A stretch of 64,000 bases of DNA, taken from assembly GCA_034506395.1 (NCBI GenBank), contig JAPDPQ010000003.1:98818-162817 (forward strand). Reading direction: 5' to 3'. Every line of letters begins with the position of its first letter. Position 1 is the stretch's first letter. A model generated the notes under the pieces. That model made no database searches, was not told the DNA's origin, and worked only from the letters and a program-made list of their open reading frames with translations. Made by a program: the position numbers and the translations under genes. Origin of the DNA: a candidate division KSB1 bacterium (GTDB taxonomy: Bacteria; Zhuqueibacterota; Zhuqueibacteria; Thermofontimicrobiales; Thermofontimicrobiaceae). Below are positions 1 through 64,000 of this stretch, in pieces.

Positions 1-1
1 G

Positions 2-190
2 GCCGAAGTGATTTTAAAAGTCACCGGGAGCAAAAGCAAACTGATCTACAAACCGCTGCCTATCGACGATCCAAAAGTGCGGCAGCCAAATATTACACGC
101 GCTCGAACTTTGCTGGGATGGGAGCCAAAGATCGACCTGGAACAGGGATTAAAGAAGACCATCGAATGGTTCAAAACTCAGTTGAAATAG
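2..190 (+). CDS. UDP-glucuronate decarboxylase-like NAD-dependent epimerase, C-terminal fragment
   Basis: Only the last 62 codons are inside the window; the gene begins upstream. The visible tail has the pattern PLPIDDPKVRQPNITRA followed by LGWEPKIDLEQGL, which is the substrate-domain end of extended short-chain dehydrogenases, especially UDP-glucuronate decarboxylase (UXS), which makes UDP-xylose. The NAD-binding GxxGxxG motif is outside the window, so UXS and a related UDP-sugar epimerase cannot be told apart with certainty. The next gene, a GT9 glycosyltransferase, overlaps its end and fits a surface-polysaccharide setting. Confidence 0.8.
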   Translation, partial: AEVILKVTGSKSKLIYKPLPIDDPKVRQPNITRARTLLGWEPKIDLEQGLKKTIEWFKTQLK

Positions 191-1290
191 CAATTCCTCA
201 CCGGCATATCTATGCGCCAAAGTCGATTTTGGTGATCAGGTTCAGCTCCATCGGAGATATTTTATTGACCACTCCGGTTGTGCGACTGCTGAAGACACAG
301 TTTCCAGATTGCCAGATCGATTTCGTGGTGAAAGAGGAGTTTGCCGAACTATTGGTCAAAAATCCCAATATCGCTCAGCTCTATCGTTATAGCAAAACCA
401 ATTCTAATCGTTCGCTGAAGGAAATAAAGCAGCAGATCCGAGCACACCGGTACGATCTCATCGTGGATCTGCATAAGAATTTCCGAAGTTATTATCTCAG
501 TTTTGGAAGCCGAGCACAACGAATAGTGCGCTATCGCAAAGGGGTTCTTCGACGCTGGTTGTTGGTCCAATTCAAACTATTTCGAGATCGACCAGTCATA
601 CCGATCTTTCAGCGCTATTTGAACACGCTATTGCCGTACCAGTTGTCCAATGAATTGTTGCAATTAGAAATATTCGTCCCAGAACAAATTGTAACGCGGG
701 TTGAAAAACAATACGGCAATTTTATCCGAGGTTCATTGGGACCAATTATAGGAATCGCCTCAGGGGCAAAACACGAGACCAAAAGATGGACGGCAGAAGG
801 ATTCAATGCAGTTATCCGCTTCTTTATTGAACAACAGAATGCACGAGTCATCCTGTTCGGTGGCGCTACCGATGTTGATTTTATCAACCAGCTTCAATTT
901 TCCAGAGGTGATCATGTTCTCAACGTAGCTGGTCAATTATCGTTACTAGAAACTGCGGCACTGATGGCCCATTGTGATCTAATGTTGACCAACGATAGTG
1001 GCTTGATGCACCTGGCAACTGCATTGAGAAAAAAAGTCGTGGCGATCTTTGGCAGTACCACCGAACAATTGGGATTTTTCCCTTATTTGACAGAATATCT
1101 CGTCGTCCAAAATGATATGCTTTCCTGTCGTCCGTGTTCGCATATCGGAAGGAAACGGTGCCCGAAGGGTCATTTTAAATGTATGAAGGACATTTCCGCT
1201 GACCAGGTGATCGCGGCCATGTTGAAGTTATTAAATGAACCTGTGAGAACTGTAAAAATATCCCAATGCCTTTCACAGGAAAAGGGATAA
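166..1290 (+). CDS. Glycosyltransferase family 9 (heptosyltransferase-like)
   Basis: About 374 residues, the usual length for ADP-heptose:LPS heptosyltransferases (GT9, GT-B fold). The N-terminal Rossmann half starts with VIRFSSIGDILLTTPVVR. The C-terminal donor-binding half has TNDSGLMHLATAL and VAIFGSTTEQ, followed by a late cysteine cluster (CRPC, RCP, KCM) that is common in RfaF-type proteins. An earlier in-frame ATG at 118 lies deep inside the preceding gene; ATG 166 gives a 25-base overlap and an N-terminus closer to the family norm, although its ribosome site is weak. It probably acts at the inner membrane in lipopolysaccharide core or related glycan assembly. The exact sugar transferred is not shown by the sequence. 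Confidence 0.85.
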   Translation: MVQNSVEIAIPHRHIYAPKSILVIRFSSIGDILLTTPVVRLLKTQFPDCQIDFVVKEEFAELLVKNPNIAQLYRYSKTNSNRSLKEIKQQIRAHRYDLIVDLHKNFRSYYLSFGSRAQRIVRYRKGVLRRWLLVQFKLFRDRPVIPIFQRYLNTLLPYQLSNELLQLEIFVPEQIVTRVEKQYGNFIRGSLGPIIGIASGAKHETKRWTAEGFNAVIRFFIEQQNARVILFGGATDVDFINQLQFSRGDHVLNVAGQLSLLETAALMAHCDLMLTNDSGLMHLATALRKKVVAIFGSTTEQLGFFPYLTEYLVVQNDMLSCRPCSHIGRKRCPKGHFKCMKDISADQVIAAMLKLLNEPVRTVKISQCLSQEKG

Positions 1291-1417
1291 TCGCAAGATT
1301 CAATCTCGGCCTCTTTACAGATGGCATTTTAGGGAGAAAGGTTTGTCCCCAAATTTGGCAAAATCCATGGGACGAGAGAAGCAGTTACACATATAACTTT
1401 CGGAGGTTAATTCCATT

Positions 1418-1765
1418 TTGAACTCAGAGGAGTTGAGTCATTATATTGCCCAGCTCAGCTTGGAGAAAAAGGCAGAGCATGTGGTGATCATGGACCTCAG
1501 AGAACTCACCACCATCACCGACTATTTCATTATCTGTTCTGGAGAATCGGATCTTCAGGTCAAGGCGATCTGCGATCATATTACCGAACGCTTGGAACAA
1601 CAGAATATCAAAATTTGGCATGTCGAGGGATATCAACATTTAAACTGGGTGTTGTTGGATCTGGTGGATGTAGTGGTTCATATTTTTCGTCCCGAGGTGC
1701 GCGATTTTTATGCTTTAGAACGGCTGTGGGGTGATGCAAAAATCATTGAGGTGGTGGACAGATGA
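1418..1765 (+). CDS. rsfS: Ribosomal silencing factor RsfS (Iojap family)
   Basis: The 115-residue protein is collinear with RsfS/Iojap: VVIMDLRELTTITDYFIICSG, then QVKAICDHI, WHVEGYQHLNWVLLDL and VVHIFRPEVRDFYALERLW. Family members bind L14 of the large ribosomal subunit and block subunit joining under nutrient limitation. The start is TTG, supported by a GGAGGT site at 1402-1407, ten bases upstream. Its last bases overlap the argS start (ATGA-type junction), so the two genes are probably translationally coupled. The preceding gap of about 127 bases shows no further gene. Confidence 0.93.
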   Translation: MNSEELSHYIAQLSLEKKAEHVVIMDLRELTTITDYFIICSGESDLQVKAICDHITERLEQQNIKIWHVEGYQHLNWVLLDLVDVVVHIFRPEVRDFYALERLWGDAKIIEVVDR

Positions 1766-3414
1766 TCGATATTGAGCAATATCTTCAAAATAGTATCGCA
1801 ACAGCTTTACGTCGTTTATCCTTCGATCCAAGCCAGATCATGATCAAATTGGAGCCGCCGAAGCAAAATCAGTTTGGCGATCTTGCCTGCAATATCGCGC
1901 TGCAATTGGCATCGCAACAGAAGCGCGCTCCGCGAGCGATTGCTGAGGCGATCATGTCGGGGCTGGAGCTCGACCCAGGCATGGTCGAAAAAGTGGAGAT
2001 TGCTGGGCCTGGCTTCATCAATTTCCATCTCGGATGGGGGTATTATCGACAAGCATTGCTGAACATTCTTCACCAGGGAACTGAATTTGGTCAGGCCACT
2101 TGGGGGAATGGCGTTAAAATGCAGATCGAGTTCGTCAGTGCTAATCCTACTGGGCCATTGAATGTCGTCAGCGCGCGCGCTGCCGCCGTCGGCGATGTGA
2201 TGGTCAACCTTTATCGAGCTGTGGGATTCGCTGCCGATCGAGAATATTATATCAATGATGCTGGGCGACAGGTGAGGCTATTGGGTGCTTCGGTGAGTTC
2301 CCGATACATGGAGCTATTCGGCCATCGTGAACCCTTTCCAGAGGAAGGTTATCATGGCGAATATGTGAAAGATTTAGCCAAAGAGATCGCCGATGAATAT
2401 GGTGATCGGTTTTGTCAGCTTACTATCGATGAGCGACAGGAGCAATTGTCAAAAATCGCTTTAGAGAAAATGATCGCGCTTCATCAACAGATGATGCAGC
2501 AGTATGGGGTGAAATTCGATACCTGGTTTCCCGAGAGCCAGTTGCGCGCGGCCGAAGCGCACCTTGCCGTTCTGAGGGAATTGGAGCAAGCTGGGTATAC
2601 ATATCAGGAGCAAGGTGCAATTTGGTTTCGTTCCACCCTGTTCGGCGATGAGAAAGATCGGGTATTGATCACCAGCGAGGGAGAGCCAACCTACTTCTTG
2701 GTGGACATTGCCTATCATCGAAATAAATATCAGCGAGGGTATGAAAAACTGTATGACATTTGGGGGCCAGATCATCATGGCTATATTCCCAGAATGGCAG
2801 CAGCGATTCAAGCCCTCGGCTATCCAAAGGACAGCTTTCATGTGGAGATCGTACAGCAGGTCAATTTGCTGCGCGCTGGAGAGGTCGTAAAAATGTCCAA
2901 GCGGGCGGGTCAAATCATTACCATGGAAGAGCTAATCCAAGAAGTCGGCGTCGATGCCGCCAGGTTCTTCTTCGTCAATCGCAAATGCTCCAGCCATCTC
3001 GATTTCGATATCGATTTGGCTAAAAAGCAGTCGGATGAAAACCCAGTCTATTACGTCCAATATGCCCATGCTCGAATTTTTAATATCATCAAATTTGCTG
3101 AGCAACAGGGCTATCGCATTGAACTGGACGCCGATCTCACCCGGCTGCAGCAGGAGGAGGAACGGCTATTGATCAAAAGGTTGCTTCAGTACCCTGAAAT
3201 CATCTCCAGGGCGGCCCAGTTCTGGGAGCCCCATTTGTTGACGAATTATTTGCAGGAGCTGGCAGCGGTTTTTCATCACTTTTATCAGAAACATCGGGTG
3301 GTCACCGAAGATGCACCGCTCACTCGGGCGCGGCTCTTGTTATGTCAGGCAACACAGATCGTGTTCGCCAATGGGTTAAGGATCTTGGGCATCACTGCTC
3401 CAGAGCGTATGTAG
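1762..3414 (+). CDS. argS: Arginyl-tRNA synthetase with a degenerate HIGH motif
   Basis: The 550 residues match class I ArgRS. An N-terminal tRNA-recognition domain (about residues 1-90) is followed by the catalytic domain starting with FVSANPTGPL. Then come YINDAGRQVRLLG, WGPDHHGYIPRM, and the second signature VKMSKRAGQIITMEELIQEVG. The C-terminal DALR anticodon domain carries NPVYYVQYAHARI and ends LRILGITAPERM. Where most ArgRS read PLHVGHGR, this protein reads PLNVVSAR, so both histidines of the HIGH signature are absent. The rest of the active site looks intact and the frame is open, so the gene is unlikely to be dead. It overlaps rsfS by four bases. Confidence 0.95.
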   Translation: MIDIEQYLQNSIATALRRLSFDPSQIMIKLEPPKQNQFGDLACNIALQLASQQKRAPRAIAEAIMSGLELDPGMVEKVEIAGPGFINFHLGWGYYRQALLNILHQGTEFGQATWGNGVKMQIEFVSANPTGPLNVVSARAAAVGDVMVNLYRAVGFAADREYYINDAGRQVRLLGASVSSRYMELFGHREPFPEEGYHGEYVKDLAKEIADEYGDRFCQLTIDERQEQLSKIALEKMIALHQQMMQQYGVKFDTWFPESQLRAAEAHLAVLRELEQAGYTYQEQGAIWFRSTLFGDEKDRVLITSEGEPTYFLVDIAYHRNKYQRGYEKLYDIWGPDHHGYIPRMAAAIQALGYPKDSFHVEIVQQVNLLRAGEVVKMSKRAGQIITMEELIQEVGVDAARFFFVNRKCSSHLDFDIDLAKKQSDENPVYYVQYAHARIFNIIKFAEQQGYRIELDADLTRLQQEEERLLIKRLLQYPEIISRAAQFWEPHLLTNYLQELAAVFHHFYQKHRVVTEDAPLTRARLLLCQATQIVFANGLRILGITAPERM

Positions 3415-3541
3415 CATCTCAAATCTAACAAGGCCAATTTTGAGGCAACGTTTCGATCTCGGTTGAATGGATCGAAAAAGTTATCGTTCACTAAATTTGT
3501 AGCTTCGATCATCCTTTGAATCATCATCTTGGGAGCAAATT

Positions 3542-4444
3542 ATGAGCGTTCTGGTGGTCGGCTCTGTCGCCCTTGATACAGTGGAAACGCCATTTGGCAA
3601 GGTCGACGACGCCATTGGCGGCTCGGCAACTTATTTCAGCGCAGCCGCGAGTTATTTTACAGATGTCAATATCGTTGCCGTGGTCGGCGAAGATTTTCCG
3701 ATCGACCAAATCAAATTTCTCCAAGCCCGCGGTGTGAATCTCGATGGACTTGTGGTCAAACCTGGAAAAACATTCCGGTGGGGTGGAAAATATGATTTCG
3801 ATCTCAATCAGCGGGAAACGCTTTTCACCCATTTGAACGTGTTCGAAAATTTCGACCCGAAATTGCCCGAACACTATCGAAACACCCCTTATCTATTTTT
3901 GGCAAACATACATCCAGAACTCCAGCTCAAAGTGCTCCATCAAATGTCCCAGCCGAAATTGGTCGTGATGGACACCATGAACTTCTGGATCGAACGGACG
4001 CCTGCGCCACTCGCAGAGGTTTTGAAACGTGTCGATATCTTGATTGTAAATGATTCTGAAGTCCGTCAATTGGCTCAAACGCCCAATTTGTTTATTGGAG
4101 CGAAGCGAATCCAAAAGATGGGCCCAAAAATTATTGTGATGAAGAAGGGGGAACATGGAGCGCTATTGGTGCATGATGGCCAATACTTCTGGGCCCCAGC
4201 ATTTCCCTTGGAACAACTCCAGGACCCAACTGGCGCGGGAGATACTTTTGCTGGTGGATTTGTCGGTTATTTGGCCAAAGTTGATGATCCGTCTCCGGCT
4301 CATCTGAGAAAAGCGGTCATCTACGGCAGCACGCTCGCTTCCTTCTGCGTGGAACAGTTCAGCCTCAGGGGGCTCAAGAACCTTTCTCCCCAGCAGATCG
4401 AGCACCGCTATCGGCAGTTTATCGATATGGTCAAATGCGATTAA
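3542..4444 (+). CDS. PfkB-family carbohydrate/nucleoside kinase
   Basis: A 300-residue ribokinase-fold protein. The N-terminus has VGSVALDTVETPFG and GGSATYFSAAAS; the C-terminus has the catalytic anion-hole signature DPTGAGDTFAGGF, whose aspartate is the family catalytic base. KKGEHGALL is the usual ATP-domain strand. A GGGAG site lies just upstream of the ATG. PfkB members phosphorylate sugars or nucleosides; the substrate here cannot be assigned. The nearby YjbQ protein, ECF ATPase and purine permease suggest cofactor or nucleoside salvage, but that is inference. A second, divergent PfkB kinase lies at 7617. Confidence 0.88.
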   Translation: MSVLVVGSVALDTVETPFGKVDDAIGGSATYFSAAASYFTDVNIVAVVGEDFPIDQIKFLQARGVNLDGLVVKPGKTFRWGGKYDFDLNQRETLFTHLNVFENFDPKLPEHYRNTPYLFLANIHPELQLKVLHQMSQPKLVVMDTMNFWIERTPAPLAEVLKRVDILIVNDSEVRQLAQTPNLFIGAKRIQKMGPKIIVMKKGEHGALLVHDGQYFWAPAFPLEQLQDPTGAGDTFAGGFVGYLAKVDDPSPAHLRKAVIYGSTLASFCVEQFSLRGLKNLSPQQIEHRYRQFIDMVKCD

Positions 4445-4669
4445 CATATCTATTGACTTTGGTCTTAACTGAGCAAAAAATCAAGCTCCTTTTTCAAATT
4501 GTTATTCGTGCTTCTCAACATCATCAAATATCCAGAGAAGCTAATCGATGAGATGGATCGAAAAATGTCTCGAAATTCATCCTCGCTGACTGGATGATGA
4601 CTTTATGCTTTTTAATTAAAATTTGGGCAAAAAAAATAGCGGACAAAAGACGGATCGAAATGCTCATCA

Positions 4670-5089
4670 ATGAAAGTATTGACAGATTATATTCCAATTT
4701 CTACTCGAGGCTTCACTGACATTGTCGATATTACTGATAAAGTTGCCTCTCTGATTGATCGATCAGAACTTCAGTCTGGGCTGGCGACTGTTTTTATTTC
4801 AGGATCGACGGCAGGGGTGACGACCATTGAATATGAGCCAGGTTTGATTCGGGACTTGCCTGAGGCATTTGAGAAAGTGGCTCCAATGAGCCAGCGCTAT
4901 CATCACGACGCCACTTGGCACGATGGCAACGGTTTTGCTCATGTCCGCGCCGCGCTTTTGGGTGCTTCGCTCAGCGTTCCTTTTAAAGACAAACGCTTGT
5001 TGCTGGGCACTTGGCAACAAATTGTGGTAGTCGATTTCGATAATCGGCCGCGCCGGCGCGAAGTGGTGGTCCAACTCATGGGAGCTTAG
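4670..5089 (+). CDS. YjbQ/UPF0047 family protein (secondary thiamine-phosphate synthase type)
   Basis: The 139-residue single domain matches UPF0047: FTDIVDITDKV near the N-terminus, VFISGSTAGVTTIEYEPGL, HHDATWHDGNGFAHVRAALLGASLSVPF, and the end LLLGTWQQIVVVDFDNRPRRREVVVQLMG. The conserved histidines and the E-x-N/D pattern form the family's metal/phosphate site. YjbQ of E. coli has weak thiamine-phosphate synthase activity, but the physiological role of most members is not settled. The ribosome site is weak. Only six bases separate its stop from the ECF ATPase start, so the two are probably cotranscribed. Confidence 0.88.
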   Translation: MKVLTDYIPISTRGFTDIVDITDKVASLIDRSELQSGLATVFISGSTAGVTTIEYEPGLIRDLPEAFEKVAPMSQRYHHDATWHDGNGFAHVRAALLGASLSVPFKDKRLLLGTWQQIVVVDFDNRPRRREVVVQLMGA

Positions 5090-5095
5090 CGGCTC

Positions 5096-5914
5096 ATGAT
5101 CGAATTGGTAGATGTAAGCTATTTTTATGAGTCAGCAGAGCAAGGATCGATCCCAGCTCTCCGTCACATCACCTGGCAGTTTCGTGAAGGCGAATACGTT
5201 GCAATGATGGGGCGCAATAATAGTGGCAAGACCACCTTAGCCCGTTGTCTCAATGCGCTCTTGATTCCGCAACAAGGTACAGTGTGGGTCGACGGTCTCA
5301 ACAGCCAAGAACCTCAAAACATCATTCCAATCCGGAAAAAAGTGGGCATGGTGTTTCAGAACCCGGACAACCAGATCGTCGCAACCACGGTCGAAACAGA
5401 GATCGCATTTGGTCTAGAGAACCTCGGCATCCCAACTGATAGGATGCGCGAGATCGTGACCGCTAATCTGGAGCGATTTGGTTTGACACGGTACCGTAAC
5501 TATCCGCCTCATCTTCTCTCAGGTGGAGAGAAACAACGGCTGGCGATCGCTTCAATATTAGCCATGAATCCTAAATATCTGGTGCTCGATGAACCCAGTT
5601 CCATGCTCGATGCCACTGGTCGACGGGAACTAATGGCAATTTTAAATGAAATCAAAGCGGAAAATGCGAGCAAGCCGGTCGAAGATCGCACGGCCATCCT
5701 ATTCATCACTCAATTTCCGGAAGAAGCTTTGCCGGCGGATCGTTTGATTCTCCTGGATCAGGGCCAAATTGTCTGCGATGGACCGCCCAAAAAAGTGTTC
5801 CAAAATGTCGAGCAAATCAAGTCGTTGGGATTAGAAGTTCCGGTAGAATTTGAAATCCTCCCATGGCTTAAGGCGCAGGGACTTGATTTAGAAGTTTTGA
5901 ATGAATTTCTCTAA
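5096..5914 (+). CDS. Energy-coupling-factor (ECF) type ABC transporter ATPase
   Basis: The 272 residues contain one ABC domain close to EcfA/CbiO. Walker A is GRNNSGKTT (about residues 40-48), the Q-loop reads MVFQNPDNQIVATTVE, the signature is LLSGGEKQRLAIAS, and Walker B is YLVLDEPSSMLD. The FQNPDNQ and AFGLEN stretches are typical of ECF ATPases, which power vitamin, cobalt or nickel uptake. No EcfT or substrate-binding S component is next to it, so partners must be encoded elsewhere. Coupling to the YjbQ gene (six-base gap) makes a vitamin substrate plausible but not shown. Confidence 0.87.
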   Translation: MIELVDVSYFYESAEQGSIPALRHITWQFREGEYVAMMGRNNSGKTTLARCLNALLIPQQGTVWVDGLNSQEPQNIIPIRKKVGMVFQNPDNQIVATTVETEIAFGLENLGIPTDRMREIVTANLERFGLTRYRNYPPHLLSGGEKQRLAIASILAMNPKYLVLDEPSSMLDATGRRELMAILNEIKAENASKPVEDRTAILFITQFPEEALPADRLILLDQGQIVCDGPPKKVFQNVEQIKSLGLEVPVEFEILPWLKAQGLDLEVLNEFL

Positions 5915-6233
5915 TCATTCAAAATGGAAATCCTGGCCGAAACTAGCTCTTTGTTCATGATATTGAACTGTTATTCTGGCTGGCTCATCATTAAAACCCG
6001 ACTTTCAATCGGAATAATGTCGAGAATAAGCTGTTTGGTTCCGATTTGGGCTGAAAAGGATTCAAAACTAAGTTTTGTGAGAAAATTTGAAAAGGCATGT
6101 TTCTAAGGAAAGGATTTCATTTATTCAAATGGAACGCCTTGCTCGGTTGCAGCAATTCGTCTTTCTGATTTAGTGTGGTCATCAATAACCAATCGACCCG
6201 ACGAAGCGATTTTACAGAAAAAGGAGCATTGCA
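5915..6233 (+). other. Intergenic stretch, nothing recognised apart from a ribosome site
   Basis: The 319 bases between the ECF ATPase and the purine permease hold no convincing gene. A 60-codon frame at 5924-6106 has no ribosome site and no recognisable protein pattern. I looked for a purine riboswitch ahead of the permease and did not recognise one. The only clear element is the AAGGAG ribosome site at 6221-6226, seven bases before the ATG at 6234. Confidence 0.5.
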
Positions 6234-7535
6234 ATGCGGCGTTTTTTTAAATTCGATCAACTCGGCACCAACTATCGCCGGGAAATTCTTGCTGGCATTA
6301 CGACGTTCATCACCATGTCTTACATCATCATCGTCAATCCAGCGATCCTGGAGGCGGCACACATGCCGAAAGACGCGGTGATGGTCGCCACGATTTTGAC
6401 TGCCTTCTTTGGGACTGTCTGTCTGGGCATCTATTCCAACCGTCCTTTTGCTATCGCGCCTTATATGGGTGAGAACGCCTTCATTGCCTATACCGTGGTC
6501 AATGTGTTGGGCTACACCTGGCAAACCGCCTTGGGTGCGATCTTTGTCGGGGGCGTGTTGTTCACGGTCCTGACATTGCTACGCGTGCGGACCTGGCTGG
6601 TGGAGGTCATTCCTCAGAGCCTGAAATATAGCTTCGCCGTCGGTATCGGCTTGTTCCTCACCTTGATCGGCTTGAATGAGACCGGAATCGTCTCTGTAGG
6701 GGTGGCTTCGGCCCCGCTCAAGCTGGGCAACATCGCCGATCCGAAAGCGCTTCTGGCCATCCTGGGATTCGTGCTGATCGGTTTCCTGATGCTGATTCGA
6801 ATCCGGGGCGCAATCCTGATCGGCATTTTAAGCGTCACGGTGCTCTCTTATATTCTTGGACTTTCGGAAACCCCTGAAAAATTCATGAGTATGCCCCCAA
6901 GCTTAAAGCCAATTCTCCTTCAATTAGATATCGCAGGCGCACTCACCTGGGGATTTTTCGCAGTCATTCTGACGGTTTTTGTCATGGATTTCGTTGATAC
7001 TATGGGGACGTTGATCGGGCTCTCTGCCCGTGCAAACCTATTAGATGAGCGGGGCAATTTGCCTCAGATTGAAAAACCGATGCTGATCGATGCGCTTTCC
7101 ACGGTGCTCGGTGCCCTATTGGGAACCACCACAAGCGGCGTCTATATTGAATCGGCTGCTGGCATTGAAGAAGGCGGGAGAAGCGGATTCACTTCGGTGG
7201 TCACCGGGGTGCTATTCCTCTTGGCTCTATTCTTCGCCCCATTTTTAACCGCTATCCCAGCGTTCGCTTATGGCCCAGCATTGATGATCGTCGGATTATT
7301 AATGTTAGAGCCAATCAAAAAAATTGATTTTTCCGATTACAGCGAGCTGATCCCAGCGTTCTGCACCATTGTGCTGATGAGTTTCACATTCAACATCGGA
7401 ATCGGGATGACGGCCGGGTTTGTTCTTTATCCATTGTTCAAATTGCTGGCTGGAAGACCGCAACACATCCATCCGGGAATGTGGGTCCTATTTGTATTAT
7501 CGCTTTTGTTTTATATTTTCTATCCGTATCACTAA
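6234..7535 (+). CDS. NCS2/AzgA-like purine permease
   Basis: A 433-residue integral membrane protein with about 12-14 hydrophobic segments. It matches the AzgA branch of the nucleobase-ascorbate (NCS2) family: REILAGITTFITMSYIIIVNP at the N-terminus, PYMGENAFIAYTV, IPQSLKYSFAVGIGLFLTLIG, and DTMGTLIGLSARANLLDERG. The late GTTTSGVYIESAAGIEEGG segment is the family's conserved substrate region. Members of this branch import hypoxanthine, guanine or adenine with protons. The AAGGAG site seven bases upstream supports the ATG. Stand-alone gene, probably its own transcription unit. Confidence 0.92.
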   Translation: MRRFFKFDQLGTNYRREILAGITTFITMSYIIIVNPAILEAAHMPKDAVMVATILTAFFGTVCLGIYSNRPFAIAPYMGENAFIAYTVVNVLGYTWQTALGAIFVGGVLFTVLTLLRVRTWLVEVIPQSLKYSFAVGIGLFLTLIGLNETGIVSVGVASAPLKLGNIADPKALLAILGFVLIGFLMLIRIRGAILIGILSVTVLSYILGLSETPEKFMSMPPSLKPILLQLDIAGALTWGFFAVILTVFVMDFVDTMGTLIGLSARANLLDERGNLPQIEKPMLIDALSTVLGALLGTTTSGVYIESAAGIEEGGRSGFTSVVTGVLFLLALFFAPFLTAIPAFAYGPALMIVGLLMLEPIKKIDFSDYSELIPAFCTIVLMSFTFNIGIGMTAGFVLYPLFKLLAGRPQHIHPGMWVLFVLSLLFYIFYPYH

Positions 7536-7580
7536 AAACACGAACCGAAATTAGACAAAGGCAACTGCGCGATATTTTTT

Positions 7581-7600
7581 TATAAGAAGCTTTTCTTATA
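7581..7600. other. AT-rich perfect palindrome before the second PfkB gene
   Basis: TATAAGAA and TTCTTATA are perfect inverted arms around a four-base GCTT centre, ending 16 bases before the ATG at 7617. A run of T precedes rather than follows it on the + strand, so it is not a standard terminator for the permease gene. It could be an operator or a weak hairpin at the 5' end of the kinase transcript. Function is unknown. Confidence 0.3.
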
Positions 7601-7616
7601 GCAATAGCAGGTGGCA

Positions 7617-8555
7617 ATGAAAATCGGAGTTATTGGGACCTTCATCAAAGATCATATCAAGCTCAGCACCGGGGATGAAGTGGATAGCTTTGGTGGGATT
7701 TTTTACACTGTTTCGATCCTGAGCAATTTGATTTCTGCCGGGGATGAAATTTATCCGGTCTGCTATTTGGGAACTGATATTTATAATTCTATCACCCAGC
7801 GGTTGGCGGAGTTGCCCGGTGTTAAAGAATACGGCATTCGGAAGATTGATCAGCCTAATACCGCGGTGACATTGATCTATCACACCACCGAGCAACGGTT
7901 TGAATACCTCTCCCATCGTCTCCCGCCAATCGAACTGGATCATATTCGGTCGATCGGCGTGATGGATGCATGGCTCGTGAACTTCATCACTGGCTTCGAG
8001 ATGTCATTGCCCTGCTTTCAGCAATTCCGAAGCCAAGTTCCGGGATTGGTATATGTGGATTATCATAGTCTCTCGCTGGACATTCAACCTGACGGATTGC
8101 GCGTGCTGCGCTATCGGCCAGACTGGAGAGAGTGGCTAAGCGGTATCGATGTAGTTCAAATGAATGAAGCAGAAGCCGCCTCGGTACTGAATCTATCAGC
8201 ACCTTCGGATTCTCAATTATCTAATCTCGGCTGCCAAATTTTGGAACTTGGGGTTAAAGTCTGTCATATCACTCGTGGCTCTAATGGTTCGTTCCTATTT
8301 GTAAAAAAGGGATCAAAACAGGAATTTTATCAGATTCCAGCCATGCCGCTGAAAACCGTAGTAGACGTAACTGGCTGTGGGGATGCATTTGCTGCTGGTT
8401 TTTTGGTTCATTATTTGAACCGAGGCGACGCGCTCGAAGCAACGCGCTATGCCAATCGAGTTGCTGGATTGAACTGCACTTTCAGCGGCACAGAACAATT
8501 ACCAGAACTGAAAACCATGCTAAAAGATGCTGGGGTTGAATCATCGGCTTTTTAA
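7617..8555 (+). CDS. PfkB-family kinase
   Basis: About 312 residues in the ribokinase fold. It starts MKIGVIGTFIKDHI, has a GGIFYTVSILSNL lid region, MNEAEAASVLN before the ATP half, ITRGSNGSFLF, and the catalytic signature DVTGCGDAFAAGFL. The second position of the GAGD motif is cysteine (TGCGD), a variant seen in some family members. ATG 7617 is preferred because an AGGT stretch lies just upstream; GTG at 7611 is an alternative that adds two residues. The substrate is not identifiable. It is followed closely by an RmlD-like reductase, so a sugar-nucleotide context is possible. Confidence 0.85.
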   Translation: MKIGVIGTFIKDHIKLSTGDEVDSFGGIFYTVSILSNLISAGDEIYPVCYLGTDIYNSITQRLAELPGVKEYGIRKIDQPNTAVTLIYHTTEQRFEYLSHRLPPIELDHIRSIGVMDAWLVNFITGFEMSLPCFQQFRSQVPGLVYVDYHSLSLDIQPDGLRVLRYRPDWREWLSGIDVVQMNEAEAASVLNLSAPSDSQLSNLGCQILELGVKVCHITRGSNGSFLFVKKGSKQEFYQIPAMPLKTVVDVTGCGDAFAAGFLVHYLNRGDALEATRYANRVAGLNCTFSGTEQLPELKTMLKDAGVESSAF

Positions 8556-8592
8556 AAAGAGGAGCACCAATCGCATTGTTTAGGGGTTCGAA

Positions 8593-9498
8593 ATGGAAAA
8601 ACTTGTCATCACTGGAGTAAATGGTTTATTGGGGCAGAAGCTCCTGGAACGATCGGTTTCTCATTATGAAGTCATGGGGATAGATCTTCATGAGGCACCG
8701 TTTCAGACCAAGGTCAAATTCACATATCGCCAGCTTGATCTGACCAAGCGTCGGCTGGTGAAACAAGCATTAGCCGAATTTCAGCCGCATTATCTGATCA
8801 ACACCGCTGCAATGACGGATGTCGATGGGTGCGAAACCCAAAAGGAACAATGTTGGAAGATCAACGTTGAGGCCATGGATCATATCATTCAGGCAGTCCG
8901 CAGGCTTGGGACCAAAATCGTCCATCTCTCGACTGATTATGTATTCGATGGCAAAAGCGGCCCATACGTGGAAACCGATACGCCCGAGCCGTTAGGATAT
9001 TATGGCAAATCCAAATTGGCCAGTGAAAACTTGCTGATCGCTTCGGGTTTGGAACACGCCATCGTCCGCACCATGGTGTTGTATGGTCATGGCATTCAGA
9101 CCCGTCCTAATTTTGTCACATGGGTAATTGAAAAATTGAACAAGGGAGAGACCGTTCAGGTCGTTACCGATCAGATCAGCAATCCCACTCTGGCAGATGA
9201 TCTCGCAGAAGCGATCTTACGGATCATTGAGCGCCGCAAATGGGATCTGTTTCACATTTGTGGCAGTGAATTGATCGACCGTTATCACTTCGCCCTGAAA
9301 ATCGCTGAGGTCTTTGATCTCAATCAAGAGCTCATCGAGCCGACCACCACCGCCAAACTCGGTCAGGCAGCGACACGACCCTTGAAGTCCGGTTTTATCA
9401 TCACCAAGGCCCAGACCGAACTGGGGATTCAGATGTCCGATGTTACAACTGGATTAAAGAAGCTGAAGAAACAATTGAAAAGGTTCTTGTTCTTTTAA
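8593..9498 (+). CDS. RmlD-like dTDP-4-dehydrorhamnose reductase family protein
   Basis: A 301-residue extended short-chain dehydrogenase. ITGVNGLLGQKLLE is the NAD(P)-binding GxxGxxG, INTAAMTDVDGCE is typical of RmlD, LSTDYVFDGKSGPYVETD precedes the catalytic YYGKSK (YxxxK), and the end has RPLKSGFIITKAQTELG. RmlD enzymes reduce dTDP-4-keto-rhamnose in the last step of dTDP-rhamnose synthesis. RmlA, B and C are not in the window, so a related role on another nucleotide sugar, or a methionine adenosyltransferase beta-like role, remains possible. Confidence 0.85.
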   Translation: MEKLVITGVNGLLGQKLLERSVSHYEVMGIDLHEAPFQTKVKFTYRQLDLTKRRLVKQALAEFQPHYLINTAAMTDVDGCETQKEQCWKINVEAMDHIIQAVRRLGTKIVHLSTDYVFDGKSGPYVETDTPEPLGYYGKSKLASENLLIASGLEHAIVRTMVLYGHGIQTRPNFVTWVIEKLNKGETVQVVTDQISNPTLADDLAEAILRIIERRKWDLFHICGSELIDRYHFALKIAEVFDLNQELIEPTTTAKLGQAATRPLKSGFIITKAQTELGIQMSDVTTGLKKLKKQLKRFLFF

Positions 9499-9692
9499 AT
9501 CCAGGTGATCAAAACAGAAATTGAACGCACCTGCATAAAAAAGTCGGTAGCCTCGGATCAGCAGAAGGTGGATCAAGTAAAGCCAATCAGTGGGATCAGC
9601 TCGGATTGACAGGAAAGAGCCCCGTCGTGCTGCCGATAGGCAATTTTAGATTGATGAATCTATCGAACCAAAACCAAGAGGCCGAATACTGA

Positions 9693-10409
9693 ATGAAAGC
9701 CATTGTTGTTATTCCCACCTATAACGAAGCTCAAAATATTGAAAATCTCATCGATCGAATTCTCTTTCAAGGGATCCGAGGCTTGGATATTTTGGTAGTT
9801 GATGATAACTCGCCCGATGGCACAGCCGAGATTGTCGAAAATATTGCCCGCTGCGAGTCCAACGTATTTTTATTGAAACGGCCTACCAAGGCTGGCTTGG
9901 GAACCGCCTATGTGGCTGGATTCAAATACGCATTGGAACATGGTTATGATTACATCTTCGAAATGGATGCCGATTTCTCTCACGATCCCGATGAAATCCC
10001 CAATTTTTTAGAAGCTATTAAAAACTATGATCTGGTGATCGGCTCGCGCTACAAGACTGGCGTCAATGTCATCAATTGGCCGATCACCCGCTTGGTGCTC
10101 AGTGTCGGTGCCAATAAGTACACGCAATGGATCACAGGACTTCCCATCAAAGATTGCACCGGGGGTTATAAGTGCTTCCGTCGGGAGGTCCTCGAAGCCA
10201 TCGATCTTGATCAGATTGCTTCAGATGGTTATTCGTTTCAAATCGAAATGAATTTCAAAGCATGGAAAAAGGGTTTCCGCATCACTGAGATCCCCATCGT
10301 ATTCACGGATCGCGAGGCGGGCAGCTCCAAGATGTCCAAAAAAATCATTCGTGAGGCGATCTGGATGGTGTGGAAATTGAAGATTCTGAGCCTGCTTGGC
10401 AAAATTTGA
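9693..10409 (+). CDS. Polyprenol-phosphate mannosyltransferase-like GT2
   Basis: The 238 residues match the soluble GT2 domain of dolichol/polyprenol-phosphate mannose synthase: VVIPTYNEAQNIE, VVDDNSPDGTAEIVE, the metal-binding EMDADFSHDPDEIP, VIGSRYKTG, DCTGGYKCFRREVLE, and the late VFTDREAGSSKMS. It lacks the C-terminal GtrA-like membrane domain found in some bacterial homologues and ends in an amphipathic stretch. It would transfer a hexose from GDP- or UDP-sugar to a polyprenyl phosphate at the inner membrane, supplying glycan or protein glycosylation. Confidence 0.9.
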   Translation: MKAIVVIPTYNEAQNIENLIDRILFQGIRGLDILVVDDNSPDGTAEIVENIARCESNVFLLKRPTKAGLGTAYVAGFKYALEHGYDYIFEMDADFSHDPDEIPNFLEAIKNYDLVIGSRYKTGVNVINWPITRLVLSVGANKYTQWITGLPIKDCTGGYKCFRREVLEAIDLDQIASDGYSFQIEMNFKAWKKGFRITEIPIVFTDREAGSSKMSKKIIREAIWMVWKLKILSLLGKI

Positions 10410-10447
10410 TCAAACTCGATCCTGGCCTAATTTTATTGCTCAAACGA

Positions 10448-10491
10448 TCACTAATCACTGACTACTGATTACTGACTACTGAACACTGAAT
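10448..10491 (+). repeat. Short degenerate tandem repeat
   Basis: Loose repetition of ACTGA(C/T)TACT units in the gap between the GT2 and SLC13 genes. It carries no frame or palindrome, and looks like a simple-sequence spacer. Confidence 0.4.
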
Positions 10492-10560
10492 AATCGTACG
10501 AATCGCCAAATCCCGATCATTTTTGTCCAGACCTGAAACCAAACTTACGGAGGTGGCAGA

Positions 10561-12114
10561 GTGACTCAGGGCCCTCCATACGAAGAAACTTCCGCCGTTA
10601 TTACCGAGGCGATCTCTGAAACCGAACAGCGGTTCGACCGCTGGCGTCGAACCATTAGCTTGTTTCTTGGCCCTGCGGTATTTATTCTTTTTTTGATCAT
10701 TCCGATGCCAGCTTTAACGGTGCAGGCCCATCGCCTCGCAGCGATCATCGCGCTGGTTCTCATTTATTGGGTCGGCGAAGCCCTGCCAATTCCAATTACC
10801 GCCCTTTTGGGTCCTGTCTTATGCATCATCTTGGGGATTGCCTCTCCAACCACGGTATTTGCCCCATTCTCTTCCCCCATCATATTTCTGTTTTTAGGGA
10901 GCTTTCTCTTGGCTCGGGGGATGATCGAGCAGCAGTTGGATCAGCGCATCGCCCTGAGCATTCTATCGTTGCGGTGGATTGGCAATCGCCCTTATCGATT
11001 GGTGATCGCCATCGCACTGATTCCTTCGCTGATCTCCATGTGGATCAGCGACAGTGCCACGACGGCCATGATCTACCCCATCCTGCTGGGTATTATCGGT
11101 GCGTTTGGTGCGCTTTCGCAGCACAGCGGGCAAAATTTGACCTCGGAGCGTTTCAACACGGGGCTGCTTTTGACCATTGCCTATGGGGCATTGATCGGCG
11201 GGATCGGTACCCCCATAGGCACGCCGCCAAATTTGATCGGTATTGGCATGCTCGATAAAATTTTGCACGTTCGAATTTATTTCTTTCAATGGATGATGCT
11301 GGCCATCCCCATCCTGATCGTCATGTGGCTTATCATGGTTCTGTTTATGATGTGGCGACACCCCCCAGCCATGAAGCGATTTCCCGGCCTAGAGGATTTT
11401 TTGCGACAGCAACAAAAGCAACAAGGCCCATGGACTCGAGGACAGCGAAACGCGCTCATCGCGTTTCTGGTCGCAGTGGTGCTCTGGATTGCTCCTGGCA
11501 TCATCGCCTCGGGATGGGGCACGGATTGCGCAGCGTTCAAATTTTGCGAACAACATCTGCCAGAGGGAATCGCTTCCATGGCCGCAGCGATCTTGCTGTT
11601 CATCCTCCCCGTCAATTGGCGCGAGCGGCGCTTCACCCTCACCTGGAGCCAAGCCGTGAAAATCGATTGGGGAACGATCCTGCTCTTCGGTGGCGGATTA
11701 TCGTTGGGCGGACTGATGTTCACCACCAATCTGGCTGATGTATTAGGAAAACAGCTCATCGCCTTTGGAGGTGCCACATCGCTGTGGTCTATCACCCTCA
11801 TTGCAATCATTTTAGCCCATATTATTACCGAGATGACCTCCAACACGGCCACGGCAAATATGTTAGTGCCCATCATGATTGCCGTAGCCCAAAGCGCAGG
11901 AGTGAGCGCCATCCCTCCAACGCTCGGGGTATGCCTCGGAGCCAGTATGGCTTTCATGTTACCGGTTTCCACCCCGTCCAACGCCATTGTCTATGGTTCA
12001 GGCAAAGTTCCGATCACGGCCATGCTCACTGCTGGGGTAATCCTTGATATCCTCAGCACGCTCGTGATCTTCTTAGGGCTGAGAATTTTGTGCCCTTTAC
12101 TGGATCTGATTTGA
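10561..12114 (+). CDS. SLC13/DASS family sodium- or anion-coupled carboxylate transporter
   Basis: A 517-residue multi-pass protein. Two internally related halves each carry the family's SNT-type signature: WISDSATTAMIYPI in the first half and EMTSNTATANMLVPI in the second. GGIGTPIGTPPNLIGIGML and ASMAFMLPVSTPSNAIVYGSG are the following conserved loops. Members import di- and tricarboxylates such as succinate and citrate, or sulfate. The GTG start is backed by a strong GGAGGTGG site at 10549-10556. A charged N-terminal extension of about 30 residues precedes the first membrane segment. The downstream methylmalonyl-CoA mutase gene makes a C4-dicarboxylate link attractive, but unproven. Confidence 0.9.
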   Translation: MTQGPPYEETSAVITEAISETEQRFDRWRRTISLFLGPAVFILFLIIPMPALTVQAHRLAAIIALVLIYWVGEALPIPITALLGPVLCIILGIASPTTVFAPFSSPIIFLFLGSFLLARGMIEQQLDQRIALSILSLRWIGNRPYRLVIAIALIPSLISMWISDSATTAMIYPILLGIIGAFGALSQHSGQNLTSERFNTGLLLTIAYGALIGGIGTPIGTPPNLIGIGMLDKILHVRIYFFQWMMLAIPILIVMWLIMVLFMMWRHPPAMKRFPGLEDFLRQQQKQQGPWTRGQRNALIAFLVAVVLWIAPGIIASGWGTDCAAFKFCEQHLPEGIASMAAAILLFILPVNWRERRFTLTWSQAVKIDWGTILLFGGGLSLGGLMFTTNLADVLGKQLIAFGGATSLWSITLIAIILAHIITEMTSNTATANMLVPIMIAVAQSAGVSAIPPTLGVCLGASMAFMLPVSTPSNAIVYGSGKVPITAMLTAGVILDILSTLVIFLGLRILCPLLDLI

Positions 12115-12367
12115 AATAATTCTCATCTTCAGACGATGTGCGGGAAAAATTTTTTTAGATCTGGTGAAACTATCATTCACAGCCCCAATTCGATCAATTG
12201 AGTGATAGATTTTCTTCAATCTGAACCTGTTGTCGCTAATATTCTCCACAAAAATATGATTGATTTTCGAAATGCAATTCGCTATTTTTGATCCTCACAG
12301 CAAGCGGTCGATCCAGCTTGGCAGCGGGATGCGATAATAGGCTGTGCAAATCGGGAAGGGGCAAGCT

Positions 12368-14047
12368 ATGGGTGATAAAAATCCTCTGGAAGAGATTCGA
12401 AATCAAAAACTGAACTGGGAAAATACTGTGGTCCAACCCACGCTGAATAAATTTGCAGAACGAAAAACCCAGTTTGTTACTGGATCATCGGATCCGATCG
12501 ATCGATTGTACACTCCAGTCGATATCGGAAATTTCGATTATTTGCGCGATCTGGGTTTTCCGGGCCAATATCCATTCACACGAGGGGTTCAGCCCACCAT
12601 GTATCGCGGCAAATTGTGGACGATGCGCCAATATGCTGGCTTCGGCACAGCAGAGGAATCGAACCGCCGATACAAATATCTGCTTTCCCAGGGGCAAACT
12701 GGCTTATCTGTTGCATTTGATCTGCCGACCCAAATCGGCTATGACTCGGACAATCCGATTTGCGCTGGCGAAGTGGGTAAGGTCGGTGTGGCGATTGACA
12801 CCTTGGAGGACATGGAAACGCTATTCGCAGGCATCCCGCTGGACAAAGTTTCCACTTCGATGACGATCAATGCCCCAGCCGCAGTACTATTGGCAATGTA
12901 TATCGTTGTGGCTGAGCGACAGGGGGTGGCCGCCAGCCAGCTATCAGGAACGATCCAGAACGATATTTTGAAAGAATACGTAGCCCGCGGAACCTATATT
13001 TTTCCCCCTCGGCCTTCGATGCGACTCATTACCGATATCTTTTCTTATTGTTCGAAACACCTTCCAAAGTGGAACATGATCAGCATCTCAGGCTATCATA
13101 TTCGGGAAGCCGGAGCCACCGCCGCCCAGGAGATCGGGTTCACATTAGCCAATGCCATCGCCTATGTCCAGGCTGCGATTGATGCAGGATTATCAGTGGA
13201 TGACTTTGCAGGGAGATTATCGTTTTTTTTCAATGCCCACAATGATCTATTGGAAGAGATCGCCAAATTTCGAGCGGCTCGACGTCTTTGGGCGAAAATC
13301 ATGAAGCATCGATTTGGCGCCAAAGAAGAGAAATCCATGATGCTGCGCTTTCATACCCAGACTGCTGGTTCAACATTGACGGCACAGCAACCGATGAACA
13401 ACATCATTCGCGTTACTATTCAGACCTTGGCCGCTGTCCTTGGCGGAACACAAAGCCTCCATACCAATAGCTATGATGAGGCACTGGCTTTGCCCTCAGA
13501 ACAATCTGTGGAAATAGCGCTCCGCACGCAACAGATCGTCGCTTACGAATCCGGCGTCGCCGAGACCATTGATCCCTTGGCTGGCTCCTATTACATCGAA
13601 GCCAAAACCAATGCGCTCGAATCAGCGGCCCAAAAATATATCGATGCGATCGATGCCATGGGCGGCGTAATTCCAGCCATCGAAAAGGGATACATCCAGC
13701 AAGAGATCCAGCGTTCCGCCTATCGGTATTTAAAAGAGCTGGAACAATCCGAACGGATCGTTGTAGGGGTTAACAAGTTCAAAACTGAAAAGCAATACCG
13801 GCCTGAGCTGCTGAAAGTTGATATGGCGATTCAACAACAACAGGTTGATCGCCTCATCCAGGTGAAACGCCAGCGCAATGCCGCAGCCGTCGCACAATCG
13901 TTACAGCATCTCAAAGCGGTGGCTCATAGTAATGGCAATCTTATGCCAGCAATTATCGAGGCAGTGAGGGTCTACGCAACCATCGGCGAGATCTGTGATG
14001 TCTTGCGAAGCGTGTTTGGAGAATATAAAGAAACGGTTGTCATGTAA
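12368..14047 (+). CDS. Methylmalonyl-CoA mutase large (catalytic) subunit, acyl-CoA mutase family
   Basis: About 559 residues, corresponding to the TIM-barrel catalytic chain only. [20 protein letters not shown] is the CoA-substrate loop with the conserved tyrosine; [52 protein letters not shown] and [19 protein letters not shown] follow. The cobalamin-binding domain (DxHxxG) is absent, as in species that use a separate small subunit; no such subunit is next to it. It interconverts methylmalonyl-CoA and succinyl-CoA using adenosylcobalamin. ATG 12368 is chosen over GTG 12344 because of the GGGAAGGGG site at 12353-12361. Epimerase lies two genes downstream. Confidence 0.93.
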
Positions 14048-14081
14048 AGATGAATTATCGGCCATGAGTAACCAGTCTTAA

Positions 14082-14109
14082 ATCGCTTGTACAGGTTCGA
14101 ACAAGCGAT
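14082..14109 (+). other. Nine-base-pair hairpin between mutase and Wzi-like genes
   Basis: ATCGCTTGT (14082-14090) and ACAAGCGAT (14101-14109) are perfect inverted arms around a ten-base loop. No T-run follows, so it is not a canonical intrinsic terminator. It could stabilise the 3' end of the mutase transcript or bind a regulator. Confidence 0.4.
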
Positions 14110-14179
14110 GAGAATGCTGGGTATCTTGGACCGCTAACAATTTTTAGAAGTCGAAGATTAAGAGAAGGAACAAACAAAA

Positions 14180-15757
14180 GTGATTCGTCCAAAACAAATT
14201 GGAGTTATCATCTTTCTACTCTTGATTGCCGGCCACTTAGCAATGGGACAATCGGTTAATGTGCCGCTGGAACACTGGTGTTATCAATTCTTAGAACGAA
14301 TGGAAGCCAAGGGATTGTTCGAGTCGACAAGCATTCGGGCGCTGCCGCTATCACGGATGGAATTGGCGAAAATTTTGGCCCAAATTGAAGGAAGAGCGCA
14401 ACACTCACGATACAGCTTAACGACTACAGAGCGAGATCAACTGGAGCAACTCAAAGGAGAATTCCATGAAGAACTAACAGCCCTGGATGTCAAATTCAAT
14501 CCTGGCCTAAAGGAGCGGCATCTGGTATCCTGGTCAGAGCATGATTACACCATCCATGCGGATTTTGATTTTGGTTTTCGATTAGATGTCAACCGCGGGG
14601 ATCAATATCCGAAAGCCGAGCGGACCTCTCATACCACATTGGGAGGCGTTCTCAGGGGACAATTGAAGAACAGCCTGGGCTTTCATGTCTTCGTGCGCAA
14701 TACGATCCATCGCGGATTGGAGTCTGTTGAACGGAACTTCGATCCCTCCCGAGGCACACCGATCAATTATGCGGGCAAGAATGCATACACCGATGAAGCC
14801 ATCGCATATTTGGTCTGGAAACTTCCCTGGTTCCAATTGCAGATCGGCCGTGATCGCGCCAAATGGGGACCGGGTTATCATGGCAGCCTGATGCTCTCGG
14901 CTCAGAATCCGCTGTTCGATATTATCAAGTTGACTGCCCAATATCGCAGATTCAATTTCACCAGTCTTCATGCCCATCTAAATAGCAGCCTGGGGAAAAA
15001 ATACCTGGCTGCCCATCGACTCGAGATCCAAGTCACCCCCTGGCTCCTGCTGGCTGGCAGCGAGGCGGTTGTCTATGGCAATCGGGGCATCGAGTTCCAA
15101 TATTTGAATCCGCTCATGCCCTATCATGTGGCCGAACATCATCTCGGCGATCGCGATAACAACACCATTGGCTTCGATGTCACGATGTTTCCAGTCCGCA
15201 CGCTGAAAACTTATTTTGAGCTGTTCATCGATGATTATACCCTGTCGCGAAGCGTTTTCCTATATTACGGGAACAAGTTCGCCTTTCTGGCTGGTGGCCT
15301 ATGGCTCGATCCTCTGGGGCTTACCAATAGCGACCTTCGCATCGAATACGCGCGCGTGGAGCCGTTCGTCTACACCCATGAGCGTCCGATCAATATCTAT
15401 CAAAATTACAACCAATGCATGGGCCATTGGCTCGGACCGAATGCGGACGACTGGTTTTTTGAGACAAATTATAGCCCCAATCGCGATCTGCGATTCAGCG
15501 GCTCGATCGACCTGATTCGCAAAGGTGCTGGTCAATTGACGCGACCCTGGGATATTCCAGATGGCACGCGAAAACGTTTCTTATCTGGAGTGGTAGAGAA
15601 ACGACAGATCTTTGGTTTAAAGGTGACCGACCAGATCTTTCGCGATGCCTTTCTCTCACTTAATGCCTATTGGATCAATTCACAAAATCTCCAGCAGATC
15701 AAAGGAAAAAATGCGCTCGATCGCCAAATTAACTTCACTTTGTTAATAAACTATTGA
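14180..15757 (+). CDS. Outer-membrane beta-barrel protein, capsule-assembly Wzi-like
   Basis: A 525-residue exported protein. The first about 23 residues (GVIIFLLLIAGHLAMGQ) form a signal peptide. An N-terminal helical part (about 25-115) precedes a long region of alternating aromatic/hydrophobic strands ending in an outer-membrane-like NFTLLINY. The stretches LQIGRDRAKWGPGYHGSLMLS and IEFQYLNPLMPYHVAEHH recall the Wzi family, whose founding member is a lectin holding capsule at the cell surface. The start is GTG at 14180 with an AGAAGGA site. It sits between two methylmalonyl-CoA pathway genes without an obvious functional link. Confidence 0.75.
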   Translation: MIRPKQIGVIIFLLLIAGHLAMGQSVNVPLEHWCYQFLERMEAKGLFESTSIRALPLSRMELAKILAQIEGRAQHSRYSLTTTERDQLEQLKGEFHEELTALDVKFNPGLKERHLVSWSEHDYTIHADFDFGFRLDVNRGDQYPKAERTSHTTLGGVLRGQLKNSLGFHVFVRNTIHRGLESVERNFDPSRGTPINYAGKNAYTDEAIAYLVWKLPWFQLQIGRDRAKWGPGYHGSLMLSAQNPLFDIIKLTAQYRRFNFTSLHAHLNSSLGKKYLAAHRLEIQVTPWLLLAGSEAVVYGNRGIEFQYLNPLMPYHVAEHHLGDRDNNTIGFDVTMFPVRTLKTYFELFIDDYTLSRSVFLYYGNKFAFLAGGLWLDPLGLTNSDLRIEYARVEPFVYTHERPINIYQNYNQCMGHWLGPNADDWFFETNYSPNRDLRFSGSIDLIRKGAGQLTRPWDIPDGTRKRFLSGVVEKRQIFGLKVTDQIFRDAFLSLNAYWINSQNLQQIKGKNALDRQINFTLLINY

Positions 15758-16002
15758 TACCGTTCACGAGCGTTGCTTTGAGCGGACAAAGGGGTAGTTA
15801 AAATCGATATAGCTGAGGTAACTAATCTTTCAGATTGATCGAATAATCACCGTACCAAACTTTTTTTCGAGGGTCAGCCCGCAGCTCCTATCCTCTTGGA
15901 AAAATCACAAACCATGAGTCCCTTTGCGCTTTTTAAAGCCAAAGCGATTTACTAATTTGCTTTTTTCGGAACTGAGCAATTTTAGATTAGGAGATTACCA
16001 AT

Positions 16003-16401
16003 ATGATTAAACAGATCGATCATCTCGGAATTGCTGTGAAAGATTTGGATCGACAAATTAAATTTTATTCGGATATATTTGGCATGAAATTTTTGGGCAT
16101 CGAAGAAGTCCCAGATCAAAAAGTCCGGGTGGGAATTTTCAGATTGGGTGAGCTACGGATTGAATTGTTGGAGCCGACTTCAGAAGATAGCCCCATTGCG
16201 AAATTTTTGTCTCAACGGGGCGAAGGATTCCACCATATCGCTTATCAAGTCGATAACTTAGCTGAAGATTTGAAACGTCTCTCGGAACGTGGGATTCAGC
16301 TTATCGATCAAACGCCTAAAATTGGAGCTGTCGGTCATCAAATCGCATTCCTCCATCCCCGTTCGACGTTTGGCATTCTCACCGAACTATGTCAGATCTG
16401 A
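16003..16401 (+). CDS. mce: Methylmalonyl-CoA epimerase
   Basis: The 132 residues match the vicinal-oxygen-chelate fold epimerase: IDHLGIAVKDLDRQIKFYSDIFG, VGIFRLGELRIELLEPTSEDS, RGEGFHHIAYQVDN and the final ILTELCQ. Metal ligands are visible as His in DHLG, Glu in ELLEP, His in GFHHIAY and Glu in TELC. It racemises (S)- and (R)-methylmalonyl-CoA, the partner reaction to the mutase encoded at 12368. An AGGAG site lies nine bases upstream of the ATG. Together they support propionate formation or breakdown. Confidence 0.93.
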   Translation: MIKQIDHLGIAVKDLDRQIKFYSDIFGMKFLGIEEVPDQKVRVGIFRLGELRIELLEPTSEDSPIAKFLSQRGEGFHHIAYQVDNLAEDLKRLSERGIQLIDQTPKIGAVGHQIAFLHPRSTFGILTELCQI

Positions 16402-16646
16402 AATCAAAAAGCGCAAATCGAGAAAAATTCATTATCGAGGATTTCCCGCATTTTCTCTCAGGTTCCTTGTGTTGGGCAGTTTCTTAACCAAGCAGTGATT
16501 CACAATAACTCGCAGACGCCAACCGCTCGATTTCAAAATTGTCACCGATGATTTTTTAGGCCAATGATATTGATCATCAACCAAATTCGCAATGGCATAT
16601 TATCAATTGGCGCAATCTATAACCAATTAGGCTAACGTTTGGTCGC

Positions 16647-17240
16647 TCACTTTGGCGAAGCTTTCGAAGCATCGCTATCGTTGCAGTTCCCTTTTCGTTT
16701 CATGAATTCCTCTAATGTCATTTTTTTCTCCCAACATTTCTGGTCGATATAATCCAGAATATAGCCAAATTGCTCGGCGGGAATATATCCCGGCAACACC
16801 GTGATCACCTCATGTTGCGGAGAAATGAACGCCAGAGATGGGAAACCCGTTACTTGAAACGCGCGGGTGAGCTCAATGTGATTGAATGTATGTCCCTTGA
16901 AAGTTACTTTCTGATTTGGATCTTCCGCATTGATCCTCACTGTCACAAATCGATCGCTCAATTTTCGAGCAACGTCAGGATGATTGAACGTCTTTTCGTC
17001 CATCACTTTGCACCAATGACACCAGTCAGTGTAAAAATCAACGATCATATTCTTATTTTCTTTGGCTGCTTTCTCCAATCCCTGATTAAAGCTAATGGTG
17101 AAATTCCGATGTTCCACTTGCTTACCTTGCGAAGGTGGCGTCGACTTCTTGTTTTGTGCTATGGATTCATTGGTGGCATCGGAGCAACTCAAAATGAGCA
17201 GCGCAAAGATTGCAAATAATAAGCTCAATTTTCTATTCAT
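16647..17240 (-). CDS. Thioredoxin-like lipoprotein with WCHWC active site
   Basis: About 197 residues. The N-terminus MNRKLSLLFAIFALLILSCS is a lipoprotein signal with a lipobox-type cysteine at residue 19. A thioredoxin-fold domain follows, with FYTDWCHWCKVMD as the CXXC active site (about residues 72-84) and FQVTGFPSLAFI as the cis-proline loop. WCHWC resembles DUF255/SoxW-type disulfide reductases more than classical WCGPC thioredoxin. ATG 17240 is chosen because GGAGG lies six bases upstream. It is predicted to act in the periplasm, at the end of a - strand run of small thiol/metal proteins. Confidence 0.85.
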   Translation of the reverse strand: MNRKLSLLFAIFALLILSCSDATNESIAQNKKSTPPSQGKQVEHRNFTISFNQGLEKAAKENKNMIVDFYTDWCHWCKVMDEKTFNHPDVARKLSDRFVTVRINAEDPNQKVTFKGHTFNHIELTRAFQVTGFPSLAFISPQHEVITVLPGYIPAEQFGYILDYIDQKCWEKKMTLEEFMKRKGNCNDSDASKASPK

Positions 17241-17423
17241 AGTGATCCTCCACATGTTCAATAAGATTAAATGGGAGCAAATTTCAAAATGCTATTATTA
17301 AACGATCCGCTAAAAAAATAAATCAGCTTCATTTTTTTGCTATTGCATTGACTAAAAATACCATTCTGAAATAAAATGACAAAGAAGTGCTCGCAAAGCC
17401 TCCGGCTATTGCAATTATGATGC

Positions 17424-17630
17424 TCAGGAAAACGGTCCAGATGAACTACATCCTGTCGCGCCTGATGAATGACCACCTATTGTTCCGCTGGTACCAAAGG
17501 CTGAGAAAATGCGCTGCGGATTTGGCTCCCCGCAGACAGGACAAATAAGCCCTTCTGAACTCCCTCCAATGGATTGAAAAACATCAAAAATCTTTTCGCA
17601 CTTTTTGCACTTGTACTCATAAATTGGCAT
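17424..17630 (-). CDS. FmdB-family zinc-ribbon protein
   Basis: The 68-residue protein begins MPIYEYKCKKCEKIFDVFQS, the signature of FmdB-type putative regulators. Two CXXC pairs (CKKC near residue 8, CPVC near residue 31) form a zinc ribbon, followed by a glycine/serine-rich tail containing one more cysteine. The role of the family is unclear: some members sit near formamidase genes, but most are of unknown function. The site GAGGGAAG supports the start. It lies 12 bases after the end of the UGA-interrupted frame at 17643-17810, so the genes are probably cotranscribed. Confidence 0.88.
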   Translation of the reverse strand: MPIYEYKCKKCEKIFDVFQSIGGSSEGLICPVCGEPNPQRIFSAFGTSGTIGGHSSGATGCSSSGPFS

Positions 17631-17642
17631 CTCAACTTCCCT

Positions 17643-17810
17643 CTAATTTTCCATTTCATTTCCTTTATTATGCTTCAATTCCTTGTCATGACGATCAGAC
17701 TGAAAGTCACAGGCATTGGACATTCAGGTCGGAATGCCAAGCCGCGGCAGAACAAATCGCATCAACAAAAAGTATGCAGCAATAAATAGAAGCGGAGTAA
17801 TAATATCCAT
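17643..17810 (-). CDS. Small membrane protein with an in-frame UGA; candidate selenoprotein
   Basis: An ATG at 17810 follows directly on the TGA stop of the DUF6132-type gene, with a GGAGAG ribosome site four bases upstream. It encodes 28 residues: a membrane segment (TPLLFIAAYFLLMRFVLP) followed by RLGIPT. The next codon is TGA (17724-17726). If this is read as selenocysteine, the frame continues 26 codons, giving UMSNACDFQ and a polar tail, and stops at TAG 17643-17645. U-x4-C would then match the C-x4-C (CRTGTC) that follows the membrane segment of the upstream neighbour. A hairpin lies about 24 bases after the TGA. If read as a stop, this is a 28-residue membrane peptide. No family was recognised with certainty. 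Confidence 0.42.
17685..17700 (-). promoter_or_regulatory. Possible SECIS-like hairpin after the in-frame UGA
   Basis: On the - strand GTCTGA and TCA-T-GAC pair (six base pairs with one bulged T) around a three-base TCG loop, beginning 23 bases after the TGA at 17724-17726. Bacterial SECIS elements lie at about this distance and carry a guanine in the apical loop. The stem is short and the loop guanine is in third position, so the fit is only partial. Confidence 0.25.
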
Positions 17811-18017
17811 TCAACTCTCCTTTTCTGAGTTATCCCTTTTCTTTTTAGCGGTGCCCCAAACCAACACTAATGCGAATAAGGCACCATAACCAGTGCTGAT
17901 CCAGGGATTGCTTGTGATAGGGCAGGTTCCAGTTCGGCAACCAACATAGTAATAATACGCATATCCCAGAACACCTCCCACCACTACAATGAGCGCTTTA
18001 AAAATGTAAGATTTCAT
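17811..18017 (-). CDS. DUF6132-like small membrane protein with CX4C motif
   Basis: The 68 residues contain an N-terminal membrane segment (IFKALIVVVGGVLGYAYYYY), then VGCRTGTCPITSNPWISTGYG and a second hydrophobic segment, ending in a lysine-rich cytoplasmic tail. GCxxGxCPITSNP is the characteristic block of the small DUF6132-type family, common in Bacteroidota relatives and of unknown function. The two cysteines in C-R-T-G-T-C could form a redox pair. An AGAGGAAAAC ribosome site lies upstream. The next frame starts at the base after its stop, so translation is probably coupled. Confidence 0.8.
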   Translation of the reverse strand: MKSYIFKALIVVVGGVLGYAYYYYVGCRTGTCPITSNPWISTGYGALFALVLVWGTAKKKRDNSEKES

Positions 18018-18045
18018 GATTGTTTTCCTCTCGATTAACCACCGA

Positions 18046-18159
18046 TCAATTACGCTTAATTCTTTTGACTTGATAAAACAAGACCAGAGAGCTTAGCAAG
18101 ATCATGATCGTGGAACCCATAATAATCAACTGATTTGTCAGGATGGACCGAATTCGCAC
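18046..18159 (-). CDS. Possible 37-residue membrane peptide
   Basis: A GTG-initiated frame encodes one convincing membrane helix (LIIMGSTIMILLSSLVLFY) flanked by basic residues (RIRS before, QVKRIKRN after), which fits the positive-inside rule. It is just upstream of the DUF6132-type gene on the same strand, with a 28-base gap. The ribosome site is weak and no family was recognised. It may be a genuine fifth member of the small-protein cluster or chance. Confidence 0.3.
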   Translation of the reverse strand: MRIRSILTNQLIIMGSTIMILLSSLVLFYQVKRIKRN

Positions 18160-18452
18160 TATCGATTTTCGTTTCTATTTTAGCTATCCAATCTCTTCCG
18201 ATTGCTATTTCCTAACCAATCAATCGATCGAATTATAAAATTCTCGGTAAAAGAACCTCACCTATTTCAAGTCGTTGCCCCTAACCTATTTGAAAGCGTT
18301 TCGCTATTTTAGATGTAATTTCCAAACCAAGGATTCAATGATTTATTAATTTTAAAAAATTCTCTTGCAAATGAGCGAGAATCTTTTTAGTTTTATTTCC
18401 GTTCATATTCAAATTAGCAATCAAGAAATATGGTCACCAATAAAAATTTCGT
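18160..18452. other. AT-rich divergent intergenic region with a LacI/cre-like site
   Basis: This region separates the - strand small-protein cluster from the + strand metalloprotease-like gene and presumably holds both promoters. TGAAAGCGTTTC at 18291-18302 has the AAGCGTTT core seen in LacI-family and CcpA-type operators, but it is about 150 bases from the + strand start and may be chance. No other element was recognised. Confidence 0.3.
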
Positions 18453-20270
18453 ATGAAAGTGAATGTGTTGATTCCTGACCATCGAAATAGATCTTATTAT
18501 TTGATCGTGCTTCTGCTATTTCTCTTGTTGATTAGATCGCAAGCCATATTATCAGATCCAATAACGGCTGGAGTCAACGTCCAATTCAGCGGCGCTATTG
18601 ATGAAGGTAGAACCCATGCCATCGATCGCGTAAAATTGATCGAGCCCGATTCTGCCAGCCAAGTCAACAGCTCCTTCCCCACCTTCCGCTGGCGAGCGAT
18701 TTCAAAAAATCGTCAAGTGAATTATCGCCTATTGATCGCCAAAACCGACGGTAAGGTCGTTTTAGACCGCTGGGTTGGAAATGATACTAGTTTCACAATT
18801 ACCGAACCCAACTTGATTGAAGACCTGAAACTTTATAATTGGTTAATCTATGCCGTCATTGAGGATCGTCAAATTCAAAGCTCGGTGTGGTCGTTTTGGG
18901 TCGATCAGAATAAAGTAACCGATTTGAATATTTCTCATTTGAATTTGATTTCTCCCAGATCACAATATCGTCCTGGAGATGAAATTGTCGTGCGCGCCAC
19001 CATCCATAACTCTGGGCCAGTGGCTGCCAAGGGAGCTTATGTGCTTTTATATAGCGGCAATCCGAACAGCAACTATTTCCACTATGCTGCGTTTCGCAGG
19101 ACCGTGTTGCTGGACACGATATTTATCGCACCTCTTCCAGTAGGTACCTCAAGAGAGCTAACGCTCTCCGCAAATTTGCCCGCTGGATTAAATCGGCTGT
19201 TCGTGCGGGTCGAGCCTGCTCCAGGATTTCGGGACGTCATAATTCCAAATAATTTCACCACTGGTATCGCCATCCAAACTGATCCCAGGCGATTGGTATT
19301 CAAATCACTTTTCATTGTCTATTCTCAGTATCTAACTCCCAATGAGGGTCTAAAAATCCTCAGCAGCAGGGAACAACAAGAGATCCTCCAAGCCATCAAC
19401 AATTTCCAACAATATATTTGGAACTCCACCTACGCGCTTCAGATAAAATCGGATACGCTCTGGATGGCCCGTCCTCTCACGATCCATGACTTTACTAAAA
19501 AAGATGATGCGTGGGGTTACTATTTATCTCCCCGGCCAGTCCAAACCGATCTAAGCAATCGCTCTATTCGCCAACAGGATTATGATATTCTGGTCGTTAT
19601 CTATTGCTGGTGGAACTCGCAATCGACGTGGTCAGGGTATTCGGGCTACATATTCCGCGATACGCGTTCCTTAAAACAGAAACCAGCTATTATCGCCCAG
19701 CCAATCGTTCCTGGACACCCTCTGGACGAAACGATCCTCATCCATGAATTTTTGCACTATTTGGACAATCGTTATGAAGCACTGGGAGAACCCCGATTCT
19801 ATTCGCCACATCATCGAATTCTTTATACCACCTTCGATCGGGATGAGGACTATTACCGATGGATTCTTGAGACCTGGCCTACGGAATGGTGGTTCAAGCT
19901 TGATGTCGGACAAATTGTTGCCTCTTCCAACCAGGCAACCATGGCATCGAAAATACAATCACAGATCGATCCCAACATACCCATGTTTCTTCAGAATTAT
20001 CCCAATCCCTTTCATCAAACGACAACTATCAGCTTCTCCGTTCCAGCTAATGATTCGTCTGACGGACCGATGAAGGTGCGGCTGGTTGTTTACGACCGTT
20101 TGGGCAAGTTGGCGACGATTCTGCTGGACCAAATGCTCGCACCCGGCAACTATGACGTCACCTGGGATGGGAGAGATCTCCACGGAACTCTGTTGGCCAG
20201 CGGCATCTATTTTTATCAGCTAATTTTGCCCACTCAAAGGCAGGCAAAAAAAATGTTGTTGCTTCGATAA
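18453..20270 (+). CDS. Secreted metalloprotease-like protein with CARDB-type domain and T9SS type A sorting domain
   Basis: A 605-residue exported protein. Residues about 15-34 form the signal (LIVLLLFLLLIRSQA). A beta-sandwich (about 50-150) and a CARDB-like domain (about 165-275; YRPGDEIVVRATIHNSGP) follow. A central domain of unknown type (about 285-490) contains LIHEFLHYLDNRYE, an HExxH motif suggesting a zinc metalloprotease. The C-terminus has FLQNYPNPFHQTTTISFSVP and ASGIYFYQL ending KKMLLLR, a type A T9SS sorting domain. It would be exported through Sec and then across the outer membrane by T9SS. The third zinc ligand is not certain, so peptidase activity is an inference. Confidence 0.72.
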   Translation: MKVNVLIPDHRNRSYYLIVLLLFLLLIRSQAILSDPITAGVNVQFSGAIDEGRTHAIDRVKLIEPDSASQVNSSFPTFRWRAISKNRQVNYRLLIAKTDGKVVLDRWVGNDTSFTITEPNLIEDLKLYNWLIYAVIEDRQIQSSVWSFWVDQNKVTDLNISHLNLISPRSQYRPGDEIVVRATIHNSGPVAAKGAYVLLYSGNPNSNYFHYAAFRRTVLLDTIFIAPLPVGTSRELTLSANLPAGLNRLFVRVEPAPGFRDVIIPNNFTTGIAIQTDPRRLVFKSLFIVYSQYLTPNEGLKILSSREQQEILQAINNFQQYIWNSTYALQIKSDTLWMARPLTIHDFTKKDDAWGYYLSPRPVQTDLSNRSIRQQDYDILVVIYCWWNSQSTWSGYSGYIFRDTRSLKQKPAIIAQPIVPGHPLDETILIHEFLHYLDNRYEALGEPRFYSPHHRILYTTFDRDEDYYRWILETWPTEWWFKLDVGQIVASSNQATMASKIQSQIDPNIPMFLQNYPNPFHQTTTISFSVPANDSSDGPMKVRLVVYDRLGKLATILLDQMLAPGNYDVTWDGRDLHGTLLASGIYFYQLILPTQRQAKKMLLLR

Positions 20271-20414
20271 CAGTTGCTTGAGATTTTTGCTTGGATCCAG
20301 ATCAGTAGAGCGCGTTAGACTATCAATATGCGGTAGTGGATCATCAGCAATATGCAATCTATTCCCGTTTAAATCACGTTTTCAACAACTATCACCCTAT
20401 TCAGGAGATGACGA

Positions 20415-20774
20415 ATGGAATTAAAACTGTACGTCTATAAAGCGCGGGTCGTAGAGGTTTACGATGGCGATACCTGCACTGTTGATATCGATTTAGGATT
20501 GCACACGTGGATTCATGGAGAGAAAATTCGTTTGGCCCGCATCAATGCTCCCGAAATCCGCGGCCCAGAGCGGCCCCAAGGACTGGCCTCAAGAGATCAT
20601 TTGAGACAGCTCATTCTTGATCGCCAAATCATTTTAGAAACGATTAAAGACGTGAAAGAAAAATACGGTCGCTATCTTGGCGAAATTTGGATCCAGGATG
20701 AAAACGGCCAATATTTCAATGTCAACGATCGGATGGTTCAGGATGGGCATGCGGTATATTCTGAGGACAATTAA
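20415..20774 (+). CDS. Thermonuclease-like (SNase) protein
   Basis: A compact 119-residue OB-fold nuclease domain with VYDGDTCTVDIDLG, KIRLARINAPEIRGPERPQG and the late EKYGRYLGEIW, which match the staphylococcal nuclease pattern: calcium-site aspartates, the RL.R.N.PE strand and the GR arginine. No signal peptide is present, so it is either cytoplasmic or exported by another route. The preceding CAGGAGATGACGA stretch supplies a ribosome site. Family members cleave DNA or RNA with calcium; no partner gene is evident. Confidence 0.85.
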   Translation: MELKLYVYKARVVEVYDGDTCTVDIDLGLHTWIHGEKIRLARINAPEIRGPERPQGLASRDHLRQLILDRQIILETIKDVKEKYGRYLGEIWIQDENGQYFNVNDRMVQDGHAVYSEDN

Positions 20775-20805
20775 TACCTGCCCGTAATGCGCCCTTTGGC
20801 TGATC

Positions 20806-20966
20806 GCTTTCTTATGCTGAATTCTTAGGTCTGAAGCGCTTAGATTTCTGAAGGATCAAAATGTTTGAGTCATTCCGAACGCAGCGCAGCGAAGTGTGGA
20901 ATCTTTATTTCTCACGAGATCAATTAACTGAACAGATTCCTCGCTTCGCTCGGAATGACTGGTTGA
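20806..20966. repeat. Long intergenic repeat, copy 1, with inverted arms
   Basis: This copy shares about 160 bases with the one starting at 20978. It carries a left arm GAGTCATTCCGAACGCAGCG (20867 on) and right arm CGCTTCGCTCGGAATGACT (ending 20960) that are imperfect inverted complements, separated by about 30 bases. Such ATTCCGAGCG...CGCTCGGAAT palindromes are typical of non-coding, transposase-less intergenic repeats in environmental genomes. Confidence 0.75.
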
Positions 20967-20977
20967 TCGAATCTGTT

Positions 20978-21137
20978 GCTTTCTTATGATTGAATTCTTA
21001 ACTGTAAAGTGCTTAGATTTCTGAAGGATCAAAATCTTTGAGTCACTCCGAGCGCGGCGCAGCGAAGTGAGGAATCTTTATTTCTCACGAGATCAATTAA
21101 CTGAACAGATTCCTCGCTTCGCTCGGAATGACTGGTT
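20978..21137. repeat. Long intergenic repeat, copy 2, with inverted arms
   Basis: Second copy, offset by about 172-174 bases from the first, with the same inverted arms (left GAGTCACTCCGAGCGCGGCG, right CGCTTCGCTCGGAATGACT) and the same spacer TTATTTCTCACGAGATCAAT. The differences between copies fall mainly in the left arm and upstream 40 bases, while the right arm and spacer are identical. Confidence 0.75.
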
Positions 21138-21313
21138 TAGAGAATTTGCAGGAATATATTGAAGAGTTGCCAGAGGTAAAAATGCATTTCAAGTTCTCCA
21201 GCGCGGCAACATTTGCCCGCTAAGCAAAGTTATCTTGCCGTTTTTAGCGAACCTGTTTCCGACACAAAACGAACCAGGACAAAGCAAATTTTAGCTGAAC
21301 GCATAAATGCCTA

Positions 21314-22456
21314 TTACCATCCCACCACTTGACGATAGAACGGCAGCAATTCCTCGGCCATCATCTGATGTTCTTTTCGGTCCGGATGCCCTGTACAGCC
21401 TTTGCCATACGGACGCGAGAAAAAGAATAGATGGATTTTATCATTGTTCATGCTGTCATGGAAATGTTGAGCAATGGCAGTCAAATAGCTGCACAATTTG
21501 CGCCCTTTCTCTGGTGCAATGGCCGGGCTGCTCAGGCAGCAAATCCGTGCTTTGGGATAGCGTTTTCGGATCATTTGAATGAACTGAATGTAGCTATTGA
21601 CAAACGTCGCTGAATCAAGCTCGGCTCGTTGATACGAACCATCCCCATCGGAAAAATCATTGGTACCCAGGCAGATCGAGATCAAATCAGGAATGAACGT
21701 ACTATCGTTCCAAGCAAAAGATGAATCCTTGTTGAGATACAAATTTTGATAAACATCGGGCATGGTTGGCCCTGGAGAATTCCAATTGCGGCAGATGCCA
21801 ATGCCCGAAACCGAGCTAAGCAACCAATCGGCATTTAAAGCTCGCGCGACCTGCGGTCCATATGCCAAATAAGCGTTGTGTTGATCATACCAAGTTCCAG
21901 AGTCACAAGACACTGTTTCCGTATCCAGCCCCATGCCGCAAGTGATGGAATTGCCGATGAACTCGATTTTATGTTGCAGCTTATCCGTTATGGGCAACAG
22001 CGCCTCACAACGGATGCCTGCCAAAGCAATGTAGCCGGTCTGCGACTCGGTGGCCTTGCAAACCAGGAGCGAGTGCTCCCCAGCGCTAATATCCTGAACC
22101 ACAGTGTATTCTGTTTGAGTGTTCGTAACCTTAATTCTCCCCAGATACTGGCCATCCAGTTCGACTGCAAGATATCCGTGATTGCCCCACAAGCCTTGAT
22201 CCTCCAGCAGAAGCGCGCAAGATCGGCCCTTAAATTTCACCTGAAAGTACGCTCCGGCACCGCTGAGTTTAGGCTTTTGGGGCTCGGTAAAATCGATGCG
22301 GCCAACATAACGGATATTTGGATGATTAGCAGCATAAAAATTTTGAGATGCTGATAAAATATTTTGATAACAAACAACAAGCAAAGCCATGGATGAGACA
22401 ACGATTATCAAGCTCGGTCTTCTTTTCAAGACTTTTTCTCCAAATTGGTCTCTCAT
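21314..22456 (-). CDS. SGNH/GDSL hydrolase of the CE2 acetylxylan-esterase type
   Basis: A 380-residue exported enzyme. Residues about 12-38 form a signal or anchor. A jelly-roll domain (about 45-150) precedes the SGNH domain: IEFIGNSITCGMG (nucleophile serine), CLGTNDFSDGDG (oxyanion asparagine), and GCTGHPDRKEHQMMAEEL (catalytic histidine). This two-domain order and the GNSIT and GTNDF blocks match carbohydrate esterase family 2, which removes acetyl groups from xylan, mannan or other glycans. It lies outside the main - strand glycan locus but on the same strand and could feed the same pathway. Esterase target is not shown. Confidence 0.83.
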   Translation of the reverse strand: MRDQFGEKVLKRRPSLIIVVSSMALLVVCYQNILSASQNFYAANHPNIRYVGRIDFTEPQKPKLSGAGAYFQVKFKGRSCALLLEDQGLWGNHGYLAVELDGQYLGRIKVTNTQTEYTVVQDISAGEHSLLVCKATESQTGYIALAGIRCEALLPITDKLQHKIEFIGNSITCGMGLDTETVSCDSGTWYDQHNAYLAYGPQVARALNADWLLSSVSGIGICRNWNSPGPTMPDVYQNLYLNKDSSFAWNDSTFIPDLISICLGTNDFSDGDGSYQRAELDSATFVNSYIQFIQMIRKRYPKARICCLSSPAIAPEKGRKLCSYLTAIAQHFHDSMNNDKIHLFFFSRPYGKGCTGHPDRKEHQMMAEELLPFYRQVVGW

Positions 22457-22548
22457 TGATTCAGAACACCTCTACTGCGCCATTTCTTTCAATTATAGAG
22501 GCGGAAGGAACTTTTTTAAATTGATATCGGACCATTTACCTCACATAA

Positions 22549-23214
22549 TCATTTTACCCACCGATTCAAAAATTCAACCGCCTCATGGGGATTGGGGGAA
22601 TAAAAGTCTGCGCCGATGCGATCGCAGAATTCCTGCGTGATCGGAGCCCCGCCTACCAGCACTTTTATTTCAGGATATCTTTCTTTGATGGCCTTGACGC
22701 TATTCGCCATATTGGGCATCGTGGTGGTTAACAAAGCCGAGAGGCCAACAGAACACCCTGGGTGCTGTGAAATCGCTTCCAAAAATTTATGGGTCGGCAC
22801 ATCCACTCCGAGATCGATCACCTCAAATCCACCGCCACGGATCATCATTGAGACGAGATTTTTGCCAATATCGTGGAGATCTCCAGCGACAGTTCCTATG
22901 ACGAATGTGCCCTTATGTTTCACCTGAGAGGACTCGATAAAAGGACGGATATGTTTGAGTACCGCATTCATGGCCTCGCCAGAAATGATGAGATTGGTGA
23001 CAAACGCTTTTCCTTCGCTGAACTCCTTGCCAACGCGATCCATGCCCCTCATACAGGCCTCTAATAGGACGAACGGCTCAATCCCTTCTTTAATGGCTTG
23101 GGCAGCTAACTCGTCCGCGCCATCCTGATCTTTCATATCCGGCGGGAACCAGGCGGATCGAGAAACTTTTCCCTTAGCTACACATAATGCAATCTTTTCG
23201 ACGATGTCTTCCAT
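22549..23214 (-). CDS. Corrinoid protein (methyltransferase cobalamin-binding subunit)
   Basis: The 221 residues have an N-terminal helical cap (about 1-85, with MRGMDRVGKEFSEGKAFV) and a Rossmann-like cobalamin domain with GDLHDIGKNLVSMM, the DxHxxG cobalt-ligand motif. VGLSALLTTTMPNM and VLVGGAPIT complete the typical MtaC/MtbC/MttC pattern. It accepts a methyl group from a substrate-specific methyltransferase and hands it on. GGGAG lies upstream of the ATG. It is the last gene of the one-carbon cluster, about 200 bases from metF. Confidence 0.92.
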   Translation of the reverse strand: MEDIVEKIALCVAKGKVSRSAWFPPDMKDQDGADELAAQAIKEGIEPFVLLEACMRGMDRVGKEFSEGKAFVTNLIISGEAMNAVLKHIRPFIESSQVKHKGTFVIGTVAGDLHDIGKNLVSMMIRGGGFEVIDLGVDVPTHKFLEAISQHPGCSVGLSALLTTTMPNMANSVKAIKERYPEIKVLVGGAPITQEFCDRIGADFYSPNPHEAVEFLNRWVK

Positions 23215-23417
23215 ATTCGTTCTCCCTACCTTTTAACACAACTGGACTGCTTGGAGCAAATCAATAATTAAAATTTTAAATCAAAGACAAAGTTAGTAGC
23301 GCAATAATTCTCCTCAAAATGATTCGCTCTATTCGTCCAATAGGTGAATTTATCGGCTAATAAATCAGCGAAATTCAAAGTCAGAAATTTCCGTCATGTT
23401 CAATATCCAAAGGCCTT

Positions 23418-24299
23418 CTATTTGACCTGCTGAATGATAGTCGGCGTAATGCTCTCCCACATCACAGGCATCAAATGGATGCCCCGAACTCCTTCGATCG
23501 TTCTCAACGTCTGGATAATTTCCACAGCGATCTGTATCCCTTCTTCTTTGGGGTCGCTCGCTTGATTCATTCGCTCGACATATTCATCACTGATCTTGAC
23601 TCCAGGGACCTCCTGCTTCATATAAAGCAAAGCTTTGGCCGATTTCACTGGCATGACTCCAGCCAAAATTGCAGCTCGTTTATGGAGCCCCATCTCTACT
23701 ACCCGATCCATCCATTTAGAAAACAGTTCTAAATCAAAAACTGGTTGAGTCTGGATGAAACGAGCGCCAGCTTCGATTTTTTTGAACAGACGGATAAGCC
23801 TCATTTCGAACGGCTGCGCAAAGGGATTAGCGGCAGCGCCGATGAGAAAATCGGTCGTCTTCTTCATCTCAAGGCCAGATAGGAGAAAACCGCGATTCAG
23901 CTTGGCTACCGTGGCGACCAGTTGGATGGAATCGAGATCGAATACGCCCCGGGCTTCTGGTTGATCGCCAAAGGTCTGATGATCGCCAGTCAGGCAGAGC
24001 ACGTTGGAGATGCCCAAGGCAGCCGCACCCAAAAGATCGCTTTGGATGGCTAATCGGTTGCGATCTCGGCAAGTCATCTGAATGATCGGCTCCACACCCT
24101 CATCGAGAAGAATCTTGGCTGAGGCGATGCTCGATAACCGGACAATCGCCGTCTGATTATCCGTGATATTCACGGCATCGACATAGCCTTTGAAGTATTG
24201 GGCCTTGTTCCGAATCACGTCCCCATCGCAGCTCTGTGGCGGACCAATCTCACCGCACCAGACAAATTGACCCGACTCAATCTTCTGCCTCAACGTCAT
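23418..24299 (-). CDS. metF: Methylenetetrahydrofolate reductase
   Basis: About 293 residues of the MTHFR TIM barrel. VWCGEIGPPQSCDGD (the active-site Glu strand), VNITDNQTAIVRLSS, MTCRDRNRLAIQSDLLGAAA, VLCLTGDHQTFGD and FIQTQPVFDLELFSKW are the recognisable blocks. It reduces 5,10-methylene-THF to 5-methyl-THF or runs in reverse. ATG 24299 with an upstream GGGAG is preferred over a TTG two codons earlier. Its start overlaps the end of metV, as in acetogens where MetV and MetF form a complex. Confidence 0.92.
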   Translation of the reverse strand: MTLRQKIESGQFVWCGEIGPPQSCDGDVIRNKAQYFKGYVDAVNITDNQTAIVRLSSIASAKILLDEGVEPIIQMTCRDRNRLAIQSDLLGAAALGISNVLCLTGDHQTFGDQPEARGVFDLDSIQLVATVAKLNRGFLLSGLEMKKTTDFLIGAAANPFAQPFEMRLIRLFKKIEAGARFIQTQPVFDLELFSKWMDRVVEMGLHKRAAILAGVMPVKSAKALLYMKQEVPGVKISDEYVERMNQASDPKEEGIQIAVEIIQTLRTIEGVRGIHLMPVMWESITPTIIQQVK

Positions 24300-24735
24300 G
24301 CCCAATAATCTCCCTCACTTTCTGCCGATCGTTTCGAACCAACCAAATGGGACCCGCGATCCGCTTCCTGAAAACGTTCAGCCATGCCGAGGTCCCCTCT
24401 AAATTCCAATTATGAATTTTGTTGACTTTGTACAATAAGCTGAGACGCCGAAATCGCCGAGATCGATGATAGATACGATACCAGACGCACTTTCGCTCTG
24501 GATAAACTTCGCACGAGCCATCCTCCCCAGTTCCACCGCAAGGGCCATTCCGAAGCCGCTTGGGACAATTTTGACAACAAATAAACGCGGTCGAGGAGAG
24601 AATGCACTCGCCGCAGTGTTGGCAATGGAAGAGTGGCACTTTGATCGTACTTTCAAACAACAACATCAGGCGGGAAAATCTCCGCTCCCGTGCCGAAATC
24701 GCCGGCTTGTTGAATGTCACCAAATCGCTCAACAA
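24277..24735 (-). CDS. metV: MetV-type zinc-binding partner of methylenetetrahydrofolate reductase
   Basis: The 152 residues carry the MTHFR C-terminal (PF12225-type) cysteine pattern: FHCQHCGECILSSTAFICC, NCPKRLRNGPCGG and GSCEVYPERKCVWYRIY. In acetogens MetV is needed for MetF activity and possibly electron supply. The TTG start is supported by AAAGGGA six bases upstream. It overlaps metF by 23 bases. About 200 bases separate it from the methyltransferase gene upstream on the same strand. Confidence 0.88.
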   Translation of the reverse strand: MLSDLVTFNKPAISARERRFSRLMLLFESTIKVPLFHCQHCGECILSSTAFICCQNCPKRLRNGPCGGTGEDGSCEVYPERKCVWYRIYHRSRRFRRLSLLYKVNKIHNWNLEGTSAWLNVFRKRIAGPIWLVRNDRQKVREIIGHDVEAED

Positions 24736-24937
24736 TTTCGTTCCCTTTAACTAAAATTTTGATCACATGCATCATTTTGGATCTGAATCAAGGCCTGTTA
24801 AACCTATTCCAATTTTCTGATCACCTCAAATGAATTTCAAAAAACTATCAGATTCTCCTCCGCGATATTTCCCAGGCTATGAGACACGCACTCCATTTGT
24901 GATCTCGATGCTCTCCGATTATGCCTTTTTGATCGGA

Positions 24938-25810
24938 TCATGAAAAATACATCATGACTCTCATGATCACCTCCACCCCATCCATACGAAGCACATCCTT
25001 TAGACATTGCATGGCAGGATCATCATCCGGGAGCAGCGCATATTTGCGTTTCACTGAGCCAACGATGAAATTCAACCCTAACGGCATCGCCATGGTCAGA
25101 AATGCGCTCTCCAGAGGACCTTTCACTGGCGATCCATCCGGTTTCTTCGATGGTAACATGGCCGTGAAATTGCTCAATCCCACTGAAATGTTGATCTCAG
25201 CGAAATCTGGATCCTGATGGATCAATTCGAGCACTTTCATCAGCCGTTTGAAATACCCTTTAGAATCGCTACCAATGGGCATAATCCCAGGATCAAGAAT
25301 AAGCTGATTATTGGTTACGTTTTTGATCCGTTCCCGAGCGATTTTCACGATGGATTTTGCTGTCGCATAGATTTGTTCGGCAGTTTGATTCATCACCACT
25401 TCGCCAGACTCGTCCCTTCCTTCCGTCAATAACAAAATCGGGATAAACGGTTGGATGGCGAAAAGATCGAACATTTCCAGTCGCGCTTCGGAGATCGAAT
25501 TGAGGATGGGCATCCGATTGCCAGCGCGATCGGGATTATAAGCTTTTAAACCTGCTGCGGCGATATCTGGATCTGGGGTGTCAATTGATAGAGGGACTGT
25601 GACCTGCTCCTGGATTTTTTTAACAACATTTGCCATAAACTCTGGTGTGCGTGGTCCAACATTGACATCGATGTAGGCAGCGCCTCGTTCCGCTTGAAAC
25701 TTCGCCAGCTCTACAATCCCGTCAATATTGTTCGCCTCAAATAACTCATGAGTGGATGGCACGGAGTCATTAATAGACTCACCAATAATTGTTAGTCCCG
25801 AGATGCCCAT
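24938..25810 (-). CDS. Methyl-THF:corrinoid methyltransferase-like pterin-binding enzyme (AcsE type)
   Basis: About 290 residues of the pterin-binding TIM barrel shared by DHPS, MetH and AcsE. It shows TIIGESINDSVPSTHELFE, AAYIDVNVGPRTPEF, VPLSIDTPDPDIAAAGL, LNSISEARLEM and LILDPGIMPIGSDSKGYF. The GESIN and DVNVG blocks bind the pterin. It transfers a methyl group between methyl-THF and a corrinoid protein. ATG 25810 is chosen because GGAGGT lies seven bases upstream; the in-frame ATG at 25825 is inside that site. It heads a putative operon with metV, metF and the corrinoid gene. No carbon-monoxide dehydrogenase/acetyl-CoA synthase genes are present in the window. Confidence 0.9.
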   Translation of the reverse strand: MGISGLTIIGESINDSVPSTHELFEANNIDGIVELAKFQAERGAAYIDVNVGPRTPEFMANVVKKIQEQVTVPLSIDTPDPDIAAAGLKAYNPDRAGNRMPILNSISEARLEMFDLFAIQPFIPILLLTEGRDESGEVVMNQTAEQIYATAKSIVKIARERIKNVTNNQLILDPGIMPIGSDSKGYFKRLMKVLELIHQDPDFAEINISVGLSNFTAMLPSKKPDGSPVKGPLESAFLTMAMPLGLNFIVGSVKRKYALLPDDDPAMQCLKDVLRMDGVEVIMRVMMYFS

Positions 25811-26402
25811 TGAATTTACCTCCATTTATTTCAATTCATCCTGCTCCTACAGTTCATCCAGTCCAACAAGCTCAATAATATAAAAAATCATCCACTCTTG
25901 GCACGACCCCATGAGCGTCTGTTTCAGGATTGCCCTTTGATGTTCGTTTTCGCCGTGTCAGAAGAAATCATCGGCTGGATGGCGATCCTTCTCATGCCAT
26001 TCATTAATACGCTGGTATGAAGTAACGATTTCACAGGGGTGCTGTGATGAATAGGACGGCTGACTTTTTTGGGGGAGTAATATAATATAAATTTCGCGCC
26101 AATGCAAGCGAAAATTCGATTTTCATTGCATAGCCAATGCTAAGAGAGATCGAATTTTATCATATCATAATTTTGGCGTGTTAGCCCTTTACCTGATTGG
26201 ACAATTGACATCACCTGCAAATTTTCTTCGTTATCCAATCACCAAGATTGCCGCACATTTGATAGCTGATAATTTACAAGTCGGTCAAAATCGACCTGGG
26301 ATAGGATTTTGGATGATGTTATGTTCTATGCAAATGGGACTTCAATATGGCTGCTGACCATAAGGGACAGCCGCTCTCTGATCCGATATTTGCTTTCAAA
26401 GA
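25811..26402 (-). other. Gene-free stretch ahead of the one-carbon operon
   Basis: The 592 bases between the GH31 gene's end and the pterin-binding methyltransferase start hold no supported gene. A promoter candidate is listed separately; from it a leader of about 260 bases would reach the ATG at 25810. I searched that leader for cobalamin, SAM and THF riboswitch boxes and recognised none. Confidence 0.45.
26079..26107 (-). promoter_or_regulatory. Candidate promoter for the methyltransferase-metV-metF-corrinoid operon
   Basis: On the - strand TTGCAT (26102-26107) and TATATT (26079-26084) are separated by 17 bases, close to the sigma70 consensus, though the -35 is weak. It points toward the gene at 25810. 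Confidence 0.4.
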
Positions 26403-29258
26403 TTACTGAAGAACAATCGCCTTTTCGTTGCCGTCATATAAAACTGTTACATCCGGTATGATCTGAAAATTCAAGCCAACCGGTTTTTGCGGCTGGATAA
26501 AAACGATCTCGAAAGTCCGTTTTTGCAGCATCCCAGGGAAATCCCCTTGCCGCTGGCCGACGTACAAAGCTCGTTTTTGTTCATGATAACGAAATGGGAT
26601 GATGGCGAATTGGCCGAGCTCATATTTGTAGTTAATGCCCTCGTCCTCATAAAGCGTAAACGAACCATCTGCTCCTGCATAAACAAACAGCCGAATTGGC
26701 TCTGCCGGCTTTTCCATGGCGTATTGAATTTCTGGACCGCACGGCAAAATCGAGCCAGCCCTGACAAAAATAGGGATATCTGTATACGGAGCGTCCGCCG
26801 TTATGGTCTGACCTCCTTTGAAATAGCGACCAGACTTCAGCTCGTACCAACCTGTTCCAGCAGGGAGATATACGCGACGCGACCTGGCATGATATTCAGT
26901 AATTGGATTAACTAACAAAGCAGGCCCGAACATAAATTGATCGCCAATATTTAGCACATTTGGATCATTTTGGAAATCCATGATCAAGGCGCGCATTATG
27001 GTGTAATGCTGATGGGTAACCATGCCTGCCAGCGAGTAAACATAAGGCATGAGCCGATAGCGTAGCTTATCATAAGCCAGCATGGATTGATAGGCAAGGT
27101 GATCCTCCGGTGCGACATGGAATATTTCGCGATAAGGAAATTGGCCGTGCACGCGAAAAATCGGGCAAAATGCGCCAAACTGAAACCAACGAGTCATCAG
27201 TTCGCGCCACTCTTCGAGATCCGCCTCGTTGGGGCGTTCAAACCGCGGCTCCACTGCAAAGCCGCCAATATCCGTGGTCCAATAAGGAATACCAGAAAGG
27301 CAGAAATTTAATCCAGCCGGGATCTGGACTTTCAGGTCGTACCAACGGGCTGCCACATCGCCGCTCCAGGTTGCGGCAGCATAGCGCTGTTGACCAGCGA
27401 ACGCTGAACGGGTAAGGATAAACGCTCGCTGATCTGGTTTCGTCTGGCGCTGATGCTCGTAGATGCCTTTCGCGTTCATCAGCGAATAAGTATTCAGATA
27501 GCGAGCCGCGCTGCCCAGAGCCGTCGGGCCTTGGCGCAAAATGGTCTCCTCCCGCGACAAATTGGATTGGATATCTGGTTCCGTACAATCCAGCCACCAG
27601 GCATCGATCCCCTTGGAGAACAACTTGTCATTGATCTGGCGCCAATATAACTCCCGCGCCCCTTCTGAATAGGGATCATAAAATGTCGAAAGATACCCAG
27701 GACCCACCCAATCCCGTTGACCCTGCTCGACGTTTCTCATATAAAGCCAGCCAGCGTTTTTGAATTGATTGTAATGCTCCGTCCCAACGTAGAATTTAGG
27801 CCAGACCGAGATCATGATATGAGCGTTCAGGCGATGATGCAATTCATCGATCATCCCCACTGGATCTGGGTAGCGGGAAGGATCAAACTCGTGGCTGCCC
27901 CATTGGTCCTCAGGCCAATAAAACCAATCCTGCACGATATTGTCCAGCGGGATCCCGCGCTGGCGAAACTCGCGGACAACCGAGAGCAACTCGTCCTGGG
28001 TCCGATACCGCTCGCGGCATTGCCAGAGGCCCATCGCCCATTTGGGCATCATTGGCGCCTGACCTGTAATTTCTCTATAACCAGCAATCACCTCATCCAA
28101 ATTATCGCCATGGATAAAATAATAGTCAATTTGATCCGCCACCTCAGAGTAAAGCGACAGGCGCTGCTGGTATATTTTTTCTTCTGGGCCGAGGCATTTC
28201 AAACCGATGAACCCTCCATCGGGAATCCATTCGATCTTGATCGCATAGCGCTCCCCAGGTTTCATATCCAATTTGAGCAGATGGGTCCACGGCAGCCAGT
28301 TCTGACGCCACGAATCCACCACCAGCTCGCCATTGAGCCACATTTTTGTATAACCAGAACAATAAAGCCGAAACTTATGAACCCCTGTTTCATGACATTC
28401 AATCGAGCCGCTCCAACGTACGCTTTTCACGTTCTCATGAAATCCATCTGGAAAGGGATCATTAACATCGATAAATTCATGCTCAATCCTCGATTCTGGC
28501 CGCGAAGTGTATCGCGATTCGAAATTTCGATCGTGAAAATACTCGGCAGTCAAAACTCCAAAACTGCCATCGCTGCCATATAATTTCAGCGTCGCAAGCG
28601 ATTGAAACTCCCGAATATCTCCAAATTTGGTCCGAGAGTTATTATCCCACAGAACACCATACCCTCGACTGGATACTAGGAATGGAACCACAGCCACGAT
28701 GTTGCATTGCCATAAATCAACGTCGTGGCCCTTGTAATTCATGACGCCATTCTGGTGCTGACCAAGGCCGTAGAATGCTTCATCATTATGCGAATCGAAG
28801 AGTTGCTGAATGTGAAACGTCTGTTCGCCAAGCACCTCTGCTGGGGTAATAATTTTGCCACCCTGAGACGTTTCTTTGAGCAACAAGCGGCCGTTCCTAT
28901 CATAAAATGCAACTGCCCCAGTCCGTCGATGCACCTGAACGATCAGGTCCGTGGTTGAAATTTCCGTCCAAACCCCTTTATCTTTGATAGACCAGATCAC
29001 AGGATCCCAAGTTGTCTTCGTGACCATTAGACTGGGGCGGGCAGAAAATGAACGATTTGGGGATGCCAATACCCGAATGATATTCGCATCACAAACTTGA
29101 ATTTTTAGCCATTGCGCATCGGTTGGCTTCTTCTTAAGAAATTCAAAAAGCACTCCGTCAGTTTGTTTCTGGTAAGCGGAGAGGCTATTTTGAAAAATGA
29201 TCCCCATCATCGTTATTAGCGAAAGAGATCTCTTTAGGTTTTGTAATGGAGAGCTCAT
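26403..29258 (-). CDS. GH31 alpha-xylosidase/alpha-glucosidase with PA14 domain inserted in the N-terminal domain
   Basis: About 951 residues. A signal peptide (SLSLITMMGIIFQNSLSA) is followed by the GH31 N-terminal beta-sandwich, interrupted at about residues 230-365 by a PA14 module (LTAEYFHDRNFE ... VDSWRQNW). The (beta/alpha)8 domain has WWLDCTEPD with the nucleophile near D557 and TWSGDVAARW with the acid/base near D634. PVTEYHARSRRVYLPAG and a beta-sandwich finish the protein. PA14 in this position matches the known Xyl31-type xyloglucan alpha-xylosidases. The start is uncertain: a GTG at 29306 would precede the signal. It is the last gene of the glycan locus and probably periplasmic. 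Confidence 0.9.
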   Translation of the reverse strand: MSSPLQNLKRSLSLITMMGIIFQNSLSAYQKQTDGVLFEFLKKKPTDAQWLKIQVCDANIIRVLASPNRSFSARPSLMVTKTTWDPVIWSIKDKGVWTEISTTDLIVQVHRRTGAVAFYDRNGRLLLKETSQGGKIITPAEVLGEQTFHIQQLFDSHNDEAFYGLGQHQNGVMNYKGHDVDLWQCNIVAVVPFLVSSRGYGVLWDNNSRTKFGDIREFQSLATLKLYGSDGSFGVLTAEYFHDRNFESRYTSRPESRIEHEFIDVNDPFPDGFHENVKSVRWSGSIECHETGVHKFRLYCSGYTKMWLNGELVVDSWRQNWLPWTHLLKLDMKPGERYAIKIEWIPDGGFIGLKCLGPEEKIYQQRLSLYSEVADQIDYYFIHGDNLDEVIAGYREITGQAPMMPKWAMGLWQCRERYRTQDELLSVVREFRQRGIPLDNIVQDWFYWPEDQWGSHEFDPSRYPDPVGMIDELHHRLNAHIMISVWPKFYVGTEHYNQFKNAGWLYMRNVEQGQRDWVGPGYLSTFYDPYSEGARELYWRQINDKLFSKGIDAWWLDCTEPDIQSNLSREETILRQGPTALGSAARYLNTYSLMNAKGIYEHQRQTKPDQRAFILTRSAFAGQQRYAAATWSGDVAARWYDLKVQIPAGLNFCLSGIPYWTTDIGGFAVEPRFERPNEADLEEWRELMTRWFQFGAFCPIFRVHGQFPYREIFHVAPEDHLAYQSMLAYDKLRYRLMPYVYSLAGMVTHQHYTIMRALIMDFQNDPNVLNIGDQFMFGPALLVNPITEYHARSRRVYLPAGTGWYELKSGRYFKGGQTITADAPYTDIPIFVRAGSILPCGPEIQYAMEKPAEPIRLFVYAGADGSFTLYEDEGINYKYELGQFAIIPFRYHEQKRALYVGQRQGDFPGMLQKRTFEIVFIQPQKPVGLNFQIIPDVTVLYDGNEKAIVLQ

Positions 29259-29589
29259 AAGCTTTTGTTCAAATGGATTCGTCCTAACATCATGCCAGAA
29301 AGACACTCTAATTATCTCGGCAGATATCTGATCCTCTATTGTTTTGCAATGATGATGAAAGTCTTTCGCAGAAGTCCAGCAAATAATGGTTTAGGAGGCG
29401 ACTCCATTTCACCCATTCATCGCCTCCCTACCCTCATCCCACATAGACCAGTACTAACCTTACAAATGCGATAGTCTCTTTTGTTTTAATCAACAACCCG
29501 TCTTGAGTTGCTTGTCTTCCGGCAAGGGAATTGGTTTCTATTCATAGGGTGAATAGATTCCATTTTGCAGGACTTTGTTCGCACCCCAA
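29259..29589. other. Intergenic stretch between GH31 and GH130
   Basis: The 331 bases contain no supported gene. An 11-base odd palindrome, GAAAGTCTTTC (29357-29367), lies about 100 bases upstream of the GH31 start; it lacks the CG centre of LacI-type operators and may be chance. Nothing else was recognised. Confidence 0.35.
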
Positions 29590-30591
29590 CTATGGCAATG
29601 GTCTGGCTGGATGCGATTTAATATAATCGATCAACTCATCTACCTGGGCAAACGCCAGTGCGCAATAGGTGTCGGCCGCTCCGTAGAAAATCGCAATTCG
29701 GCCTGTATCAGCATCCTGCAAGGTGGCGCAGGGGAAGGTCACGCTAGGCACGAATCCTACCGTCTCGTAGGGTTCCTCAGGGGTCAGTAGATAATTTTCG
29801 CAATCGACAATGACGCGCGAGGGATCATCGATGTCCAGCAACGCAGCCCCGATGCTATAAATATAGCCAGTACAAGTGAGGCAGACACCGTGATAGATCA
29901 ATAACCAGCCTTCAGTAGTCTCAATCGGGATCGGACCAGCGCCGATTTTGAGGCTGCGCCACCAATAATGACCAGCCTTCATGACAAGACGATGTTTGCC
30001 CCAATAAGTCATGTCTGGGCTTTGGCTCAAATAAATATCGCCGAACGGGGTATGCCCATTGTCGCTGGGCCGATTGAGCATCACATAATTGCCATTGATC
30101 TTTCTCGGAAAAAGGACCCCATTCCGATTATAGGGCAAAAAAGCATTCTCAAGCTGGACAAATGTCTTAAAATCTTTGGTTCTGGCGATGCCGATCGTTG
30201 GTCCATGAAAATAATTGCACCAGGTGATGTAGTAAGTGCCCTCAATTTCCACCAATCGCGGGTCATAGCCATATAGGATCGGTTTGGCCGGCGTGCCGTC
30301 CTCGTTCTGAAAATGGATGATGTCCTCTTCAATTTGCCAGTGAATTCCGTCATTGCTGAAACCCAGATGTAGATTGGGATAGCCGTTCTTGTGATCCGCG
30401 CGAAACACACCGATGAATTCGCCTTGGTAGGGAATGATGGCACTGTTAAAAATCCGATCCGCCACCTTGATTGGTCGCCTCCCAACCACTGGATTTTTAT
30501 CGTAGCGCCACATGATATCTGAGCTTCCCTTCGGCCGATCCTGCCAGGGTATGTTGGGTAATGGTTTACCAATGATCGTGTTGGTTTTCAT
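29590..30591 (-). CDS. GH130 family beta-mannoside phosphorylase/hydrolase
   Basis: About 333 residues of the five-bladed beta-propeller GH130 fold: NPVVGRRPIKVADRIFNSAI, FIGVFRADHKNGYPNLHLGF, GYDPRLVEIEGTYYITWCNY (with the catalytic aspartate in DPRL), and IGAGPIPIETTEGWLLIYHG. GH130 enzymes phosphorolyse or hydrolyse beta-1,2- or beta-1,4-linked mannosides. There is no signal peptide, so it acts in the cytoplasm on imported oligosaccharides. ATG 30591 with a GGGAG site six bases upstream is preferred over an in-frame start 90 bases earlier. The beta-mannosidase encoded at 51857 fits the same pathway. Confidence 0.92.
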   Translation of the reverse strand: MKTNTIIGKPLPNIPWQDRPKGSSDIMWRYDKNPVVGRRPIKVADRIFNSAIIPYQGEFIGVFRADHKNGYPNLHLGFSNDGIHWQIEEDIIHFQNEDGTPAKPILYGYDPRLVEIEGTYYITWCNYFHGPTIGIARTKDFKTFVQLENAFLPYNRNGVLFPRKINGNYVMLNRPSDNGHTPFGDIYLSQSPDMTYWGKHRLVMKAGHYWWRSLKIGAGPIPIETTEGWLLIYHGVCLTCTGYIYSIGAALLDIDDPSRVIVDCENYLLTPEEPYETVGFVPSVTFPCATLQDADTGRIAIFYGAADTYCALAFAQVDELIDYIKSHPARPLP

Positions 30592-30777
30592 GTTGTCTCC
30601 CTTTAGAATTAAATTCTTACATCCACCGTTTGAACGATTGCCAAGAATAATGCATTGACTTTGAACATTTGGCTCGCTCAATCCACATCAGTCAACTGCT
30701 TAATCATAGCTTGACATCTGTTTGGTTAAGAGCTTTCTCCCAATATTCAGCCCTTTCAAGAAAGGCATTTGTTATGA

Positions 30778-31917
30778 CTAAAGTCTCAAGAAAATTTTTC
30801 GATTATATAAAAACCGTACGAAGGCCAACACCAAAATCAGCGTCATGGACGCTACCAGGAAAAAGCCGACTTTCTCGCCCCAGAAGCAGCGGGAAGGAAC
30901 ACTGACGATCCGCTCTGCCAACTGGTAAAAATTCATGATGTTCCAGACCATGTAGATGGTGATCGGGTTCATGCCCAACCAGACGAACGGCGTTGCCCAT
31001 TTTTTCCAGCCCCGCATGTCCAAAATCCAATAGAACAACCCGAGTAGAACAAAACAGTAGCCACCGCCGACCAGCACATAGCTCGAGGTCCAGATTTTCT
31101 TGATAATTGGAAATTGCAGTCCCCAGAGATAACCAAGCACCAGCATGGCGATTCCGCCGCCGATGAAATAATAGGCTTTTTTCAATTGGGTAAGATTTTT
31201 GTTCAACAACAACAACGAGGCAAAGACGCCCAACAGACAGCTCCCAATGGCAGGCAGCGTGCTCAACAATCCCTCGGGATCCCATTTGCCATCCCATTTG
31301 AAAAATGGCAGATATTTCATATCCACCCAGTTCGCCCAGTTCTTTCCCTCAGCAAATGAGACCTCTCCAAATTCAGGGACGGGGATAAATGATAACCAGG
31401 CCCAATAACTGATGAGCAGCGCTGCAAAGGCGATGACCATTCCCCGCCAGCGGAAATGGATGAACAGAATAGAGGCGAATAGATAGGTGATTGCCAGTCG
31501 CTGCAACACGCCCAACAGACGGATCCCTTCCACCCCATTGCTGATGCCGCCGTAATAGATGATGCCCAATAGATACAACAGCACGGCTCGTTTTATCACT
31601 CGCCGATAGGCCGCATTTTTGCCCTGTTGCTCCAATATTTTTTGCAGTGAAAAGACGATGGACATGCCCACCACGAATTCAAATAGCGGAAAGATGAGGT
31701 CAAAAAAATGGAAACCTTCCCAAACAGCGTGATCCAACTGGGGGATCAAATGTTTTTCAGGCCAGCCGCCGATCCATTGAAACAAGGCACGGAAAAAGCT
31801 ATCCCCGCCAACGATCCAAAACATGGTGAATCCACGTAACACATCCACAGAGATGTGGCGTTGAGAAATCGGATTCGAATCAGTTTCCACAAGCATCGGC
31901 TGTTCAGATTTGATCAT
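30778..31917 (-). CDS. HGSNAT-like membrane acyltransferase (DUF5009 family)
   Basis: A 379-residue protein with about ten membrane segments. It begins ISQRHISVDVLRGFTMFWIV, has DLIFPLFEFVVGMSIVFSL, YGGISNGVEGIRLLGVLQRLA and, near the end, WLGMNPITIYMVWNIMNF. This is the heparan-alpha-glucosaminide N-acetyltransferase-like family; the human homologue acetylates a terminal glucosamine using cytosolic acetyl-CoA. Bacterial members often lie in glycan loci, and the substrate is usually unknown. A GGGAGGAAAAA ribosome site precedes the ATG. It is next to GH130 and the GPH transporter. Confidence 0.85.
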   Translation of the reverse strand: MIKSEQPMLVETDSNPISQRHISVDVLRGFTMFWIVGGDSFFRALFQWIGGWPEKHLIPQLDHAVWEGFHFFDLIFPLFEFVVGMSIVFSLQKILEQQGKNAAYRRVIKRAVLLYLLGIIYYGGISNGVEGIRLLGVLQRLAITYLFASILFIHFRWRGMVIAFAALLISYWAWLSFIPVPEFGEVSFAEGKNWANWVDMKYLPFFKWDGKWDPEGLLSTLPAIGSCLLGVFASLLLLNKNLTQLKKAYYFIGGGIAMLVLGYLWGLQFPIIKKIWTSSYVLVGGGYCFVLLGLFYWILDMRGWKKWATPFVWLGMNPITIYMVWNIMNFYQLAERIVSVPSRCFWGEKVGFFLVASMTLILVLAFVRFLYNRKIFLRL

Positions 31918-31995
31918 TTTTTCCTCCCACCAATCTCATGGTTTATTATCGGATGAAATGATACTCTCTCCCATCAGTTTGAATTTTTCAGTTGC

Positions 31996-33429
31996 CTATT
32001 CCCCTCTGGCCTGTCGCCGCTCAATCAACTCGGCACCGATGGCTTTCATTTTGTCCTCATCCAGTTGATACAACCACATCAGGCCAAATGCAAGCAGACC
32101 GAGGCCTGCTGGGATCAAGCTGAACAGGAGGCGCAAGCCTCTGATACTCTCTGGCGATTGGGCTTGATTCGGCTCGAATCCCACCCGGGACATGAGACTG
32201 AGCGCCACGAAAGCGCCGAACGCCCATCCGATCTTCTGGGTCATGGTGGAAGCGGAGAACACAAGGCCGGTGGTGCGGCGGCCGCGCTTCCATTCGCCAT
32301 AATCCGCCGTATCTGCATACATGGCCCATAATAAGACGCTGAGCGGCCCGCCGGTCATGGAACCCAAGATCTGAAACAAGAAGATCAATCCCAACTGTTT
32401 CGCGGTCAAAAAGTAGAACGCTGCCGTGCTGACAATGGCAATAGCGAACAATAACAGGAACGCGCGCTTCTTGCCGAGCAACTTCGCCACCCAACTGACC
32501 CCTAAAACGCCGATGAAAGCTGAAATCTGACCCACAGTATTAAAGGCAGAGGTGATTTCCTCAAACCCGTAATTGCGAGATTCCAAAAACGGTAGACGAA
32601 GCTCTTGCGTCCCAATGACATATTTAAAATAGTGCACAGTCACGCTGCTGCGAACGGCAACGAACAGGATGAATGTAATCGTAATAGCGAGCAAAATAAG
32701 CCAGGGCTGATTGGTGATCAATTCATACAAATCTTGTTTGACCGATGAGCGCTGATTTTTCGGCGGCTGGACCCGCTCGCGCGTTCCCAAAAAAGTAATC
32801 AAAAAGAAAATAACAGCCATCATGCCGTATATGATGAACGAGGCCTGCCAGCCTCTGGCGTCGCTGGGGGGGCCGAAAATCTGATTCAAAGAAGGATTAT
32901 GCCCAAGCGCTTTTACCATGGGCAACAGCGTCGCTGAGACGATAATCCCTGCCGAAAATGCAAACAGAAATTTTACTGATGAGACAGTGGTACGTTCGAG
33001 CGAGTCGGCTGAAATCACGCCTAATAGCGCGGTGTAGGGGATATTAATGGCGGTGTATAACATCATGATCAAATTAAATGTCACATACGCCCAGATGATT
33101 TTTCCAGTCGGACCCAAGCTTGGCACAGTGAAGGTGAGCACGCCCACGACAGCGAACGGAACGCAGAGCCAGAGCAAATATGGACGAAATTTACCCCAGC
33201 GCGTCTTGGTCCGATCGGCAATCATACCCATGATCGGATCATTGATACCGTCCCATATGCGGCTAATCAGAAACATGGTGGCTGCCACGCTAGCCGGGAT
33301 CAGAAAAACATCCGTGTAAAAAAAAGTAAAGTACAACATAAACGTCTGCCAATACAACACCGAAGCCAGATCGCCAAAGCCGTAGCATATTTTTTCCCAG
33401 AATGTAAGCTTTTGAGTTGGTAAGCGCAT
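31996..33429 (-). CDS. GPH-family sugar:cation symporter
   Basis: About 477 residues with 12 membrane segments. LTFWEKICYGFGDLASVLYWQ opens the family pattern, RIWDGINDPIMGMIADRTKT is the GPH cation-site signature, and YADTADYGEWKRGRRTTGLVF is the conserved late loop. Members (MelB, XynB-type) import glycosides, pentosides or hexuronides with sodium or protons. ATG 33429 is preferred because AAGGAG lies close upstream. It probably delivers oligosaccharides released in the periplasm by the surrounding hydrolases. Confidence 0.92.
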   Translation of the reverse strand: MRLPTQKLTFWEKICYGFGDLASVLYWQTFMLYFTFFYTDVFLIPASVAATMFLISRIWDGINDPIMGMIADRTKTRWGKFRPYLLWLCVPFAVVGVLTFTVPSLGPTGKIIWAYVTFNLIMMLYTAINIPYTALLGVISADSLERTTVSSVKFLFAFSAGIIVSATLLPMVKALGHNPSLNQIFGPPSDARGWQASFIIYGMMAVIFFLITFLGTRERVQPPKNQRSSVKQDLYELITNQPWLILLAITITFILFVAVRSSVTVHYFKYVIGTQELRLPFLESRNYGFEEITSAFNTVGQISAFIGVLGVSWVAKLLGKKRAFLLLFAIAIVSTAAFYFLTAKQLGLIFLFQILGSMTGGPLSVLLWAMYADTADYGEWKRGRRTTGLVFSASTMTQKIGWAFGAFVALSLMSRVGFEPNQAQSPESIRGLRLLFSLIPAGLGLLAFGLMWLYQLDEDKMKAIGAELIERRQARGE

Positions 33430-33784
33430 ATCCACTCCTTCATTTTCGAACAGTCCCAAACTGAACCACCGAACCGTTTGATCCGCAAAACGATTCCAAG
33501 TTATTTTTTGCTTTCGGACATTCAATTAAATCGAATGCTATTATTCACACCTTTCCTGCTATGGAAGGCAAGGAGAGAACAATTCGGATGTTGCTGAATT
33601 TGATCCTTCCAGCTTTATCCGTGAAATTGGTAGCGTGGCAATTCGATTAAAAGAGTAAGCTGGCTATTATCCATAAACTCCGAACCTTCCTCTGGTCGCG
33701 CCCCATTGGTTAAGTGATCGCTTTTTCGTCGTGAATTAGGGGATGTCTCACAACTTGTAAGGCAGCTGAAATCGCCAATTTGCC
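33430..33784. other. Intergenic stretch between GPH and SSS transporters
   Basis: The 355 bases show no supported gene, terminator or repeat. A weak CAAAACGATT element near 33486 resembles a damaged LacI-type half-site but is not convincing. Confidence 0.35.
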
Positions 33785-35626
33785 CTAATCCGTCAATTTA
33801 TTCCACCAAGTCTTTTTGAGGATCAGCGAAGTGATCACCAATACGACCGCAGCCTCGAAGAACGGAAGTTTTTCCCTGAGCACGATATAAATCGGGATGA
33901 CCACCAACGAGGTCTGCCAGATCGTGCCGATGATGACATTAAATAGGTCCAATTTGAAATTCGCATCGGACTTGAAATTAGGATCTTGGGCCAGAACCTT
34001 CTGATGAATCGGTTTCCAGAAGCCCCAGGGCCGTACCTGGCGATAAAAATTGATCAGAACCTCTTCGTCCTCTGGCTTAGAGAAGAATGTGCCGAGCAAG
34101 CATCCAACAAGAGATAATACCAGGATAACTGGGAATGAGTACAGCGCATAGAGATTGGGCACAATTTCTGGATAGATCCAAAGATATAGGCCAGGGAACT
34201 TGGATAAGATGAGGGCCGCCGCGATGCCGGTCGCCATACCCCAGAAATAGCCATAGCCGTTGAAGCGCCACCAATACCACTTCAGCACATTGGCAGCAGT
34301 GTAACCACCCCACAGCGCAGAAACAATCCATTGCGTAACCTGGTTGATGTCTTTGGCATGAAACCCGAAAAAGATTCCGACCACAACAAATGCAAAGGAG
34401 ACGAAATAACTCATGGTAATCAACGTCCGTCGGCTGGCATTGGGATTGATGTAGCGCTTGTAAATATCATTTACCACGTACGCCGGCGCAGCGTTCACTG
34501 TGGCAGCAAAGGTGGACATAAACGCCGCTAACAATCCAGCCAGGATCAATCCCAGAAGCCCCATCGGGATGAAATTCGAAAGCGTATAAGGCAGAATTTG
34601 CTCGAAATCGATGCCAGGTCCCATTTTCCTGAGTTCGGCGCTGAAAAACACCAGTGCCAAAACTGCAATGCCTGTGATCATAAGGTATCGGGTGGGAAAT
34701 AAGCAGATTGAAACAAACCAGCTCATCTTGGAAGCTTCTTTAGGGCTTCGCGTGGCCAATACCCGTTGCATATCATAATTGGGGGCTGGGCCCGCCATGC
34801 TCACTAATATCCCTTTGAAGATCACCATCATCAAGAAGATTGTGAAAAGCGAGTAGCCATCATCGGCAATTTTTGTATTGACCGCCTCAATAAGGCCAGA
34901 CCAATCGAGGTTCAGATGCCAGCCAAAAAACAGGTCCTTCCAGCCCGTTGGGACAGCGGCAGAAATCTGTGCTGGCGTAGTTTGCGATATTGCGATCAGG
35001 GCAACACCGATGCACGAAATAGTCATCACCATAAACTGCAGCAACTCGGTCACTACCACACTGTACATTCCACCAGCCACGACATAAATGGCAGTGATCA
35101 ACATTAAGCTGGTCGCGTACCAGTTGGCATTGGCGACGGGATCCTCGGAAAATTTCCACGGCAGGAACGTGGTAGCAAATTTGCCCACCCCGGCGAAATC
35201 ATAAGCGATGAAACCGATGACACTCACCAGGGCAAAGATCACCACAATAATATGCGCTAAAGAGGCGCCTTTCCCGTAACCAAAGCGCGTGCTAATCCAC
35301 TCCGCCCCAGTCATGACGTTGGAACGTCGCATCCATTTAGAGATATAAACCATCAAGAAGATCTGATTGAACACCGGCCAGAGCCAGGGGATAAAAGCGC
35401 CTTTCAGCCCATAAACAAACGTCACATACACCAGCCACATGGTACCTGTGATATCGAACATGCCAGAGGCGTTTGAAACACCGAGCACCCAAAATGGCAG
35501 CCCTTTATCCGCTAAGAAATAAGAAGCTAGCCCTTTTGAAGCGCGGCGGGTTAATAGCGCACCAATAAATACTGTCAAGACCAGATAACCAAAGATGATT
35601 GCCACATCCAGCCAGCTTAACTTCAT
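33785..35626 (-). CDS. Sodium:solute symporter (SSS family)
   Basis: A 613-residue protein with about 14-15 membrane segments. DVAIIFGYLVLTVFIGALLTRR and FLADKGLPFWVLGVSNASGMF form the N-terminal SSS core, while PMGLLGLILAGLLAAFMSTFAATVNAAPAYVVNDIYKRY is divided across the conserved sodium-site helix. The C-terminal extension (about 500-613) has two extra membrane segments. Such long SGLT-like members in glycan loci import monosaccharides or uronic acids with sodium. An AAAGGAA site precedes the ATG. The substrate is not known. Confidence 0.9.
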   Translation of the reverse strand: MKLSWLDVAIIFGYLVLTVFIGALLTRRASKGLASYFLADKGLPFWVLGVSNASGMFDITGTMWLVYVTFVYGLKGAFIPWLWPVFNQIFLMVYISKWMRRSNVMTGAEWISTRFGYGKGASLAHIIVVIFALVSVIGFIAYDFAGVGKFATTFLPWKFSEDPVANANWYATSLMLITAIYVVAGGMYSVVVTELLQFMVMTISCIGVALIAISQTTPAQISAAVPTGWKDLFFGWHLNLDWSGLIEAVNTKIADDGYSLFTIFLMMVIFKGILVSMAGPAPNYDMQRVLATRSPKEASKMSWFVSICLFPTRYLMITGIAVLALVFFSAELRKMGPGIDFEQILPYTLSNFIPMGLLGLILAGLLAAFMSTFAATVNAAPAYVVNDIYKRYINPNASRRTLITMSYFVSFAFVVVGIFFGFHAKDINQVTQWIVSALWGGYTAANVLKWYWWRFNGYGYFWGMATGIAAALILSKFPGLYLWIYPEIVPNLYALYSFPVILVLSLVGCLLGTFFSKPEDEEVLINFYRQVRPWGFWKPIHQKVLAQDPNFKSDANFKLDLFNVIIGTIWQTSLVVIPIYIVLREKLPFFEAAVVLVITSLILKKTWWNKLTD

Positions 35627-35745
35627 GATCGATTCCTTTCAAATCCGCTTGCTTTTTTCCGTCAAACCAGTAGCTTGGGACCATCTCAATTTGCGTGAGA
35701 AATCCAGTTTTTTTGTGCAAGGCCCATTCTATTTCAATTGCGTTT

Positions 35746-36399
35746 TTATTTCTCTTTCACCAAAATCAGGCCATTGAGCTTAACCAACTCGCCATGCTCC
35801 AATCCAATTTGGATCATCTCTTGGTAGCGGGATTGATATTGCTCTAAAGATGCTTCGCCTTTTAGCACTTCATCCAGCACCCCATCCGCATTGTAATCGA
35901 TAAACACCAGCACCTCCGCTGGTACGAGGGTTCGAACATTGGTGATCCTGAATTGATTGAACGGGGCTTCATGGCTCGGTCGAAAACTTCTGATCTCAAA
36001 TTGCAAATGATCCTTCTCCTGCACATAGCGACTGTAATCCGGCTCTCGGACCCTCAATTTATTAGCTTGAAATAGGCTGTTTAAACCATAATCATACACC
36101 TTCTGGGCTTCATTCAAACTCACGTCGCCAAGCACAACCGACTCGAGTACCCCATCCTGGTCATAATCAACCGCTAAAAATCGATCTCCAATGACCTCAT
36201 TGTACGAGTTCGACTTCTCGGTGGATTGAATCGAGCGAATCCGATAACTTTCATCGTTCAGAATAAAACGATACTGAGAGACGGTAACTTGCGGCTTTTG
36301 ATGCGCGCAAGTCATCAGCATAGCGATTATTGCTGCGATTGCGCCCCAGGCAATCGAACGTATCGCGTTCGAACTCATCTCGCTGTTTCTGTGCTTCAT
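35746..36399 (-). CDS. Exported lipoprotein-like protein with two EF-hand-like calcium loops
   Basis: 217 residues. IAWGAIAAIIAMLMTCAH looks like a lipoprotein signal, although the lipobox (LMTC) is not ideal. Two loops, DYDQDGVLESV and DYNADGVLDEV, have the DxDxDG pattern of calcium-binding dockerin/EF-hand sites and sit in two repeated modules, each followed by an alpha-helical SLNEAQKVYDYGL or SLEQYQSRYQEMI segment. No family was recognised. Being between the SSS transporter and an acetylesterase, it may be a surface or periplasmic accessory of the locus. Confidence 0.65.
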   Translation of the reverse strand: MKHRNSEMSSNAIRSIAWGAIAAIIAMLMTCAHQKPQVTVSQYRFILNDESYRIRSIQSTEKSNSYNEVIGDRFLAVDYDQDGVLESVVLGDVSLNEAQKVYDYGLNSLFQANKLRVREPDYSRYVQEKDHLQFEIRSFRPSHEAPFNQFRITNVRTLVPAEVLVFIDYNADGVLDEVLKGEASLEQYQSRYQEMIQIGLEHGELVKLNGLILVKEK

Positions 36400-36606
36400 G
36401 ATTTTGCCTCTTAAGATACTTCAACGCTTCTATCAAACCTGCGATAAATGAGATGTGTTTGCAGGGACTTGGAAAGATACCAATTCCCAGGCATAACACG
36501 GAAAAAAAAATTTGAAAGGTGATTTTGCTCGATGAATCCCTTTGAATTGGTTTGAAGAGATGCCTGCAACAACCGGGACGATAATTAGAATGCAAAAGCA
36601 AACCAG

Positions 36607-38025
36607 CTATTCCAATTGAATCGGCCAATCATCGGTCCGAAAGCACGAGGCTGGGAGTCCGTCCGCATTGAATAAATTCGGTTCAGCAGTGTTGCTCCAT
36701 CCAAATCGAACAGCAACAGGCTTCTTCACTTTGGGCGATCTAACCACAACGGTGCTGCCATCGATTTTTGCCTCAGCCTCGACGAAAACGCTATCCTTGC
36801 CTGCGATTTGAAAATGGGTCAATTTTTCGCCCTTACACACCAGTCCCTTTTCCGCATGATCAAAAAAGATACGAATTTTATCGCCCTCAACAACCATACT
36901 CCGATAGATCGGCCCAGAATATGCAATGTCCTTGTAACCATAGCTTTTCGCTAACGCCCAATTCGCCAGTCGGCGTCCTACATCTCGCTTATTTCTGGGA
37001 TGGATGTCATTAATGTTCCCGATATCACTGACCACCACCATACCAGTATTGGGAACGGAAAGACTCAGCAATTGCGCCTCGCGCAGCAGCACGCCTTTCG
37101 GCTGGGGACCGTAATTGTAAGGGGCAATCTGAACATAATAAAATGGAAAATCCCGCTGCCATTCCTTTCTCCAACTATCGATTAGAGCTGGAAACAGCCG
37201 GCGATATTCGATGGGATTCAAAGTATTCGTCTCGCCCTGATACCAGATCACTCCAGCGATCACGATGGGTATCAACGGAGCGATCATGGCATGGTATGCA
37301 GCACCTGGTTCCATCGGACACCAAGCTACTGGCTTAAATCGGGATGCCGCTTGGGCAAATTGGGCATCTTTATTGATCAGCTCTGGATTCATCCATGTTT
37401 CAGCCGGGGTACCGCCCCAACTGCTATTGATCAAACCAATCGGTACATCAAGCTGCTGATGCAATTCGCGACCGAAGAAATAAGCTATGGCGCTGAAGTT
37501 AGCCATGGTCTGGGGCGTGCAAAGCTCCCACTGACCAAAGACATCCAATTGTCGGCTCGTCGCCGTTCGATGTCCAACCTGAAAAAACCGAATGTTTGGA
37601 TAATTGGCTTGCTGAATTTCCTTCGATCCATCGTCAATCCCAGCATTCGCCGACCACTCCATATTGGATTGCCCAGAACACAGCCAAACCTCACCAATCA
37701 TAATATCCTGCAATACAATCGTGTTGTTCCCGATAACGATCAGGTTATAAGGTCCTCCTGCCTTCGGGGTTTTCAGTTTCACTTGCCAATTGGCGTGATT
37801 ATCTGCCTTGGTTTGAATCGGTTGTCGATCCCAACTGGCGATAATCGTGATGGGCTCCAAAGCTCTGGCCCAGCCCCAAATCGTTATTTCCGATTGCTGT
37901 TGCAAGACCATGTGATCCCCAAAAATAGCAGGCAGAAAAACATTCCCGCTCGCCGTTACCGGCAGCAATAGACGGATTGCCAGCCCCAAGAAAAAAACAC
38001 CGCAATTCTTCATGAATTGTCTCAT
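36607..38025 (-). CDS. Sialate O-acetylesterase-like SGNH esterase
   Basis: A 472-residue exported protein with a signal peptide (CGVFFLGLAIRLLLPVTASG). The SGNH blocks are EVWLCSGQSNMEWSANAG (nucleophile serine), VIAGVIWYQGETNTLNP and NINDIHPRNKRDVGRRLA (Asp/His). LPAIFGDHMVLQQQSEITIWGWA is the N-terminal beta domain common to the family. Despite the name, homologues in glycan loci remove acetyl groups from hemicellulose or other glycans. Its start overlaps the stop of the RraA-like gene in an ATGA junction, so the two are translationally coupled. Confidence 0.9.
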   Translation of the reverse strand: MRQFMKNCGVFFLGLAIRLLLPVTASGNVFLPAIFGDHMVLQQQSEITIWGWARALEPITIIASWDRQPIQTKADNHANWQVKLKTPKAGGPYNLIVIGNNTIVLQDIMIGEVWLCSGQSNMEWSANAGIDDGSKEIQQANYPNIRFFQVGHRTATSRQLDVFGQWELCTPQTMANFSAIAYFFGRELHQQLDVPIGLINSSWGGTPAETWMNPELINKDAQFAQAASRFKPVAWCPMEPGAAYHAMIAPLIPIVIAGVIWYQGETNTLNPIEYRRLFPALIDSWRKEWQRDFPFYYVQIAPYNYGPQPKGVLLREAQLLSLSVPNTGMVVVSDIGNINDIHPRNKRDVGRRLANWALAKSYGYKDIAYSGPIYRSMVVEGDKIRIFFDHAEKGLVCKGEKLTHFQIAGKDSVFVEAEAKIDGSTVVVRSPKVKKPVAVRFGWSNTAEPNLFNADGLPASCFRTDDWPIQLE

Positions 38026-38855
38026 TTCACCGTCCTGTCCAAAGGTTTTCCGATGCTCTCATATAGATTTTTTCGTCCCGCCTTATCTTTATCCAAAATT
38101 TCTCTGGCGTATTTTGCAACTTGCTCGGCTACTGCACGGGGCACCACAATCACGCCGTCGCTATCAGCCACAATCACATCTCCAGGACAGACCAGCACGC
38201 CACCGATCACTATCGGCCGGTTAACTGATTCCAGTTCATTCCTCCCTGGTCGGATGCCGCGACCTTTTTTGCGCAAATACAATGGCACTTTTTCAATGGC
38301 GATCTCATCGGTATCTCGGGCACCGGCATCCGTTACCACGCCAACGGCACCCAGCTTATGCCAAGCTAAAATATTGAACGACCCGATCGAGCCGATATCT
38401 TTCTCCTCCACGTCATCGATCACCACTACCGTACCTGGCCTGATCAACTGGGTAAATGCCTCGCTGGAATAGCGATTGTAAAAATTGCTCTCCCACTTCG
38501 AGAAATCTTCCCCCGCAGCGGGCCGATCTGGGCGTTGCGTCGGCACATAGCGCGCCGTCACAGCGATGCCCCGAATTTGATGTGACAGATTTTCATGATC
38601 CAGCCAAGCTGCATGGATGGCAAAATCGACCAGCCCCACGCCTGGAAGGCCGACCATATCCATCCCGTCCGAGATATCCGCCACGCGCAGCCCTTCGAAC
38701 AACTTCAAAATTCGAGCATCTTCTTCAGTAGAGTAGACTTTTGTCTCAATAAAATTTGCCCCGCGGATCAGGTCCCCTTTTTCCTTCTGCTGGGACATCG
38801 CTGCCATGGGCGATAACATAATAATAACTTGTAAAAATTGCAACACTTTTTTCAT
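38022..38855 (-). CDS. Exported RraA/HMG-aldolase-like family protein
   Basis: 277 residues. RraA-fold signatures are clear: LRVADISDGMDMVGL, GTVVVIDDVEEKDIGSIG, LGAVGVVTDAGARDTDEI and PGDVIVADSDGVIVVPRAVA, which includes the Asp and Arg of the metal/keto-acid site in aldolase members. Unusually, the protein begins MKKVLQFLQVIIMLSPMAAMSQQ, a signal peptide. Cytoplasmic family members are HMG/CHA aldolases or RNase E regulators. An exported copy coupled to an acetylesterase implies a periplasmic role on a sugar-acid or related keto acid. The precise reaction is unknown. Confidence 0.82.
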   Translation of the reverse strand: MKKVLQFLQVIIMLSPMAAMSQQKEKGDLIRGANFIETKVYSTEEDARILKLFEGLRVADISDGMDMVGLPGVGLVDFAIHAAWLDHENLSHQIRGIAVTARYVPTQRPDRPAAGEDFSKWESNFYNRYSSEAFTQLIRPGTVVVIDDVEEKDIGSIGSFNILAWHKLGAVGVVTDAGARDTDEIAIEKVPLYLRKKGRGIRPGRNELESVNRPIVIGGVLVCPGDVIVADSDGVIVVPRAVAEQVAKYAREILDKDKAGRKNLYESIGKPLDRTVK

Positions 38856-38894
38856 TCTCTTTTGCTCCTGAAAAATTAAATGTAGCGGCTAATC

Positions 38895-41800
38895 TTACCT
38901 CAACAGCAAACATTTTCGTGTTTGCTCGAACGCACCTGCCTTGAATCGAATGAAGTAAATTCCTGAGGCAATTCCATTAGCGTCCCACTGGATCGCATAA
39001 TCACCAGCGGTATGGAACCGATCGACCAAATTCGCAATCACCTGGCCGCTGGTATTAAACACGGTAATCGTCACCAGTCCAGAGGTCGGGACGAAATATC
39101 GGATCGTCGTCGCCGAATTGAACGGATTGGGATAGTTCTGCTCAAACCAATAGCTATTAGGGAAGCTATGAGTTTCAGTTTTAATGTTGCTCAAATTTTT
39201 TATTTCAATTTTTAATGTATCGGAATGGAGTCTCGGAGCCGAGGCGATGATCAGCGCCTCACCGATATCGATTCCAGCCTGATATTGGATTGTGGCGATT
39301 CCATTTATGGCCATGATTTGGGAATGGCTAATTTGCCCTGGGCCTTGCAATGCGAAAGACACAGCACTGTTTACATTCTCGCACAATTTTCCATTGGAGT
39401 CAATGATGTAACAGATCACATCTGTCTGGTTAGAGGGTGAATTATCGAGTTGATCGACATAACTCATCAATTGCAATCTGACTGGATTGATCCCGCCAGC
39501 CCCAGAGCTGATACGAAAAGCGACGTCTGGGACGTCGGCACTGGCCTTCGGAACCTTATCGATTATCTGAGCATTTGCGACCGTGGCAATACGCGATGCG
39601 AACCATTGCCCCAGCCAGGGATCATAATAATCGATTCTATAAATAGGCTTTTGGAAGTTCAGCACATCTGGAAACGAATAGATGCTTCGGTTGATCCTTC
39701 CCCCTTTGCGATCCCGGATCCAACCGAATGCCGTGGAATCCCCATGCATGCCGAACAGATCATATTGTTCGGTTGATGACTCGAAATGCTTTTTGCTCTC
39801 GCGCTTGAAATCGATCATTGCAACAAATTTTGAAAACGGTCGCATTCGAGCCAACAACGAAGCATCGACCTGATCCAGTTTCCACCAGAATGGTGTCATG
39901 GCTAGGCCATTGGTGAGGCAGGTCCAGAGGGCATTGTGGTAAGCAATCGGCGCTTTGGGAAGCTTCTGGAGCTCATAGAGCACTCCAGCCTCGCCGATGA
40001 TGGCAGGTTTGGGAAAGCTGTTCCAAAAGCGCTGGGCAGCAAAAGCGAAATTCTGGATGCTGCTCCAGAGCAAATTGTCTAGTGATCTCACTGGCCATCC
40101 CTGGTATTCATAGAAATGCAAGTTGGGCAAATCGGTATAAGCAGCCAAAAGCGGCTCATAATCGGTATAGCCTCCGCTCTTCGAAGCGGTCGTGGGATGA
40201 CCATAAGGGTCGTGCTCTTGAAAATAATCGTGGACCTTTTTGACCCAAGCCAGCGCATCACTGGGACGGCTGTGCACCCAGCCATCAGTGCCGTTGATTT
40301 CATTGATAATTTCCCAGATGCCCAGCGCCCGACTATGTCCCCATCGCGCAATCAGATATCGGTACTGCTTTTTTTGATACTCCCAGCACAACGAATCCCG
40401 ATAAACATCCTTAACATCGCAGATCAACCGATAGGGGTTTTGATCCCAAAGATGAGCCCAAACCGTGTTCGAAAACAGATCATGAGGCCAGAAGCAGAAC
40501 ATCACATACAGCCCTCGCTGCTCAGACATCTCTAGCATTTCATCGATTCGGCCACATTTAGGTTGATTGTATTTGCCCAGTTCGTTCTCGATCAATCCAT
40601 AGCTTGAAATATAGCCCCCATAATTGATATTCCACATTCCATAGCTATTCGCCCCATTCACCTGCAAAAGATCCAGTCGATCTACTGTGAGATTCCATGC
40701 CACATAAATGCCGACACCATAGAACGAAGTGCCGTCATCATGCTCCAGATAGTGGGGATTTTCTCGGGAAACATGGAGCCACCCATGATGAGGGGAAGTT
40801 GTAGCGATAAATTGATAGCTGTGGCTTTGTCCAGTGCCATCTCTATCTGTGGCTCGAATCTTGTAATTCCAAAGTCCAATTTCATTGGGCGCAAAACGAA
40901 CCTTCCATTGGTCGCGATTTTGATAATTATCATAAAAGCCGAAAATTTTCCATTGTCTGCCCGAGGGAGCAATAAAACTGGCTTGAACATCGATTTCTTC
41001 GGGATTGTACGGATTGAGGTAATCGGCGTTTTTCAAATCGAGGATGGCTTCGAACTTTTCATACAAACCAACGGTCGTCGCATTCACTTGCTTGACGCTG
41101 ACGATTGGAGGCGCGTTGGGATCGAAAGTCGTAGCGCTCACCTGAGCAGAAGGCAAAGATTCATCTTCGTCCAGATCTACCGCTGTCAACTTGTAATAGT
41201 ATTTCGTGTAAACTTTCAGACCAGTGTCGAGGTATTCGCTACTGGTCGTGCGATCGATAAAGGTCTTGGGGCCGATTTCAAAGTCTGATACGGTATCACG
41301 ATAAATTTTATAATAGGCGAAGTTGGGCTCGGTATTGTCGTTCCAATCCAGAGCGATCTCCGAAAGGTTGCGAGCGACCGCGGTGAGCCCGCTCGGAGGA
41401 TTGGGCAAGCCGCAGACAACATAATCCAAATAGACGGTGATGTCCACAGTTTGGACAGAAGCCACCACCTGCAATCCCACCTCTAATATGGGAAACGCTC
41501 CAGTTTGGGGCACTCGGATAGTCAGTTCGTTCCAGGCGTTCTTTTGCAGGCCAGTATAGCCATACCAGATGCCGTCCACCCAATTTCGGTTATTATCCTT
41601 TAAAAATGTCTTGAGACCATTAATGGGCATCCCAGCCGGAACCCAGACCCGATAATAAACCGTTTCGCCAGGATTCACACGCGGATTTTCGACCGCAGCA
41701 TACCAATACATATCGATTTTGGTACCTTGTATATGCCATTTCATTGAATGGCTGCCGTGAAATGCTCGCTCCATTGTGTTGCTGAGCATCAGGGTGTCGC

Positions 41801-41942
41801 CGATCTCATTGAATTCCCGCTTCGCTCGCCACCCTTGCAACGTGCCATCCTCCCAATCCCAAATACCCGCTTGGCTCATTGCCACCTGAACAAGGAGCAA
41901 GCTGATCATGATTATTCCGTTCCGATAGAATCGATTGCTCAT
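38895..41942 (-). CDS. Multidomain secreted GH5-like hydrolase with CBM, FN3, DUF5060 and T9SS sorting domain
   Basis: 1015 residues. A signal peptide (MISLLLVQVAMSQ) is followed by a carbohydrate-binding jelly-roll (about 28-180), an FN3 domain (about 183-270; LTAVARNLSEIALDWNDNTE) and a DUF5060-like sandwich (about 280-385). The TIM barrel (about 395-720) has GIWEIINEING with the acid/base near E548 and PAIIGEAGVLYEL with the nucleophile near E651. An Ig-like domain and a T9SS type A domain (FEQNYPNPFNSATTIRYFV ... TRKCLLLR) finish it. This is a probable surface endo-hydrolase of the GH-A clan. The substrate is not shown. Confidence 0.85.
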   Translation of the reverse strand: MSNRFYRNGIIMISLLLVQVAMSQAGIWDWEDGTLQGWRAKREFNEIGDTLMLSNTMERAFHGSHSMKWHIQGTKIDMYWYAAVENPRVNPGETVYYRVWVPAGMPINGLKTFLKDNNRNWVDGIWYGYTGLQKNAWNELTIRVPQTGAFPILEVGLQVVASVQTVDITVYLDYVVCGLPNPPSGLTAVARNLSEIALDWNDNTEPNFAYYKIYRDTVSDFEIGPKTFIDRTTSSEYLDTGLKVYTKYYYKLTAVDLDEDESLPSAQVSATTFDPNAPPIVSVKQVNATTVGLYEKFEAILDLKNADYLNPYNPEEIDVQASFIAPSGRQWKIFGFYDNYQNRDQWKVRFAPNEIGLWNYKIRATDRDGTGQSHSYQFIATTSPHHGWLHVSRENPHYLEHDDGTSFYGVGIYVAWNLTVDRLDLLQVNGANSYGMWNINYGGYISSYGLIENELGKYNQPKCGRIDEMLEMSEQRGLYVMFCFWPHDLFSNTVWAHLWDQNPYRLICDVKDVYRDSLCWEYQKKQYRYLIARWGHSRALGIWEIINEINGTDGWVHSRPSDALAWVKKVHDYFQEHDPYGHPTTASKSGGYTDYEPLLAAYTDLPNLHFYEYQGWPVRSLDNLLWSSIQNFAFAAQRFWNSFPKPAIIGEAGVLYELQKLPKAPIAYHNALWTCLTNGLAMTPFWWKLDQVDASLLARMRPFSKFVAMIDFKRESKKHFESSTEQYDLFGMHGDSTAFGWIRDRKGGRINRSIYSFPDVLNFQKPIYRIDYYDPWLGQWFASRIATVANAQIIDKVPKASADVPDVAFRISSGAGGINPVRLQLMSYVDQLDNSPSNQTDVICYIIDSNGKLCENVNSAVSFALQGPGQISHSQIMAINGIATIQYQAGIDIGEALIIASAPRLHSDTLKIEIKNLSNIKTETHSFPNSYWFEQNYPNPFNSATTIRYFVPTSGLVTITVFNTSGQVIANLVDRFHTAGDYAIQWDANGIASGIYFIRFKAGAFEQTRKCLLLR

Positions 41943-42018
41943 TTCAATAACTCACCCGAGAAATGAAATAGTTCAGTTGATTGGAAATCTTGTCACAAAA
42001 AAATAGAATTCATAGAAA

Positions 42019-42123
42019 ATGTCATCCCTGCGAAGGCAGGGACCCCTTTCAGAGCATGTCATCCCTGCGAATGCAGGGACCCCTTTCAGAGCATGTATTA
42101 CCTGCGAAGGCAGGAATCCCTTT
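42019..42123. repeat. Three tandem 37-base units with a CCCTGC...GCAGGG palindrome
   Basis: Units start at 42019, 42056 and 42093. Each has the core TCATCCCTGCGAAGGCAGGG (variant A-T-G at the loop, third unit TTACCTGCGAAGGCAGGAAT), an inverted repeat CCCTGC/GCAGGG around GAAG or GAAT, followed by ACCCCTTTCAGAGC. The first two are almost identical; the third is degenerate. They resemble the ATTCCCGC...GCGGGAAT dispersed palindromes found in many bacteria. Spacers are not unique, so this is not a CRISPR. Confidence 0.8.
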
Positions 42124-42399
42124 AACAGGGCTTATTAAATCAATTTCTCTCTCCCCATCCATCTGCCAGCCAGCCCTCTGAACAGCAGATAATCCAACCA
42201 CAGTATTTACTCATCAGAGAGAGCGCCAAATACAGATCCTCCTGCCAAAAATTTTAATTGCAGGAATTATCCTATTGCAAAACTAATTTATCCCAACCCC
42301 GCTTGCCTAAGATGTTATCCATTCCTATTCAAGCTTACCAATTCCCAAGATCATAAAGACTAATTACCTGAGTCATCTGCTGAAAGGCCATTGGAATTT

Positions 42400-42426
42400 A
42401 AAAAAAGAGGGCGAATAAAGCCCTCT
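42400..42426 (-). terminator. Intrinsic terminator for the beta-helix protein gene
   Basis: On the - strand AGAGGGC and GCCCTCT pair perfectly (seven base pairs, seven-base loop), directly followed by a run of seven T. It lies about 285 bases after the stop of the gene at 42712-45246 and would end that transcript before the next locus member. Confidence 0.85.
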
Positions 42427-42465
42427 GCTATGCTGATGCAAAATTTCAAACTTGGCAAATGATTT

Positions 42466-42500
42466 CTGGGGAGGGATTTCACCTTTCATACCCTCCCCAG
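42466..42500 (-). other. Strong ten-base-pair hairpin in the 3' untranslated region
   Basis: CTGGGGAGGG (42466-42475) and CCCTCCCCAG (42491-42500) are perfect inverted arms around a 15-base loop. No T-run follows on the - strand, so it is upstream of, and distinct from, the intrinsic terminator. It could protect the transcript from exonucleases. Confidence 0.6.
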
Positions 42501-42711
42501 ATTTCAGCGCAGGTTTGCTCCTTGCCAGATGCAGGTGATTATCGCCATATCATCAATTGCAAAATCCATCAATTGCTCCGAAAGTCGGAATTGCGATCAA
42601 AGGCTCGTCAGCTCGAATAGACCGAAAATACCTGCATGAAGAGGCATGGTGCGATTGCTCGCATCGATATTCTGCGATAAGAAACGATATAGACCAATTC
42701 AGCTCTGCTGG

Positions 42712-45246
42712 CTACTTGATCACCATCATCTTTCGAGTGAATTGATGACCATCAGCCTTCATCGTGTAGAAATACAGTCCTGAAGGCACAGTGGCAGCGT
42801 CCCACGTCACGCGATAGACGCCAGGTTGCATCCGCTCGTTGACCAGCGTCGCGACTCTCTGGCCCAGCACATTATAAATTGTCAATTCCACATGAGATAA
42901 TTTTCCCACAGTGAAATTGATGGTCGTGCTGGGATTGAACGGATTGGGATAATTCTGCTCGAGCGCGAAACCAAGCGGCAGTTTGTTCTGATCGTTCCGA
43001 ACCGATGCGATCGTCTCCTTGATCAACTGGACAAAATCCACATTCACATTGCTGCCGACCAGCTCGACGATGTGCGAACCAGCGGTCATTGAAAATGCAT
43101 CGGACAGAATATTGGCGCCGGAGGAGTCGGGCTTGCCGTCAAGCACAAAATTGGACAACACGGCGGCACCATCGATCTTAATTTGAACTGCCTGAGCACT
43201 GCCGGGATTCTGATAGAACACTTGGATGCGATAATTGCCATCGACTGCTGGGCTCATGGTCCAGCTTATACTGCCATTGGCACCCAGTTGTACGGATTTA
43301 AATCCTTGGGGTGTGAATTTGGCGCCTTCGCCCCGCGGGATAACCAGCTCATATGAAGTCACATCTGGGGCGCGCAATTGCACGACCACAGCCCGGGTAT
43401 TGAAGTCGATAATATCCCAGCCAGCGAAATTCTGCCAACCCCAGGATGATTCAATGCGGATTGTGTTCTCGCCTGCCGGAAGCGTCAATGCTCCTGGCTC
43501 AAGAATATTGGCTTGGGTTATCAAAGTCCAGGTCCATTCGTTGATGGGCATCCCCGCATGAACACCGGCACTGGTATCCCAGATGTACTCGCCCCAGCCT
43601 TTGGGATCATGAATGCTCACGCCGTTGACGATGATCCGTTGTCCTCTCATGCTGTTGCCGCGCATGTGAGTCCAGCAATTGAGGTCATATTGCCCGGCAG
43701 CCGGGAGGTTGAACTTCCACTCGATGAAGCCGCCGCCGTCCATCTGGAAATAGGAGAAACCCTGGAATTTTTCGATCGCTGCAGTACCAGCCAATGCTCC
43801 AGCCTCCGCTTCATAAGTGCCAACCACTTCGAGTTTCACCCGCGGGCCAGCCAAATCCTCGATCTGTTTGATATATGTCTCTTTATTCGCCTCAAAATTC
43901 GCCTTGGCGGCTGGGAACCAGTTCAGATCACCCAACGGCAGACCATCCGTGCCAGCCGTTTTTAATGCAGCATCCGTGTAGGCGAAATTTTCGGGAAGCG
44001 GCCAGGAGACATCGGTTGGATATTGGGTCGGCTTCCAAAAATAGGGGTGAGCTGGCGTCCTGCCCGCCCGTAGATCGCTGATATTCTGGATCATGTCATC
44101 GATAATGTCGGAGGGATAGGTGGGTAATCCCGGCTCATTCGCCAACCACAGCGTATCGAGGATCTTCATGTGGTCGGTGTATTTGTCAAAGAAATCCTGA
44201 GCCGTTGCAGGATTGATGTAGTACTGTTTTGCGATGGAATCACCGTAGAACGTGTAGAATTTAGGATCTCGCCAAGTGGCCATTTTTGCGATCACGATGC
44301 GACGGCCCTGCTCTGGACCATATTGCGAGGGCAGCGCCCCAACGCTAAACAGTCCAGCACAAGTTGCCCGCGGATCGCGATTGGGGTTGGAGAGATCCAC
44401 CCGTCCTTCACCGTGCCAGAACCCGTTCACGATCAGGCAATTGGTGAAATAGGCCTCGCGGAACCAGTTCCCTGAGTGAACGTTGCGTCCTAAGTTCACA
44501 ATGGTATTGTGATTGAAACGAATATAAGAAGCTGCCCCTCCTTCGAGCTGGAACGCGGTCATTCCAACATTAAAAAAGGTGCAGTTCTCTACTATCACCG
44601 TATCCTGGTCCGCCCAGATCGAGATGCCCCGGCCTTCCCATTGCTGGGTGCTCGGCTGGCCGATCAGGTTACGGAATTTGCAGTTGGTGTAGAAAATATC
44701 GTTGTTCTTGCCAGTAAACGCGATCAACGCGAAATTGGTCTGCTCTAACACGCAGTTGTCAAAAATGAACCGCGAATTGCTCGCGTCCATTTGAATTGGT
44801 TGATAGTAGGTCTGAACGCCATTGTAATCGCGACCGGTGAGCCACAAGTTCTTCAACGTCACGCTGCTCTGCCCAGTGATGATTCTACCGTCCACCGAGC
44901 CATCGGGTCTGGGATGCATCTGAATAACGGCAGGGTTCTCCAATTCGGTCGGCCCTGGGGTTTCGCCCACGATGCGCAGATGAAATCCCTTGTTCTCAAT
45001 ACGTTCAGTGATCCAGTAGAACCCCCCTTTTTGCAGCTTGTAGACCCGGTTCTCGTTCTTCCTGGCACCTCCAGGGAGCGTATCGCCCTTAATTGCATCA
45101 TACAGGGCATTCACTTTCACCGTTCCATCAGGGTTAGCCCATTCGACCAACAACGTGTCCCCTACCTGCGCTTTGGCTACCCGCGGCGGCAAAGTCACCA
45201 CCAATAGCATGGCGGTCACCAACATCATTCGGTAGATCAGTTTCAT
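42712..45246 (-). CDS. Secreted right-handed beta-helix protein with CBM-like domains and T9SS sorting domain
   Basis: About 844 residues. A signal peptide (MMLVTAMLLVVTLPPRVAKAQ) is followed by a parallel beta-helix (about 60-290) of repeated strands such as VTLKNLWLTGRDYN, RFIFDNCVLEQTNFALIAF and DTVIVENCTFFNVGMTAFQL, as in DUF5123/pectate-lyase-like proteins. Two jelly-roll CBM6/35-like domains follow (about 455-600 and 605-735). The end FALEQNYPNPFNPSTTINF ... TRKMMVIK is a type A T9SS sorting domain. ATG 45246 is preferred because GGAGG lies six bases upstream and touches the alternative ATG at 45252. It may be a lyase or a non-catalytic glycan binder; no catalytic residues are certain. 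Confidence 0.82.
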   Translation of the reverse strand: MKLIYRMMLVTAMLLVVTLPPRVAKAQVGDTLLVEWANPDGTVKVNALYDAIKGDTLPGGARKNENRVYKLQKGGFYWITERIENKGFHLRIVGETPGPTELENPAVIQMHPRPDGSVDGRIITGQSSVTLKNLWLTGRDYNGVQTYYQPIQMDASNSRFIFDNCVLEQTNFALIAFTGKNNDIFYTNCKFRNLIGQPSTQQWEGRGISIWADQDTVIVENCTFFNVGMTAFQLEGGAASYIRFNHNTIVNLGRNVHSGNWFREAYFTNCLIVNGFWHGEGRVDLSNPNRDPRATCAGLFSVGALPSQYGPEQGRRIVIAKMATWRDPKFYTFYGDSIAKQYYINPATAQDFFDKYTDHMKILDTLWLANEPGLPTYPSDIIDDMIQNISDLRAGRTPAHPYFWKPTQYPTDVSWPLPENFAYTDAALKTAGTDGLPLGDLNWFPAAKANFEANKETYIKQIEDLAGPRVKLEVVGTYEAEAGALAGTAAIEKFQGFSYFQMDGGGFIEWKFNLPAAGQYDLNCWTHMRGNSMRGQRIIVNGVSIHDPKGWGEYIWDTSAGVHAGMPINEWTWTLITQANILEPGALTLPAGENTIRIESSWGWQNFAGWDIIDFNTRAVVVQLRAPDVTSYELVIPRGEGAKFTPQGFKSVQLGANGSISWTMSPAVDGNYRIQVFYQNPGSAQAVQIKIDGAAVLSNFVLDGKPDSSGANILSDAFSMTAGSHIVELVGSNVNVDFVQLIKETIASVRNDQNKLPLGFALEQNYPNPFNPSTTINFTVGKLSHVELTIYNVLGQRVATLVNERMQPGVYRVTWDAATVPSGLYFYTMKADGHQFTRKMMVIK

Positions 45247-45432
45247 ATGCATCCTCCTCGATAATGGTTAAAGGTTGATGAATTAGGACAAATTAAATTA
45301 TTTTTTTATTGAAAAGCTTTCTCAGTTAAAATGATCGATAGAAACCAACCATGATGTCAGAGTTGCCTATTCAGGTACCTCATGCGAAATTCATGAACTG
45401 GTGTCATGCTGATCCATAATTCATCTCGACTC

Positions 45433-48378
45433 TTATAGCCGATATCGAATTCCAATATCCATGGTAAAACCATAATATTCTATATAGGTCGGATCGGTCA
45501 AAGTGTAGCCACGGAAATGCTGGTCGCGCCGGTTATTGAGATTGATGAAATTGGCGAACAACTGAAGACTGCGAGTCAGATTTTGTTGAATTGTGAGGTC
45601 CCAGCGCGCATAAGCACCAGAGAAGTTATCAAGAATCGGCTCGGTACTGATGAAAGTGACCTTGTCCGTCTGATATAAAAATGAAAGCCGCGTAGAGAAA
45701 CCTTTATAGTCATAACCAATGGTGATATTGGCGATATGGGCGGGCTGGTCGGGCATTCGCGCCGTGCGGGTGCTATCGACTAAAATATTGGAATAGCGCG
45801 GCGGTCGCGTGCCCGGAATGATCGGCCCACGGCGCAAAAAATAGAGCTGCTTCTTCATATCAGAAAAGATGCGCGTGTAGTTCACATTGAGCACCAAGCC
45901 TTTGAAAACCGAGGGCAAATACCAAAAGTGGGTCTGCCAATCCAGCTCGACACCTTTGTAATGAGCGGGATTGGGATTATTCAAGTACGTATCTACCTCA
46001 GGGGAGGCTTTCTCCAGCCATTTTGTCGGAATATTCAAACCGACTGGAACGGGTACGCCTTCTGCCAATTTTAATCTCACCTGAAAGATCAGATCATCGA
46101 TCGATTTGTAGAACCCAGAAACGGTAAACAATCCCACATAGTTCTGATAAACGGAAATGGAAGCATCATAATTGGTAGATTTGGCAGGTTTCAAGAGCGC
46201 ATTGGCTGCACGGATGTAGCTTTGATAGGAGTTGATCGAAGTGATCGGCGCATAATGAATATAATCTGGCCGCGTCAGCGTCTCCGTACGGGCTAAGCGA
46301 ATGCGCAACCATTCCGCTGGCTGAAGCCGAAGATGAACCATGGGCAGCCAAAATTGGTTTTTTCGCACGTTTTCCAGAGAATCCAGATCTGTTGGATCTT
46401 GTTGGATGTTGTTGATTACCACCTCCCGATAGCGCTGACCATGATACTTCGAATAATCCTTCTCCCAACGTACCCCAGGCAATAAGGTGATGCGCTTGCC
46501 GAAATTGAATTCGGCCATAATAAATGCCGCCTGGTAGCGCTCCACCCCATCATAATCTCGGCCACGAGAACCGATGGCATAACGCTTCCATTCATTGGTA
46601 CGGCTGAATACATCCGTTATTTTATTCATGGTGTGAATATCGGCCACGAATCCCAAGGGATATTCGCCATTCAAAAAATCAGATCTCGTGTAATTGCTGA
46701 GCACTCGAGCAATGGGCAACAGCCCATATTTTCGAACCAAAGTGGAGTCTTTGATCCAATCCCATTCCTCTGGATAATTTTTGGCCATTTCTCGAATGAT
46801 GGTTGCAAGCGGTTGGCTGACACCTGTGGCGCTGCCATATTGAAGCCCATTGCGGCCATATTGATTTTCATCATTCGTTCGATCCAGCCAGCGCAATTTG
46901 CCGCCGGTTTTCAGATAGCCGCTTAACCATTTGGTCAGCCGAAATGGAACTTCGATATTCAATTGCACCATAGTCTGATTCTCATCGCGCTTTGTATCAT
47001 AAATGTAGATATCAGACAGGCCGGTCATATTGGAATCGACAGTGGCATGGGCAGGAACATCTTTAGCTCGGGTCTCATTGGTCACATCTTTGAAGGCAGC
47101 GTTCTCTTGAACGAACGTCCAGGTGCGGTCCTCTGGACTTTCCGCTCGAGATGCGGTTCTGGCGACGCTGAAATCATAGCGGATCCAATTAAAATCCTGG
47201 CGGGCGCCCACGGCTCCAGTGAAAATCGACGTAGTACCCCCTCGATCCTCGAGATCGTAATAATGCCGATTATCGTTGACATTCATCCGATTGAACCGAA
47301 ACAGGCCGTTCCATTTGAGCCGATTGTAGAACGAATTCGCCGTTACCTTGCCGAACGGAATCCGATAATCCAATAACAAACTGGCCCCGGTTCGGCCACG
47401 TTTGACATTATCTTCTCGCAACGAGATATCATGGACGGCGATACCGGTTACCCCGGCGACCTGGATCTCTCGATAATTGCCAGAGAACTTATCGGCGCTG
47501 CGATCGTAATCATCCGCGTTGACCGTGGCAATGATCCCGAGCTTGCCATCTAAAAATCGGTTGCTGACACTTCCCATGAAGTTGTAATTGCCATAATAAT
47601 TTTGGAGCCGATTGTAGCCGCCTTGCGCCGTCGCGTTGATCGCCAATTCTTCCCCGGCCTCTTTCAGTTTCAAATCCACTGTTCCACCGATCACATCCGC
47701 ATCCATATCTGGCGTGTTGGCTTTTCTCACCTCGATCCCATCGAGCATCGAGGAAGAGATCAGCGATAGGTCAACGCTGCGGTCATCCCCGCCGGTCGCT
47801 GGGACCGTGACACCGTTGATCGTGACCGTGTTATATTTGGGCGATAAGCCCCGAATTTCAATTTTGGTCGCCTCGCCTCCAGAGCGTTGAATCGAAACTC
47901 CCGGCAGACGACCGATCGACTCGGCAGCGTTGACATCGGGAAGTTCCTGAATTCGGGCCTTCGACACAATGTTAGCGATAGTATTGGAGGCCAATTGTTG
48001 GTTGATCGCAGTGTATTGCCCCGAAGCCTGAGCCGTCACAACGACCGTCTCGCCGCGCAATACTTGGCCGTATACCAAACTGATATCTTTCACGACGGTC
48101 TCGCCAGCTTTCACCATCACGGGTAGTTCCTGGGTCTCATAACCAATGTAGGACACTCGCAACGTATATTCTCCAGGCGGGACGTTGGCGATCGTATAAT
48201 AGCCCTTCAGATCGCTTGCCGCGCCGACGTTCGTCCCCTTGATCCAAACATTGGTTCCCGGTAGCGGATCGCCAGTCGCTGAGTCCACCACCCTCCCTTT
48301 GATCACCCCGTGAGCAGCATAGAGTTTGCCCGTTAGCAAAATGGCCAAAATCACCATGCAAATGATAGGCTTGTTCAT
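45433..48378 (-). CDS. TonB-dependent outer-membrane receptor
   Basis: About 981 residues. A signal peptide (ICMVILAILLTGKLYA) is followed by a carboxypeptidase-regulatory-like domain (about 24-105; GVIKGRVVDSATGDPLPGT). The plug domain comes next (about 125-240; INAAE-type DVNAAESIGRLPGVSIQ, EIRGLSPKYNTVTINGV), then a 22-strand barrel ending YGFTMDIGIRYRL, with a terminal hydrophobic residue. The architecture resembles the CarboxypepD_reg plus TonB receptors of the Xanthomonas/Caulobacter type more than a full SusC, and no SusD partner is present. It would import oligosaccharides across the outer membrane. ATG 48378 with a GGGAGG site is chosen. It lies 72 bases after the LacI gene in the same direction. 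Confidence 0.9.
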   Translation of the reverse strand: MNKPIICMVILAILLTGKLYAAHGVIKGRVVDSATGDPLPGTNVWIKGTNVGAASDLKGYYTIANVPPGEYTLRVSYIGYETQELPVMVKAGETVVKDISLVYGQVLRGETVVVTAQASGQYTAINQQLASNTIANIVSKARIQELPDVNAAESIGRLPGVSIQRSGGEATKIEIRGLSPKYNTVTINGVTVPATGGDDRSVDLSLISSSMLDGIEVRKANTPDMDADVIGGTVDLKLKEAGEELAINATAQGGYNRLQNYYGNYNFMGSVSNRFLDGKLGIIATVNADDYDRSADKFSGNYREIQVAGVTGIAVHDISLREDNVKRGRTGASLLLDYRIPFGKVTANSFYNRLKWNGLFRFNRMNVNDNRHYYDLEDRGGTTSIFTGAVGARQDFNWIRYDFSVARTASRAESPEDRTWTFVQENAAFKDVTNETRAKDVPAHATVDSNMTGLSDIYIYDTKRDENQTMVQLNIEVPFRLTKWLSGYLKTGGKLRWLDRTNDENQYGRNGLQYGSATGVSQPLATIIREMAKNYPEEWDWIKDSTLVRKYGLLPIARVLSNYTRSDFLNGEYPLGFVADIHTMNKITDVFSRTNEWKRYAIGSRGRDYDGVERYQAAFIMAEFNFGKRITLLPGVRWEKDYSKYHGQRYREVVINNIQQDPTDLDSLENVRKNQFWLPMVHLRLQPAEWLRIRLARTETLTRPDYIHYAPITSINSYQSYIRAANALLKPAKSTNYDASISVYQNYVGLFTVSGFYKSIDDLIFQVRLKLAEGVPVPVGLNIPTKWLEKASPEVDTYLNNPNPAHYKGVELDWQTHFWYLPSVFKGLVLNVNYTRIFSDMKKQLYFLRRGPIIPGTRPPRYSNILVDSTRTARMPDQPAHIANITIGYDYKGFSTRLSFLYQTDKVTFISTEPILDNFSGAYARWDLTIQQNLTRSLQLFANFINLNNRRDQHFRGYTLTDPTYIEYYGFTMDIGIRYRL

Positions 48379-48450
48379 CTCAGTTTTCCTCCCTGAAAAT
48401 TTTCTCATGGGCTCGCCAATGATACTCTCCGACTTTTTCGGATCGCTCGA

Positions 48451-49455
48451 TCAAACAGCCAATTTTTTCACCGAATCCCGTTCGATCAATTTGGTCGGCA
48501 ATATCGTCTTGATCGGCGTTTTAATCTCCCCTCGGATTAGATCCAATAGCGTCCTGACGCCAATTGAACCAAGCTCCTCTTTATATACTCGGATCGTAGT
48601 CAACGACGGCATGGCATATTTTGCCAGATCAATATCATCAAATCCGATCACGCTGATATCCTCGGGGATCTTCAATTTGAATTCCTGGATCGCTTTGTAT
48701 CCGTGAATGGCATTAATGTCATTTGCTGCAAAAATTGCAGTCGGTCGATCGTTCAATATCAACAGCCGCTTCACATGTTCATATCCTCGTTCCAGACCAC
48801 CGGTTTGAATCAATGCAGGATCGATTTCCAATCCACTATCCTGAAGCGCGCGCTTATAGCCTTCGAGCCGTTGCCGAAAACTCATGCGCTCCAGATCTCC
48901 CGAAATAAATCCGATCCGGCGATGACCCCGCTCGATGAGATATTTGGTGGCAATATAGGCCCCTTGTTCATTATCAATTAAAATTTGACAGCAATCATCC
49001 ACGCTGAACTTCGGATCGACCATAACGACAGGGATATCATTGCGCAAGATATTGTTCACGAATTGATCTTTGAAAATTCCAACCAATATCAGCCCATCCA
49101 CCTGTTGCTGCCGAACCATTTTGGGCAGCCCATTTTGCTCAGCTTCTGGGATCAATTGCAAAATCAGGTTGAACTTTTTAAGCGCCAGTTCCGCTTCAAT
49201 CCCCTCCAATACCCTTGAATAAAATGGGTTGCCAGACAGCGGCTGGTGCTCACGACAAAATATCACCCCGATATTCTCAGTCACCTGCTTCTTTAAACCT
49301 TTGCCAAATGCATTAGGCACGAAATTATACTTTTTCGCCAGTTCGATAATTTTGCTTTTCGTTTCTGGGCTGACATCGGGGCGATCGTTCAGCGCTTTCG
49401 AGACGGTTGATTGCGAAACTTGAGCAAGTTTTGCAAATTCCTTGATGGTCATCAT
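48451..49455 (-). CDS. LacI-family transcriptional regulator
   Basis: 334 residues. The N-terminal helix-turn-helix MTIKEFAKLAQVSQSTVSKA, with the hinge helix VPNAFGKGLKK (about residues 46-56), is followed by the periplasmic-binding-protein-like effector domain: IGVIFCREHQ, VDGLILVGIF, RGHRRIGFISGD, AIFAANDINAIHGY and ISVIGFDDIDLAKYAMPSLTTI. It should bind a sugar ligand and control the locus. Its start overlaps the stop of the upstream hydrolase gene (ATGATG over TGA), so it is cotranscribed with it. The palindrome at 51655-51666 in that operon's promoter region is a probable binding site, giving autoregulation. Confidence 0.95.
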   Translation of the reverse strand: MMTIKEFAKLAQVSQSTVSKALNDRPDVSPETKSKIIELAKKYNFVPNAFGKGLKKQVTENIGVIFCREHQPLSGNPFYSRVLEGIEAELALKKFNLILQLIPEAEQNGLPKMVRQQQVDGLILVGIFKDQFVNNILRNDIPVVMVDPKFSVDDCCQILIDNEQGAYIATKYLIERGHRRIGFISGDLERMSFRQRLEGYKRALQDSGLEIDPALIQTGGLERGYEHVKRLLILNDRPTAIFAANDINAIHGYKAIQEFKLKIPEDISVIGFDDIDLAKYAMPSLTTIRVYKEELGSIGVRTLLDLIRGEIKTPIKTILPTKLIERDSVKKLAV

Positions 49456-51632
49456 TTTGAATGTTCCACGTAAATTTTTCCTGCGATGTCGTTCTTGAAT
49501 GAAGGAATATTTAGCTTCAGAACATTTGAGTGGTCAGCGTCAATTCGCTGCTCTGCCAAAATTTTGCCCCTATAAGGATCCCACCATTCAACCCGATAGC
49601 CGCTCGAAGTGAGCATAGGATGGGTCAAAATCATGCTCGTTTCTGGCACGCGATCCAATATCTTCTCTTTCGAAAATTGCCATTGATACCGTTCATGCCG
49701 CAGCCAGAGATAAAAAGTTGAGTCCTGTTGAACTCCAACAACTTTAATTCTTTCACCTGCTTTCAATCCAGTATTTTCAAATAGGAAATGCTTGATCTTG
49801 ATCCAATCCCGACCATCGTTGTCGACCCGAATAGTATGCAGCCCGGCTGGAACCTCGATCCCATACGGCTTATCGTACACGCCCTGGAACATATTGATTT
49901 CAGGCTTCCACTCGCTGCGCTCCCATTGGCCTTCACCTGGGCCCAATGGTAGCGGCTGTTCCAAGGCCAATTTGCCATCGAGATAGATTTTCAGCAGCCC
50001 AAAATCGGATACCTCATCCACATGGACCGTGAATTTCCCATTGGCTTTGTAGGTAATTTTGAAATCGATAGGCTGCTTCATGTCTGGTTTTGAACTGCCA
50101 AATAGATAGGCTGGAATTTGATCGCGGTCAGAAATGCCACCATCTTCTCGAATTTCAAAATGTGAGGATTGAATTTTCTGCCAGCCCTTTGCAGGAAAAA
50201 CCAGCAGACTATCATTGGCAGGAGCTGCTTTGGGAATGACGATGTCGGCAAGCTCCAATCGCTCGATCGGCGCAGCCCCAGTAGCCACATTCAGAGCGAA
50301 ACGAGTAATGGCCTGAAAATGGAAATATAGATCATCGGCATCAATCAATTCATCCCACCACCAGCTCAGAGGTGAAATTGGAGTCCGGGCAAACAATCCG
50401 GCCCATAATCCGTTATGTAAAGCCACATTATCGGGATCGTTCTCACGGGTCGCCTGGGCACCGCGATAATCGCTGCCGAACTCACCCACCACATGGGGCT
50501 TACCGTAGGTTTGACGATACCGGTCGATAATGGCAGGGATGAGCTCCGCGAAATTCGGGCGATTGTAGAGATGCGTCTGGGTGAAATCGATTTCGGGAAT
50601 TTCCCAGATGCCGTCATATTCGCCATGCGCAAAACTGGTGGTGATCAAATGGTCATACGGATCGATCTGACGTAAATAAGCAGCCATTTCCTTGTGCCAG
50701 GCCACGACATCTTCAGGTCGGCCAGCCGTAAGATCCACCTCGTTCCAGAACTCCCAAGCAAGGATTTGCGGACTAAACGCATATCGAGCAACGATGTAAC
50801 GCAATCGATTCTTGTAATATCGCTTGGCAATCGGATGATTAAAAAAATCTGCTTCATTCGCACATGGTCCGCCATTTTTTTGATTATAGGGATTCTCGTC
50901 CCATTTCTTCTCTTTGAAATATCCCTCCTCCCGCTGCACTACGCCATGATAATCGAAACAGAGCATGATGTAAATGTGATATCGCTCCGCCAATGTCAAA
51001 ACCGAATCCAATCGCACTGCATTTGGCAGATGATATCGGCCCAATCCAGGATCTGACCATTCCAGATACAAGTTCCATGGGCACATCCAGATGCGGACGA
51101 AATTGCAGCCGATGGCATTCAGCTTCTTGAAATAGTATTCGTAATCATCCGCCCAACAGAGGTTCTCCCCAAAACCTCGGAATAAGCGACCCGAATCGAA
51201 TTGAAAAGTGTAATCGGAATTGGGATTTGTTCTGATGAAGCCATTGCGGCCAGAAGCGATCGATTTAAACGAAAACGATTTAGTGGATTTCGCGTGATAA
51301 TTCGCCTGCAATTTCAGTTGGTATGAATATCGCCCCAACTCACTTGGCGTGAACCGGATGCGCCAGATTGCCAGCCCATTATCGTACCCATCAAAGAATC
51401 CCGGCTGGACGATCTTCTTTCCTGAGGGGCTCTTCAAAATTAAATTAACTTGAAACTCATTGACGTCAAAGGGATTAGCAAGCTGCGCTTTGATTTTCAC
51501 ACTGCTGAATTGCGGTTGGTATTGATGGACTGTTGGTGGGAACGGGATAAAATCAATAAACTGGGGTTGAGCAAGTAAACAGGAAAGGCTAATGCCACAT
51601 AGCCAAAAGAAGATAAGAATAACGCTTTTCAT
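49452..51632 (-). CDS. Secreted GH5-like glycoside hydrolase with DUF5060 domain
   Basis: About 726 residues. A signal peptide (ILIFFWLCGISLSCLLAQ) is followed by a DUF5060-like sandwich (about 23-125) and a (beta/alpha)8 barrel (about 130-480) with NFVRIWMCPWNLYLEW. The acid/base sits near E298 in LAWEFWNEVDL and the nucleophile near E384 in GKPHVVGEFGSDY. A C-terminal beta-rich part with a CBM-like segment (KFTVHVDEVSDFGLLKIYLDG) and a small domain finish it. It resembles mannanase/glucanase-type GH-A enzymes, but the family number is not certain. A consensus promoter and LacI-type operator lie directly upstream. Start 51632 is chosen since a longer frame would run through that promoter. 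Confidence 0.85.
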   Translation of the reverse strand: MKSVILIFFWLCGISLSCLLAQPQFIDFIPFPPTVHQYQPQFSSVKIKAQLANPFDVNEFQVNLILKSPSGKKIVQPGFFDGYDNGLAIWRIRFTPSELGRYSYQLKLQANYHAKSTKSFSFKSIASGRNGFIRTNPNSDYTFQFDSGRLFRGFGENLCWADDYEYYFKKLNAIGCNFVRIWMCPWNLYLEWSDPGLGRYHLPNAVRLDSVLTLAERYHIYIMLCFDYHGVVQREEGYFKEKKWDENPYNQKNGGPCANEADFFNHPIAKRYYKNRLRYIVARYAFSPQILAWEFWNEVDLTAGRPEDVVAWHKEMAAYLRQIDPYDHLITTSFAHGEYDGIWEIPEIDFTQTHLYNRPNFAELIPAIIDRYRQTYGKPHVVGEFGSDYRGAQATRENDPDNVALHNGLWAGLFARTPISPLSWWWDELIDADDLYFHFQAITRFALNVATGAAPIERLELADIVIPKAAPANDSLLVFPAKGWQKIQSSHFEIREDGGISDRDQIPAYLFGSSKPDMKQPIDFKITYKANGKFTVHVDEVSDFGLLKIYLDGKLALEQPLPLGPGEGQWERSEWKPEINMFQGVYDKPYGIEVPAGLHTIRVDNDGRDWIKIKHFLFENTGLKAGERIKVVGVQQDSTFYLWLRHERYQWQFSKEKILDRVPETSMILTHPMLTSSGYRVEWWDPYRGKILAEQRIDADHSNVLKLNIPSFKNDIAGKIYVEHSK

Positions 51633-51654
51633 TTTTCTGATCTCTTGAATTTCA

Positions 51655-51666
51655 GAAAACGTTTTC
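51655..51666. promoter_or_regulatory. LacI-type operator
   Basis: GAAAACGTTTTC is a perfect 12-base palindrome with the central CG typical of LacI-family operators. It begins about six bases downstream of the expected transcription start of the adjacent promoter and 23 bases upstream of the ATG at 51632. Repressor bound here would block transcription of the hydrolase, LacI and TonB-receptor genes. Confidence 0.75.
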
Positions 51667-51678
51667 GTTATTTGGCCC

Positions 51679-51707
51679 AATATAATGTTTTTCACCCAGA
51701 ATGTCAA
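51679..51707 (-). promoter_or_regulatory. Sigma70-type promoter of the hydrolase-LacI-TonB receptor operon
   Basis: On the - strand TTGACA (51702-51707, perfect -35) and TATATT (51679-51684, five of six) are separated by exactly 17 bases. Transcription would start near 51672, immediately ahead of the LacI-type operator. Confidence 0.8.
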
Positions 51708-51856
51708 GCACTTTTTTTAAAAATTATAAAAAATTTCAATCGTCATCAAAGTATGGGGCAATCAATGGGCAAAAGAGCCAATCCGTTCTCAGCGAAAGGG
51801 CCAATTCTGTTACATCAAATCCTTTTATGGAAGCTGAAGAATTTTTTTTGCGGAGC

Positions 51857-54454
51857 TCAATAGCTATCGCAAAGCGTCATAATCTTTAATTTGCGTCCAA
51901 AGTCGGCTGTTTTTTGCCCACAATAAAAAAAGACCGTGGCTTTCTGTTTCGGCAAAAGGTCGAAATAATTATCTGAAAAAAGCCCATCGATCTCATCAAT
52001 AGAAAGATAAATGCTTTTCGCGAGTGCATCAGTTGAAAGGTCAATCCGATATCCATCGGATGTCTCAGAAACATCGATGGAGATACTGGCCTTGGGCAAT
52101 TCCAATTCCTTTGGTGGAAGAAAGTAAAGGAGGTTTTCAGCTATTAGGCGATCCTCCGTATGGACATGAGCGCGCAGCACGATCCTTCGGCGATCCATGC
52201 CTTTCAGTAGCTCATCGAGGTTCGCCTCAAAGCATATCTGGGCTGAGTTATATTGCACGATCATTGGCTGGGACGTTTCCCAGAGCTTTTCGCCATCGAA
52301 GCGAATGATTTCCATTCGCAAATTTGCTTGGAGGGGCTGAAGCCGATCGCTCACAACTTTAACCTGGAGTTTTCCATTCTCAGTAGTTGGGACGACAAGG
52401 ATCTCCTGATACGCCTTTCTGGCAAAATAGTGCAACGCCTTCCAGCGACCGAAATAATCAATGCTGGACCACGACGCCACCGGCCAGCAATCATTCAGTT
52501 GCCAATAGAGCGAGCCCATGCAAAATGGCGCCTTGCTGCGGTGGGCTTCGATGGCTGACTTGATGGCCTCGGCCTGCAGTACCTGACTGACATAAAGCAG
52601 CGATTGGAAATCTTTGGGATTGCGATAATACAGATCCATATACTCCTTGATCCGCTGATTGCCGATGCCGCTGCGCTGATGCGCCATCATCACTTCGGAA
52701 CTGAGATCCCAATCTGCTGGTTGAGCGTAGCTTTGGATGGTTTTGAATTCTGGGAAGGATTGAAACCCATATTCGCTCATGAACCGACCGATTCTGATTT
52801 TGAAATTTTCGAATGGTTCTCGACCATGCCAGACCCCCCAGTAATGGACATCGCCCGAGGTGCTCTCATAGGATGCCCGCTGGTTCCAATCAGCAAGCGG
52901 GGAAGACGGCCAATAAAACGTCTTCGGATCATATTCTGCCACTACTTGCGGCAAGAGACGATGAAAGATCGTTTCATAGTCATTCCAGAGCTTTCTTCTC
53001 AGCGGCTCAGAAAAGCGCTCCTTCCAGCCCCAGCCGCCTGGGGTGTCGTGGGACCAGGCCACATCGATTTCATTGTTGCCACACCACAGTGCCAAACAGG
53101 GGTGGTTCCGCAGCCGTTTGACATTGTCGATTGCCTCGGCTTTCACGCTCTCCAAAAATTCCTCATCGCCAGGATATATGGCGCACGCAAACATGAAATC
53201 CTGCCATACCATAATACCATATTGATCACAGAGATCATAAAAAATATCATTTTCATAGATACCGCCGCCCCATACGCGAAGCATATTCATATTGGCTTGG
53301 GCAGCAGCTTTGACCACCTGCTCGTAACGTTCGCGCGTGACTCGCGGCAAAAAGTTATCATTGGGGATATAATTGGCACCTTTGGCGAATACTGGTACTC
53401 CGTTCAGTTCAAAATAGAAGCTCTTTCCCCACTGATCCGGTTGCTGAATCAGCTTAAGTGTACGCACCCCAAAGCGCACCACTTGCGCATCGAGTACCGA
53501 GTGACCTCTGCGGAGTTGCGCTTCCAAATAATACAAATGCGGTTCGCCCAGGCCATTGCACCACCACAGCTTTGGGTGATCAATCCGAAAATCTAACGAT
53601 AAGCGATTCATACCTTGATTCAGTTTGACCAAACGCTGGACGCAAATCTGAGGATGATCTTTCAGTTGTATCGATAGCAACATCTCTTGATCGGAGGTAG
53701 ATTCAATCTCAAATACTGCAGAGATCTCAGCCAGTTCGCTCGTAACACCTTTCTGGACGATCTGGATGTTATCGATCTGAGCCTTGTTCCATCCCAGTAA
53801 ATGAATCGGACGCCAGATGCCGGAGGTGACAAATCGAGGCCCCCAATCCCAGCCATAGTGATAACCTGCCTTTCGGGCAAATACGCTGATCTTTTTATCC
53901 CCTAACCCACCATTTTCTGATTGATCATTAACCGCTGGAAGTTGATAGCCCAGCGCTGCCAACTTCGGCAGATCGACTTTGACCGGTGAATGGAAATAGA
54001 GTTTCAATTCGTTTCCAGCTCGCTTGAGGAGCGACTTGCAATCGACACGCCATTGCCGAAACATGTTATCCGCGATATGAATTTTTGAACCATTCAAATA
54101 CACGTCGACATACGTGTCCAACCCATCAAAGATTAGCTGGATGTTTTCTTGTTGCAGCATCTCCTTCTCGAGGTCGAAAATAGTTCGATATTCCCAATCA
54201 ACTTTATCGATCCATTGCTGGTCGCGCTCATTGGTTCGATAAAATGGATCGCCGATCCTTCCATTCAGCAAAAGATCGGTATGAATCGTCCCAGGGACTT
54301 GGGCTGGAAGCCACTCTTCCCAGCCAACCTGACGAAAGTGCCAATTGTCATTGAGTTCAATTTTCATGTGAGAGCGATTACTGCAGAAGCATTCACTGAA
54401 GCTCGCCACCTTAACAGCAGTTATCAGCAAAATAAAAGCGATCGTTTTTTTCAT
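51857..54454 (-). CDS. GH2 beta-mannosidase
   Basis: About 865 residues. A signal peptide (MKKTIAFILLITAVKVASFS) is followed by the GH2 sugar-binding domain (WHFRQVGWEEWLPAQVPGTI), the immunoglobulin-like domain and the TIM barrel. Barrel blocks are GANYIPNDNFLPR, MLRVWGGGIYENDIFYDLCD, CLALWCGNNEID (acid/base near E462) and GRFMSEYGFQSFPE (nucleophile near E561). Motif order and length match family 2 beta-mannosidases closely. It would release mannose from the non-reducing end of oligosaccharides in the periplasm. ATG 54454 has a GGAG site six bases upstream. Confidence 0.95.
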   Translation of the reverse strand: MKKTIAFILLITAVKVASFSECFCSNRSHMKIELNDNWHFRQVGWEEWLPAQVPGTIHTDLLLNGRIGDPFYRTNERDQQWIDKVDWEYRTIFDLEKEMLQQENIQLIFDGLDTYVDVYLNGSKIHIADNMFRQWRVDCKSLLKRAGNELKLYFHSPVKVDLPKLAALGYQLPAVNDQSENGGLGDKKISVFARKAGYHYGWDWGPRFVTSGIWRPIHLLGWNKAQIDNIQIVQKGVTSELAEISAVFEIESTSDQEMLLSIQLKDHPQICVQRLVKLNQGMNRLSLDFRIDHPKLWWCNGLGEPHLYYLEAQLRRGHSVLDAQVVRFGVRTLKLIQQPDQWGKSFYFELNGVPVFAKGANYIPNDNFLPRVTRERYEQVVKAAAQANMNMLRVWGGGIYENDIFYDLCDQYGIMVWQDFMFACAIYPGDEEFLESVKAEAIDNVKRLRNHPCLALWCGNNEIDVAWSHDTPGGWGWKERFSEPLRRKLWNDYETIFHRLLPQVVAEYDPKTFYWPSSPLADWNQRASYESTSGDVHYWGVWHGREPFENFKIRIGRFMSEYGFQSFPEFKTIQSYAQPADWDLSSEVMMAHQRSGIGNQRIKEYMDLYYRNPKDFQSLLYVSQVLQAEAIKSAIEAHRSKAPFCMGSLYWQLNDCWPVASWSSIDYFGRWKALHYFARKAYQEILVVPTTENGKLQVKVVSDRLQPLQANLRMEIIRFDGEKLWETSQPMIVQYNSAQICFEANLDELLKGMDRRRIVLRAHVHTEDRLIAENLLYFLPPKELELPKASISIDVSETSDGYRIDLSTDALAKSIYLSIDEIDGLFSDNYFDLLPKQKATVFFYCGQKTADFGRKLKIMTLCDSY

Positions 54455-54484
54455 ATGAGGCTCCATAACGAGACCAAAAATGGA

Positions 54485-54503
54485 GCTCATCTTGAAGATG
54501 AGC
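54485..54503 (-). other. Hairpin between aldo/keto reductase and beta-mannosidase genes
   Basis: GCTCATCTT and AAGATGAGC are perfect inverted arms around one base. On the - strand a run of five T follows after four bases, so it resembles a weak intrinsic terminator or attenuator 31 bases before the beta-mannosidase ATG. Confidence 0.5.
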
Positions 54504-54512
54504 GAAATTCAG

Positions 54513-55505
54513 CTAAGTTTGCAAGATTTTCTCGATCTGTTCAAGTTCCTCTGATGAGAAGCTCAGGTTATTCAGAGCTGCGAGATTCTGTTGCAATTGT
54601 TCTAGCCGGCTGACTCCAATCAAGGCGGAGGTCACGCGCGGATCACGCAACACCCACGCTATCGCCATTTGGGCTAAACTTTGGCCGCGGCGTCTGGCCA
54701 GTTCATTCAGCGCCCTAATTTGGGATAATTTTGCCTCTGTAATTTCCTCCAGCTGTAAAAAACCAGTCGGTTTTGCAGCACGAGAGTCTTTCGGGATCCC
54801 ATCCAAATACCGATCGGTCAATAGCCCTTGAGCCAGCGGCGAAAAGGCAATGCAGCCAATGCCTCGTCGCTCCAATACACCCAACAGTCCATGCTCGATC
54901 CATCGCTCAAACATAGAGTATTTGGGCTGATGAATTAAACAGTGGACGCCGCTCTGTTCTAAAATTTGCGCAGCTTCTTCCGTCTCGGCTGGAGGATAAT
55001 TGGAAATTCCTACATAGAGCGCCTTGCCCTGCCGCACCACATGATATAGGGCTTCCATAGTTTCTTCCAAAGGAGTTTCTGGATCCAAGCGATGGGAATA
55101 AAAGATGTCCACATATTCCAAACCCAGCCGTCTCAAGCTTTGCTCTAAACTGGCAATCAGATATTTTTTCGATCCCCACTCCCCATAAGGTCCTGGCCAC
55201 ATGTAATACCCGGCCTTTGTCGATATGATCATCTCATCGCGATAGCTCTGGAAGTCCATTTTCAGGATGCGACCAAAATTTTCCTCAGCCGAACCTGGCG
55301 GCGGACCATAATTATTGGCCAGATCAAAATGCGTGATCCCGGCATCGAATGCCTGTCTGATGATGGTTCGACCATGCTCGAAAACATCTACTCCCCCAAA
55401 ATTATGCCATAGTCCCAAGGATATAGCTGGAAGCTTCAGGCCGCTTCGGCCACAGCGCCGATAGATCATGCGATCATAACGATCGCTTGGAGCGATATAA
55501 TTCAT
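54513..55505 (-). CDS. Aldo/keto reductase (YghZ-like, L-glyceraldehyde-3-phosphate reductase type)
   Basis: 330 residues of the AKR TIM barrel, family 14 type: YRRCGRSGLKLPAISLGLWHNFG, HFDLANNYGPPPGSAEENFGRI (catalytic Asp and Tyr), ISTKAGYYMWPGPYGEWGSKK (Lys) and DIFYSHRLDPETPLEETMEAL (His). The NADPH site is visible near ALIGVSRLEQLQQNL. There is no signal peptide, so it is cytoplasmic and may reduce an aldose or keto-sugar arising from the glycan. Within the locus it is a plausible metabolic step but the substrate is unknown. Confidence 0.9.
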   Translation of the reverse strand: MNYIAPSDRYDRMIYRRCGRSGLKLPAISLGLWHNFGGVDVFEHGRTIIRQAFDAGITHFDLANNYGPPPGSAEENFGRILKMDFQSYRDEMIISTKAGYYMWPGPYGEWGSKKYLIASLEQSLRRLGLEYVDIFYSHRLDPETPLEETMEALYHVVRQGKALYVGISNYPPAETEEAAQILEQSGVHCLIHQPKYSMFERWIEHGLLGVLERRGIGCIAFSPLAQGLLTDRYLDGIPKDSRAAKPTGFLQLEEITEAKLSQIRALNELARRRGQSLAQMAIAWVLRDPRVTSALIGVSRLEQLQQNLAALNNLSFSSEELEQIEKILQT

Positions 55506-55596
55506 CCTCTTCGCCTCGAATTCCTCAGTTAAAATTCAGTACCTCTTTTGCATTTTTAGCGTCATTCTCGTGATAATATCGATTTCTCAGCCGATG

Positions 55597-58446
55597 TTAA
55601 TGAGGCTTTTTTATAGATCTTTTTTGCCCAGTATACTGAACCACGACATCCGGCTTGGCTGTAACCTCCACGCCAACACCATGACCAGCTTGGACCCAGA
55701 CAATTCGAATCTCACGCTGCTTCAGCATCCCTGGAAATTCCCCTTGTCTTGCTCCAATAGTGAGAGTCTCCTTTGCCTCATCCCATTCAAATGGAATGAT
55801 CGAATAGACACCTTGCTCATAATTATAATTTTCGTTTTCGTCTTCATATAAGACAAATCGCGCGTCCGCCCCAGGATAAATGCGCAGCTCGATAGGGTCC
55901 TCTGGTTTTTCGGTTGCGTACTGCTTGAGCGGCCCCATCGGAATAATCGAGCCAGATTTGACATATAGCGGCATGATATCTACGGGCGCTGCGCGTTCCA
56001 CATATCCTCCAGAGCGAATGAGCTCCCCGGTCCAGAAATCGTACCAGCCAGCACACTTTGGGAGATAGACTTTGAGCGATTTCACTTTCAATTGGTCAAG
56101 CTGTTGTTGCTGAACTGGCGTTCGCCAGACCAATTTGATCACCGCATCTCCCCCAGCTTGAAAATATTCTAGCTTTATTTTGTATCGTCGATTTTGTGTT
56201 AATTGCACTTGCTTCGAATAATAGGTCATGGCCTGCTTTTGCCAAGCATCGATGATGAGCTGATCATCCAGCCACAATCGAGCGCCATCATCCGTGAGGA
56301 CGCCGATCTCATAATTACCGGTCTCCGTCGGGAGGATTTCGCCAGTCCAACGGATGCTGTAATTTTCGATTGGACAATTTTCGGGTCTGGAGCCACTCCA
56401 ATTAAAATTCACGACGGAGTCGATACGAGTATTTACGCGATGATCGAAATCGGCGCCTGCAAAATACTCGGCTTGCAGTCCATTTGGCCCTTCACGATGT
56501 GCAAAAAGACATTGATTTGGGATTGGAGAAGGAATGGCAGGTTCATAATACATGGCCTCGGTCACTGGCGCAACCAAGAAGCTCGGTCCGAAAAGATACT
56601 GATTGTCGATTCCGCGAGCAAATGTATCGCTGGCGAAATCCATCGCTAAGCCGCGCATCATCGTATAGCCCTCTGACGTTACCCGCCACGCGATGGAGTA
56701 AATGTAAGGAAGTAACCGATAGCGGAGATGCAGGAATTTTAGCAGCGCATCATAGGCCCAATATCTGGGTTTGCCGAACTGCCATGGTTCGCGGGGAGTT
56801 CCCGTGCCATGGCTCCGAAAGATCGGCGTGAAAGCCCCGAACTGGAACCATCGGACATATAGCTCCTGATAGGCTGGGTCTTTGCAACCCGCTGGATAAA
56901 GTCCGCCACGGCTTGAGGTGAAAAAGGCGCCGATGTCATGCGTCCAATATGGGATTCCAGACATGCAGAAGTTAATACCCGCCGAGATTTGTTTGCGAAA
57001 CACCTCCCAAGTTGCCGAGATGTCTCCAGACCAAGTGGCCGCCGCGTTCCGTTGCTGTCCAGCAAAGGCTGATCGGGTCAGGATGAAAACGCGCTTGTTA
57101 GGAAAATCACGACGAAATCCCTGGTAAACTCCCTCGGTAGTCATGAGCGAATACGGGTTCAAATAGCGGGCGAAACTGCCCAGCGCTGTCCTTCCAAATC
57201 GCTTCAAATATTGCTCCGATACGTCGTAAGAATGCTGATCGCCTAACTCAGGCTCCGTAGCATCCATCCATAGCGCGTCCACCCCTCTGGCGATCAATCC
57301 CTCTTTGATATAGCGCCAATAGATCTCTCGAGCCTCTTCACTATAAGCATCATAAACATACCCAGCAATCCAGTGTTTCGGCGGATAGATGAATCCCTTT
57401 TGCTTGAGCTCCTGGTAGATCTCAGTCTTTTCGCCCAACGACGGCCAGATCGAAGTCATTAAATGAACGTGAAATTCATTATGCAATCGTTCAATCATTT
57501 TTTCAGGCTCTGGGAAAATGGTTTCGTCAAATTTCATTGAGCTCCAATATTCGTTCTCACCCCAATAGCGCCAATCTTGGACAATATTATCGAGCGGAAT
57601 GCCTTGACGCCGAAATTCTGCAACGGTTGCCACCAATTCCTTCGCATCAACGTAGCGTTCCTTGCTCTGCCAGTAGCCATAGGCCCATTTCCCGAACAAC
57701 GGGGCCTCGCCAGTCAACCAGCGATAGCCCGAAATCACCTCGTCCATGATCTGACCCGCAATGAAATAATAATCGATCTGATCTGCCACTTCAGACCAGA
57801 ATGAAAGCCCGTTCTCATCGTCGTGAACAATGGTCTTGGAGTAATTATCCCACAGGATCCCGTAGCCCTTAGTCGAGATCAGGAACGGATTCACCGCTGC
57901 GGTATTGGTTTGGACCAGAATCACCTTTTTTCCGCGATAATTCATATCCCCAGTTTGATGCTGACCAAGCCCATAAATGGCTTCCTCAGGATGAAGCTCA
58001 AATCGTTGGGTAGCATGGTAAATTTGTTCCCCCATCACTTCGGCTTGGACCAAGCGATGCGGTTCCTCTGCCTTCTCGCGCAAAATCAATTGGCCATTGG
58101 CATCACTGAATTGAATTGACCCAGATTGAAGACTTACTGTGAGCCGAAGTTTTTTGCCCCATATCGATATGGTCTCTGGAGCTTCACGGATCTGAAGATC
58201 GAGTGGCTGAGGGGAACGAAGTACGACCAAACTTTTTTTATTTAGCAATTGGTCCGTTGGCGCAAAGGTTACTCTTACGATTTGATCATTGTAATATTGG
58301 ACGCGCAATTTGCCAGTTGGCAGCTCCAAGACAGCGCCATTCATGATGTTTTGTTCTTGACGGGCATTCCATAAAACCCCCGCTGTGACGACAGGTGCGA
58401 AAACGAGTAAGAGAATAATCCCAAAAACAAGATCGAATTCAAACAT
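55597..58446 (-). CDS. GH31 enzyme with PA14 domain inserted in the C-terminal region
   Basis: About 949 residues with a signal peptide (LVFGIILLLVFAPVVTAG). The N-terminal beta-sandwich leads without interruption into the TIM barrel, whose nucleophile is near D395 (ALWMDATEPE) and acid/base near D475 (TWSGDISATW). After FLVAPVTEAMYYEP, a PA14 module (about 655-775; LQAEYFAGADFDHRV ... IIDAWQKQ) interrupts the C-terminal beta domain before VYLPKCAGWYDFWTG. The other GH31 of the locus has its PA14 in the N-terminal domain instead. ATG 58446 has an AAGGAG site. Alpha-xylosidase or alpha-glucosidase activity is likely. Confidence 0.9.
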   Translation of the reverse strand: MFEFDLVFGIILLLVFAPVVTAGVLWNARQEQNIMNGAVLELPTGKLRVQYYNDQIVRVTFAPTDQLLNKKSLVVLRSPQPLDLQIREAPETISIWGKKLRLTVSLQSGSIQFSDANGQLILREKAEEPHRLVQAEVMGEQIYHATQRFELHPEEAIYGLGQHQTGDMNYRGKKVILVQTNTAAVNPFLISTKGYGILWDNYSKTIVHDDENGLSFWSEVADQIDYYFIAGQIMDEVISGYRWLTGEAPLFGKWAYGYWQSKERYVDAKELVATVAEFRRQGIPLDNIVQDWRYWGENEYWSSMKFDETIFPEPEKMIERLHNEFHVHLMTSIWPSLGEKTEIYQELKQKGFIYPPKHWIAGYVYDAYSEEAREIYWRYIKEGLIARGVDALWMDATEPELGDQHSYDVSEQYLKRFGRTALGSFARYLNPYSLMTTEGVYQGFRRDFPNKRVFILTRSAFAGQQRNAAATWSGDISATWEVFRKQISAGINFCMSGIPYWTHDIGAFFTSSRGGLYPAGCKDPAYQELYVRWFQFGAFTPIFRSHGTGTPREPWQFGKPRYWAYDALLKFLHLRYRLLPYIYSIAWRVTSEGYTMMRGLAMDFASDTFARGIDNQYLFGPSFLVAPVTEAMYYEPAIPSPIPNQCLFAHREGPNGLQAEYFAGADFDHRVNTRIDSVVNFNWSGSRPENCPIENYSIRWTGEILPTETGNYEIGVLTDDGARLWLDDQLIIDAWQKQAMTYYSKQVQLTQNRRYKIKLEYFQAGGDAVIKLVWRTPVQQQQLDQLKVKSLKVYLPKCAGWYDFWTGELIRSGGYVERAAPVDIMPLYVKSGSIIPMGPLKQYATEKPEDPIELRIYPGADARFVLYEDENENYNYEQGVYSIIPFEWDEAKETLTIGARQGEFPGMLKQREIRIVWVQAGHGVGVEVTAKPDVVVQYTGQKRSIKKPH

Positions 58447-58876
58447 AGGACTCCTTTCAAATGGTATTTGTTCGTTGAGCGAATACCCAATTGCGGAAGT
58501 TAAAATCAAGCGATTTTTGGGCTCAATCCGAAAGAAAACTCAATTGCAGCATAACCCAAAATTCCATTCTCCAATCATCATCGCCCTCGTAATCATCTTG
58601 CGAAAACGGGCCTGCCGCAAATTCGCCTGCTACAAATTCACCTGCTTTGAATCATTCGGCGACAAATCGCTCCTTTTAAATCGTATTGCTGAACTCATAT
58701 TAGAAATTTTCTTTTTCAATGAACCATCCGCAGGATGGCAATTTCTAAGATCCAATCATAAATTAAAAGCAGTGAAAGCTTCTGAGTTAATTACAGGTTG
58801 GGGGATCGAGAAATTTGGAAGAAACTTGATAAAGATCTCGGTGAAATTATTCACTCGTATTCAATCAAATCGCGAG
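58447..58876. other. Intergenic stretch before the GH31 gene, with three 15-base units
   Basis: The 430 bases hold no supported gene; a 170-codon + strand frame (58385-58897) has no ribosome site and runs through the opposite-strand GH31 start. Three degenerate 15-base units (CCTGCCGCAAATTCG type) lie at 58611-58655. Nothing else was recognised. Confidence 0.4.
58611..58655 (+). repeat. Three degenerate 15-base tandem units
   Basis: CCTGCCGCAAATTCG, CCTGCTACAAATTCA and CCTGCTTTGAATCAT follow one another without spacing. The third unit is clearly decayed. No function is apparent. Confidence 0.5.
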
Positions 58877-59929
58877 TCAAGGTTGAACGTTGATTGACGA
58901 ACGAGCAGCGATTTTATCCCATTCATCGAAGATGACTAACGCGCAAGCTGGATTTGCACCGGCTCCGAATTCGAATTGAGCAATAATGCCACCGCTTGGA
59001 TCGTAGAGATATTTGGCCACCTGCCTTACCGCTGCTCTGGCAACATCAGGATCTTTTGAAGGCAATACATGCTGCCGATCGATCTCCCCCCAAAATGTGA
59101 TTTTTCCCTTAGCAATTTTGACCAGCGCCTCAAAATCCATGCAAAAAAGCTGTGAGTTGATAGCGTCGACACCGATCTCGATCAGATCAGCGTAGATCTC
59201 TAAGATGTGCCCATCGGAATGCATGAAGGCGAATTTGCCATGAGCATGGGCGAGATCGCAATAATCTCGGTAGAGCGGCTTGAACAGCTCGCGCCAGATG
59301 CGCGGCGGTATGAGCAACTGATGCTGCGCGCCCCAATCATCCATGAATCGGATGGCATCGACATCGGTTTTCACCCAGAATTCCAGCTCTTTCAAATAGA
59401 ACTCATGAATGGAGCGGAGCAGATCTGCACCGCCCAGCTCTGGCATCATGACATCGATGAATGCATTTTCAGAGCCGCGTAGAAACTGATACCGCTCCCA
59501 AGGGCGGGGGCAACAATTGGCAAAAACAAATTTATCGGTCTTCTCGTAGAACGCAGCAATCTGGCTTCGCGCCGGTTCGAGCGATTTCGGAAGCAGTTCA
59601 TAAGGCGGCTGAACCCGGCGCCATTCCGATATATCTGGGATAATTGGATCTTTCACTTCGCCGATTATACCGTCTTGATAGTTAACAAAAACGCAACCCC
59701 ATTCATCCGTGTAACTTCCCACCTGATACGGATCACCTATAACCCGGGATGAGGGAGGATAAAAATATTCAACGGTCACAAAGTCCGAAGGAAATCGCTG
59801 GTTGATTTGAAAGACAGTATCGGGATAGCGTTCTGAGGCCCAGGGCAGCAGCCATAAATCGCGGGGCATGCGCTCTGGGTAGTCAAATTTCAAACATCGA
59901 GTCACCAACTCACGGGAAGTTTGTGTCAT
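58877..59929 (-). CDS. UroD/MtaA-like methyltransferase-fold protein
   Basis: About 350 residues of the uroporphyrinogen-decarboxylase superfamily: SRELVTRCLKFDYPERMPRDLW, AIRFMDDWGAQHQLLIPPRIWRE at the middle, LAHAHGKFAFMHSDGHILEI and FWGEIDRQHVLPSKDP near the end. The superfamily includes corrinoid methyltransferases (MtaA, O-demethylases) as well as heme UroD. In MtaA-type enzymes zinc is held by His-x-Cys and a later Cys; here the first motif is HSD, so a standard zinc-thiolate site is not obvious. ATG 59929 is preferred; ATG 59935 and GTG 60004 are alternatives. Flanked by GH2 and GH31 genes. Confidence 0.78.
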   Translation of the reverse strand: MTQTSRELVTRCLKFDYPERMPRDLWLLPWASERYPDTVFQINQRFPSDFVTVEYFYPPSSRVIGDPYQVGSYTDEWGCVFVNYQDGIIGEVKDPIIPDISEWRRVQPPYELLPKSLEPARSQIAAFYEKTDKFVFANCCPRPWERYQFLRGSENAFIDVMMPELGGADLLRSIHEFYLKELEFWVKTDVDAIRFMDDWGAQHQLLIPPRIWRELFKPLYRDYCDLAHAHGKFAFMHSDGHILEIYADLIEIGVDAINSQLFCMDFEALVKIAKGKITFWGEIDRQHVLPSKDPDVARAAVRQVAKYLYDPSGGIIAQFEFGAGANPACALVIFDEWDKIAARSSINVQP

Positions 59930-60080
59930 GGTCATTCCAAAATCAAAATGATTGTGGCAGAGAAGATCATAATCATTCTCAGAGTGCCAATTGAATATGT
60001 TCACGAATGCTGCATGATGATAATAAGATGAAAACCCTCCAAAGACGGTAATGCGCTAAAGTTTTGCCTTATTTTCGATT

Positions 60081-62552
60081 TCAATGAAATAAAATTGAAC
60101 TGGGCAGCGGCTGTTTTTCGATCCCAGGGCCTTTGAATTGGACCTCCAGCCCTGAACCGCCCCTTTTCTGGAAGAAATGAAGAATGAAGCGATGCATGCC
60201 GTTTTTCAGAGCGATTTTCCCTGAGGCCTCGATCATCCCATGCAAACCGTCGTTATCGACAATTTGTTTGTCATCGATCCATAACCTCGAGCCGTCGTCC
60301 GATGTCACAAAGAAAGTGTAAACCCCATCCTGATTGATCATGATGAACCCATCAAATACGAGCGCAAAATTCTCCTGGTGCTGGGCTGTTTTTAGATCGA
60401 TCGCATTGACCGTCCGTGAAAAGATTGGTGTTAAAGCACTAAAATCGGGCAGTCGATCCCATTCACCCTGATAATAGCGACCTAATAGACCTGGCCTTGG
60501 ATTTTCCACGCTTACTGGCTCGGTGAGCGTAACTTTTTCACATCGAAACGAGGAAATGAGGCTTTTGGTGCCATCATTCCAGAAAGTACGGGCCTTGATG
60601 GTAGTAGTCGTGTTAAGCACGATCGGCTTCTCGTAAAGCGGTGAATTGCGCATGGGCTCGTTGCCATCGAGCGTATAGCGAGTCTGTCCTCCTTTGGCAG
60701 TGATCATCTCGATGCGAGCCTGATCCAGAAAGATTTCGTCATCCGAAACGATTTGTGGAGAGATATAGCCCTGGTTGATCATCCGAACCAGCTCTGGGTT
60801 CATCTTGATCACTTCTCGGTCATAGGTCATCATGCCATTGACCTCGACCTCTACATCCGTGGTTTGAGTATAAATAGCAGCGCACAAACCTTGTGAAATT
60901 AGGGGAAGCAGATTGCGGGTCAACTCCTGATAAGCCATGGTCAATTCTTGCGCGGTCTGATAGCCCCGATATCCCCAATTATTCTCACCACGCCAGGTGT
61001 GACTGGCCACCGTTAGTCCTAAACCTCCAAATTCGCCCAGGACAGCTGCGCGAGATGGCTCGTTGGCTGGTTTACTAGGGCCAGGATAGCGATGAATATC
61101 AATAATATCGCCGCATCCCCGATCGGTCCAGCCGCTGGCACTATTCACCAATCGGCCGGGATCAAAATTTTTGATCCAGCGAGTAATGCCATCGGTCTCA
61201 AATTGTCCCCATCCTTCATTAAAGGGCACCCACATCACGATACAGGGATGATTGTAGCGGCCATTGATCATCGCCTTGAGCTCGGCCTTAAATTGCAACG
61301 CCGAAGTCTCGCTGCGTTTCAAATCCAGATCGCCGGGGTCGATAAATTCATCACCAGAGGGCATATCTTGCCATACCAGAACCCCTAATTTATCGCACCA
61401 ATAGTACCAGCGTTCTGGCTCGACCTTAACATGTTTTCTGATAGTATTAAAGCCCAGTTGCTTGGTAATTTCGATATCGTATCTTAGTGCATCATCTGTT
61501 GGAGCGGTATAAAGACCATCAGGCCACCAGCCCTGGTCTAACAGCCCATGCATAAAAATCGGTTGATTATTCAGGAAAATTCGGGTGATCCCTTGCTCAT
61601 CCTTGCCCAAGCCTATCTTTCGCATTCCAAAATAGCTTAACACTTTGTCAATCACCCGGCCCTGATCGTCCAGCAGCGCTATCTCAATATCGTAAAGAGA
61701 TGGCGATTCAGGAGACCAAAGCTTCGGGTGGTCAATTTTTGAAATTAGCTCATCGAATGGTAAGCCCTCAGCTTTGGCAATCGTTTTGCCGCGGTCTTTC
61801 ACTTTTAGTTGGATGCGATAATTGGGACGGGTGCTGGAGCAGAACACCTGGACATGCACTTCATTGGAGTCGATATCTGGGGTAATCTTCAGCCATTGAA
61901 TGAAGATGTCAGGGACTGGCTCTAACCATACTGTCTGCCAGATACCAGTCACTGATGTGTACCAAATTCCGCCGGGCTGTCTCACCTGCTTACCCCGAGG
62001 CTGAAAGCTGCTGTCGATCGGGTCCCAGACCGAGATGAGGATTTCCTGTGGCCCCTGTGAGTTTAAAGCTGAGGTGATATCGAAACTGAACGCGTCATAC
62101 CCGCCGCGATGAGAACCGATCTCTTTATCATTGACCCAAACCCTGGTTTGCCAATCCACTGCACCGAAATGGAGCATTATTTTTTGATTCTTCCAGCGAC
62201 CGGGCACCTCAAACCGGCGACGATACCATAATTGGTTTTGCTCACCCACCATTTTTTTGACCCCAGACAAAGCAGATTCAACTGGGTAAGGAACTAAAAT
62301 TTTGCCATCGAACGAATCGGGTGCGGATTGTTCCTGTGGTCGTATGGCGAATTCCCAAAGGCCATTTAAACTGAGCCATTCAGATCGAACGAATTGGGGT
62401 CGCGGGTATTCTGGCAAAGGATTGTTCGGATTTACGTTGTTTGCCCAGCGCGTCATGATATCGCCCGAAACGGGCTGCCATTGCTCAGGTTGAGAACATC
62501 GCATTGCAAGCAACATCAAGATCGGCAGCATAAGTAAGGTCTGTCTTTGCAT
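60081..62552 (-). CDS. GH2 glycosidase with chitobiase-like and PA14 C-terminal domains
   Basis: About 823 residues. A signal peptide (TLLMLPILMLLAMRCSQ; the last part resembles a weak lipobox) is followed by the GH2 jelly-roll, immunoglobulin-like and TIM-barrel domains. The acid/base is near E446 (VPFNEGWGQ) and the nucleophile near E507 (AVLGEFGGLG). A short beta domain resembling the chitobiase C-terminal type (GGQTRYTLDGNEPM) and a PA14 domain (about 685-815; LLGRYYQGEWDRLP ... TSDDGSRLWIDDKQIV) follow. It differs from the beta-mannosidase at 51857 and could be a beta-galactosidase, beta-glucuronidase or related enzyme. GGAGGG precedes ATG 62552. Confidence 0.88.
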   Translation of the reverse strand: MQRQTLLMLPILMLLAMRCSQPEQWQPVSGDIMTRWANNVNPNNPLPEYPRPQFVRSEWLSLNGLWEFAIRPQEQSAPDSFDGKILVPYPVESALSGVKKMVGEQNQLWYRRRFEVPGRWKNQKIMLHFGAVDWQTRVWVNDKEIGSHRGGYDAFSFDITSALNSQGPQEILISVWDPIDSSFQPRGKQVRQPGGIWYTSVTGIWQTVWLEPVPDIFIQWLKITPDIDSNEVHVQVFCSSTRPNYRIQLKVKDRGKTIAKAEGLPFDELISKIDHPKLWSPESPSLYDIEIALLDDQGRVIDKVLSYFGMRKIGLGKDEQGITRIFLNNQPIFMHGLLDQGWWPDGLYTAPTDDALRYDIEITKQLGFNTIRKHVKVEPERWYYWCDKLGVLVWQDMPSGDEFIDPGDLDLKRSETSALQFKAELKAMINGRYNHPCIVMWVPFNEGWGQFETDGITRWIKNFDPGRLVNSASGWTDRGCGDIIDIHRYPGPSKPANEPSRAAVLGEFGGLGLTVASHTWRGENNWGYRGYQTAQELTMAYQELTRNLLPLISQGLCAAIYTQTTDVEVEVNGMMTYDREVIKMNPELVRMINQGYISPQIVSDDEIFLDQARIEMITAKGGQTRYTLDGNEPMRNSPLYEKPIVLNTTTTIKARTFWNDGTKSLISSFRCEKVTLTEPVSVENPRPGLLGRYYQGEWDRLPDFSALTPIFSRTVNAIDLKTAQHQENFALVFDGFIMINQDGVYTFFVTSDDGSRLWIDDKQIVDNDGLHGMIEASGKIALKNGMHRFILHFFQKRGGSGLEVQFKGPGIEKQPLPSSILFH

Positions 62553-62592
62553 CACTCCCTCCATTATTTCAGGCAAACTCGATCATCTCCCA

Positions 62593-63774
62593 TCAGTGAT
62601 AGCGCAATAATCGAAGCAGCGCTTCGATGAAATAATAATCGGCATAAGTGAAGTTTGCGTCCACATCGACTTTAGCGGGAACGCTGGCATTGCTATGAAG
62701 CAGCAGGCACTGATATTGTCCCGAATGAGCCAGATAGGGCTCATTTGCAAGACGATTGAGTATTTCCACAGCGGCGCGATAGTAGTGCTCTTTTTGGTTG
62801 GTATCCTTCACCAAAGTGCTCAATTCCAGCAACGCCGAAGCTGCAATGGCGGCTGCTGAGGACTCTTTTGGTTCGTTCGGTATCTTTGGCGCATCGAAGT
62901 CCCAATATGGAATTCGATCAGCTGGCAAACGTTCGATAAAGCGATCCATCGTTTTCTGAGCCGCATCGAGGTAGCGCTGTTCCCCGGTTTCACGATACAT
63001 CATGGTAAAACCGTAGCCGCCCCAAGCCTGACCGCGCGCCCAAGAAGACTCATTGCCATATCCCTGAGCAGTCTTTTTCTCCTTTACTGCACCAGTGTGA
63101 GGGTCAAAATTCACCACGTGCCAGGAACTGCCATCGGAGCGAAAAAAGTAATTCAAAGTGACATCTGCGTGGCGAATCGCAATATTGCGGTATTTGGGAT
63201 CACCCGTCACCTTCGACGTCCACATCAAATATTCCAGATTCATCATGTTGTCGATTATGGTCAGATGATCCTCTGGCGGGGCATCCCAGGATTTGATGGT
63301 GCCCACTATAGGATTGAACCGACTGATCAAGCTTTCCGCTCCCTGGATGAGAATCTCGCGATAATTTGGATCCTCGGTGAGCCGAAAGCCATTACCAAAG
63401 CTATTATAAAGCATAAAGCCAAGATCATGCGTGCTGGTATTGAATTTCTCTTGCTCCAGGGCTGCATTCCAGCGCCGCGCTTGTTTCTCCCAGAACGGGT
63501 CTTTGCTATAATCGTAAAGATACCATAAAATACCAGCGAAAAATCCGCTCACCCAATCGCTGGTCGGTTTTTGAACCCAGGAACCATCGGCTCTTGCTTG
63601 CACTGGCATTCGCGTGGTATCTGTAAGGCTTTCGACCGCACGAACATATTGAGAGAGCGCAAATTGAAGCACCAGATCCGCATCTCGTGGCAGCTCGAAA
63701 CGCATCGGAGCATTATGGTGACATCCCGAAAGACAAAGGATCAAGATAATAATGATCGCACCAGTTGCTTTCAT
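62593..63774 (-). CDS. GH88 unsaturated glucuronyl hydrolase, lipoprotein
   Basis: 393 residues. IIIILILCLSGCHH is a clear lipoprotein signal with lipobox LSGC. The (alpha/alpha)6 barrel has WVSGFFAGILWYLYDY, THDLGFMLYNSFGNGF with a catalytic aspartate near D117, TIIDNMMNLEYLMW with the second near D175, and ESSWARGQAWGGYGFTMMY. GH88 enzymes hydrate unsaturated uronic acids left by polysaccharide lyases, such as on glucuronate-containing glycans. No polysaccharide lyase is certain in the window except possibly the beta-helix protein. A GAGGAG site lies 11 bases upstream of the ATG. First gene of the - strand locus as seen here. Confidence 0.93.
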   Translation of the reverse strand: MKATGAIIIILILCLSGCHHNAPMRFELPRDADLVLQFALSQYVRAVESLTDTTRMPVQARADGSWVQKPTSDWVSGFFAGILWYLYDYSKDPFWEKQARRWNAALEQEKFNTSTHDLGFMLYNSFGNGFRLTEDPNYREILIQGAESLISRFNPIVGTIKSWDAPPEDHLTIIDNMMNLEYLMWTSKVTGDPKYRNIAIRHADVTLNYFFRSDGSSWHVVNFDPHTGAVKEKKTAQGYGNESSWARGQAWGGYGFTMMYRETGEQRYLDAAQKTMDRFIERLPADRIPYWDFDAPKIPNEPKESSAAAIAASALLELSTLVKDTNQKEHYYRAAVEILNRLANEPYLAHSGQYQCLLLHSNASVPAKVDVDANFTYADYYFIEALLRLLRYH

Positions 63775-64000
63775 GAAATAACAATCTCCTCTTCGTCTCA
63801 GGAATCAGCGAAACTTGAAAGCTGGCATAGATCTGAATTGGGCGTTATCGATTCTTCAGCTCGAACCCAATTCCCTGGCGCAAGATGCCTTCATTTAAAA
63901 CAGATCGGTCCGAATTGAGCTGGAACAGCTTCGCCATGAAACAGTGCGAACTTTTGGCCTGGCATTGATTGAACTCGCTTAGGCTTAATTTTCAATCAGC
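63775..64000. other. Window edge upstream of the GH88 gene
   Basis: 226 bases without a supported gene; promoter elements for the GH88 gene may lie here, but none was clear. A + strand frame at 63571-63918 is a shadow of the GH88 gene. Confidence 0.35.

Follow-up and report, generated by a model that had tools for sequence, protein, structure and literature searches.

On the minus strand of the window, the 64,000-nucleotide stretch from a candidate division KSB1 bacterium analysed here, positions 17643–17810 hold a 55-codon gene that encodes a single membrane helix, the motif LGIPT, an in-frame UGA, the motif MSNAC and a charged tail, and ends in TAG. When TGA is translated as selenocysteine (Sec, U), the gene reads MDIITPLLFIAAYFLLMRFVLPRLGIPT-U-MSNACDFQSDRHDKELKHNKGNEMEN-TAG, and this translation, together with the homologues described below, defines a predicted selenoprotein of 55 residues with its ATG at 17810, U29 and a stop at 17643–17645. 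The in-frame UGA is codon 29 (17724–17726), and the codon at 17709–17711 encodes Cys34, the second residue of a U-x4-C motif. The predicted helix covers residues 4–23 (17742–17801) in an AlphaFold2 model whose tail is disordered and whose mean pLDDT is 67.9, poor beyond the helix; its hydrophobic core has a mean Kyte-Doolittle value of 2.5 across 51 homologues. Neither Pfam and NCBIfam scans nor the AlphaFold2 model place a thioredoxin fold with CxxC in the 55-residue protein itself, where it is found only as a fused partner in other genomes.

The initial annotation had described a start codon coupled to the preceding stop and a strong ribosome-binding site, and both are present: the TGA stop of the upstream gene runs straight into the ATG at 17810, AAGGAGAG lies immediately upstream of that ATG, and an AGGAG occupies 17817–17821. 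The 26 open codons between UGA and TAG were likewise confirmed, as were the 12 bases that separate the TAG from the ATG at 17630 of the next gene, all on the minus strand, which had been left unstated. The upstream gene (17811–18017) encodes a DUF6132 membrane protein (PF19628, 31.2 bits, cut-off 23.2) whose C-x4-C (CRTGTC) stands just after its helix, as the U-x4-C does in the predicted selenoprotein, a correspondence already pointed out from the sequence. Downstream on the same strand lie genes for an FmdB-family zinc-ribbon protein (17424–17630; TIGR02605, 59.9 bits) and a thioredoxin-like protein with a CHWC site (16647–17261; Thioredoxin_2/Thioredoxin_7, PF13098, 68.5 bits).

With the read-through protein as query against 99 relatives, 53 genomes gave a match, 51 with UGA at the Sec column; G045 has Cys there and G008 has TAA. 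A profile search likewise matched the family in 53 of 82 genomes of the phylum and, in a wider set, in 76 of 310 genomes (74 UGA, 1 Cys, 1 TAA), the 23 positive genomes from outside the phylum spanning 21 families. The loci of these 23 genomes and of G068 were inspected and all carry UGA, which in G106 is one residue further on. In the class of G157, also outside the phylum, all five genomes searched were positive, three of them new and all with UGA. Overall, UGA stands at the same column in 77 of 79 related genes. The sole homologue with TAA at this codon (L067 in G008, minus strand, near 3511–3597) continues behind the TAA with the family-like sequence MNPDACRVPPRP; its genome has selA and selB, and gene decay, a genuine stop or misassembly may each account for it.

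Behind the UGA, all 77 genes have 17 or more open codons in frame, compared with 61 of 77 in the +1 frame and 24 of 77 in the +2 frame. The true terminators of the 51 UGA frames from the search of relatives are mixed (TAA 22, TAG 17, TGA 12), and the uniform UGA near codon 29 therefore does not reflect ordinary stop usage. In 52 aligned proteins (51 UGA, 1 Cys), four positions never vary (P22, G25, T28 and U/C29), and two more, L21 and C34, reach at least 90% conservation. A conserved in-frame UGA with conserved coding on both sides, as expected of a bacterial selenoprotein gene, is seen in the UGA column, in C34 and in the fusions described below. The initial annotation had left its proposal to depend on whether homologues generally end at this stop and on whether the downstream codons are conserved; in general they do not end there, and conservation is present.

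Homologues with Cys at the UGA position, another point that had been raised for checking, were also found. In 5.8 billion proteins, a profile search found 338 matches at E≤0.1, compared with one database protein found by a single-sequence search with the window protein (P0001). Among the 120 matches listed, 59 proteins were inspected, and 42 of them have Cys at the UGA column, typically as LGIPTCMSGAC; named sources of Cys forms among the matches listed include Myxococcales, Planctomycetaceae and Obscuribacterales. A further eight of the 59 have Trp at this column, as a code-4 gene call would give, and nine are short entries ending right before the codon, all in G[IV][PS]T; most of the remaining proteins among the matches listed have 29–30 residues. 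In the metagenome gene calls P0002, P0003, P0004, P0012, P0017, P0024, P0031, P0032 and P0042, Trp stands in for Sec; they look like code-4 translations and are a trap for automated family building. A pattern scan of contigs, which required Cys in the pattern and so returned Cys forms only, gave nine loci, seven of them credible and two (L107 and L108) apparently spurious. The seven are recorded as Bryobacterales, Bryobacteraceae, Acidobacteriia, Deltaproteobacteria, Planctomycetales, Chloroflexi and Cyanobacteriota, and within the phylum G045 also encodes Cys.

In all five genomes of the class of G157, the helix-LGIxTU module runs through the UGA into a complete thioredoxin domain in the same frame. 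These fusions score 92–101 bits against PF00085, and all exceed the TIGR01068 cut-off. Each bears an ordinary WCxPC thioredoxin site, and the Sec lies in the helix module. If the UGA were a stop, the helix part and the thioredoxin would be severed in all five; read-through is therefore indicated by the sequence of the fusions. The five genes (L158–L162) encode predicted membrane-anchored thioredoxin selenoproteins, an arrangement undescribed in the libraries searched.

The initial annotation had found no sel genes in the window and had left decoding unproven on that account; the machinery lies elsewhere in the same genome, an assembly of 5.56 Mb and 95% completeness. A tRNA-Sec was detected at 68.8 bits (Rfam cut-off 47), with a second place at 47.4 bits, and ARAGORN types the tRNA as tRNA-Sec with anticodon UCA. 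SelA (485 bits) and an adjoining SelB (376 bits, cut-off 242) were found, as were two selD genes over the cut-off (L163 and L164, on contigs C29 and C33). One of these has an in-frame UGA, giving KCAG-U-ASKLS in a 349-residue frame; the other has no UGA and a 750-residue open frame, perhaps a fusion. Table 1 of PMC13188914 gives UxxK as the motif of Sec-containing SelD, which KCAG-U-ASKLS fits; the genome thus has a further Sec site, of a well-known kind. Given selA, selB, tRNA-Sec and a UGA-containing selD, the genome very likely decodes UGA as Sec. The tRNA-Sec found here differs from what the relevant portion of PMC9012183 reports for KSB1 genomes, namely selA, selB and selD but no selC. 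The methylmalonyl-CoA mutase of the window's genome also points to a probable KSB1 host, since its named near matches include four KSB1 entries at 73–77% identity, with the top matches reaching 87%.

Across the phylum, SelA exceeds its cut-off in 48 of 51 UGA genomes versus 13 of 29 genomes without the family, and outside the phylum in 23 of 23 family genomes versus 5 of 15 without it (Fisher p 6e-6, the lineages being unmatched). The three UGA genomes of the phylum without SelA over the cut-off are G006, G046 and G024. SelB is present in G024; in G006 and G046, incomplete at 73% and 78%, no SelB exceeds the cut-off either. Both SelA and SelB are present in G045 (Cys) and G008 (TAA).

A SECIS-like stem-loop lies behind the UGA at 17691–17707 on the minus strand, with 17702–17707 pairing with 17691–17696 around a loop at 17697–17701. 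The stem starts 17 bases after the UGA and covaries across relatives. It was assessed in a gapless alignment of 45 bases from the UGA covering 44 of the 51 UGA loci from the search of relatives; L058, L060, L061, L064, L066, L069 and L097, with differing spacing or misaligned, were set aside, and five of the six of these that were folded show a stem at a slightly different place. For the six-pair stem (columns 20–25 with 31–36), 92.8% of cells in the 44 loci are paired, versus 38–55% when the stem is slid. Covariation across the same loci is 0.609 versus 0.253 in shuffles, with five pairs changed on both sides, and RNAalifold recovers five of the six pairs. The window's own stem has two central mismatches, leaving four of six consensus pairs, and the 42 bases folded from the window do no better than their shuffled versions (z -0.54, equalled by 51 of 200). 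None of 15 singly folded sequences reaches z -2, the consensus stem is absent from the best fold of L072, L081 and L062, and an Rfam scan of the window gave nothing at the gathering score. The hairpin at SECIS-like distance noted initially holds only in part for the window: relatives show a covarying stem, but the window's own copy is weaker than the initial annotation implied.

A covariance model built with the window left out scored the window's site at 26.7 bits, with the next best place in the window at 9.4, although much of that score is coding sequence. On 35 other loci, this model gave 14 matches at E≤1, of which 11 fell among the 24 UGA loci and the other three on the Cys loci L103, L100 and L102. 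Compared with synonymous shuffles, 72 of 77 UGA loci have z below 0 and 19 of 77 reach p 0.05 (mean z -1.28), while the Cys loci have a mean z of -1.41 (n=10, two of which look spurious). Fold energy was therefore rejected as a discriminator of Sec genes, since the UGA and Cys loci differ little in this respect. In two Cys loci, L105 and L106, a GCUCGGU-type hairpin is retained directly after the Cys codon; it resembles the stem behind the UGA and is perhaps left over from a recent Sec-to-Cys replacement.

Same-strand neighbours were counted at 52 phylum loci, including G008 and G045, with G068 counted among the outside loci and identities taken as the Pfam names of cluster representatives; some contigs end nearby. 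The phylum neighbours are mostly FmdB zinc ribbons, DUF6132 proteins and redox genes: FmdB lies at most 700 bases away in 38 of 52 loci, and within 2.5 kb DUF6132 occurs at 26, DUF72 at 15, a cytochrome c554-like protein at 12 and the Thioredoxin_7 protein at 8. At the 27 loci of the outside group, FmdB occurs in 3 and a PDO/Grx protein in 4, and at most loci outside the phylum no redox gene was recognised nearby. Ten of the 103 outside-group neighbour frames, chosen by eye mostly as redox-like and serving as illustration, not as a count, were scanned. They comprise rubrerythrin (G138), OsmC (G185), AhpD-like CMD and thioredoxin (G201), YgaP-like TM proteins (G178 and G273), a methyltransferase (G068), a thioredoxin-like domain (G231), and ArsR with FmdB (G087).

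Because the UGA column is kept in 77 of 79 genes and the frame runs on into thioredoxin in five, we consider that the UGA is very probably decoded as Sec in a real small membrane protein, as had been proposed initially; the Cys homologues and the sel genes of the window's genome also support this prediction. As to its role, the fusions and neighbours suggest a membrane-anchored U-x4-C redox partner of thioredoxin-type proteins, a reading that we hold with even odds. SelB with Sec-tRNA would insert Sec at the UGA. Basic residues after the helix would place the U-x4-C in the cytoplasm: on average, the four residues before the helix core contain 0.04 K/R and 1.1 D/E and the 12 after it 1.8 K/R, and by the positive-inside rule this enrichment suggests a cytoplasmic motif. 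There, at the membrane, Sec29 might attack its substrate, be this a disulfide, a persulfide or a peroxide; Cys34 would resolve it as a selenenylsulfide, and a thioredoxin, fused in some species, would reduce the selenenylsulfide again.

A fair rival, somewhat unlikely in our judgement, is that the selenoprotein is real but works at the membrane with DUF6132 and FmdB by binding a metal or as a carrier of sulfane sulfur or selenium, rather than in thioredoxin-coupled redox chemistry. YgaP carries sulfane sulfur, and the YgaP-like genes near the family gene in G178 and G273 would suit such a role, as would the FmdB zinc ribbon, the commonest phylum neighbour, and the DUF6132 gene at half of the phylum loci; however, the canonical WCxPC thioredoxin fused in five of five genomes of one class, the free thioredoxin adjoining in G201, and the Grx-like, rubrerythrin or OsmC genes near other loci argue for the redox reading.

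It is far less probable that the UGA is an ordinary stop, so that the gene would encode a 28-residue membrane peptide and the downstream codons would be an untranslated leader of the next gene, the null alternative considered from the outset. The many database entries of about 29 residues, among them the nine inspected that end before the codon, would fit such a peptide, as would the weak hairpin of the window and the TAA in G008. Yet the codon is UGA in 77 of 79 genes, not a variety of stop codons, and an open frame follows; the Cys behind the UGA is conserved, thioredoxin fusions run through it and full-length Cys homologues exist, and we therefore disfavour the short peptide. That this genome reads UGA as a standard amino acid, for instance as Trp under genetic code 4, is exceedingly improbable despite the Trp in P0002 and in eight of the 59 proteins inspected among the matches listed, since TGA ends ordinary genes here (both the flanking DUF6132 and FmdB genes) and 12 of the 51 homologous frames, the UCA-anticodon tRNA of the window's genome is typed as tRNA-Sec, and other lineages encode Cys, not Trp, at the column.

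The evidence, all of it from sequence comparison, strongly supports a previously undescribed selenoprotein family with a function deduced from its context. No Pfam or NCBIfam model scored over its cut-off for P0001, P0002 or ten Cys homologues; at E≤1 the models of known bacterial redox selenoproteins gave no match, the only ones being two chance-level matches to other families, and nothing matched among PDB sequences. Table 1 of PMC13188914, a 2026 inventory of 119 prokaryotic selenoprotein families, contains no small single-helix U-x4-C protein, and no description of a helix-U-x4-C family was found in the literature searched, including portions of PMC12013277 and PMC5029168. The redox selenoproteins in that table include Sec-thioredoxin, TsoA with its LULAXC motif (NF045695) and a CC/Se-motif family (NF041239). 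The predicted family resembles known bacterial redox selenoproteins in its in-frame UGA, Cys homologues, candidate stem behind the UGA, nearby Cys and occurrence in Sec-using genomes, but a U-x4-C after a membrane helix is absent from the motifs of the same table. A further difference is that the fusions keep a WCxPC thioredoxin and carry Sec in the helix module.

The family also differs from the proteins encoded beside it. DUF6132 shares the placement of its motif and is a frequent neighbour, but a Pfam scan of P0001 gave no PF19628 match at E≤1, and the DUF6132 protein of the window extends further past the motif and has another hydrophobic segment. An FmdB-family selenoprotein (TIGR02605) in UxxU form is listed in Table 1 of PMC13188914 and belongs to the same zinc-ribbon family as the neighbour here; the FmdB gene of the window, which encodes a separate protein, has Cys in place of UGA.

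Although it was found in 76 of 310 sampled genomes, 23 of them outside the phylum, the gene is missing from Pfam, NCBIfam and Table 1 of the 2026 inventory. Annotators truncate or mistranslate members of the family, and the case illustrates how an internal UGA can hide very short proteins from annotation. SelK and SelS are small eukaryotic proteins with one membrane helix and with Sec in a flexible part after it. The predicted protein is like them, by analogy, in being small and single-helix with Sec after the helix; it differs in that Sec directly follows the helix and a Cys that would resolve it stands at +5. The fusions point to a partner and to a chemistry that are open to direct testing. 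We tentatively propose, at somewhat less than even confidence, that the family, found in the phylum and in 21 outside families, represents an old, widely distributed class of minimal membrane selenoproteins with a thioredoxin-recharged selenol site, a bacterial counterpart to the SelK/SelS design, which may have been overlooked because gene callers cut its members to a 28-residue scrap.
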